27,844 nt of DNA, taken from a virus. The stretch is taken from positions 1-27,844 of the IMG/VR virus record IMGVR_UViG_3300010400_000046; one strand, written 5' to 3'. The translations under genes were made by a program, and so were the position numbers. Shown in pieces: positions 1 to 27,844 of this stretch; positions within the stretch are counted from its first letter, which is position 1, and each line of letters starts with the position of its first letter. The notes under the pieces were generated by a model. That model saw only the letters and a program-made list of their open reading frames with translations. It did no database searches and was not told the DNA's origin.

Positions 1-1
1 G

Positions 2-154
2 AATGATGTAGTCATCAAAGACGATGGTCAAGTCGTAGAAATCCACGCCAAAAAGATCTACTCCAGCAAACCTGGCACTTACATTCGTATTCTGCCAATA
101 GACAACCAATGCAACTTACCGGTGCTCGATGCGGATATCAAAAGAAGTAATTGA
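2..154 (+). CDS. C-terminal fragment of an unknown protein (cut by window edge)
   Basis: The frame is open from base 2 to a TGA at 152-154 and gives 50 residues with a hydrophilic sequence that includes VVIKDDGQVVEIHAKKIY. The start lies outside the window. The fragment overlaps the next ORF by 26 bases, as is usual in this compact genome. I do not recognise the family. Confidence 0.45.
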   Translation, partial: NDVVIKDDGQVVEIHAKKIYSSKPGTYIRILPIDNQCNLPVLDADIKRSN

Positions 155-326
155 CGATAACGTTTTCATAGACTTCATCATGGATCCTCGTGATGTGGAT
201 GCTTTAAAAGAAAAAGCACTTGAGCCCACAATTATCAGAATGGGCGAACTTCACCTTAACTTTTGGATTCGGATGGCAACTGACCGCGAAATGTATAATG
301 ATTTTGAATGCACCGATGATGAATAA
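129..326 (+). CDS. small hypothetical phage protein
   Basis: 65 residues, acidic at the C-terminus (FECTDDE), with no signal peptide or membrane segment. It starts at an ATG inside the end of the preceding frame without a convincing Shine-Dalgarno, so translational coupling is likely. Function is not recognised. It is the last gene before a promoter-bearing gap. Confidence 0.5.
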   Translation: MRISKEVIDDNVFIDFIMDPRDVDALKEKALEPTIIRMGELHLNFWIRMATDREMYNDFECTDDE

Positions 327-372
327 ATTTAAAGGAAAAATTACTGCGATTCTTCATAAACCAAGCAAATAT

Positions 373-400
373 TTGACAAATTTTCTTAACAAATTATATT
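373..400 (+). promoter_or_regulatory. sigma70-type promoter
   Basis: TTGACA at 373-378 (perfect -35) and TATATT at 395-400 (five of six to TATAAT) are separated by 16 bases in an A+T-rich gap. It would drive the small rightward genes from 494. Seen directly; activity is inferred. Confidence 0.55.
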
Positions 401-493
401 AAAGAATTCAGTACAACTAAAACACGTCTAGGAATACAACATAAGGTTAGCTATCAGACGTACTAAGGAAAATAAGCCCTGAAAGGAGCCAAA

Positions 494-646
494 ATGGCCG
501 AACAACCTAAGAAAATTTACACAATGGAAGACAACATCAAATCGATGTACTTTCAGAATCGCGATATTTTGAAAGCTCTGGAAGAGATCAAGCAAAAGCT
601 CGGCATGACCAAACAAGACGACGATTTCGATGGATCGCAGTTCTAA
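494..646 (+). CDS. small hypothetical protein (50 aa)
   Basis: ATG at 494 follows a strong Shine-Dalgarno (AAAGGAG, 482-488) with a 5-base gap. The 50-residue product is helical and charged, with a central stretch ILKALEEIKQKLGM that could form a short coiled coil and an acidic DDDFD tail. It is the first gene after the promoter at 373-400. No family is recognised. Confidence 0.6.
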   Translation: MAEQPKKIYTMEDNIKSMYFQNRDILKALEEIKQKLGMTKQDDDFDGSQF

Positions 647-788
647 ATTAGATTGCGACTTCTTTCTCTCACTGATCCTGCTTGCAAGCCAGTCTGAAAC
701 ACCAGAACAAACTGATCTAGATAATCAGATGGAAGAGGTTCTATTCTACTACCTTTTAGATCTTTACAATATAAATTCGGCACGCTAG
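630..788 (+). CDS. small hypothetical protein (52 aa)
   Basis: The ATG at 630 lies in the end of the preceding gene (17-base overlap) and the frame runs to TAG at 786-788. The N-terminal part has a hydrophobic run (FFLSLILLAS) and the rest is acidic, ending with VLFYYLLDLYNINSAR. The overlap and the way it fills the gap before the next gene are the main support. Function unknown. Confidence 0.4.
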   Translation: MDRSSKLDCDFFLSLILLASQSETPEQTDLDNQMEEVLFYYLLDLYNINSAR

Positions 789-798
789 AATCAAATTC

Positions 799-1044
799 AT
801 GCAGCAAATTTTAACCTATACTCTTCTTTTGTCAGTCGTTCTATTTTGTGGGGGAGATAGAGGTAGCGCGCATCCAGTAGATATTCACCTTCCAACCTCA
901 TATGACTATCTGCATGAAACCGAATATGAAAGAGATAGAGCCAATAAAGAAGCTCAAAAGACTTTAGACAAAGACGATTCTTCAGAAGAAGAAATCCAAA
1001 GAGCTTTAGACCAACTTTACGGTCCAAACGGCACTCGAGCTTAA
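799..1044 (+). CDS. small secreted protein with N-terminal signal peptide
   Basis: 81 residues. Residues 1-24 look like a Sec signal peptide: a hydrophobic core (TYTLLLSVVLF), then a polar region ending Gly-Ser-Ala before HPVDIHL. The mature part is short, highly charged and helical (ERDRANKEAQKTLDKDDSSEEE). No good Shine-Dalgarno is visible; it begins 10 bases after the previous stop. Its stop shares a TTAA with the converging leftward gene. An opposite-strand frame (797-1081) exists, but this strand has the more protein-like product. Function unknown. Confidence 0.5.
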   Translation: MQQILTYTLLLSVVLFCGGDRGSAHPVDIHLPTSYDYLHETEYERDRANKEAQKTLDKDDSSEEEIQRALDQLYGPNGTRA

Positions 1045-1181
1045 ACCTCAAAGATTGGGCAAACTCTATAAGGACCAGCAAAATAATCTATTGCAAATCC
1101 TATAGCCACAAAAACTACCGCGCCCGCGATACAAATAAGCAGAATTCGAAAAAGGAATGAATTCCATATAGCCTTCAACAT
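1041..1181 (-). CDS. 46-residue single-pass membrane protein
   Basis: The ATG (1181-1179) overlaps the stop of the upstream leftward gene as TAATG, so translation is probably coupled. The product has one strong membrane segment at about residues 9-31 (LFRILLICIAGAVVFVAIGF), then a short tail ending CPIFEV. It is the last gene of the leftward cassette 1041-1806, and its stop shares TTAA with the converging gene. Function unknown; small membrane proteins of this size are often phage accessory factors. Confidence 0.5.
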   Translation of the reverse strand: MLKAIWNSFLFRILLICIAGAVVFVAIGFAIDYFAGPYRVCPIFEV

Positions 1182-1462
1182 TAAGTTCGTTCCTTTTTTT
1201 TAATCCTTCTTTCAACATTATCAACCATCCAGGAAATTTCCTCAAACGCTTGTTCCATAAATTGCTCGGTATTCATATTATACGTTTTCGCCCAGGTTAC
1301 AATATTGTTGCTAAGCAAATGGAGTGCAGCAGAAAATGCCTCATCGTGATAACCATCTTTAATATAGTTAGCCACTATATCATGAAGACCCTGAAAGCAG
1401 GAGCCCACCATTAAACTATTAAGTTGTTCGTCCTTCTTCACTCTTCCAATCCACAGATTCAT
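1181..1462 (-). CDS. hypothetical protein (93 aa)
   Basis: Soluble, mostly helical protein. The C-terminus is very basic (RRIKKKERT) and the middle carries the helix-like segments LHDIVANYIKDGYHDEAF and FMEQAFEEISWMVDNVERR. The start overlaps the upstream leftward gene by 44 bases, and the stop overlaps the next start (TAATG), which puts it in a four-gene operon. Family not recognised. Confidence 0.55.
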   Translation of the reverse strand: MNLWIGRVKKDEQLNSLMVGSCFQGLHDIVANYIKDGYHDEAFSAALHLLSNNIVTWAKTYNMNTEQFMEQAFEEISWMVDNVERRIKKKERT

Positions 1463-1622
1463 ATATTATCTCGACAGGAAGAATCGACTTGAGTAATCCC
1501 ATGGAGCTGATCCCATCTATACAAGTTCGACGAAATATCTTCAAAAGACTTTTACCTTTATCATCCACAGGATAGAAAAGAGTGCGCCCATACACCCTCT
1601 TGCACATAAACTTAAACGTCAT
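1419..1622 (-). CDS. small hypothetical protein (67 aa)
   Basis: 67-residue basic protein (VYGRTLFYPVDDKGKSLLKI) with no signal or membrane segment. The ATG at 1622 lies in the last codons of the DUF551 gene upstream (11-base overlap), with GAGG six bases before it. Family not recognised. It sits between the DUF551 gene and the 93-residue gene. Confidence 0.5.
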   Translation of the reverse strand: MTFKFMCKRVYGRTLFYPVDDKGKSLLKIFRRTCIDGISSMGLLKSILPVEIIYESVDWKSEEGRTT

Positions 1623-1806
1623 CCGGAGCCTCGGGACAATAAAACGGCATCCAATGCGTCACTTGGTTAATGTCAACGAATTGATCACCACGCCAGAAGC
1701 CAAGACGAGCGCTTGAGAACCACCCACTGTGGACTGGAACGGCAGGATAGAGCCAGCAAAACTGATCATCTTTGGGTAAATCGTCTTCAATCTTAATCCA
1801 ATTCAT
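1612..1806 (-). CDS. DUF551-family protein
   Basis: 64 residues with the features of DUF551: N-terminal MNWIKIEDDLPKDDQ, a central Trp/Phe-rich part, and the C-terminal VTHWMPF motif followed by a Pro. DUF551 proteins are small and frequent in phages and prophages; their function is not established. The start has a strong Shine-Dalgarno (AAGGGG). It is the first gene of this leftward operon. A second DUF551 gene lies at 4165-4428 on the other strand. Confidence 0.75.
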   Translation of the reverse strand: MNWIKIEDDLPKDDQFCWLYPAVPVHSGWFSSARLGFWRGDQFVDINQVTHWMPFYCPEAPDDV

Positions 1807-1918
1807 CTTGTACCCCTTAGTTCAACACTATATTGACGTACACAAGGAATTTTCCGCTAGACATAAAAATTATTTTACTGGTAAAGATTCAGAATAAAGG
1901 ATTAAAATAGACACTACT

Positions 1919-2335
1919 ATGAGCGCGCCACACGGTAATAAATACAACAACAAACTATATAACTTCCCTGAAGAATGCCAAAAAGCATATAACGAATATT
2001 GTGAATGGATTAGCCAGGGAAACTCTGCAGCTTCTTGGTGTTATGAGAGCGACTCTCTTACCATAACCTACAAAACCATAGAGAAATATATCCACGAATT
2101 TCCTCAAGACTTTCCACCTTCAAAGAAGGAAACGGCTCTAACAAAGAGCTTAGCTATATGGGAAGGAAGAGGTTTATCCATGATGCTGGGTCAAGTTGAG
2201 AAGTGCCAGCCCGCCATCTTTCAAATGTTCATGCGCAACAAATTCGGATGGGATAAGGAATCTCAATCTAATAGAGAATCCAAAGAGACACTCGTAGAGA
2301 AATTCCTCGACAAGCTGGACAAGATGGATGCGTAA
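1919..2335 (+). CDS. putative terminase small subunit
   Basis: 138 residues. The N-terminal half looks like a DNA-binding region (EECQKAYNEYCEWISQGNS, then a helix-turn-helix-like stretch around KTIEKYIHEFPQDF). The second half has the segment PAIFQMFMRNKFGWDKES, typical of phage small terminase proteins, which recognise the packaging site and recruit the large subunit. The C-terminus is a charged helix (LVEKFLDKLDKMDA). Position upstream of the large terminase and portal fits. AGGA lies 17 bases before the ATG, too far for a normal Shine-Dalgarno, so the start may be weakly or unusually initiated. Confidence 0.7.
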   Translation: MSAPHGNKYNNKLYNFPEECQKAYNEYCEWISQGNSAASWCYESDSLTITYKTIEKYIHEFPQDFPPSKKETALTKSLAIWEGRGLSMMLGQVEKCQPAIFQMFMRNKFGWDKESQSNRESKETLVEKFLDKLDKMDA

Positions 2336-2585
2336 CGTTCCGATTGATACAGATTTAGAAATAGTTATCATTGCAGCTCTTCGGTATGCTATTCCACGTG
2401 AAACCTATGCTTGTCAAACCATTGCAGACTTTATAGAGAACAACTGGAATGAGTTAACAACGCACGCACAGCATAACATCCACGAAGACATACGCGAATT
2501 TTATAGCGAAAGCTTTCTAGTTAAACATCCTTGGTCTCGCATCATTAAACTAAAAATAGATGACAAAAATTCACCCACCAATTAA
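2328..2585 (+). CDS. small conserved phage protein
   Basis: 85 residues overlapping the end of the small terminase gene by 8 bases. The segments ALRYAIPRETYACQTIADFI and IHEDIREFYSESF resemble a small protein seen in many phages and integrated elements (an 'AlRYaLgR.TY...' pattern). That resemblance is from memory and unverified. No catalytic residues or membrane segments are evident. Function unknown. Confidence 0.55.
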   Translation: MRNVPIDTDLEIVIIAALRYAIPRETYACQTIADFIENNWNELTTHAQHNIHEDIREFYSESFLVKHPWSRIIKLKIDDKNSPTN

Positions 2586-2622
2586 GTAAATAGGTAAAAC
2601 AACCTATAACTTAAGGGGTTCC

Positions 2623-2859
2623 ATGACAAAATACAAAATCTCCTTCCATTCTGGACAGGTAAGTACATTCGCAATTAATGAGTTCGAATCAAAAGAAGAA
2701 GCTAAAAGCCACTACGAGAAAATGATTCTCGATAGCACCTCTCCGTTTCTTAGTATTGGGGATGTCTTAATCGCTATCGACCGGATTACATTTGTCGTTG
2801 TCGAAGAACTGATCGAGAAAGTCGATGAGCCAGCTACCGAGGCCACAATCGAGTGCTAA
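2623..2859 (+). CDS. small hypothetical protein (78 aa)
   Basis: The ATG follows a good Shine-Dalgarno (AAGGGG). The product is a soluble alpha/beta-like chain beginning MTKYKISFHSGQVSTF and ending in an acidic tail (DEPATEATIEC). Its stop is overlapped by 7 bases by the next gene, which starts at GTG. Family not recognised. Confidence 0.55.
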   Translation: MTKYKISFHSGQVSTFAINEFESKEEAKSHYEKMILDSTSPFLSIGDVLIAIDRITFVVVEELIEKVDEPATEATIEC

Positions 2860-3119
2860 AGTTTACGGAAGAAAAGCTCGACGTTGAGGTCTATTACACA
2901 AATAGGCCTCACAATATATTCATTCCTTATAAGTCAGACGAAATGAGAAGACTAGGCGTTGGTGGTTATTATTGGAAAGACGGCAAAGATCCGATGCTCG
3001 GCGTCCTCCAAAACTGTATTGAAGCGCCATGCCACAACTGTCAATGTTACCAAAAAGAATTAGAGCTTTTAAGAAAACAATTAGGGATTGTGGAAGATTA
3101 TGTCGCAAGAGATGGCTGA
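2853..3119 (+). CDS. hypothetical protein with a Cys cluster (88 aa)
   Basis: GTG start overlapping the preceding gene by 7 bases. A cluster of four cysteines (CIEAPCHNCQC, about residues 55-65) could bind a metal and precedes a C-terminal coiled-coil-like helix (QKELELLRKQLGIVEDY). Function unknown. The stop overlaps the next gene. Confidence 0.55.
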   Translation: MLKFTEEKLDVEVYYTNRPHNIFIPYKSDEMRRLGVGGYYWKDGKDPMLGVLQNCIEAPCHNCQCYQKELELLRKQLGIVEDYVARDG

Positions 3120-3276
3120 TTACGCCGATGATATTTTAAGAGATCTTGCATTTCAGAAGGAAAGGATCTGCATTCTCAACGAGATCATCGATAGCCAAAA
3201 GAGACTGCTTGTGGCTTATGAAGATGAGATAGACCTGCTTCAGGAAGAACTTGACGAATATTTGGGGAATGAATGA
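3100..3276 (+). CDS. small coiled-coil protein (58 aa)
   Basis: I chose the ATG at 3100 (MSQEMADYADD), which has GGAAG just upstream. The frame extends to a TTG at 3088, and a later ATG at 3112 is possible. The product is almost entirely helical with leucine/isoleucine heptads (ICILNEIIDSQKRLL, EIDLLQEELDEYLG). It overlaps its neighbours at both ends (20 bases with the gene before, an ATGA with the gene after). Function unknown; perhaps a small oligomeric adaptor. Confidence 0.5.
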   Translation: MSQEMADYADDILRDLAFQKERICILNEIIDSQKRLLVAYEDEIDLLQEELDEYLGNE

Positions 3277-3440
3277 ACTTTTGGTCGTGGTTATTTAGGT
3301 TTCCTTCTGAAGAAGATGATTGGAAAAGCACTGAGCAGCTTAAGAAAGAGCTTGAAGAAATGCGCAAAGAAATAGATATTCTTCAGAAAGAGATCTGTCA
3401 CTGGAAGCACTTAGCCTTAACGTTTAAGAAGTTTCACTAA
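3273..3440 (+). CDS. small coiled-coil protein with aromatic N-terminus (55 aa)
   Basis: The ATG at 3273 overlaps the TGA of the preceding gene (ATGA), so it is probably translationally coupled; GGGG lies just upstream. The product starts MNFWSWLFRF (amphipathic, possibly membrane-touching) and continues as a coiled coil (QLKKELEEMRKEIDILQKE) with a basic end. Function unknown. Confidence 0.5.
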   Translation: MNFWSWLFRFPSEEDDWKSTEQLKKELEEMRKEIDILQKEICHWKHLALTFKKFH

Positions 3441-3525
3441 GAATTCACAGCGTCCTTTATAGCTTAACAACTACGGCAATAGTGCTGCTAATTTAGGGCG
3501 CTAATTTTAATTACAAAAGGAAAAT

Positions 3526-3960
3526 ATGGATAAGCAACAAGATACGATTGATGAACGAAGCTATAATGAAGAGGGCTATCAACTTATAACCAGCGCTCGG
3601 GTATGTCGGGAAAAATACTCTCCCTATCATCTTGAAAAAGTCTGGTATGGCGACTATGTATTCGCGCCTCAATCAATTCAATTTAATCTAGAGCCTGGAG
3701 ACCCAGTTGTGGAGGCCATTGTTGAGTTAATAAAACGAAGGGTTATGGACAGCTTTCGTGTACGGCCTACTATAGCGCAAGAGATGTCTATGGTTCGCAA
3801 GCCAATTAAGGATGACGATTGTAAGCGGATTTATGAAGGCACAATAGGCTGGAAAGCTAAGCTTATTTGGGAAGATGAAAGAGATCGCCCAGAAATTAAT
3901 CCTTTTAAAGATTGCATGATTTTTACCGCAGGGTATAATTATAAACGTCCTGAAAATTAA
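3526..3960 (+). CDS. hypothetical protein (144 aa)
   Basis: The ATG follows a good Shine-Dalgarno (AAAAGGAAAAT). The product is soluble with mixed strands and helices, including DPVVEAIVELIKRRVMDSF and the C-terminal MIFTAGYNYKRPEN. No motif I recognise, no signal peptide. It lies in the run of small genes between the two terminase subunits. Confidence 0.6.
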   Translation: MDKQQDTIDERSYNEEGYQLITSARVCREKYSPYHLEKVWYGDYVFAPQSIQFNLEPGDPVVEAIVELIKRRVMDSFRVRPTIAQEMSMVRKPIKDDDCKRIYEGTIGWKAKLIWEDERDRPEINPFKDCMIFTAGYNYKRPEN

Positions 3961-3970
3961 ATCTAAGGCA

Positions 3971-4168
3971 ATGTTACATAATTCGGCAGAATGCAGGAGC
4001 TGCCAAAGGGCTTTTCTGAAAAAGGATGGGAGCTTCAATATTTATAAAAACTTCGGCGCCGGAGCCCAAATAAGACAAAGCATTTCAAAGGTGTGCTTCA
4101 AAAGGCTCAACAAGATAGAGAAGGGCTGGCAAATAGATTATGCCCTAATGGAGGCTTTTGAAAGATGA
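3971..4168 (+). CDS. small hypothetical protein with CxxC (65 aa)
   Basis: 65-residue basic protein with an early CRSC pair and a later single Cys. AAGG lies just before the ATG. It ends in an ATGA overlap with the DUF551 gene that follows, the best evidence that it is translated. Function unknown. Confidence 0.5.
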   Translation: MLHNSAECRSCQRAFLKKDGSFNIYKNFGAGAQIRQSISKVCFKRLNKIEKGWQIDYALMEAFER

Positions 4169-4428
4169 CTGAATGGATTAGCGTTAAAGATAAGCTGCCT
4201 CAAACAGGCCAAATAGTTGTTGCGTGGCTCCAAGCGCATAATGAGCCCTGTTGTGTTAGGTTTGAAAAAGATTATATTTGGCTAGAGTTAGTCGAAGTAG
4301 ATCGCGAAGACTGCTTCCGCGTTGACCGTGTAACCCACTGGATGCCTTTACCTGAGCCTCCGAACCCCACAATATTTAGAGAGCGCGCTGGTGAATTCGA
4401 GGGTATTCCAGACGAATGCAATTTATGA
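4165..4428 (+). CDS. DUF551-family protein (second copy)
   Basis: 87 residues. It begins MTEWISVKDKLPQTGQ and has VTHWMPLPEPPNP near residues 58-70: the hallmark N-terminal WISV..LP and C-terminal THWMPLPEPP segments of DUF551. An ATGA overlap links it to the gene before, and another links it to the large terminase (TGA 4426-4428 with ATG 4425). It is longer than the copy at 1612-1806 by a C-terminal tail. Family function is not established. Confidence 0.8.
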   Translation: MTEWISVKDKLPQTGQIVVAWLQAHNEPCCVRFEKDYIWLELVEVDREDCFRVDRVTHWMPLPEPPNPTIFRERAGEFEGIPDECNL

Positions 4429-5840
4429 AGCTCTTTAGCCCAAAGCAAATCAAGTCCTATCAAGAATCAGACGCCCGGATTAACATCTGGGAAGGCGCTG
4501 TTCGTTCCGGAAAGACCTTTATTTCGCTTTGGCGGTTCATTAAAGAGCTTAAATTCGGTCCAGAGGGGGAATACGCCCTTATCTGCAAAACATACGACGC
4601 TTTCAAGCGTAATACATTTCCTCAAATGCTTTTGATGATCGGAGGGGACGCTAGACACTATTCGGGCAAAAGGGAGATGCATATTTATGGGAAAGTTGTC
4701 CATATTATTGGTGCTGATGATGAGCGCGCTGAGTCTAAAATTAGGGGTCCCACTTTTTCTGGTGCATATGTGGATGAAGCGACGATTATACCCGAATCTG
4801 TTTTTAAAATGCTTATTAGCCGTTGTGCTATGGGAGGGGCTAAGATATTTGCTACCACTAACCCGGACTCTCCTTACCACTGGTTAAAAAAAGATTTCCT
4901 AGAAAACAATGCTGATGTAAAGTCCTGGCAGTTCAAACTAGAAGACAACCCGGAGCTCACCGATGAGGAGAAGGACTATCTACGTAGACAATACAGAGGC
5001 CTTTGGTTCCAGCGTTTTATTGAAGGAAAGTGGGTTCAGGCTGAAGGAGCAATCTACGATTTTTTTGACCCCAAACTGCACGTCATTGACTATGCGCCAA
5101 ATCTTGCTAAATATTACATTGTCGGTGTTGACTATGGCACTACTAATCCTTGCGCTTTCACTTTGCTTGGCTATAACAGTGATAAGCATCCCAATATTTG
5201 GGTTGAAGATGAGTATTATTTTGACTCAAAGGTACATCAACGGCAAAAGACAGATAGCGAATACGCGGCGGACTTAGCTAAGTTCATTAAAGATAAAGCG
5301 GTTAAGGCGATCTATATCGATCCGAGCGCAGCTTCGTTTCGTGTAGAATGCCAGCGGCAGGGGATAGCTAACTTGTATGAAGCTGAGAATGAAGTGATTG
5401 ATGGCATCAGAAAAGTTGGCGATCTTCTCAATAATGGCACGCTTAAGATCTGCGCAAGATGTACGAATCTTATCAAAGAGTTCCAGTCGTATGTTTGGGA
5501 CTCAAAGAGTATTATGACGGGCGTTGACAAGCCAAAAAAAGAGAATGACCATTGCTTAATAGGGGACTCTCTAGTATGGACGCTAAATGGGAAAATTCCT
5601 ATTAAAGATTTAGTAGGTTTAGAAGGATTAGTTCAGTGTTGGGATTTTAAAAGGAACACCTTTACGTGGGCTAATTTCAAAGATGTTAAGAAGACTCGGG
5701 AGAGGCAAAAGATATTCAAGCTAACTCTTGAGAACGGCCGGTCAATTCAGGCAACAGGTGATCATAAAGTGTGGACGAAGCGTGGATACGTTGAGATACA
5801 AAATCTCTTGAATGATGATGAAGTTCTATGCTATGATTAG
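4416..5840 (+). CDS. terminase large subunit, N-terminal part, fused to split-intein IntN
   Basis: Residues 1-379 are the large terminase, the ATPase and nuclease that packages phage DNA into the prohead. Visible: Walker A at 27-34 (GAVRSGKT), Walker B VDEA with D120-E121, coupling motif TTNP at 147-150, nuclease D239 (GVDYG) and D302 (IDPS). After D378-H379 the chain turns into an intein at C380: block A CLIGDSLVWT, then block B with GRSIQATGDHKVW (T-x-x-H), ending at LNDDEVLCYD and a TAG. The third nuclease Asp and C-terminus are encoded separately at 6373-6696. The ATG at 4425 overlaps the previous TGA (ATGA) and may be the true start. Confidence 0.93.
   Translation: MQFMKLFSPKQIKSYQESDARINIWEGAVRSGKTFISLWRFIKELKFGPEGEYALICKTYDAFKRNTFPQMLLMIGGDARHYSGKREMHIYGKVVHIIGADDERAESKIRGPTFSGAYVDEATIIPESVFKMLISRCAMGGAKIFATTNPDSPYHWLKKDFLENNADVKSWQFKLEDNPELTDEEKDYLRRQYRGLWFQRFIEGKWVQAEGAIYDFFDPKLHVIDYAPNLAKYYIVGVDYGTTNPCAFTLLGYNSDKHPNIWVEDEYYFDSKVHQRQKTDSEYAADLAKFIKDKAVKAIYIDPSAASFRVECQRQGIANLYEAENEVIDGIRKVGDLLNNGTLKICARCTNLIKEFQSYVWDSKSIMTGVDKPKKENDHCLIGDSLVWTLNGKIPIKDLVGLEGLVQCWDFKRNTFTWANFKDVKKTRERQKIFKLTLENGRSIQATGDHKVWTKRGYVEIQNLLNDDEVLCYD
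5553..5837 (+). other. IntN: N-terminal half of a split intein
   Basis: 95 residues from the nucleophile Cys1 to the TAG stop. Intein block A (CLIGDS...) and block B (T-x-x-H with the catalytic His) are intact, and the fragment ends with the LNDDEVL-type strand that usually precedes the endonuclease domain or split point. Its length is typical for IntN. Together with IntC at 6373-6519 it should form a complete HINT splicing domain. Confidence 0.88.
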
Positions 5841-5843
5841 TTC

Positions 5844-6434
5844 ATGGAACATCAAATTCATTTTGGTAAAAAGTTTTATAAAGATCTGAAGACAGGCTAC
5901 TGGATTTCAACGAGCGCTAAAAAGATTAGGGCGCACGTTTGGGTTTGGGAACGCCACAATGGAAGAAGGCCCAAAGGATTTCATGTTCATCATAAAGATG
6001 AAAATAAATCCAATAACGACATTTCTAATTTAGAAATTATTGAAGCTCAAAAGCACATGGCTCTTCATATGTCCGCCCCTGAAAGAAAGCAACAATCTAG
6101 GAAACTAGCCGAGAAGATTAGACCATTAACAAAGGCCTGGCATGCCAGTGAGGATGGGAGAAGGTGGCACAAAGAACAAGGGATCGAAGGGTGGTTAAAA
6201 CGAAAGTCCTTTGTAGGCAAATGTAATCAATGCTCAATGGAGTTTTCCTCCAAAACTTACCATCAAGACTTTTGTTCTAACAAATGTAAAAGTGCTTGGA
6301 GAAGAAAACAGGGTTTTGACAATATTGAATTGATTTGTCCAGTATGTAAAATTACATTTAAAAGGAATAAATATGGAAAACAGAAAACTTGCGGAAGGAC
6401 CTGTGGGGGCTTATTCAAAAGTAAAAAGTATTGA
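5844..6434 (+). CDS. HNH homing endonuclease with two zinc ribbons, inside the split terminase
   Basis: 196 residues. Residues 10-75 form an HNH module: YKDLKTGYW, then IRAHVWVWERHNG, then H49-H50 and the NNDISNL segment ending near N62, with further His at 71 and 75. Two C4 zinc ribbons follow: C127/C130/C144/C148 and C165/C168/C183/C187. Such enzymes cut intein- or intron-less alleles and drive spread of the element. It starts 3 bases after the terminase IntN stop, in the same frame and with no clear Shine-Dalgarno, so re-initiation is likely. Its 3' end overlaps the IntC start by 62 bases in another frame. Confidence 0.9.
   Translation: MEHQIHFGKKFYKDLKTGYWISTSAKKIRAHVWVWERHNGRRPKGFHVHHKDENKSNNDISNLEIIEAQKHMALHMSAPERKQQSRKLAEKIRPLTKAWHASEDGRRWHKEQGIEGWLKRKSFVGKCNQCSMEFSSKTYHQDFCSNKCKSAWRRKQGFDNIELICPVCKITFKRNKYGKQKTCGRTCGGLFKSKKY
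6361..6366 (+). promoter_or_regulatory. ribosome binding site for the IntC-terminase fragment
   Basis: AAAGGA sits 6 bases before the ATG at 6373, inside the coding sequence for the second zinc ribbon of the HNH protein. It decides that the C-terminal terminase piece is an independently translated protein and not only a frameshift remnant. Confidence 0.7.
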
Positions 6435-6519
6435 AGAAGCCGGAGAGGACGATGTCTACTGCCTAAATGTTCCGGCGCATGGGAATTTCGTAGTTAACGA
6501 AGGAATTGTGGTTAAGAAC
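6373..6519 (+). other. IntC: C-terminal half of a split intein
   Basis: 49 residues ending Lys-Asn just before Cys+1. The last 35 (from SKVKSIEE) align by eye with standard IntC sequences; the first 14 (MENRKLAEGPVGAY) are extra and arise from the overlap with the HNH gene. The terminal Asn and the VYCLNV/NFVVNEGIVV blocks are intact. The penultimate residue is Lys where many inteins have His, a known variation. Confidence 0.87.
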
Positions 6520-6696
6520 TGCCTCGATTCCCTGCGCTATGCCATTTATACTCACATGTTTGCAAAAGATGTTAGAGGAATGTCGGCACAGGAATATGAT
6601 CGAATGAGGTCCGAGGCTTTTGGGGGCGAACCGGAACTTCCGGAGTTCTTTAGAGATCCTCGGGATTATGGCAACACTTACATACCTCTTATTTAA
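6373..6696 (+). CDS. split-intein IntC fused to C-terminal part of terminase large subunit
   Basis: 107 residues. Residues 1-49 hold IntC: SKVKSIEEAGEDDVYCLNV (block F) and FVVNEGIVVKN (block G) ending in Asn49. Residue 50 is Cys+1 of the C-extein, which begins CLDSLRYAIYTHMF, the terminal nuclease motif of large terminases (D-H-x-x-D-x-x-R-Y) with the third catalytic Asp at D52. Splicing to the N-terminal piece would give about 437 residues, a normal large terminase length. The frame differs from the upstream parts, but it has its own Shine-Dalgarno and ATG. It ends in TTAA shared with the converging gene. Confidence 0.92.
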   Translation: MENRKLAEGPVGAYSKVKSIEEAGEDDVYCLNVPAHGNFVVNEGIVVKNCLDSLRYAIYTHMFAKDVRGMSAQEYDRMRSEAFGGEPELPEFFRDPRDYGNTYIPLI

Positions 6697-7040
6697 TTGC
6701 TTAGGCAATCATCGCATGAAGTATATGACCATCCGTTGATTTCTTTTAGCTTCCCCTTTTCTCCGCAATACTCACACGCTTCAGCGCTTCTTTTCTCGGC
6801 CAGCTTTATAAACTTAGACATTTCGCTCGTTTCCGTATCCATATAATATCTAAGCGTTCCATATTTCTCCTTTACTTGGGATGCCCGACATGAACAATCT
6901 GTTTTAAGGATTATATAATGAAGCTCAGCAGAAAGATCGTTGATTATATCAAACCAACCGTCCTCACATTCGAAAATAGGACAGAATTCGTAAAGGGGTT
7001 CGTATGTTTCAATTAGAAAGCGTGTATTTTTTTCATTCAC
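6693..7040 (-). CDS. conserved phage protein with C-terminal zinc-ribbon-like cysteines
   Basis: 115 residues. The central pattern GWFDIINDLSAEL, then KEKYGTLRYYMD, then CEYCGEKG and a final CDDC recalls a small family common in phages and plasmids; recognition is from memory. The four C-terminal cysteines in two CxxC pairs could bind zinc. Function unknown. Its stop shares TTAA with the terminase C-terminal gene. It is the second gene of a leftward cassette behind the 56-residue gene. Confidence 0.7.
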   Translation of the reverse strand: MNEKNTRFLIETYEPLYEFCPIFECEDGWFDIINDLSAELHYIILKTDCSCRASQVKEKYGTLRYYMDTETSEMSKFIKLAEKRSAEACEYCGEKGKLKEINGWSYTSCDDCLSN

Positions 7041-7067
7041 TAATCGCCTCGAAGTTTTTGGGAATCT

Positions 7068-7238
7068 TTATCCGGCAACTCTTGCCCTGACGTCTTGGAG
7101 CTCTTTAAGCTTTTGCTCAAGCTCCGCCACTCTTCTAAATACCCCACGTCTCACGGCTTCAGACATCTCTCGGGTTTTTTTTAGCTCGTTTAATACTAAT
7201 ATTAAGTCATTTTTTTCAAAAAGATCTAGTTGGATCAT
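7068..7238 (-). CDS. small conserved coiled-coil phage protein (56 aa)
   Basis: I start at the ATG beginning MIQLDLFEKND, which has a strong GGAGGT eight bases upstream; the frame continues upstream to 7361 but that extension lacks a ribosome site. The product matches, from memory, a widespread small phage protein: an acidic LDLFEKND start, then EMSEAVRRGVFRRVAELEQKL as a coiled coil. Role unknown. Nothing but its own leader separates it from the portal gene on the other strand. Confidence 0.65.
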   Translation of the reverse strand: MIQLDLFEKNDLILVLNELKKTREMSEAVRRGVFRRVAELEQKLKELQDVRARVAG

Positions 7239-7345
7239 TATTTTTACCTCCGTTTGCCGTTTACTTTGCCAGAAGCATTCTTTTTTTTGAAAAGAAAAGA
7301 GAAAAGGGGTACTGTAAAGAAAATATTTGATAACCAAAATAGCCG

Positions 7346-9355
7346 ATGACCCTATTTCCACAACTCACCGATGCGTATTATACAGACCAGGATAATTCAA
7401 TCCTTAAGCGTATGGACTACACCTATGCGAAAAACATTACCGTAAATCAGAGTTTTTGGTCTGAGGCCGATATCGATCATCGTTTCCACGCCGGCGATCA
7501 AACTCTTTGGAATGATATTTATGGCAACGTTCCGGCCTTTCGTCGTAGACAATTTAACTTCAATAGGATCCGCCGTGTCATCAACATGATTGACGGTTAT
7601 CAAAGGGATCATAGAAAGTCCACGATTTGCCAGCCTGTCGAATCTAGTGACGACCAGACCGCTGACCAGTTTACTAAACTTCTTTTTCATGCCAATCAAA
7701 CTGGCGATATTCTTCACACAATTTCAGATGCTTTTAAGGGCGCCCTCATTGGGGGAATGAACCTCATGAGCGTCTGGATGGATTACCGTAACGACCCCGT
7801 CAACGGCGATATAAAGGTTGACAATGTTGCCTACAACGGTTATTTGATTGATCCATACTTTAAAAAAATGGACTTGTCTGACTGCAATGACATCTGGACA
7901 AGGAAATATCTATCGCGTCAGCAGGTCATTAGCCTGCTCCCCGGTAGAGAAGATGAGATCAAGAACTTTAAGGGTTGGGGTAACCGAGATGGTAAGTTTC
8001 AATTTATGCCAGAAAGCTACAGCTATGGCATGCAAGACCTTCTTATCTACGATGAGTTCTGGTACATGGATTCGCGACGCCAGAAAATGCTTGTGGATAC
8101 TAAAACAGGCGAATCAATCGAATGGAAAGGAAACGAAGATGACCTCGCGGAATTTCTCCGCTTTTACCCCCAAATTGTTGTCATCGATAACGAAATCCCA
8201 TCGGTTAAGCTTGCAATCACTGTTCAAGGGAAGGTGATGTATCATGGCCCCAATCCTCTTGGCATCGATGAATATCCTTTTGTACCTGTGTGGGGCTATT
8301 ATGAGCCCCAAATCCCTTATTTTCCGTGGCGTGTCCAAGGCGTGGTTCGTGGGCTCCGTGATGCTCAGTATCTATATAATCGCCGAAAAGTTATCGAACT
8401 TGATATTCTAGAATCACAAGTAAACTCCGGCGTTATCTTTAAAGAGAATGCTTTAGTTAATCCAAAAGATGCCTTCCTTCAGGGCCAAGGCCGCAGTCTG
8501 GCGCTTAAAGCAGACGCCCAAATCACAGACGTTCAGCAGATTCCAGCCCCTCAAATCCCTCCTTCAATGATGCAGCTATCTGAGCTTTTAGGTAGAGAGA
8601 TCCAAGAAATTAGCGGTGTTAACGAGGAACTGCTAGGTTCTGCGATGGATGATAAAGCTGGTATTCTTTCAATGCTTCGTCAAGGCGCTGGTCTTACAAC
8701 ACTTAGAGGCCTGTTCGATAACCTAGATAGATCTCAGAAGCTTTTAGGTAATCTGTGTATCCGCCTGATGCAACAGAACTGGACTCCGGGCAAAGTGCAG
8801 AGAATTCTGCAAGAGGAACCTACCCAGCAATTCTACAATAGAGCTTTCGGTAAATACGATGCTGTTGTAGAGGATGGATTAAACACTTCAACTCAGAAGC
8901 AAATGCAGATGCAGCAGCTTCTACAAATGCGAGAGCTTGGGGTCCCAGTACCGACTAACTTGCTCATCGAGAATTCAACCCTTCAAAACAAAAAGGAACT
9001 CATTGATGCAATCGCTCAAGAAGAAGAGCAGCAGGCCCAAGCCGCTGAGCAACAACAACAAGTCCAGATCCAAGTCCTCCAAGCACAAATCAAGGACCTT
9101 GAGGCCAAAGCAATGGCAAACGAAGGTCTCGGCGTCGAAAGGGCAAGCCGTGTCCAAGAAAACCGTGCTCTTGCCGTGGAGCGTCTGGCGGAAGCTGAAA
9201 AAGACCGTGACCTCGGTGTTCTTGACCGTATTAAGGCTGCCAAAGAACTTAGTTCGATCGATCTGGATCATTTGGAGCGAGCATTAGCGATCATCGATTC
9301 TCTTAAGGGCAAAGATGAAGTAGAAGACAAGCAAGAAAAAGCAAAAACTGCTTAA
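7346..9355 (+). CDS. portal protein (P22-like)
   Basis: 669 residues, close to the P22-type portal length. Portal proteins form the dodecameric ring at one capsid vertex through which DNA enters and to which terminase docks. Supporting segments: an N-terminal Gln/Arg-rich region with INMIDGYQRDHRKS, then GALIGGMNLMSVWMDYR, KKMDLSDCNDIWTRKYLS and the GINEELLG-like ISGVNEELLGSAMDD preceding the clip/barrel region. The last 150 residues are a long Gln/Glu-rich coiled coil (EEEQQAQAAEQQQQ). It follows the large terminase, as expected. No strong Shine-Dalgarno before the ATG. Confidence 0.88.
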   Translation: MTLFPQLTDAYYTDQDNSILKRMDYTYAKNITVNQSFWSEADIDHRFHAGDQTLWNDIYGNVPAFRRRQFNFNRIRRVINMIDGYQRDHRKSTICQPVESSDDQTADQFTKLLFHANQTGDILHTISDAFKGALIGGMNLMSVWMDYRNDPVNGDIKVDNVAYNGYLIDPYFKKMDLSDCNDIWTRKYLSRQQVISLLPGREDEIKNFKGWGNRDGKFQFMPESYSYGMQDLLIYDEFWYMDSRRQKMLVDTKTGESIEWKGNEDDLAEFLRFYPQIVVIDNEIPSVKLAITVQGKVMYHGPNPLGIDEYPFVPVWGYYEPQIPYFPWRVQGVVRGLRDAQYLYNRRKVIELDILESQVNSGVIFKENALVNPKDAFLQGQGRSLALKADAQITDVQQIPAPQIPPSMMQLSELLGREIQEISGVNEELLGSAMDDKAGILSMLRQGAGLTTLRGLFDNLDRSQKLLGNLCIRLMQQNWTPGKVQRILQEEPTQQFYNRAFGKYDAVVEDGLNTSTQKQMQMQQLLQMRELGVPVPTNLLIENSTLQNKKELIDAIAQEEEQQAQAAEQQQQVQIQVLQAQIKDLEAKAMANEGLGVERASRVQENRALAVERLAEAEKDRDLGVLDRIKAAKELSSIDLDHLERALAIIDSLKGKDEVEDKQEKAKTA

Positions 9356-9363
9356 AATAAATT

Positions 9364-9391
9364 TTAACAATTTACACGATTCGTGTATTGT
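9364..9391 (+). promoter_or_regulatory. candidate promoter overlapping a palindromic operator
   Basis: TTAACA (9364-9369) and TATTGT (9386-9391) are spaced by 16 bases. Between them lies a 7-base perfect inverted repeat, TACACGA-T-TCGTGTA (9373-9387), with outer ACAA/TTGT arms that also match around a TT bulge. A repressor bound here would block the promoter; alternatively the RNA forms a hairpin. It sits in the only gap between the portal gene and the next operon. Confidence 0.4.
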
Positions 9392-9419
9392 AAGAAAAAA
9401 GCCTAAATAAGGAGACAAT

Positions 9420-9626
9420 ATGTCAAAGGCAAGAATTGAAGGACATGAAGAAGGAATCGGCAGAAGCGATTTCGCTGGCATGCCAAAAGATGTTTACATG
9501 GCTGAATATCCAAAATCTACTCGTTTAACAATGAACGAAGGGATCGACGATACAATGTCTGATATCGATAGCGTAGATAATAGAGCCGAAGGCAAAAGAC
9601 GCAGATATCTTTCTAACCAAAAATAA
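9420..9626 (+). CDS. small DFAxMP-motif virion-module protein (68 aa)
   Basis: 68 residues, Shine-Dalgarno AAGGAG. The chain has GRSDFAGMPKDVYM, then NEGIDDTMSDIDSVDNRAEG and a basic C-terminus. The same pattern (DFANMP, then Y, then DGI, then SDI) recurs in the next gene, so the two appear paralogous. Function is not recognised; its position just after the portal suggests a minor head protein. Confidence 0.6.
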   Translation: MSKARIEGHEEGIGRSDFAGMPKDVYMAEYPKSTRLTMNEGIDDTMSDIDSVDNRAEGKRRRYLSNQK

Positions 9627-9634
9627 GGCGAAAA

Positions 9635-9973
9635 ATGGCTAAAAAATACACTAAGTCTCTTGGCGATATGCTAAGTAAGAAAAATGGTGATAAATGCCCG
9701 GACCAGCTTGAGCTAAGAGGTGAAACCCTTAGAAAAAAAGGTCCTAACGCTAACTACAATTTTTCTGTTCAGCAAGAGCCGATCACTCGTATGGGTGACA
9801 AGGATTTTGCCAATATGCCAGATAGACCGATGTATTTAAGATTTGATAATCGCGATTCATATAGAGACGGGATTATCAATAGTTTTACTTGCGGGATTAC
9901 GGAAGTGTCTGACATTCATGAGAACGAGGCTACAGCGAGGTATACCGATGGTAATGCTACGGCCCGCGGGTAA
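9635..9973 (+). CDS. DFAxMP-motif protein (112 aa)
   Basis: 112 residues beginning with a Lys-rich segment (MAKKYTKSLGDMLSKKNGDK), then MGDKDFANMPDRPMYLRF, DGIINSFT and SDIHENEATARY, which parallel the preceding gene. It starts 8 bases after the previous stop. The final residues overlap another frame (9948-10082). Function unknown. Confidence 0.6.
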   Translation: MAKKYTKSLGDMLSKKNGDKCPDQLELRGETLRKKGPNANYNFSVQQEPITRMGDKDFANMPDRPMYLRFDNRDSYRDGIINSFTCGITEVSDIHENEATARYTDGNATARG

Positions 9974-10082
9974 AGCATATGAAATTGCAAAAAGGGTGTT
10001 AGGAAATAAAGGCGTTAAGGTTGCCAAACCTAAAGTAAAACAACCTGAAAAGCCAAATACTGGACCCTATCTATATCATTAG
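9948..10082 (+). CDS. small basic protein (44 aa) overlapping the preceding gene
   Basis: I start at the ATG at 9948, with GAGG seven to eight bases upstream; the frame is open further back to 9843 but that part only shadows the previous gene. The product MVMLRPAGKAYEIAKRVLG... is basic and Pro/Lys-rich at the end. The overlap with the preceding gene is 26 bases. It could instead be reached by frameshifting from the preceding gene. Confidence 0.45.
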   Translation: MVMLRPAGKAYEIAKRVLGNKGVKVAKPKVKQPEKPNTGPYLYH

Positions 10083-10088
10083 GAATTT

Positions 10089-10280
10089 ATGAAAGAAAAA
10101 AACAAAAAATATTCCAAAAAAGCTGAGAAAAAGATCAAACACGTGATGCACGAAATGGGCGAAGGGAAATTACATTCTGGTTCTAAAAAAGGACCTTTAG
10201 TCAAATCTAAAGAGCAAGCCCTGGCAATAGGTCTTAGTGAAGCAAGAAAAAAAGGTTTAAAAGTTCCAGGTAAAAAATAG
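10089..10280 (+). CDS. DUF6496-like small Lys-rich protein
   Basis: 63 residues, about a third Lys. The segment KIKHVMHEMGEGKLHSGS, then VKSKEQALAIGLSEARKKG matches my recollection of DUF6496 (conserved 'V..E...GkLkSG' and 'qAIAIaLSEA'). Shine-Dalgarno AGGA just before the ATG. Family function is not established; these proteins recur in phage head regions and in environmental bacteria. The next gene is the second HNH endonuclease. Confidence 0.7.
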   Translation: MKEKNKKYSKKAEKKIKHVMHEMGEGKLHSGSKKGPLVKSKEQALAIGLSEARKKGLKVPGKK

Positions 10281-10331
10281 GGGTTTTAATATCTCTTTTA
10301 GTTTATAATTCTTCAAATTTTGGAGGATAAT

Positions 10332-10838
10332 TTGGGCAAAAAGAGAAATGGTAAAATATTAAGCTGTAAGTCTTGTTCACAGGAATTTTATGTTCCTAAA
10401 TATAGAATTGAAACAGCAGTTTTTTGCAGCATGAAGTGCATGAACCACTTGCAGTATGAAAAATCGAATCATAAATGCACAAGATGCTTTAAAGAATTCC
10501 TCGATTCTCCCAGCAGGAAAGGACGCAGGCTTTTTTGTACCTTAGTATGTATGCACTCTTTTTTTTCAGAACGTAGTGCAAATGTAAAGGATCGTAGAAG
10601 AAACGCTATAGCGAAACTGAGGGCTGAAGGAAAAGTATCAAATAATGGTCCCGCTATAAGAAAGTGGGTTTTACTTTCCAAAATAAATGAATGCATGATA
10701 TGTGGTTATAATGAGCATATATGTTGTCTGGACATCCATCATATCGATAATGATCCAAATAACAATACTCTAGAAAATATAGGGATATTATGCGTGATGT
10801 GCCACCGAAAGGTGCATCGAAAACTTATAAAGTTATGA
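10332..10838 (+). CDS. HNH endonuclease with two N-terminal zinc ribbons
   Basis: 168 residues from a TTG at 10332 placed five bases after GGAGG (10322-10326); the frame also allows TTG at 10320. Two C4 ribbons come first: C12/C15/C32/C36 and C49/C52/C69/C73. The C-terminal HNH domain has C121/C124, the LDIHHIDNDPNNN segment with H136-H137, then C154/C157 and H158. It is a free-standing mobile (homing-type) endonuclease lying between small Lys-rich genes next to the portal. The ribbon/HNH order is reversed compared with the enzyme at 5844-6434. Confidence 0.88.
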   Translation: MGKKRNGKILSCKSCSQEFYVPKYRIETAVFCSMKCMNHLQYEKSNHKCTRCFKEFLDSPSRKGRRLFCTLVCMHSFFSERSANVKDRRRNAIAKLRAEGKVSNNGPAIRKWVLLSKINECMICGYNEHICCLDIHHIDNDPNNNTLENIGILCVMCHRKVHRKLIKL

Positions 10839-10848
10839 GGAAGAAATA

Positions 10849-10980
10849 ATGGCTCACAAGAAAAAAGCTCATCAATCTAAAAAAGTCATGGAGCATCTTA
10901 AAGGAGATATCAAGGGCTTTAAGAAAGAAATCAAAGAAGATAAAGAGCTGATTTCCTCGATGAAAAAGGGAAAGAAATAA
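10849..10980 (+). CDS. tiny Lys-rich protein (43 aa)
   Basis: 43 residues with more than a third Lys (MAHKKKAHQSKKVMEHLKG, KKEIKEDKELI). AGGAAG lies upstream of the ATG. Its stop overlaps the next ATG as TAATG. It resembles the next gene in composition and in a KEDK motif. Role unknown; a small basic protein of the packaging module. Confidence 0.5.
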   Translation: MAHKKKAHQSKKVMEHLKGDIKGFKKEIKEDKELISSMKKGKK

Positions 10981-11105
10981 TGGATAAGAAAATCAAATCT
11001 ATCAAGAAGACGATGGATACCAAGATGACCTCTTTAATTAAAGAAGACAAAAAGCACGACAAAGTCATCGACAAAGCAAAGAAAAAGATGAAAAAAGGCT
11101 GCTAA
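10980..11105 (+). CDS. tiny Lys-rich protein (41 aa)
   Basis: 41 residues, Lys-rich and helical, ending KKMKKGC. It is coupled to the preceding gene by TAATG, and the next ATG follows its stop with no gap. Function unknown. Confidence 0.5.
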   Translation: MDKKIKSIKKTMDTKMTSLIKEDKKHDKVIDKAKKKMKKGC

Positions 11106-11285
11106 ATGAAGCTAAAACATTTGTGTTTTATGGTAATTCCGGTAATTTTTTTTGGGTGCGGGGCATATCACTATATATCTCAGTCTCAAGAACATATTGA
11201 CACGAAAAAACTCCCACAAAATAAATCCGAAATGCAGCGAGAAATAGACAAAAGGTCGGAAAGTTTTAATGGACGCAAAAGATAA
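11106..11285 (+). CDS. small putative lipoprotein (59 aa)
   Basis: The ATG directly follows the previous stop. Residues 1-17 are a short basic start and a hydrophobic run (HLCFMVIPVIFFG) leading to a Cys at 18 in the context F-F-G-C-G, a weak lipobox. The mature part is hydrophilic (HIDTKKLPQNKSEMQREIDK). If lipidated it would sit in the host envelope, where superinfection exclusion or an outer-membrane spanin-like role are options; neither is shown. It overlaps the next gene by 17 bases. Confidence 0.5.
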   Translation: MKLKHLCFMVIPVIFFGCGAYHYISQSQEHIDTKKLPQNKSEMQREIDKRSESFNGRKR

Positions 11286-11775
11286 GAAATATACTTACGA
11301 TCGCTTTAACATGAAAGGCGCTCGAGTGGGCCAAGCTGTTCATGACATCTTGTCTTCCAAGCAAGAATCAACCACGGTCGAGGACATATTAGATGGGTAT
11401 TCGCAACAATTTCTCAAAGAATTCGAGGCCACGATCAATGCGAATGAGGCTAAATACAAAGGGCGCTTTCATATCTTTGTTCTCTCTAATAAAGAAATGT
11501 GGGCGACGAATGTTGTCCGCAATTGGTTCGTCGCTAGGGAGACAGCACCAGATGCCCTGGAGATGGTAGCGCAATATCCTAACCATGCCAAGATTCTGTA
11601 TGAGATTGATACAAATTCAAACGAGATTAAACTCAAATGGGCTCTCCCTGGCATACAAGATTGCATCAGTGTGCTCAAGAATACCGGGCTTTATGACCCT
11701 ACTCTCTGCCAGTGGATCTATGATTGTTTTATGGGTAAGTTAAAAGAGCCCGAGTTACCCCGGGCTAAGAATTAA
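11269..11775 (+). CDS. hypothetical protein of the portal operon (168 aa)
   Basis: 168 residues, soluble and helical, with segments DRFNMKGARVGQAVHDIL, FVARETAPDALEMVAQYP and LKWALPGIQDCISVLKN. No known motif. It starts in the end of the lipoprotein gene and is the last rightward gene before the leftward cassette 11772-12808, sharing TTAA as converging stops. Function unknown; possibly structural. Confidence 0.6.
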   Translation: MDAKDKKYTYDRFNMKGARVGQAVHDILSSKQESTTVEDILDGYSQQFLKEFEATINANEAKYKGRFHIFVLSNKEMWATNVVRNWFVARETAPDALEMVAQYPNHAKILYEIDTNSNEIKLKWALPGIQDCISVLKNTGLYDPTLCQWIYDCFMGKLKEPELPRAKN

Positions 11776-12104
11776 GGCCCCTTTTTAGATGGGGGCTTTG
11801 TATCAAGCATATGGTCTTGCTGCCAGGCCATCACTTCAATAATTTGATGAGTTTTTTGTTGTTCGCCAATTAGTGATATAAGATTGTCATTTAGAGCGCT
11901 CAAAAGCTCATTGCTTCTTTGCGACTGAATGATCATTCCTCTAAGCACTGCAAGTTCGTTGTGAATATTGGATAATGTATGATCCATATTCTCAAGAATC
12001 TCAGATTCAGCGACTTTACTGTAATACATATTTGGTCTTTCAATACTTGAAATATCGGCAAATGCGGCCGTCGATAAAAATAGTAAAGATAAAATAATCT
12101 TCAT
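11772..12104 (-). CDS. periplasmic coiled-coil protein with signal peptide
   Basis: 110 residues. Residues 1-16 (MKIILSLLFLSTAAFA) are a clear Sec signal peptide with A-F-A cleavage before DISSIE. The mature part is helical with heptad-like hydrophobics (ILENMDHTLSNIHNELAVL, LLSALNDNLISLIGEQQ) and a basic Pro-rich end. The Shine-Dalgarno AAGGAG overlaps the stop of the beta-barrel gene upstream, so the two are one operon. It may partner with the barrel in the envelope; that is inference. Confidence 0.7.
   Translation of the reverse strand: MKIILSLLFLSTAAFADISSIERPNMYYSKVAESEILENMDHTLSNIHNELAVLRGMIIQSQRSNELLSALNDNLISLIGEQQKTHQIIEVMAWQQDHMLDTKPPSKKGP
11774..11799. terminator. possible hairpin at convergent gene ends
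   Basis: AAGGCCCC (11774-11781) can pair with GGGGCTTT (11792-11799) over a 10-base loop, with one G-T pair. The T-tract after it is short in both directions, so termination is uncertain. It sits exactly where two operons converge. Confidence 0.35.
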
Positions 12105-12112
12105 ATTACTCC

Positions 12113-12808
12113 TTAAAACGAAAATGCAACAGCGGATTTAAATCCAAACTCTGTGTAGCATTTTTTAATTGTTCGAGCATAAAAACCACCCACTTCGATT
12201 TCTTTGCTAGATAAAGAAGGGAATCTGAATGCAACGGTTGCTTTTAAACCAGATGGAGAAAAGTAATTTTTACCCCAAAACTCATCTCCTCTATGTAGGA
12301 TGCAACTTGTTTCTAAGTCCTTAAAATATGAAATGGTTGTGTCAATATTAACATATTGTTTCACTTTATAAGTATAACCCAATCCGCCGTTGAAAGCAGA
12401 CCGGTAAATTTGAAATGTTTCGTCGTTTGTATCAGTTGAAAAATGCGACGTATTCGACATGCCAAGGACGGGATAAAGTACAGAGCTGTCTATGTTGTTA
12501 CCCATAGGAACTAAGTACTTTACACCCCAGTCTGCCGTAAAATAACTTTTATCTTTGTAGATCGAATACCCGATAAAAGAGTTGAAGTTCATCCCTTCGC
12601 TTCTGTAGTAGTTATACTCGAAGCCAGCGATGTATTTGGAATAAGTGTAACCGGTTTCCTTGTGCTTAAGCCATCGGAAGTTAGGATTGATTTCGTGATG
12701 ATGTAGAATGATGACGGGTTCTTTAATTTCGGGCAACTCAGCGTGTTCGACGGTTGCGAATGCTGTGGCTGCGCTGCCAAGCAAAAACATATAGGTAAGC
12801 TTCTTCAT
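12113..12808 (-). CDS. outer-membrane beta-barrel-like protein
   Basis: 231 residues from the ATG with AAGGAG upstream; the frame extends to 12889 but those 27 residues lack a ribosome site. Residues 1-18 (MKKLTYMFLLGSAATAFA) are a signal peptide. The rest is a series of alternating amphipathic strands (YIAGFEYNYYRSEGMNFNSF, FTADWGVKYLVPMG, GGLGYTYKVKQYVNID) and ends AVAFSF, with the terminal aromatic residue typical of BAM-inserted barrels. A phage could use it to change the host surface (receptor masking, exclusion). No named family recognised. Confidence 0.72.
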   Translation of the reverse strand: MKKLTYMFLLGSAATAFATVEHAELPEIKEPVIILHHHEINPNFRWLKHKETGYTYSKYIAGFEYNYYRSEGMNFNSFIGYSIYKDKSYFTADWGVKYLVPMGNNIDSSVLYPVLGMSNTSHFSTDTNDETFQIYRSAFNGGLGYTYKVKQYVNIDTTISYFKDLETSCILHRGDEFWGKNYFSPSGLKATVAFRFPSLSSKEIEVGGFYARTIKKCYTEFGFKSAVAFSF

Positions 12809-12882
12809 GTGTCTCTCCTTTATTTGAAGACAATCAAATATTAAACACATCCAATCAATTTGTGCACATACAAAAATATTTT

Positions 12883-12911
12883 TTGACACTATTGTTTGTC
12901 CATGCTATCAA
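12883..12911 (+). promoter_or_regulatory. promoter for the scaffold-capsid operon
   Basis: TTGACA (12883-12888) and TATCAA (12906-12911, four of six) with a 17-base spacer, about 90 bases before the scaffold start. It lies between the divergent beta-barrel gene and the scaffold gene and would give the capsid genes their own transcript. Confidence 0.5.
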
Positions 12912-12996
12912 GTAAATTATTTAGTTGTCTTCGTATGCGTCGTAAACGCGGCAATGAACTTATAGGCGTAAAGGGTATCGCCAACCCAAGGAAAGT

Positions 12997-13716
12997 ATGT
13001 CAGAAGAGGAAAATACGAACGTAGAGACCGAAGTGGTCGAGGAAGTCGTTCAACCAGAAGAGTCTACTGATTCGCAACAGCCAGAGCAAGAAACCCAGCA
13101 GCAGCGTCAAGCGCGAAACGACGCCGAATATAACTGGGCAGAGATGCGTAAGCAAATGCGACAAAAGGATTTAGAGATAGCAGAACTGCGTGATCAGTTC
13201 ACATCTATAACCAAAAAAGCAGCTCCTCAAGAAGAAGACGAGTTCGCCAAGCTGGCTGAGGACGATATCCTCACCGTCGCACAAGCCAAGAAACTTGCGA
13301 CAAAACTTGCTAGACAAACGGCAGAAACTGTCCTTCGAGAAAGAGATGCCTCCATGGTAGATGAGAGACTGCAAGCGAAGTTCTCAGATTTTAAATCCAC
13401 AGTTACTAGGGAAAATATTGAACTTTTAAACGAACTAAAGCCCGAAGTCGCTGAATCCTTAACTTTGCTGAAAGATGATCCGTATCGTCAGGCGAAGCTA
13501 GCCTATGAGTATATAAAAGCGTTTGTACCGCAGAAAGACGAAACTATGAACAAAGACAAGAAAAAAGCTGAAGTAAATAGTAAAAAGCCTCTCTCTGTGC
13601 AAGCTGTTGGAAAACAGAGCGCCATAGGCCAAGCGCACCAATTCGAAAATGGAATCACTCCTGAGCTAAAAGCTCAGCTCTGGAAAGAGATGCAGCAAAT
13701 TAGGAAAGGCGCATAG
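12997..13716 (+). CDS. putative scaffold protein
   Basis: 239 residues, highly charged, no predicted membrane part. An acidic Glu/Gln-rich N-terminus (EEENTNVETEVVEEVVQPEE) leads to long helices (WAEMRKQMRQKDLEIAELRDQ, AQAKKLATKLARQTAETVL) and a basic C-terminal helix (LKAQLWKEMQQIRKGA). This composition and the place immediately before the major capsid gene are typical of phage scaffolds, which guide procapsid assembly and then leave. AAGGA precedes the ATG. Confidence 0.75.
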   Translation: MSEEENTNVETEVVEEVVQPEESTDSQQPEQETQQQRQARNDAEYNWAEMRKQMRQKDLEIAELRDQFTSITKKAAPQEEDEFAKLAEDDILTVAQAKKLATKLARQTAETVLRERDASMVDERLQAKFSDFKSTVTRENIELLNELKPEVAESLTLLKDDPYRQAKLAYEYIKAFVPQKDETMNKDKKKAEVNSKKPLSVQAVGKQSAIGQAHQFENGITPELKAQLWKEMQQIRKGA

Positions 13717-13738
13717 GGCATAACAATAGGAAATTGCT

Positions 13739-14689
13739 ATGTCAATTACAACGACAAGTACGCTTCCGGCTCCAGTCCAGCAGTCTTTTTCATTTAAACT
13801 GCTATCTGTACCCGTTCCGTACATGATTCACAAGATCCCAGCCGATCTTAAAGCAATGCCAAGAAATGGTGGTACGACTCTTCGTATGAGACGTTACAAC
13901 CCATTGGCAACTGCTCCAGTACCCCTTGGAAATAGCGGAGTTACACCTCCCCCACAAAACTTAACGGCGATTAACATCGACGCTAAAATGGATTTCTATG
14001 GTACTTATGTGCTCCTTAACGAGCAAGTTACCCTTCAGAACCAAGACCCTGTTCTTAATGAAGCAGCTCAACGTTTGGGCGTTTCTTTAAGACAAACCGA
14101 AGACCAATTGATGAGAGACATGCTCGCTTCAACAGCAAGCTTCATCAACTGCGTCGGCGGTACTAACGGGGATAACCCAACTGAAATCACACGTTCAGAC
14201 GTTGATACAGTAGTTAGAACCCTCCGTGGTAACAACGCTTACAGCTTCTTAACTGGTATCGAAGGCGAAAACCGTTTTGGTACAGCTCCAGTACGTGATG
14301 CTTATTTCGGCCTTGGCCATACTGACCTTATTGGTCAATTGGACAACGTTGCTGGATTCATCCAAAAGTGGAACTACCCAAATCAACAATCAACACTCGA
14401 TCCTGAGTGGGGAACTGTTGCGAACGTTAGATTCTTACTTTCTAGCATTGGTTCTACAACTCCAAACGCCTCATTGTTAGGTGCTACTGTTTATAACATC
14501 TTTGTAGCTGGCCGCGAAGCTTTCGCAGCTATCGAGCAAGATGGATATAGCGCACAGTTTATCTATCGTCCGCCTATTTATGACGGGCCTTTAGCTCTGA
14601 ACGCGTCAGTTGGTTATAAATTCGCGGAAGTCCCACGAATTCTGAATGACCAATGGGTATTTAACCTGCGTTGCACGCTATCAGCATAA
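13739..14689 (+). CDS. major capsid protein (N4-gp56 family type)
   Basis: 316 residues. The N-terminal half has the pattern of the N4-gp56 capsid family: a long strand-rich arm, PRNGGTTLRMRRYNPLATA, then VTPPPQNLTAINIDAKMDFYGTYVLLNEQV, and a helix with EAAQRLGVSLRQTEDQLMRDML. The C-terminal part (FIYRPPIYDGPLALNASVGYKF) fits the same fold. It would form the icosahedral shell. AGGAAA precedes the ATG. Scaffold upstream and decoration gene downstream support the call. Confidence 0.85.
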   Translation: MSITTTSTLPAPVQQSFSFKLLSVPVPYMIHKIPADLKAMPRNGGTTLRMRRYNPLATAPVPLGNSGVTPPPQNLTAINIDAKMDFYGTYVLLNEQVTLQNQDPVLNEAAQRLGVSLRQTEDQLMRDMLASTASFINCVGGTNGDNPTEITRSDVDTVVRTLRGNNAYSFLTGIEGENRFGTAPVRDAYFGLGHTDLIGQLDNVAGFIQKWNYPNQQSTLDPEWGTVANVRFLLSSIGSTTPNASLLGATVYNIFVAGREAFAAIEQDGYSAQFIYRPPIYDGPLALNASVGYKFAEVPRILNDQWVFNLRCTLSA

Positions 14690-14700
14690 GGAGATAAAAC

Positions 14701-15684
14701 ATGAGTACACCTATTACAGCTATCTTAACAGGAACCTTCACCTCTGATGGTTTAGTAAGAAATTTGAGCCTCCCTTCAGGATATTCAAAAATCGAGCTAT
14801 TCAACATTACGGACTTAGGTTCAACAGCAGCTTCTACTCCAGTTATGATGTCTTGGGGAACTTCCTCAATGGCAGCAGGTTCTGGTGTTTTTGCTACGAA
14901 AACTAACGGTGCGGCAACAATTGCGCTTCCTACAACACTTGCGGCTAACGCTGGCGGATTTACTTTCGTCGATGATAGCGCGTCTGTTTCTCTTGGAAAT
15001 GCTCTCACCATCACATCGACAACTAACGCAACTCCTCCAGTTGTATCTTTGGCTTCAACAGCCGGACTTGCAAATGGCGACGTTGTAAGATACGTTAACT
15101 CAGCTGGTCAGCTAAACATTTCCGGTTATGACTTCACTATTGACACTGTTGTCACTAACACAAGTCTTAACTTGGCATATATGGTAGCTCCTGGCGGAGC
15201 TGGTACTGGCGGATCTCTCCGTCGCGTTCCTTTTGATCCACGTTATTACCCTGTAAACAGATACATCACATCTATTAGCAAAGCTACTAGCGCCGTGATC
15301 GTACTTTCTGTAACTCATGGATTTACAGTTGGTCAACAAGTTCGCATCATCGTTCCTTCTTTATACGGAATGATTGAAATGAATAACCAGTTGGTAACTA
15401 TTACAGCAATCAATACAACTACTAACTCGATTACAGTTAATATTGATAGCACAAACTTTACAACTTTTGCATTCCCAACATCGGCACAGGCTGCCCTTGG
15501 TGTGAATTTTGCTCAAGTTGTGCCAGTTGGTGAAGCAGCTGTTAACAGCACTTCTCAGCCTTATGGCAACTTGCTCGACGATGCTACAAGAAACGTCTCT
15601 TTCAGAGGGGTTATCATCGGTACAGCGGTTCAAACAACTGCGAAACTTTACCAGTGGATTGCCTATAAAGGTACTGCACTGTAA
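14701..15684 (+). CDS. putative head decoration/structural protein with FCCH-like domain
   Basis: 327 residues, Ser/Thr/Ala-rich and beta-stranded, Shine-Dalgarno AAGGAG. Residues about 186-260 hold a small beta domain: VTHGFTVGQQVRI, then GMIEMNNQLVTITAI, then ITVNIDSTNF. This resembles the FCCH-like ('HGF..G..V.i....GM..lN') module common in phage structural proteins. It is followed by VVPVGEAAV. The gene follows the capsid gene by 11 bases and is itself followed by a terminator, fitting a high-copy virion protein. Exact role is inferred. Confidence 0.65.
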   Translation: MSTPITAILTGTFTSDGLVRNLSLPSGYSKIELFNITDLGSTAASTPVMMSWGTSSMAAGSGVFATKTNGAATIALPTTLAANAGGFTFVDDSASVSLGNALTITSTTNATPPVVSLASTAGLANGDVVRYVNSAGQLNISGYDFTIDTVVTNTSLNLAYMVAPGGAGTGGSLRRVPFDPRYYPVNRYITSISKATSAVIVLSVTHGFTVGQQVRIIVPSLYGMIEMNNQLVTITAINTTTNSITVNIDSTNFTTFAFPTSAQAALGVNFAQVVPVGEAAVNSTSQPYGNLLDDATRNVSFRGVIIGTAVQTTAKLYQWIAYKGTAL

Positions 15685-15720
15685 GCCAATATGGATTGGG
15701 ACAGCCCGGTCGTTGGTGCG

Positions 15721-15745
15721 GGGGGAGGAAACTCCCCCTTTATTT
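15721..15745 (+). terminator. intrinsic terminator after the capsid and decoration genes
   Basis: Perfect 7-base stem GGGGGAG / CTCCCCC closed by a GAAA tetraloop and followed directly by TTTATTT. It lies in the gap before the gene at 15760 and would limit read-through from the highly expressed capsid genes into the downstream structural genes. Confidence 0.8.
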
Positions 15746-15759
15746 AACCAAGGAGATGT

Positions 15760-16263
15760 ATGAAAACATTAAATATAGCCGCCTCAGTAACAGCAGATAA
15801 GCCTTCAAGGATTTCGACTGATACAGCTGATGCGCCTACTGATATGAGAGTGAAGTCTACAAAAGATAAACTTCAGGCTTTCATTGAAGAAGAAACTAAA
15901 GTAGTGAGAGGAAGATTCCGCTGCTTTGATAACCCAGGATCCTCTGTACGCATTCAGGTTAGAAAATACAAAGGCGTTCCTATGTTCGATAAGACAATGA
16001 TCGATGAGGGAACCTATGATGTACCGCTTTACGTTGCTCGTCATTTAAATGGTGTAGACGCTACAGCTACCCATATTAATGGACAAGTTAACACATGTTC
16101 TTATCCTATCCATGGATTTAAATCCGTTGGGGATAATCTGCCAGCTGGTCAAGAAGTAATGGGGCCAGATGGTGTTACAATTGTGCCAAAGGATCATATC
16201 GCTAAGCGAGTCCGAAGATATGGATTCGAGTCATTGGAGTATAGTGTCGGCAACAATATCTAA
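15760..16263 (+). CDS. hypothetical virion-module protein (167 aa)
   Basis: 167 residues. An N-terminal segment with many Asp/Lys is followed by a strand-rich middle (RGRFRCFDNPGSSVRIQVRKYKGVPMFD; EGTYDVPLYVARHLNG) and a C-terminal YGFESLEYSVGNN. AAGGAG precedes the ATG. It lies directly after the terminator, among head genes. Family not recognised; probably a minor structural protein. Confidence 0.6.
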   Translation: MKTLNIAASVTADKPSRISTDTADAPTDMRVKSTKDKLQAFIEEETKVVRGRFRCFDNPGSSVRIQVRKYKGVPMFDKTMIDEGTYDVPLYVARHLNGVDATATHINGQVNTCSYPIHGFKSVGDNLPAGQEVMGPDGVTIVPKDHIAKRVRRYGFESLEYSVGNNI

Positions 16264-16594
16264 TTCTTTTGTTCCCAATCGCCAGCAAGTTGCAGGCATA
16301 ACGAATTCCAATCCCGGGATCGTTACCACTACCCAAGCCAATGGTTACTTACCCGGACTTTTTGTCCGGTTTTACTTTCCAATAAACTTTGGAATGATGC
16401 AGGTTAATGGAAATGTCTATCAAATTACGCCTTTAACCCCAACAACTTTTTCCATAAATGTCGATACCACGAATTTCGACGTTTTCGCCATCACCAGCAC
16501 AGTCCAATTTCCAGAGGTCATACCAGTTGGGGAGACCGCCGATACGCTTGTAAATCGCGTCATAAACAACCGAAATATCATACCGGAGACTTAA
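16220..16594 (+). CDS. small FCCH-like domain structural protein
   Basis: 124 residues from the ATG at 16220 (MDSSHWSIVSATIS); the frame opens at 16169, but that part lies inside the preceding gene. It overlaps that gene by 44 bases. The body is one FCCH-like beta module (GIVTTTQANGYLPGLFVRF, FGMMQVNGNVYQITPL, FSINVDTTNFDVF) followed by EVIPVGETA, the same order as in the C-terminal part of the gene at 14701. It is probably a paralogue carrying only this domain. Confidence 0.6.
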   Translation: MDSSHWSIVSATISNSFVPNRQQVAGITNSNPGIVTTTQANGYLPGLFVRFYFPINFGMMQVNGNVYQITPLTPTTFSINVDTTNFDVFAITSTVQFPEVIPVGETADTLVNRVINNRNIIPET

Positions 16595-16595
16595 A

Positions 16596-17699
16596 ATGTC
16601 AGTTAACACAAATCTAACCACAATTCGTAGCAAAATCCGCAAGATTACAGCTAGACCATCTGCGACTCAAATAAGCGATGCTGACATCGACCAATATATC
16701 AACACCTTCTACATTTGGGATATGTCGGAGCATATCAAATTGGAAAGCTTGCGCTATAACTATCAGTTTACAACTCAGGCGAACGTCCCGGTTTATGATC
16801 TTCCTACTGATACGTACTTAACTGCGATGCCTCCTGTATTTATTGGTGGCTATCAGACTTATATGACGCAAAGTCGCCAAAGTTTTTTCCGCAACAACCC
16901 TGAAATCCAATTTGTTCAACAACAGGTTTACACCGGCGACGGAACAAATGGTTCGGGCCTCACATATACGGGTCAGGTATTAACAAATCTTCCAATCATC
17001 CAAGGTTTTAAACCCAATCCTCCAGGTTCTTATTCAAGTTCTGCCACAACCGACATAGCAGCAAAATTTTTAAATTGGAATGTGATAGTATCTGCTGAAG
17101 GAGCCCCAAATGCTACATCTGGGATTTCTCCAACATTTACCTTAGTTGACGATGGCCAAGGGAACCTTTGGGCGCCTACCGACACTTCTACTGATCCGAC
17201 TCAGCCCTTTCCTTTAGGTCCCCGAGGTTCTATAAATTATATAACTGGGGCGATTGCAATAAATGCTCGTGGATTCACAGGCGCAATACCTGTTGGTAAT
17301 GCTATTAACGTCCAGTACTCTCCTTATGTTGCTTCGCGGCCGCAATCGGTAATGTTTTTCCAGGACCAGATTTACGTCTACCCGATTCCCGATCAAGCAT
17401 ATACCGTGTCATTTGAAGCGTACAAATATCCTACGGCTTTGATCAACTCTACAGACAATCCCCAGTTACTCGAATGGTGGCAGCTTTTGGCGATGGGTGC
17501 ATCCCTTAAAATCTTCGAAGATAACGCCGACTTTGAAAACCTACAGAAATATCAACCGCTATTCGACCAATATATGCGATTGGCTTTGCGCAGAACAATT
17601 GTCCAACAGACTAGTGAAAGGGCTGCCACTATTTATGAAGAACCAAATGATGGAAGCTTAAATGCCTTTGGATTTGGGAATTTCTTTGGCAATATTTAA
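16596..17699 (+). CDS. putative head-tail adaptor/tail-tube-type structural protein
   Basis: 367 residues. The N-terminus (TTIRSKIRKITARPSATQISDADIDQYINTFYIWDM) resembles the helical N-terminal region of podovirus head-completion proteins. The middle is an inserted Ser/Gly/Pro-rich beta region, and the C-terminal portion (PQLLEWWQLLAMGASLKIFEDNADFENLQKY) is helical. GGAG precedes the ATG. It lies where head-to-tail connector genes are expected. The family is not certain. The last 42 bases overlap the converging small gene. Confidence 0.6.
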   Translation: MSVNTNLTTIRSKIRKITARPSATQISDADIDQYINTFYIWDMSEHIKLESLRYNYQFTTQANVPVYDLPTDTYLTAMPPVFIGGYQTYMTQSRQSFFRNNPEIQFVQQQVYTGDGTNGSGLTYTGQVLTNLPIIQGFKPNPPGSYSSSATTDIAAKFLNWNVIVSAEGAPNATSGISPTFTLVDDGQGNLWAPTDTSTDPTQPFPLGPRGSINYITGAIAINARGFTGAIPVGNAINVQYSPYVASRPQSVMFFQDQIYVYPIPDQAYTVSFEAYKYPTALINSTDNPQLLEWWQLLAMGASLKIFEDNADFENLQKYQPLFDQYMRLALRRTIVQQTSERAATIYEEPNDGSLNAFGFGNFFGNI

Positions 17700-17852
17700 T
17701 CTTCTACGAAGAACTTCAGAACAAATGCATGCCAAAAAAGAAGCGTCTAGCTCTTCATTTTTATTTAAACATTCTAAGAGCTCTTCATCACTGAAGTCTT
17801 TTAGCTTCTCTTTCTGAATTTGGCTTCTTTTTTTTATAGGTAATCCAAACAT
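17658..17852 (-). CDS. small acidic protein downstream of the tRNA (64 aa)
   Basis: 64 residues starting MFGLPIKKRSQIQKEK, with AAGGA six to seven bases upstream. The frame continues up to 17891, but that part lies in the tRNA. A central acidic helix (DFSDEELLECLNKNEELD) is followed by a Cys-containing segment (SFLACICSEVLRRRLNI). Function unknown. Its ribosome site begins a few bases after the tRNA 3' end, so the two share a transcript. The 3' end overlaps the adaptor gene on the other strand by 42 bases. Confidence 0.55.
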   Translation of the reverse strand: MFGLPIKKRSQIQKEKLKDFSDEELLECLNKNEELDASFLACICSEVLRRRLNIAKEIPKSKGI

Positions 17853-17864
17853 TTTTTCCTTCTT

Positions 17865-17937
17865 TGCTGGCGAAAGGAGTTGAACCCTCAACCGTCCGCT
17901 TACAAGGCGGGTGCTCTGCCAATTGAGCTACGCCAGC
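17865..17937 (-). tRNA. tRNA-Thr(UGU)
   Basis: On the minus strand the 73-base sequence folds as a cloverleaf: 7-base acceptor GCTGGCG/CGCCAGC, D arm GCTC/GAGC with TTGGCA loop, anticodon loop CTTGTAA (anticodon TGT, reading ACA Thr codons), five-base variable loop, and T arm with TTCAACT loop and G-T pairs. Discriminator A is at 17865; CCA is not encoded. It lies 5 bases after one protein gene and 12 bases before the next. Confidence 0.93.
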
Positions 17938-17942
17938 TGATG

Positions 17943-18296
17943 TTATTTTCTCTCACCTATAATAACTGGCGTTTCAGTTAGTGAAACTTCTTTGATGGGA
18001 GCTTCGGCGATTACTTGATCTACTTTAGGGATTTCATCAATAGGAAAAGGTTCAAAATCATTTGCTTTGTGATCTTTCCCTTTTTTGCGTTCTTTTTTTT
18101 CTACTTTTTCTTTGTGCTTCTTTTCTTTTTTTTCAAGTTTTTTCTGATAGCGCTGCTCGCGTTTATCACATTTTGCTAAACAATCCTTTTCGCATTGTTC
18201 TTTAGCTTTATGCTTACTTTTGGCTTCTGCTTGGGCACAAACTCCTAATGAGCAGATACAAATAAATAGAGCACAGTTTCGTAGAAAAGATTTCAT
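17943..18296 (-). CDS. secreted Lys/Glu-rich protein with signal peptide
   Basis: 117 residues from the ATG with AAGGAA upstream; the longer frame to 18332 has no ribosome site. A Sec signal peptide (MKSFLRNCALFICICSLGVCAQAEA) leads to a very Lys/Glu-rich helical segment (EKKEKKHKEKVEKKERKKGK) containing CEKDCLAKC, and a Pro/acid-rich C-terminus. Probably periplasmic. It is the first gene of this leftward cassette. Function unknown. Confidence 0.6.
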   Translation of the reverse strand: MKSFLRNCALFICICSLGVCAQAEAKSKHKAKEQCEKDCLAKCDKREQRYQKKLEKKEKKHKEKVEKKERKKGKDHKANDFEPFPIDEIPKVDQVIAEAPIKEVSLTETPVIIGERK

Positions 18297-18349
18297 GATG
18301 TTCCTTATGGTTGGGTTTTTAGGAGTAAACAAATAATTTTAACTCCTTC

Positions 18350-18378
18350 TTCACATCTATCTTACCCCATGGTATAAA
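18350..18378 (+). promoter_or_regulatory. promoter for the tail genes
   Basis: TTCACA (18350-18355, five of six) and TATAAA (18373-18378, five of six) with an ideal 17-base spacer, 31 bases before the ATG at 18410. It restarts rightward transcription after the leftward tRNA cassette. Confidence 0.6.
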
Positions 18379-18409
18379 AAAGAAAAGTACAAAAATTATT
18401 TGAGGACTC

Positions 18410-18973
18410 ATGACTTTTAATCCAAACATTCCTGCTGCCGCTGATGCTCTTTCCACTTCGCAAGCGCAGATTCAGACGAATTTTTCTCAATCTAATATAA
18501 TTTTCACTAAAAACCACGTAGCTTTTAATGACTCAAGTGTGCTTTCGCGGGGTAAACATACAAAGGTAGACTTTTTACGCGTAGCTGCTCCCGGATCTAT
18601 CGCCACGGAAGCTGTTGTTTATCAAAAATTAGCTAATGGAGCTTCTCAACTTTTTATGCAAAGAGACGGAGTGGCTACTGAAATTCAGCTTACGGGCGCC
18701 GATCCAACGGCTGCTGCGACAGGATGTACTTTTCTGGCTGGCGGATTAAAAATAAACTGGGGCAAAGTAACTGTTCCAGTTGCGAATGGGAGTGTCACAG
18801 CTTCTTTTAATCAAGCCTTTACTGGTAATCCTTTTAGTGTAGTTGCCACCGCCATTAATGCCTCAGGAACTGTGAATGCAATAGCTACAGTATCTGCTAT
18901 CGCTAATAATCAATGCACAATACGCTCAAATCAAAATAATGATGTTTATTACATAGCCATTGGGGCAATATAG
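18410..18973 (+). CDS. putative tail fibre/tail-associated protein (gp53-like C-terminus)
   Basis: 187 residues. The N-terminus (NIPAAADALSTSQAQIQTNFSQSN, then NHVAFND and GKHTKVDFL) is a pattern I associate with small phage tail-associated proteins. The C-terminal part (GGLKINWGKVTVPVANGS, then FNQAFTGNPFSVVATAI, ending VYYIAIG) resembles the gp53-like tail-fibre C-terminal domain. It ends in TAG overlapping the GTG of the next gene. Recognition is from memory. Confidence 0.6.
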   Translation: MTFNPNIPAAADALSTSQAQIQTNFSQSNIIFTKNHVAFNDSSVLSRGKHTKVDFLRVAAPGSIATEAVVYQKLANGASQLFMQRDGVATEIQLTGADPTAAATGCTFLAGGLKINWGKVTVPVANGSVTASFNQAFTGNPFSVVATAINASGTVNAIATVSAIANNQCTIRSNQNNDVYYIAIGAI

Positions 18974-21282
18974 TGAGTGGTACTTTCGCAATCGTTGATC
19001 TAAAAGACGGAGAAAGAAGAGATAAAGCTCCTTTCTTACTCGACAATGATGCTTTCCCTGTTTTAGAAAATGCCTATTTATTTAGAGGTAGAATCCAAAG
19101 AAGATCGGCCTTTGCAACCATAGGAACAAACAGAGGGCGCCTTCGATGGTTAATTGGAACAACTAATGGCGCGGGAGGGTTCGGGCCTTTTGCATTACCC
19201 GATGGTGCAGTAAACAATCTTCCAGGCGCAGTCTTACAATTTGAAGTAGAAAATGGTGTAAGCAGTGAATTCTTTACGGATCAAAATGCTGCACTTCCTG
19301 ATCCAGTTATTATGCTTTCGACGCTTACAGGCGTTGGAACATTAAATAGAACGGCTCCGGCCAATATCACTATTGCAGGTTCTATCCCTAATGCTAATGT
19401 TTGGTATTATCCTGGACTTCCTGTAATGGGTCTTCGAGTCCTAGAAACAGTAGATATAAATGATGAAAAATTAATAGCTTTCGACACTCGATATTCTTAT
19501 CTTTTTGATATCGGCTCATCAGATTTCATTGCTGAAAACCAATATTTTGGTACGAATGTTGTCTTCGTTTGGACAGGAAGTGATTCTGATTTCTTCTATA
19601 CATCGAATTATAGGGGCGCTTTTTGGGCGACAAATAATGTTCCTGGGAATCACGCTGCTGAAAATGCTACTGTAGCTGGAGAAGGCGATGGAATACGTTG
19701 GTTAAATCCAACAAACAATCGCTGGCTAAATTTTAATCCCATCATTCACCAAAACTTGGGACCTGTAAATGTGTTTTTATGGGGTGGTTTAATAATTTTG
19801 CCTTATAAAGATAGACTTCTTGTTTTAAGTACATGGGAGGCTACGGCGGCTGGCGGAGCGGTTAACTTCAAACAGCGCGCGCGTTGGTCTCAAAACGGCA
19901 CACCTTTTTATGCTTCTTTTCCTACCAATGGTTCTGCGCAAGCAGACGCTTGGAGAGATGATGTAGTAGGAAAGGGAGGATACATTGATGCCCCTACAGC
20001 TGAAGCTATTATAGCCGCTGAATTCATCAAAGATACTCTTGTAGTTTATTTTGAAAGATCCACATGGCAATTAGTTTATACAGCTAACGAAACGCTTCCT
20101 TTTGTTTGGCAAAAAATAAATACCGAATTAGGGTGCGAATCTACTTTTAGCATTGTTCCCTTTGATAGAGGAGCATTCGCAATTGGAAATTACGGTGCTA
20201 TTACTTGCGATTCGGTAAATGTAATCAGAATTGACCAGAAAATTCCGGATGAAATATTTAGAATACAAAACCAGAGAAATGGGGTTAAACGGGTATACGG
20301 AATTCGCGATTACAATGCTCAATTGGTTTATTGGACCTATCCTGTTCAGTCGGATTTTGATGGAGATGTCGTAAGCTATGCGCTAACTTTTCCTAATCAA
20401 GTATTAGTTTATAATTATTTAGAAGGTTCATGGGCTGAATTTGATGATTGTTTTACATGTTTTGGATATTGGCAAAGTTTTTCCGATAAAACATGGGCTG
20501 ATTTTAATGATCCTTGGGAAGATTTAAATTTTGCTTGGAATTCTCAAGTTACTCAAGCTCGATATCCCGATGTTATAGCTGGAAATCAAAGGGGATTTGT
20601 CTTCGTATTTTCTCAGCTCCAAAATCTTGGAAAAAATTCTCCCTCTCTTGAAATAAGCAATATTACCATTGTGAGTACATCCCTTGCGACGCTTACTGTG
20701 CCGAGTCATAATTTGACTAATGGTCAATATATTACTATTACAGATGCGGTCGGGGTAGTAAATTTTAATAATGAAATATTCATGGTTGTTAATGCGCTTG
20801 TGGACTCATTCCAAATAAACGCCGTTTTAGATCCTACTTCCCCAACGGGAATTAAGGATTTTTCTGGAACTTATAAAGGAGGGGGATTAATTGTTCACCT
20901 GCCTAATTTCTCTATTCAAACAAAAGAATTTAACCCATTTTATCAGCAGGGCGACAGCGTTAGGGTAAATTATGTTGATTTTTATGCCCAACGGACTACA
21001 AATGGTCAGTTAACAGCCCAATTTTATACAAATAGCCAGACGAGTATACCCTTAGAAGAAGATATAGTTTTAACATCTCCCGAGCCATCTCCTTCATATT
21101 CGTCCAGTCAAGATCGAATATTTCATAGAATTTACTCGAATTCTTTTGGATCATTTTTTCAGAATATTTTCACACTTTCCGATACTCAGATGAGAGATAT
21201 AAATGTTGCCACATCGAATTTAAAAATTCATGCGTTGATTTATTATGTAGCCCCAGCCGGACGACTCTCTTATGACGTTTAA
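18973..21282 (+). CDS. large tail hub/DNA-stabilization-type structural protein
   Basis: 769 residues from a GTG overlapping the previous TAG. It opens FAIVDLKDGERRDKAPFLLD, then AYLFRGRIQRRSAFATIG, and continues as repeated beta segments with many Trp, consistent with the propeller-like tail-hub proteins of podoviruses (role of P22 gp10). Residues about 560-645 form another FCCH-like domain (VPSHNLTNGQYITITDA, VVNFNNEIFMVVN). The C-terminus is strand-rich. It should sit at the portal-tail junction or tail tip. The family assignment rests on size, position and composition. Confidence 0.6.
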   Translation: MSGTFAIVDLKDGERRDKAPFLLDNDAFPVLENAYLFRGRIQRRSAFATIGTNRGRLRWLIGTTNGAGGFGPFALPDGAVNNLPGAVLQFEVENGVSSEFFTDQNAALPDPVIMLSTLTGVGTLNRTAPANITIAGSIPNANVWYYPGLPVMGLRVLETVDINDEKLIAFDTRYSYLFDIGSSDFIAENQYFGTNVVFVWTGSDSDFFYTSNYRGAFWATNNVPGNHAAENATVAGEGDGIRWLNPTNNRWLNFNPIIHQNLGPVNVFLWGGLIILPYKDRLLVLSTWEATAAGGAVNFKQRARWSQNGTPFYASFPTNGSAQADAWRDDVVGKGGYIDAPTAEAIIAAEFIKDTLVVYFERSTWQLVYTANETLPFVWQKINTELGCESTFSIVPFDRGAFAIGNYGAITCDSVNVIRIDQKIPDEIFRIQNQRNGVKRVYGIRDYNAQLVYWTYPVQSDFDGDVVSYALTFPNQVLVYNYLEGSWAEFDDCFTCFGYWQSFSDKTWADFNDPWEDLNFAWNSQVTQARYPDVIAGNQRGFVFVFSQLQNLGKNSPSLEISNITIVSTSLATLTVPSHNLTNGQYITITDAVGVVNFNNEIFMVVNALVDSFQINAVLDPTSPTGIKDFSGTYKGGGLIVHLPNFSIQTKEFNPFYQQGDSVRVNYVDFYAQRTTNGQLTAQFYTNSQTSIPLEEDIVLTSPEPSPSYSSSQDRIFHRIYSNSFGSFFQNIFTLSDTQMRDINVATSNLKIHALIYYVAPAGRLSYDV

Positions 21283-21766
21283 TCCAGTTAATTCAATTGG
21301 TCCTTTCATTGGAACAAGTACATTTTTCCCAGATGATTTTCCCGAATTTCGGGCAAAATTCCTTGAATTATACCGTGATTTATCTAACGCTGTAAACACG
21401 CGTGAAGTAGGAGTTTTTGATCTTGTTGAATTTCTTACCGGTGAAAATTGGTTTACTGCAGGAAATCCGCAAATAAAAAGAAAGACCTATCGAAAGGTTT
21501 TTCAGCTTTCCGCAACGGGCGCTGGCGTAACTACAAATATTGCTCACGGAATTACTGGAGTCAACACCACCACTACCTTTACTCATATTTACGGGGCTTG
21601 CGTCACAAATGCGCCTGACAACCGACCGATTCCTTTTGCTTCGGCCACGGTGGTTACAGACCAAATACAGGTCTTGGTTAATGCGACAAATATTGTAGTC
21701 ACTAATGGGGCAACAGCTCCTAGCATTACGTCGGGATATATAATACTGGAATATTTGAAAAATTAA
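21272..21766 (+). CDS. small tail-module protein (164 aa)
   Basis: 164 residues, overlapping the hub gene by 11 bases. It starts MTFNPVNSIGPFIGTSTFFP, then a helix LELYRDLSNAVNTREVGVFDLVEF with GENWFTAGN, YRKVFQL and a C-terminal beta half. I recall this VN-RE-(I/V)-G-x-(Y/F)-(D)L arrangement in small podovirus tail proteins. Function is not established. Confidence 0.6.
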   Translation: MTFNPVNSIGPFIGTSTFFPDDFPEFRAKFLELYRDLSNAVNTREVGVFDLVEFLTGENWFTAGNPQIKRKTYRKVFQLSATGAGVTTNIAHGITGVNTTTTFTHIYGACVTNAPDNRPIPFASATVVTDQIQVLVNATNIVVTNGATAPSITSGYIILEYLKN

Positions 21767-21768
21767 CT

Positions 21769-22284
21769 TTATTTTTCTTTTACGCCTCTTGTTTCTTTAA
21801 TATAAAGTTCCATCATTGTGGCGATCTGTTTCAAAACATATTCTGTAAAATTTTTAACATAATTTTCAGCGAAATCCCCTTTTTTATCACTATTGGCCAT
21901 AAATATCAAAAACGCGCCATGAATCAAATTTTTCATTTCTTCTTCTGATTCTTTGATATCTTTAAAATTATAAAGAGGGGAATGTTTTATCAATTCCTTT
22001 GCATGTTTTTCTGATATTTTTTCAATATTCTCCCATTTTTTGTAATCATTTGTAACATAGGCTAAGTATATTTCTATGCATATAGACGTAACAGGATTTT
22101 GTTTTATATCTTCAAATGCTTCTGGATGTTTTTGACAGAGAATTTTCTGACTCTCTTGAAAAAAAGTTACCAGCATTCTATTGATTTTATAAATTTGACC
22201 AAACGACAGTTTCTTCTGAAAGTCGTTCATATTCTTCATAATTTGTAATGCGTCTTGAGAAAAGGTTTTATTTGATTTCTTCAT
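21769..22284 (-). CDS. hypothetical helical protein, lone leftward gene
   Basis: 171 residues, all-helical and Lys-rich (MKKSNKTFSQDALQIMKNMNDF; KWENIEKISEKHAKELIKHS), without signal or membrane segments and without recognised motif. It is strongly A+T-rich, more than its neighbours. It lies alone between rightward tail and ejection genes and its stop is 2 bases from the converging stop. Probably cargo. Confidence 0.55.
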   Translation of the reverse strand: MKKSNKTFSQDALQIMKNMNDFQKKLSFGQIYKINRMLVTFFQESQKILCQKHPEAFEDIKQNPVTSICIEIYLAYVTNDYKKWENIEKISEKHAKELIKHSPLYNFKDIKESEEEMKNLIHGAFLIFMANSDKKGDFAENYVKNFTEYVLKQIATMMELYIKETRGVKEK

Positions 22285-22362
22285 AGAAGAATTCTAATGA
22301 CTCTCTATGTTTCCTTTCTACTAAAATAAATATTTGATACCATTGAGAAAAAGTAGGTTTAT

Positions 22363-22992
22363 ATGTCATTTTTACTTCCACTTCTTCCCTCTCTAATCTC
22401 AACTGGAGCTGGGCTTTTCGGTTCCTATCAAGAGAACAAGCGAGCCAAAAGAGCAGAAAAGCGTGCAGGTCGCTTGGGAGAATTTAATGCTTTGCCCGGT
22501 GAGGAAAAGCGATTCCAGAGATTTACTCCTGAACAACAAAGCACGATGCAGTTGCTTCAGAATATTTTAACAGGGAAGGGCGAGCAACCTGGTGGTTTAT
22601 TGGGTGAAACCTTTGGAAATGAAGGATTTAACGCATATGCGGATCCCGAAATTCGAAGATTCAACGAAGAAACCATTCCCGCTTTAGCTGAAAGATTTTC
22701 TGGAATAGGAGCAGGTGCACAAAGCTCTTCTGCATTTCAAAACAGATTGGCTCAAGAAGGTTCGAATCTCGCTAGAGATCTTGGAGAAATGAGATCTAGA
22801 CGCCGACAAGAAAGTACACAGAATTTATTAAGCCAGACTCTTCAACCACAATTTCATACTCGATATGAGCAGAAAGTTCCGACGGGCGCTTCTCAAGCTC
22901 TCGCTGGATCTGGTTTTGAGGGTATCACCCGAATTCTAACTGACTTACTACAGCAATACGCTTCAAGAAATAGAAGACCCGGAGGTCTATAA
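22363..22992 (+). CDS. putative ejection/internal virion protein
   Basis: 209 residues. A hydrophobic N-terminus (MSFLLPLLPSLISTGAGLFG) precedes a basic region (ENKRAKRAEKRAGR) and a Gln/Glu/Arg-rich helical body (PEIRRFNEETIPALAERFSG; QNRLAQEGSNLARDLGEM). Podovirus ejection proteins have this kind of sequence and come in threes after the tail hub, as here. They leave the head with the DNA and help it across the envelope. TAATG overlap with the next gene. Confidence 0.6.
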   Translation: MSFLLPLLPSLISTGAGLFGSYQENKRAKRAEKRAGRLGEFNALPGEEKRFQRFTPEQQSTMQLLQNILTGKGEQPGGLLGETFGNEGFNAYADPEIRRFNEETIPALAERFSGIGAGAQSSSAFQNRLAQEGSNLARDLGEMRSRRRQESTQNLLSQTLQPQFHTRYEQKVPTGASQALAGSGFEGITRILTDLLQQYASRNRRPGGL

Positions 22993-24095
22993 TGACATTC
23001 TCAGTTGGACAGGCTGCGCCTACAAGCAATGAATTACTTATGCAGGCTTTGGGTCAAGGAGCCAGTCAGGGAATTTCTAAACAAATTGAATCATTCCAAA
23101 GAAGAAAAGCTTATGAAAATGCTGGTCTTCCAGGAGGTCTAGCGGATTTAGACCCTAATGTGGCCGCTCAAATGATCAAGCAACAGCAAAAAAACGCTTT
23201 AATTCAACAGATTTTAGGACAAGGAGAAGAAGCACAAAATCGGCAAGAAGATCGAGGTTCTGCGCAACTTTCTTTGGCATCTGATCAAAACCCTCTGGAG
23301 CCTAAAAGAATTGAGCCTAAATCAATAAGCCCCGGATCTTCAAGAGCTAGAACCACGCCTCAACAAAGAGAGGCACTCTCTTTAGTGGATCCAAATTATA
23401 GTCGTGCAGCACAAAAAGAAGAACAATTTCGTAGACAAGAAGAAATGCCTATTAAGGAAAGAAATTTAAAGCTTTTTGACGAATCTTCTTCAAATTTAAA
23501 ATCTATAGATGATGCTGATATCGCATTCACTCAACTTAAAAATCTATCGGAAAAAATTTCCAAAAAAGAAGGGCAATCCTTCTTCGAAAGATTGGGTCGT
23601 ACATATCGATTTGATCCAGATACTGGAAGTTTTTCTAAAATTGGGAAAGCCACTTCTACTCCAGAAGAAGAAAGATTCATTAAATTAATCGCAGACCAGA
23701 CAAAAAATATCAAAAATGATTACGGGGCCAGAATTACTAATTTGGATATGGAAGTTTTTTTACGTAGATTTCCAGATTTAATGATGAGTCCCCAGGGACG
23801 GCGAGATATTTTAGATACTCTCGATGATTATAATCAGGCCAAAAAACTTTATAATCGAGCTGTTAAATCAACTATATCAGAAAATAAAGGGATGATCGAT
23901 CCGTACGAATTGGATATAATTGTAGAGAACAAAATCGAAAAACCACTAGAAAATATTCGCAAAAGGGTAGCAGAAAGGGGACTTTCGACAAGTGAAAATG
24001 ACGTTTCTTCTCAATTTCAAGAAGGAGATACGGCCAGCAATAAGGATGGTCAAACAATAGTTTATAAGGGTGGTAAATGGCAACCTCTCCAATAA
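22992..24095 (+). CDS. putative ejection/internal virion protein
   Basis: 367 residues, Gln/Glu/Lys-rich and helical. Early segments LMQALGQGASQGISKQIESFQRR and AQMIKQQQKNALIQQILGQG fit internal head proteins. The start overlaps the previous stop (TAATG). The C-terminal 25 residues (QFQEGDTASNKDGQTIVYKGGKW) form a short strand-turn motif like those ending some virion proteins. Its end overlaps the next gene by 19 bases. Confidence 0.55.
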   Translation: MTFSVGQAAPTSNELLMQALGQGASQGISKQIESFQRRKAYENAGLPGGLADLDPNVAAQMIKQQQKNALIQQILGQGEEAQNRQEDRGSAQLSLASDQNPLEPKRIEPKSISPGSSRARTTPQQREALSLVDPNYSRAAQKEEQFRRQEEMPIKERNLKLFDESSSNLKSIDDADIAFTQLKNLSEKISKKEGQSFFERLGRTYRFDPDTGSFSKIGKATSTPEEERFIKLIADQTKNIKNDYGARITNLDMEVFLRRFPDLMMSPQGRRDILDTLDDYNQAKKLYNRAVKSTISENKGMIDPYELDIIVENKIEKPLENIRKRVAERGLSTSENDVSSQFQEGDTASNKDGQTIVYKGGKWQPLQ

Positions 24096-25414
24096 ATTTT
24101 TCTGAATTGCCAGAAGGCTTCGAATTAAACCAAAATCGTCAAAAAGGGTTATCTGAATTGCCCGAAGGATTTCAATTAGATAATCCAGGGCAAAAATCTG
24201 AATCTGTACCTGAAAAATCTCTAAGAAATATTGCTAGAACAGGAGCGCGCGCAACAGAATCAATAGCTGGAATTCCTGGATCAACAAGGGAATTTATTAT
24301 TGAAACCCCTGGCTTTGTTGCTAAATTATTCGGTGCAGATCAGGAAAAGGTAGAAAAAGCCACAGAATTAACAAAAAAAATCCTTCCTGGGAGCGGTTTG
24401 CCCACTTCAGAAAAGTTAAAGGAAAAAACATCTAAATTAACCGGTGAATATTTAAAACCAAAAACTCCTGGTGAAGCATTTTCTGACGAGGCGACCGAAT
24501 TTATTGCTCCTTTATTAATTCCTGGATCTCAATCTAAAAATATCGGAGCATTAAATAAGGCAAAAAAGATTGCAATGACGGTATTTAAAGGCATTGGAGG
24601 GACAGCATTCGGGAATTATGTGCGCGGTCAAACCGGAAGTGAAGGATTAGGAAAAGCCGCACAAATTGGTTCTTTCATTGCAATGACTTTATTTAATCCC
24701 TTAGCAATGAAAAAATATGTTGATGAATTATATTCCAGCGCCCGAAAATCTATTCCAGAAAATGCACGTGTATCTACAAGAAATTATGGAGACAAACTTG
24801 ATACTTTAAAACGAGAAATAAATTCCTCACTTTCTCCTTCGGAATCTCAGAAAAAAATATTAGGAAAAATCACCGAAATTGAAAATAAAATGGGAACAAG
24901 AGAAAATCCCAACGTGATTTTAGACACAAAACAGAGCATAAATGAGGATTTATCTGAGTTAATGCAAAAGGCCGATAAAACTACTCGAAAACAAATAAGA
25001 GCCTATATGAAGAGACTTTCTGGCATTACCAATGAAACTCTTAAGGAATATGGAGAATCTAATCCTGATTTTTGGGCAAAACAACGAGCGGCAGATGAAG
25101 CTTTTGGAACGCTTGCGGAAAGTACATGGGTGGCTAAGGGAATTGAAAAATCTTTAGGCGGTAAAAAATACCAACACTTGGAAAAGGCTCTTCCTTTTTT
25201 AATTCATGGAATAGGTAAATTAGCCCCAGCAATCGGAGGGATAGCAGGAAAAGCAGCAACTCCCGCTTATTTCTTAGCTAGATTTGCTTATCGGTATGCA
25301 AAATCCCCCGTTCTGAGAAAGCATTATAATCAACTTCTTTTAGGTGGTATGGAAGGAAATCAGAAATTAACGGAATCTGCGGCAACAGCACTAGAAAAAG
25401 AATTGGCAAAATAA
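24077..25414 (+). CDS. putative ejection/internal virion protein with N-terminal SELPEGF repeat
   Basis: 445 residues. Two copies of SELPEGF(E/Q)L(N/D) at residues 9-18 and 26-35 open the chain. A helical, Gly/Ala-rich middle (GGTAFGNYVRGQTGSEGLGK; QIGSFIAMTLFNPLA) and an Ala/Gly-rich hydrophobic segment near the end (LAPAIGGIAGKAATPAYFLA) could insert in membranes. This fits the third, largest ejection protein of P22-like podoviruses. AAGGGTGG precedes the ATG. It is the last rightward gene before the membrane-protein cassette. Confidence 0.55.
   Translation: MATSPINFSELPEGFELNQNRQKGLSELPEGFQLDNPGQKSESVPEKSLRNIARTGARATESIAGIPGSTREFIIETPGFVAKLFGADQEKVEKATELTKKILPGSGLPTSEKLKEKTSKLTGEYLKPKTPGEAFSDEATEFIAPLLIPGSQSKNIGALNKAKKIAMTVFKGIGGTAFGNYVRGQTGSEGLGKAAQIGSFIAMTLFNPLAMKKYVDELYSSARKSIPENARVSTRNYGDKLDTLKREINSSLSPSESQKKILGKITEIENKMGTRENPNVILDTKQSINEDLSELMQKADKTTRKQIRAYMKRLSGITNETLKEYGESNPDFWAKQRAADEAFGTLAESTWVAKGIEKSLGGKKYQHLEKALPFLIHGIGKLAPAIGGIAGKAATPAYFLARFAYRYAKSPVLRKHYNQLLLGGMEGNQKLTESAATALEKELAK
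24101..24181 (+). repeat. short protein-level direct repeat (SELPEGF)
   Basis: Codons 24101-24130 and 24152-24181 encode near-identical ten-residue units SELPEGFELN and SELPEGFQLD. The nucleotide sequences differ at several third positions, so it is not a fresh duplication. Confidence 0.8.
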
Positions 25415-25417
25415 AAT

Positions 25418-25510
25418 TTAAAATAAATCATAGTCTGGGCCTGATGCATACCCGATTACCAGAGCAATCCCTATAAAAACTGGGGCAAAAAGACAGATCA
25501 TAATCCACAT
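25418..25510 (-). CDS. 30-residue single-pass membrane protein
   Basis: The ATG overlaps the stop of the upstream leftward gene (TAATG). The product is nearly all one membrane segment (MWIMICLFAPVFIGIALVIG) followed by YASGPDYDLF. It mirrors the 46-residue membrane protein that ends the cassette 1041-1806. Function unknown; a lysis accessory or antiholin-like role is only a guess. Confidence 0.45.
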   Translation of the reverse strand: MWIMICLFAPVFIGIALVIGYASGPDYDLF

Positions 25511-25860
25511 TATTTTTTCTCTCCTATCTTAATTATTTTCTCAAGCACATAATATTTAGGTGCAATTTTAATTTTTATTAAATTATCGCAACAAGCGAAA
25601 ATTGCTATAATTGCAAATGGGGTAAGCATATATGCAAATATTAAATATGGTTTCTCAAAAGTAGATTGTGTAGAAAAATACCCATGTACACATAAAGCAG
25701 CTCCGCATAAAGCAACAATACAAGCTAAACACAACCACAGTATAGTGGATTTAGTGTCATATTCCAAAATTTGTTGAATAATATCGGGAGCCTGTTCAAG
25801 AATAAAATCCTTAGTTCCTTCAATATATTCTATTAATTTTTTTATCATTTCATCTTTCAT
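25510..25860 (-). CDS. two-pass membrane protein, possible holin
   Basis: 116 residues. An amphipathic N-terminal helix (LIEYIEGTKDFILEQAPDII) precedes two membrane segments, about 38-60 (TILWLCLACIVALCGAALCV) and 72-92 (FAYMLTPFAIIAIFACC), and a charged tail. The 'EQAPdiiQqiL' motif recurs, as I recall, in small two-pass phage proteins that have been suspected to be holins. No endolysin is adjacent in this window. Function uncertain. Confidence 0.5.
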   Translation of the reverse strand: MKDEMIKKLIEYIEGTKDFILEQAPDIIQQILEYDTKSTILWLCLACIVALCGAALCVHGYFSTQSTFEKPYLIFAYMLTPFAIIAIFACCDNLIKIKIAPKYYVLEKIIKIGEKK

Positions 25861-25862
25861 TT

Positions 25863-26123
25863 CTATTTCTCTATTCCTAATATTTCTAAGGCGACATCAT
25901 CGCCATTTAGAGCTTGCATAATCACTTTTTTTTCTTGCCAATTTATATAAATCGATCTTTTTTTTATTTTTAACGCCCATTTATTGCCGGCTAAAGCGGA
26001 TTCAGTTACACGACGTTTTAATTTTTTCTCTGAATAGTTTTCATTGTTTGCTATCCAAAAAACGAAGCCAAGCCAAACCATAGCACAAGTAAAAATTAAT
26101 ATTCCAGTAGCATTATTGCTCAT
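25863..26123 (-). CDS. small single-pass membrane protein (86 aa)
   Basis: Starts at MSNNATG, with GAGGGG before the ATG; the frame extends upstream to 26150 without ribosome site. Residues 6-26 are a membrane segment (ILIFTCAMVWLGFVFWIAN). The rest is basic and soluble. It overlaps the upstream gene by 11 bases and ends 2 bases before the next start. Part of a leftward operon with other membrane proteins. Function unknown. Confidence 0.55.
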   Translation of the reverse strand: MSNNATGILIFTCAMVWLGFVFWIANNENYSEKKLKRRVTESALAGNKWALKIKKRSIYINWQEKKVIMQALNGDDVALEILGIEK

Positions 26124-26370
26124 TTTTCCCCTCGTTTTTATTAACCGCAATGCCTTTAATATTATAACCTTGAGTCATCATTACGGCTTCAATGGCAATT
26201 AGTCTTTTATCTAACCCGTTAATCTTTTCATCTAGTCTTCGTTCTGATACAACAATTTTTTCATTCAGTCGATTTTCAACTCCATGAATTTGGGTGCTCA
26301 TCCAAATTGCAGCGCCTACAACTGAACCGATTACAATTACGGCATCTACGTGTTTTTTCAACCAGTTCAT
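26113..26370 (-). CDS. membrane-anchored coiled-coil protein (85 aa)
   Basis: Start at MNWLKKHVDAV with a strong AAGGAGG upstream; the frame to 26427 is unsupported. A membrane segment at residues 8-26 (VDAVIVIGSVVGAAIWMST) is followed by a coiled coil (VENRLNEKIVVSERRLDEKI). The layout is like small lysis-module proteins but with the membrane helix at the N-terminus. Role unknown. Confidence 0.55.
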   Translation of the reverse strand: MNWLKKHVDAVIVIGSVVGAAIWMSTQIHGVENRLNEKIVVSERRLDEKINGLDKRLIAIEAVMMTQGYNIKGIAVNKNEGKNEQ

Positions 26371-26371
26371 T

Positions 26372-26578
26372 TTATTCCTCCTTTTTATTTTGTTTTTCTC
26401 TGAGTATTTCCCAGAATCTATCGACATCGATGATTATTCTTTTGCCATCCCTTAGGAAAGCATCCGCATAACCATTCAAATGCCTCTCCCTAAATCTATA
26501 TCGCATACCGGCATAAGTCGGCCATGGATAGTAGTTACAGAACTGAGTCATAGTTAGATAGCGTTTTTCGTTCGTCAT
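26372..26578 (-). CDS. excisionase-like DNA-binding protein
   Basis: 68 residues. YLTMTQFCNYYPWPTYAGMRYR and then DGKRIIIDVDRFWEIL look like a short winged-helix of the Xis/AlpA type: helix-turn-helix, basic wing, then strand and closing helix. Such proteins bind DNA as excision factors or as small regulators. No integrase is in the window. It is the first gene of the leftward cassette and has no strong Shine-Dalgarno, so MTQFCNYY may be an alternative start. Confidence 0.55.
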   Translation of the reverse strand: MTNEKRYLTMTQFCNYYPWPTYAGMRYRFRERHLNGYADAFLRDGKRIIIDVDRFWEILREKQNKKEE

Positions 26579-26629
26579 ATGGTTACATTGTACTTACTTC
26601 GTGAATTTAACCCCACATGAAAGAATTCC

Positions 26630-26658
26630 TTGTCATTGTGTTAAATAAAGCATATGTT
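26630..26658 (+). promoter_or_regulatory. promoter for the tail fibre gene
   Basis: TTGTCA (26630-26635, five of six) and TATGTT (26653-26658, four of six), 17-base spacer, 31 bases upstream of the ATG at 26690. It lies between the divergent excisionase-like gene and the fibre gene. Confidence 0.5.
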
Positions 26659-26689
26659 AAAGAAAATACTTTACAACCCTTAGAGGATT

Positions 26690-27844
26690 ATGCCCATCAA
26701 AAAAAACCCAGCTAACATGCTTTCAGGCTCTCCCCAGCCAAACTTCACTAACTACGCAGAAAAGCCAATCGTTGCCAACAGAGCTCCTTCTACTGCAGAC
26801 GTCGGATTCGCTTTAGGTCAAATCTGGGTAGATACAAACGGAAGCGCAAGCTACATTCTAGATGTTGTAGCTGGTGGTGTCGCGACTTGGTCTTTGATCG
26901 GTGCAGGTACTGGCGGTCCTCTTAATACTCTTACTGACACTGCCAACACAGTTGTTAGCCCAGTAGCTAATAACATTCAGATTGCCGGTACAGGAAGTCA
27001 GATAACTTCAACTGCGGGTGTAGGCGTTATCACTTTAAGTTTACCGGCAGCTGTTGTGGCTCCGGGAAGCTTAGCTTCTACGACAGGCTTAACCGCTGGC
27101 TCTACTCTTACATCTGTTGGCGCGACAACGCTAGCCACAACAGGCGCTAGCATCAACACATTTGGTAATGCTACTGGAGCAACTTCTGTAACTATTACTT
27201 CAGGATCAGGCGGTACTTCTCTAGTTTCTACAAACTCTGCAATGTCACTAGCTTCTGGTACAGGCACAATGAGTATCAGCGCGGATGCTACAGCTAACAC
27301 TGTAAACTTAGGTACAGGTGCTGGAGCCAAAACTGTAACACTCGGATCGACCAATACTACGTCAACAACGACAATTCAAGCAGGTTCAGGCGGTCTAGTA
27401 TTTAGCATTTCTGGCGCTATAACAATCAATTCAGGAACTGGAACAATTGGAATCAGTACTGATGCAGCGAATACAACAGTCAACATTGCAACAGGAGCTG
27501 GAGTAAAAACTCTTACTCTTGGGTCAACTAACACAACATCTACTACAGCGATCCAATCTGGTTCTGGTGTAATTACCGTCACGTCCGTTGGTGGTGCTAT
27601 CACGATTGCTAGCGGTGCAGGTACAATAGGTATTTCTGCTGATGCTGCCAACACAACAGTAAACGTGGGTACTGGCGCCGGCGTTAAAGCCGTGACCCTT
27701 GGATCTACCAATACAACTTCTTCAACTACTGTTCAGTCTGGTTCAGGAGCTCTTAATATTACATCTACTAACGGTGCTCAAACGCATAATTCCGGTACAG
27801 GTGTAATGGCAATCTCTAATGATGCTACAGCTAACACAGTAAAC
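26690..27844 (+). CDS. repeat-rich tail fibre protein, C-terminus beyond window
   Basis: 385 residues visible, open at the right edge. AGAGGA precedes the ATG. The N-terminus (NMLSGSPQPNFTNYAEKPIV; RAPSTADVGFALGQIWVD) matches a module common at the start of phage tail fibre and appendage proteins, probably the virion-anchoring part. From residue 172 come tandem units of about 60 residues, rich in Ser, Thr, Gly and Ala, predicted as beta-solenoid. The host-binding tip would lie beyond the window. Opposite-strand frames in this region are shadows of the repeats. Confidence 0.8.
   Translation, partial: MPIKKNPANMLSGSPQPNFTNYAEKPIVANRAPSTADVGFALGQIWVDTNGSASYILDVVAGGVATWSLIGAGTGGPLNTLTDTANTVVSPVANNIQIAGTGSQITSTAGVGVITLSLPAAVVAPGSLASTTGLTAGSTLTSVGATTLATTGASINTFGNATGATSVTITSGSGGTSLVSTNSAMSLASGTGTMSISADATANTVNLGTGAGAKTVTLGSTNTTSTTTIQAGSGGLVFSISGAITINSGTGTIGISTDAANTTVNIATGAGVKTLTLGSTNTTSTTAIQSGSGVITVTSVGGAITIASGAGTIGISADAANTTVNVGTGAGVKAVTLGSTNTTSSTTVQSGSGALNITSTNGAQTHNSGTGVMAISNDATANTVN
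27203..27844 (+). repeat. tandem 60-residue (about 180 bp) fibre repeats
   Basis: Unit starts at 27203, 27383, 27560 and 27740 (last unit cut). Each begins GSG(G), has an (S/N/A)SG(T/A)G(T)(M/I) segment, an ISxDAxxxTVN strand, GTGAG(A/V)K, the invariant LGSTNTTS and ends with (I/V)Q(A/S). Spacing is 180, 177 and 180 bases. DNA copies are diverged, mostly at third positions, so the repeat is maintained at protein level. Confidence 0.85.

What the first reader, a model, noticed from the sequence alone, without database searches (positions are those of the whole stretch)
4416..6696. Split-intein terminase with a homing endonuclease gene inserted between the halves
The large terminase is encoded as two proteins: ATPase plus most of the nuclease with IntN, and IntC with the C-terminal nuclease segment. 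Between them is a free-standing HNH endonuclease gene with two zinc ribbons. All splicing residues are visible: Cys1, block B His, terminal Asn and Cys+1. This is the 'fractured gene' split-intein arrangement known from environmental phage sequence, here in the packaging ATPase. A full trans-splicing system in a structural phage operon is the best candidate in this window for a poorly described system.
Basis: partly seen in the sequence, partly recalled or inferred. Interest (0 to 1): 0.92.

Follow-up and report, generated by a model that had tools for sequence, protein, structure and literature searches.

The report
Split terminase intein with HNH gene
This phage makes its DNA-packaging enzyme in two pieces that a self-splicing 'split intein' should join, with a selfish DNA-cutting gene between the pieces; in many relatives the same cutting gene is instead hidden, out of frame, inside one unbroken intein, which suggests how such split genes may arise.

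Summary
The large terminase (TerL) is encoded as TerL-N+IntN (4416-5840) and IntC+TerL-C (6373-6696), with an HNH endonuclease gene between (5844-6434). IntN and IntC pass curated intein cut-offs, and the splicing residues (Cys1, block-B TxxH, Asn, Cys+1) are present. It is not an assembly error: four independent contigs share the layout, and cultured Lactobacillus phage CL2 has it too, with its IntC unannotated.

The comparison revealed more. I found 72 non-redundant TerL loci with intein and HNH at one site in the nuclease domain. In 41 the intein is one unbroken frame and the HNH gene lies inside it OUT OF FRAME (about 200 dual-coding codons). In 31, window included, it is split. In none is HNH in frame. 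Of 54 loci with both intein halves in the same phase, 41 have no stop across the HNH gene (1-3 expected). Split and free-standing loci show no stop avoidance. An outgroup-rooted intein tree, weakly resolved, nests split forms inside contiguous ones.

Verdict: the window is a new variant of the known 'fractured gene' split intein. The hidden-HNH relatives, not found in the literature I could search, are the more surprising result. Splicing and homing are untested.

The parts
4416..5552 (+). TerL N-extein, residues 1-379 (ATPase and most of the nuclease domain), ending ...KKENDH
   Evidence: phage_term_2 2e-38, Terminase_6N 7e-15, Terminase_6C 6e-8; uninterrupted homologues L003-L005, L013-L020
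5553..5840 (+). IntN (95 aa, Cys1 ... TGDH block B) fused to TerL-N; TAG stop 5838-5840
   Evidence: TIGR01445 5.4e-11 above cut-off; NrdJ-1 and NpuDnaB inteins by phmmer
5844..6434 (+). Separate HNH homing-endonuclease-like gene (196 aa, two zinc ribbons), start 3 nt after the IntN stop, same frame as IntN
   Evidence: HNH_3 6.9e-16; family alignment; profile matches I-HmuI 1u3e at E 0.002; model of relative L012's HNH best matches 1u3e, Z 8.0
6362..6375 (+). AAGGA plus ATG start of IntC, formed within the HNH codons AAT-AAA-TAT-GGA (motif NKYG)
   Evidence: sequence; AATAAATATG also in L044, L045, L073, L046
6373..6434 (+). 62-nt overlap between HNH (frame 0) and IntC (+1 frame)
   Evidence: same phase in 24 of 31 non-redundant split loci
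6373..6519 (+). IntC (49 aa; HINT-homologous part from about 6421), ending ...VVKN
   Evidence: TIGR01443 2.4e-5 above cut-off; Intein_splicing 1.8e-6, below its cut-off as only part of the domain is present
6520..6696 (+). TerL C-extein (58 aa, CLDSLRYAIY..., nuclease catalytic Asp motif) and stop
   Evidence: 74% and 58% identical to uninterrupted TerL C-termini in L002 and L003

Best explanation
A naturally split intein interrupts the large terminase at its nuclease active-site motif (DH|C-x-D-x-x-R-Y). The two halves are translated separately from one operon: TerL-N-IntN; then HNH, by re-initiation 3 nt after the IntN stop; then IntC-TerL-C, from an internal ribosome site inside the 3' end of the HNH gene. 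IntN and IntC associate, fold into a HINT domain and trans-splice, giving a 437-residue TerL. The HNH enzyme cuts intein-free TerL alleles at or near the same site, and repair copies in IntN-HNH-IntC together (homing). Shown here: gene anatomy, homology, conserved splicing residues, conserved insertion site, and recurrence in independent and cultured phages. Inferred: trans-splicing, coupled translation, and HNH cleavage and homing.
For: Intein and TerL profile matches. Same layout in L044, L045, L073, L074 with the same stop-ATG spacing and in cultured Lactobacillus phage CL2, whose only annotated large terminase is this split one. Cys1 and block B T/SxxH in 71 of 72 loci, +1 Cys/Ser in all 70 parsed. 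In split loci the frame that would join IntN to IntC shows no stop avoidance (351 stops observed, 327-341 expected), so the halves really are made apart. HNH and IntC starts in split loci carry Shine-Dalgarno matches far better than control ATGs (medians -9.7 and -6.9 against -2.2 kcal/mol); in the window IntC scores -4.9 and HNH only -0.6. All N-exteins with a Pfam match are terminases. In at least 13 free-standing cases the same HNH family sits just downstream of an intact TerL DHxxDxxRY motif, which ties it to this site. An unbroken relative (L012) models as a HINT domain, best match NrdJ-1 split intein, Z 17.3.
Against: No splicing or cleavage assay. The penultimate His is Lys and the block-F His is displaced in the window's IntC. 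The HNH Shine-Dalgarno of the window is weak. Intein-free homologues carry Ala, not Cys, at +1, so homing must also bring in the Cys codon.
Confidence: 0.85

Rival explanations
1. Assembly or sequencing error, or a decaying pseudogene: a normal intein-HNH gene broken by a false TAG and frame change.
For: The window is a metagenomic virus record; HNH is in the same frame as IntN up to a single TAG.
Against: The stop, its spacing to ATG and the +1 IntC phase recur in L044, L045, L073 and L074 and the split layout in cultured phage CL2. Splicing residues are kept. None of the 72 non-redundant TerL loci has HNH in frame with both halves.
Confidence: 0.03
2. Recoding: TAG readthrough into HNH and then a +1 frameshift in the 62-nt overlap gives one TerL-IntN-HNH-IntC-TerL chain that splices in cis.
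For: IntN and HNH share a frame in the window and in 12 of 31 non-redundant split loci; HNH and IntC overlap.
Against: Needs two recoding events. IntN-HNH phase varies among split relatives (0, 1 and 2). IntC has its own start with AAGGA. CL2 and other split loci differ in spacing.
Confidence: 0.05
3. Gene-in-pieces without splicing: the two TerL halves work as separate chains, as reported for a ribonucleotide reductase split by a homing endonuclease (Friedrich 2007, cited in PMC10448857), and the HINT halves are inert.
For: Precedent for function of a protein split by a homing endonuclease gene.
Against: Splicing residues are kept in nearly all split and contiguous loci; the C-piece is only 58 residues and holds nuclease catalytic residues; HINT sequence would decay if unused.
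Confidence: 0.06

Closest known systems
'Fractured gene' split inteins (Dassa et al. 2009; gp41-1, NrdJ-1, IMPDH-1)
   Same: Two separate genes for IntN and IntC fused to the halves of one essential phage protein, with a homing endonuclease gene between. The HINT fold of the unbroken relative L012 is closest to NrdJ-1 and gp41-1.
   Different: Extein is TerL at the nuclease site; the endonuclease is an I-HmuI-like HNH with zinc ribbons, whereas the 2009 paper's title names a new homing endonuclease family; IntC starts inside the HNH gene. The 2009 paper is not held here, so details are from memory and its title.
AceL-TerL and GOS-TerL split inteins (PMC11766414)
   Same: Natural split inteins in TerL from metagenomes.
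   Different: Those are atypically split near the N-terminus (IntN 25 and 37 aa); here IntN is 95 aa, the usual split point. Their insertion site was not compared.
Mycobacteriophage TerL inteins (PMC5050341)
   Same: Inteins in phage TerL, some with active endonuclease; shown to splice.
   Different: All seven reported sites are in the ATPase domain; this site is in the nuclease domain.
ShiLan domain and Pacc40: out-of-frame HNH insertions in phage methylases (PMC11855218)
   Same: An HNH endonuclease hidden out of frame in an insertion that reads through without stops in the host gene: the same trick as the contiguous relatives found here.
   Different: No splicing domain was detectable there, so the insertion is thought to stay in the protein; here the hidden HNH lies inside an intein that keeps its splicing residues.
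I-HmuI (1u3e), HNH homing endonuclease of a phage group I intron
   Same: Best solved relative of the HNH protein by profile (E 0.002) and by model (Z 8.0).
   Different: I-HmuI is intron-encoded; no Rfam intron is found here.

Membership tests
Naturally split intein | Separate ORFs carrying HINT N- and C-terminal blocks | tested here: met
   TIGR01445 and TIGR01443 above curated cut-offs on two ORFs
Naturally split intein | Nucleophile at 1, block B TxxH, C-terminal Asn, Cys/Ser/Thr at +1 | tested here: met
   Cys1, TGDH, Asn, Cys+1 in the window; family-wide count
Naturally split intein | Usual penultimate His and block-F His | tested here: not met
   Window has VVKN|C and PAHGNF; Lys is shared by most of its clade. 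Not strictly defining, as natural inteins without the penultimate His are known (own knowledge)
Naturally split intein | Exteins are the two parts of one conserved protein | tested here: met
   Uninterrupted TerL homologues align across the junction
Naturally split intein | Trans-splicing activity | not testable with these tools
   needs co-expression
'Fractured gene' arrangement | Free-standing homing endonuclease gene between the split halves | tested here: met
   HNH ORF 5844-6434
'Fractured gene' arrangement | Endonuclease of the same family as in the 2009 report | not tested
   the paper is not held; the family here is HNH_3, I-HmuI-like
HNH homing endonuclease | HNH catalytic motif and zinc ribbons | tested here: met
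   invariant HH, N, H and the Cys pairs; HNH_3
HNH homing endonuclease | Cleaves intein-free alleles and drives its own copying | not testable with these tools
   only indirect: sporadic presence at one site and free-standing copies next to the same TerL motif
ShiLan-type hidden HNH insertion (for the contiguous relatives) | Out-of-frame HNH in an insertion open in the host frame | tested here: met
ShiLan-type hidden HNH insertion (for the contiguous relatives) | No detectable splicing domain | tested here: not met
   HINT blocks and splicing residues present; model of L012 is a HINT fold, Z 17.3 to NrdJ-1

The most novel reading that the evidence does not exclude
Split inteins of this TerL family, the window's included, descend from unbroken inteins whose linker is also the coding sequence of an HNH homing endonuclease in another frame. 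The dual-coding state lets the parasite sit in an essential gene with the protein still joined in cis. A stop or frame change after IntN then makes the intein split at once, because the HNH sequence already supplies a start codon for IntC (AAT-AAA-TAT-G of the motif NKY[GA] read in +1). Hidden endonucleases would thus be a cradle of natural split inteins.
Probability: 0.5. Interest if true: 0.85.

Novelty: new variant of a known kind. Interest (0 to 1): 0.72.

Why it matters
How natural split inteins arise is an open question. This family offers close relatives in three states (HNH beside an intact TerL, HNH hidden out of frame inside an unbroken intein, HNH between split halves) and cultured phages in at least two of them, so the steps can be tested at the bench. 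It adds what appears to be an undescribed overlapping-gene arrangement: an essential phage protein, its intein and a homing endonuclease sharing about 200 codons in two frames. It also yields many new split-intein pairs for protein engineering, and explains mis-annotated terminases such as that of phage CL2.

Tried and rejected
Assembly error: rejected by independent contigs and a cultured phage. Group I intron in the window: no Rfam match. Group I intron in EauM-23 (L064), whose TerL is interrupted at the same site with no HINT domain: no Rfam match even at permissive threshold, left unexplained. Phase as evidence for descent: among split loci with HNH-IntC phase 1, the IntN-IntC phase is in register in 8 of 24, just chance, so phase gives no support to the contiguous-to-split direction. 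HNH tree for direction: labels change 11-18 times, HNH genes move between lineages, not informative. The first genome-contig query (A1) was too diverse and failed; a narrower alignment worked. Dassa 2009 is not held. No paper found describing an out-of-frame endonuclease inside an intein; the library covers only open-licence papers.

Full report
WHAT IS IN THE WINDOW. The window is a virus record of 27,844 bases. Three ORFs match the finding: 4416-5840 (474 aa), 5844-6434 (196 aa) and 6373-6696 (107 aa). The first is a large terminase (phage_term_2 2e-38; Terminase_6N, Terminase_6C) that runs into an intein N-half at residue 380 (TIGR01445, 5e-11, above cut-off). The third begins with an intein C-half (TIGR01443, 2.4e-5, above cut-off) followed by the last 58 residues of TerL. 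Solved relatives of IntN are NrdJ-1 and NpuDnaB. The middle ORF is an HNH protein (HNH_3, 7e-16) with two zinc ribbons. The P22-like portal gene follows at 7346.

JUNCTION. Intein-free homologues read ...KPKKENDH|ALDSLRY...; the window reads ENDH|CLIGD...VVKN|CLDSLRY. The insertion is thus at the catalytic motif of the nuclease domain. Mycobacteriophage TerL inteins were all reported in the ATPase domain (PMC5050341), so this is another site. Intein-free alleles have Ala at +1, so the Cys codon must come with the intein.

GENE LAYOUT. HNH starts 3 nt after the IntN stop (TAG-TTC-ATG), with little Shine-Dalgarno match (-0.6 kcal/mol), so translational coupling is likely. IntC starts at ATG 6373 inside the HNH gene, in +1, behind AAGGA (-4.9 kcal/mol). 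The ATG is made from the HNH codons AAT-AAA-TAT-GGA, motif NKYG. Upstream of it the IntC frame has seven stops (5887 to 6331), so one indel would not restore an unbroken intein.

NOT AN ARTEFACT. L044, L045, L073 and L074 have the same stop-ATG spacing and the same +1 IntC phase. Cultured Lactobacillus phage CL2 has TerL-IntN (506-1954), HNH (1967-2590) and, unannotated, IntC-TerL-C before the portal gene. Its record lists no other large terminase.

RELATIVES ARE OF TWO KINDS. I built profiles of IntN, IntC and HNH from these sequences and scanned 152 loci. Of 86 loci with all three parts in order, 46 have IntN and IntC in one open frame while HNH is read in another frame inside it; 40, window included, are split. 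After removing near-copies (95% HNH identity) 41 contiguous and 31 split remain, and none has HNH in frame with both halves. Of the 41, 39 have the intein in +1 relative to HNH and 2 in +2. HNH genes have several-fold more stops in +2 than in +1 (free-standing set), which may explain the bias. The contiguous kind includes GenBank phages Acinetobacter Highwayman, Tetrasphaera TJE1 and Rhodobacteraceae LS06, annotated simply as terminase large subunit. A separate scan of bacterial genomes gave 13 contiguous and 7 split cases, again none in frame in TerL; the split ones are all in Bacillota. The only in-frame HNH inteins found were distant ones in a DNA-polymerase-I-like gene (my reading of the extein) of Rubrobacter and a related actinobacterial bin, which shows that the method can see that state. 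All N-exteins with Pfam hits are terminases.

IS THE OPEN FRAME REAL? I recoded each HNH gene synonymously and counted stops in the intein frame. Split loci: 351 observed, 327-341 expected. Free-standing HNH: 178 observed, 178 expected. Contiguous loci have 0 by definition, against 131-222 expected. To avoid that circularity, I took all 54 non-redundant loci with IntN and IntC in the same phase: 41 have zero stops, where 1.1 (TerL codon usage) or 3.0 (own usage) are expected, and the other 13 have 5 to 36. The distribution is bimodal with nothing between. Selection therefore keeps the frame open in one kind and not in the other, and the split kind, the window included, truly makes its halves apart.

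ONE DNA, TWO PROTEINS. For locus L012 I modelled both frames. In the intein frame residues 1-88 and about 284-317 are confident (mostly pLDDT 83-95) and fold as HINT (NrdJ-1, Z 17.3, rmsd 1.8 over 126; gp41-1 Z 16.8), while residues 89-283, essentially the stretch shared with HNH, are below 50. The HNH frame of the same DNA gives mean pLDDT 91, and its best solved match is I-HmuI (Z 8.0, rmsd 10.1 over 111; next 4.7; also by profile, E 0.002). HNH starts have better Shine-Dalgarno matches than control ATGs in both kinds. Splicing residues are kept in both kinds: Cys1 71/72, block B 71/72, +1 Cys or Ser 70/70 parsed.

EVOLUTION. On the intein tree the two kinds need only 2 changes (shuffled mean 23.5), while on the HNH tree they need many more: layout follows the intein lineage and HNH genes move. 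With Rubrobacter-type inteins as outgroup, split inteins fall inside a 47-row group (support 94) within the contiguous ones. This favours contiguous first, but the alignment has 140 columns, the outgroup is distant and many forks are unresolved. Mechanistically the reverse path is harder, because 5 or more stops would have to be removed without benefit until the last. The +1 phase between IntN and IntC in split loci gives no support either way (8 of 24 in register, chance). In at least 13 free-standing cases the HNH gene lies just downstream of an intact TerL DHxxDxxRY motif, so the family looks dedicated to this target.

KNOWN OR NEW. Split inteins with an endonuclease gene between the halves are known as fractured genes (Dassa 2009, not held here), and TerL split inteins are known (AceL-TerL, GOS-TerL; PMC11766414) with an atypical split point. 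So the window is a new variant of a known kind. An HNH hidden out of frame has been described in phage methylases without any splicing domain (ShiLan, PMC11855218). I found no report of one inside an intein, within an open-licence library only.

LIMITS. No splicing, translation or cleavage was measured. The window's clade has a Lys in place of the penultimate His and a displaced block-F His; how this affects splicing is unknown. My intein and HNH profiles were built from the same family, so counts apply to that family, and the viral scan returned only the best 80 of more than 550 relatives.

Noticed in passing
L008, L012, L030, L048, L049, L065, L066, L067 and others: HNH homing endonuclease nested out of frame inside an unbroken TerL intein (dual coding of about 200 codons); 41 non-redundant cases, plus 13 in bacterial genome contigs.
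   Followed up: yes
L062 (Lactobacillus phage CL2) 2538-2730: Unannotated IntC plus TerL C-terminus between the HNH and portal genes of a cultured phage; the annotated TerL is truncated at the IntN stop.
   Followed up: yes
L064 (Exiguobacterium phage vB_EauM-23) 2246-3230: TerL interrupted at the same site by the same HNH family, but with no HINT domain and no Rfam intron match; how TerL is rejoined is unexplained.
   Followed up: partly
L069, L071, L075, L076, L086, L087, L090, L114, L117, L130, L144: Free-standing HNH of the same family just downstream of an intact TerL DHxxDxxRY motif.
   Followed up: partly
window 6421-6519; L044, L045, L046, L073, L074, L079, L084: The window's IntC clade has Cys at block F position 4, no block-F His at the usual place and mostly Lys before the final Asn: unusual splicing residues conserved in a clade.
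   Followed up: partly
window 10320-10838: A second, different HNH gene with CxxC motifs at its N-terminal side between structural genes, TTG start; weak similarity to the IscB HNH region.
   Followed up: no
window 17865-17937 (-): tRNA-Thr (TGT anticodon) gene on the minus strand within the structural region.
   Followed up: no
L037 9367-9480, L043 3276-3389: A second IntN-like (HINT) stretch in another gene of the same contig.
   Followed up: no
L179, L180: In-frame HNH inteins, distant from this family, in a DNA-polymerase-I-like gene of Rubrobacter and a related actinobacterial bin: the classical layout.
   Followed up: partly
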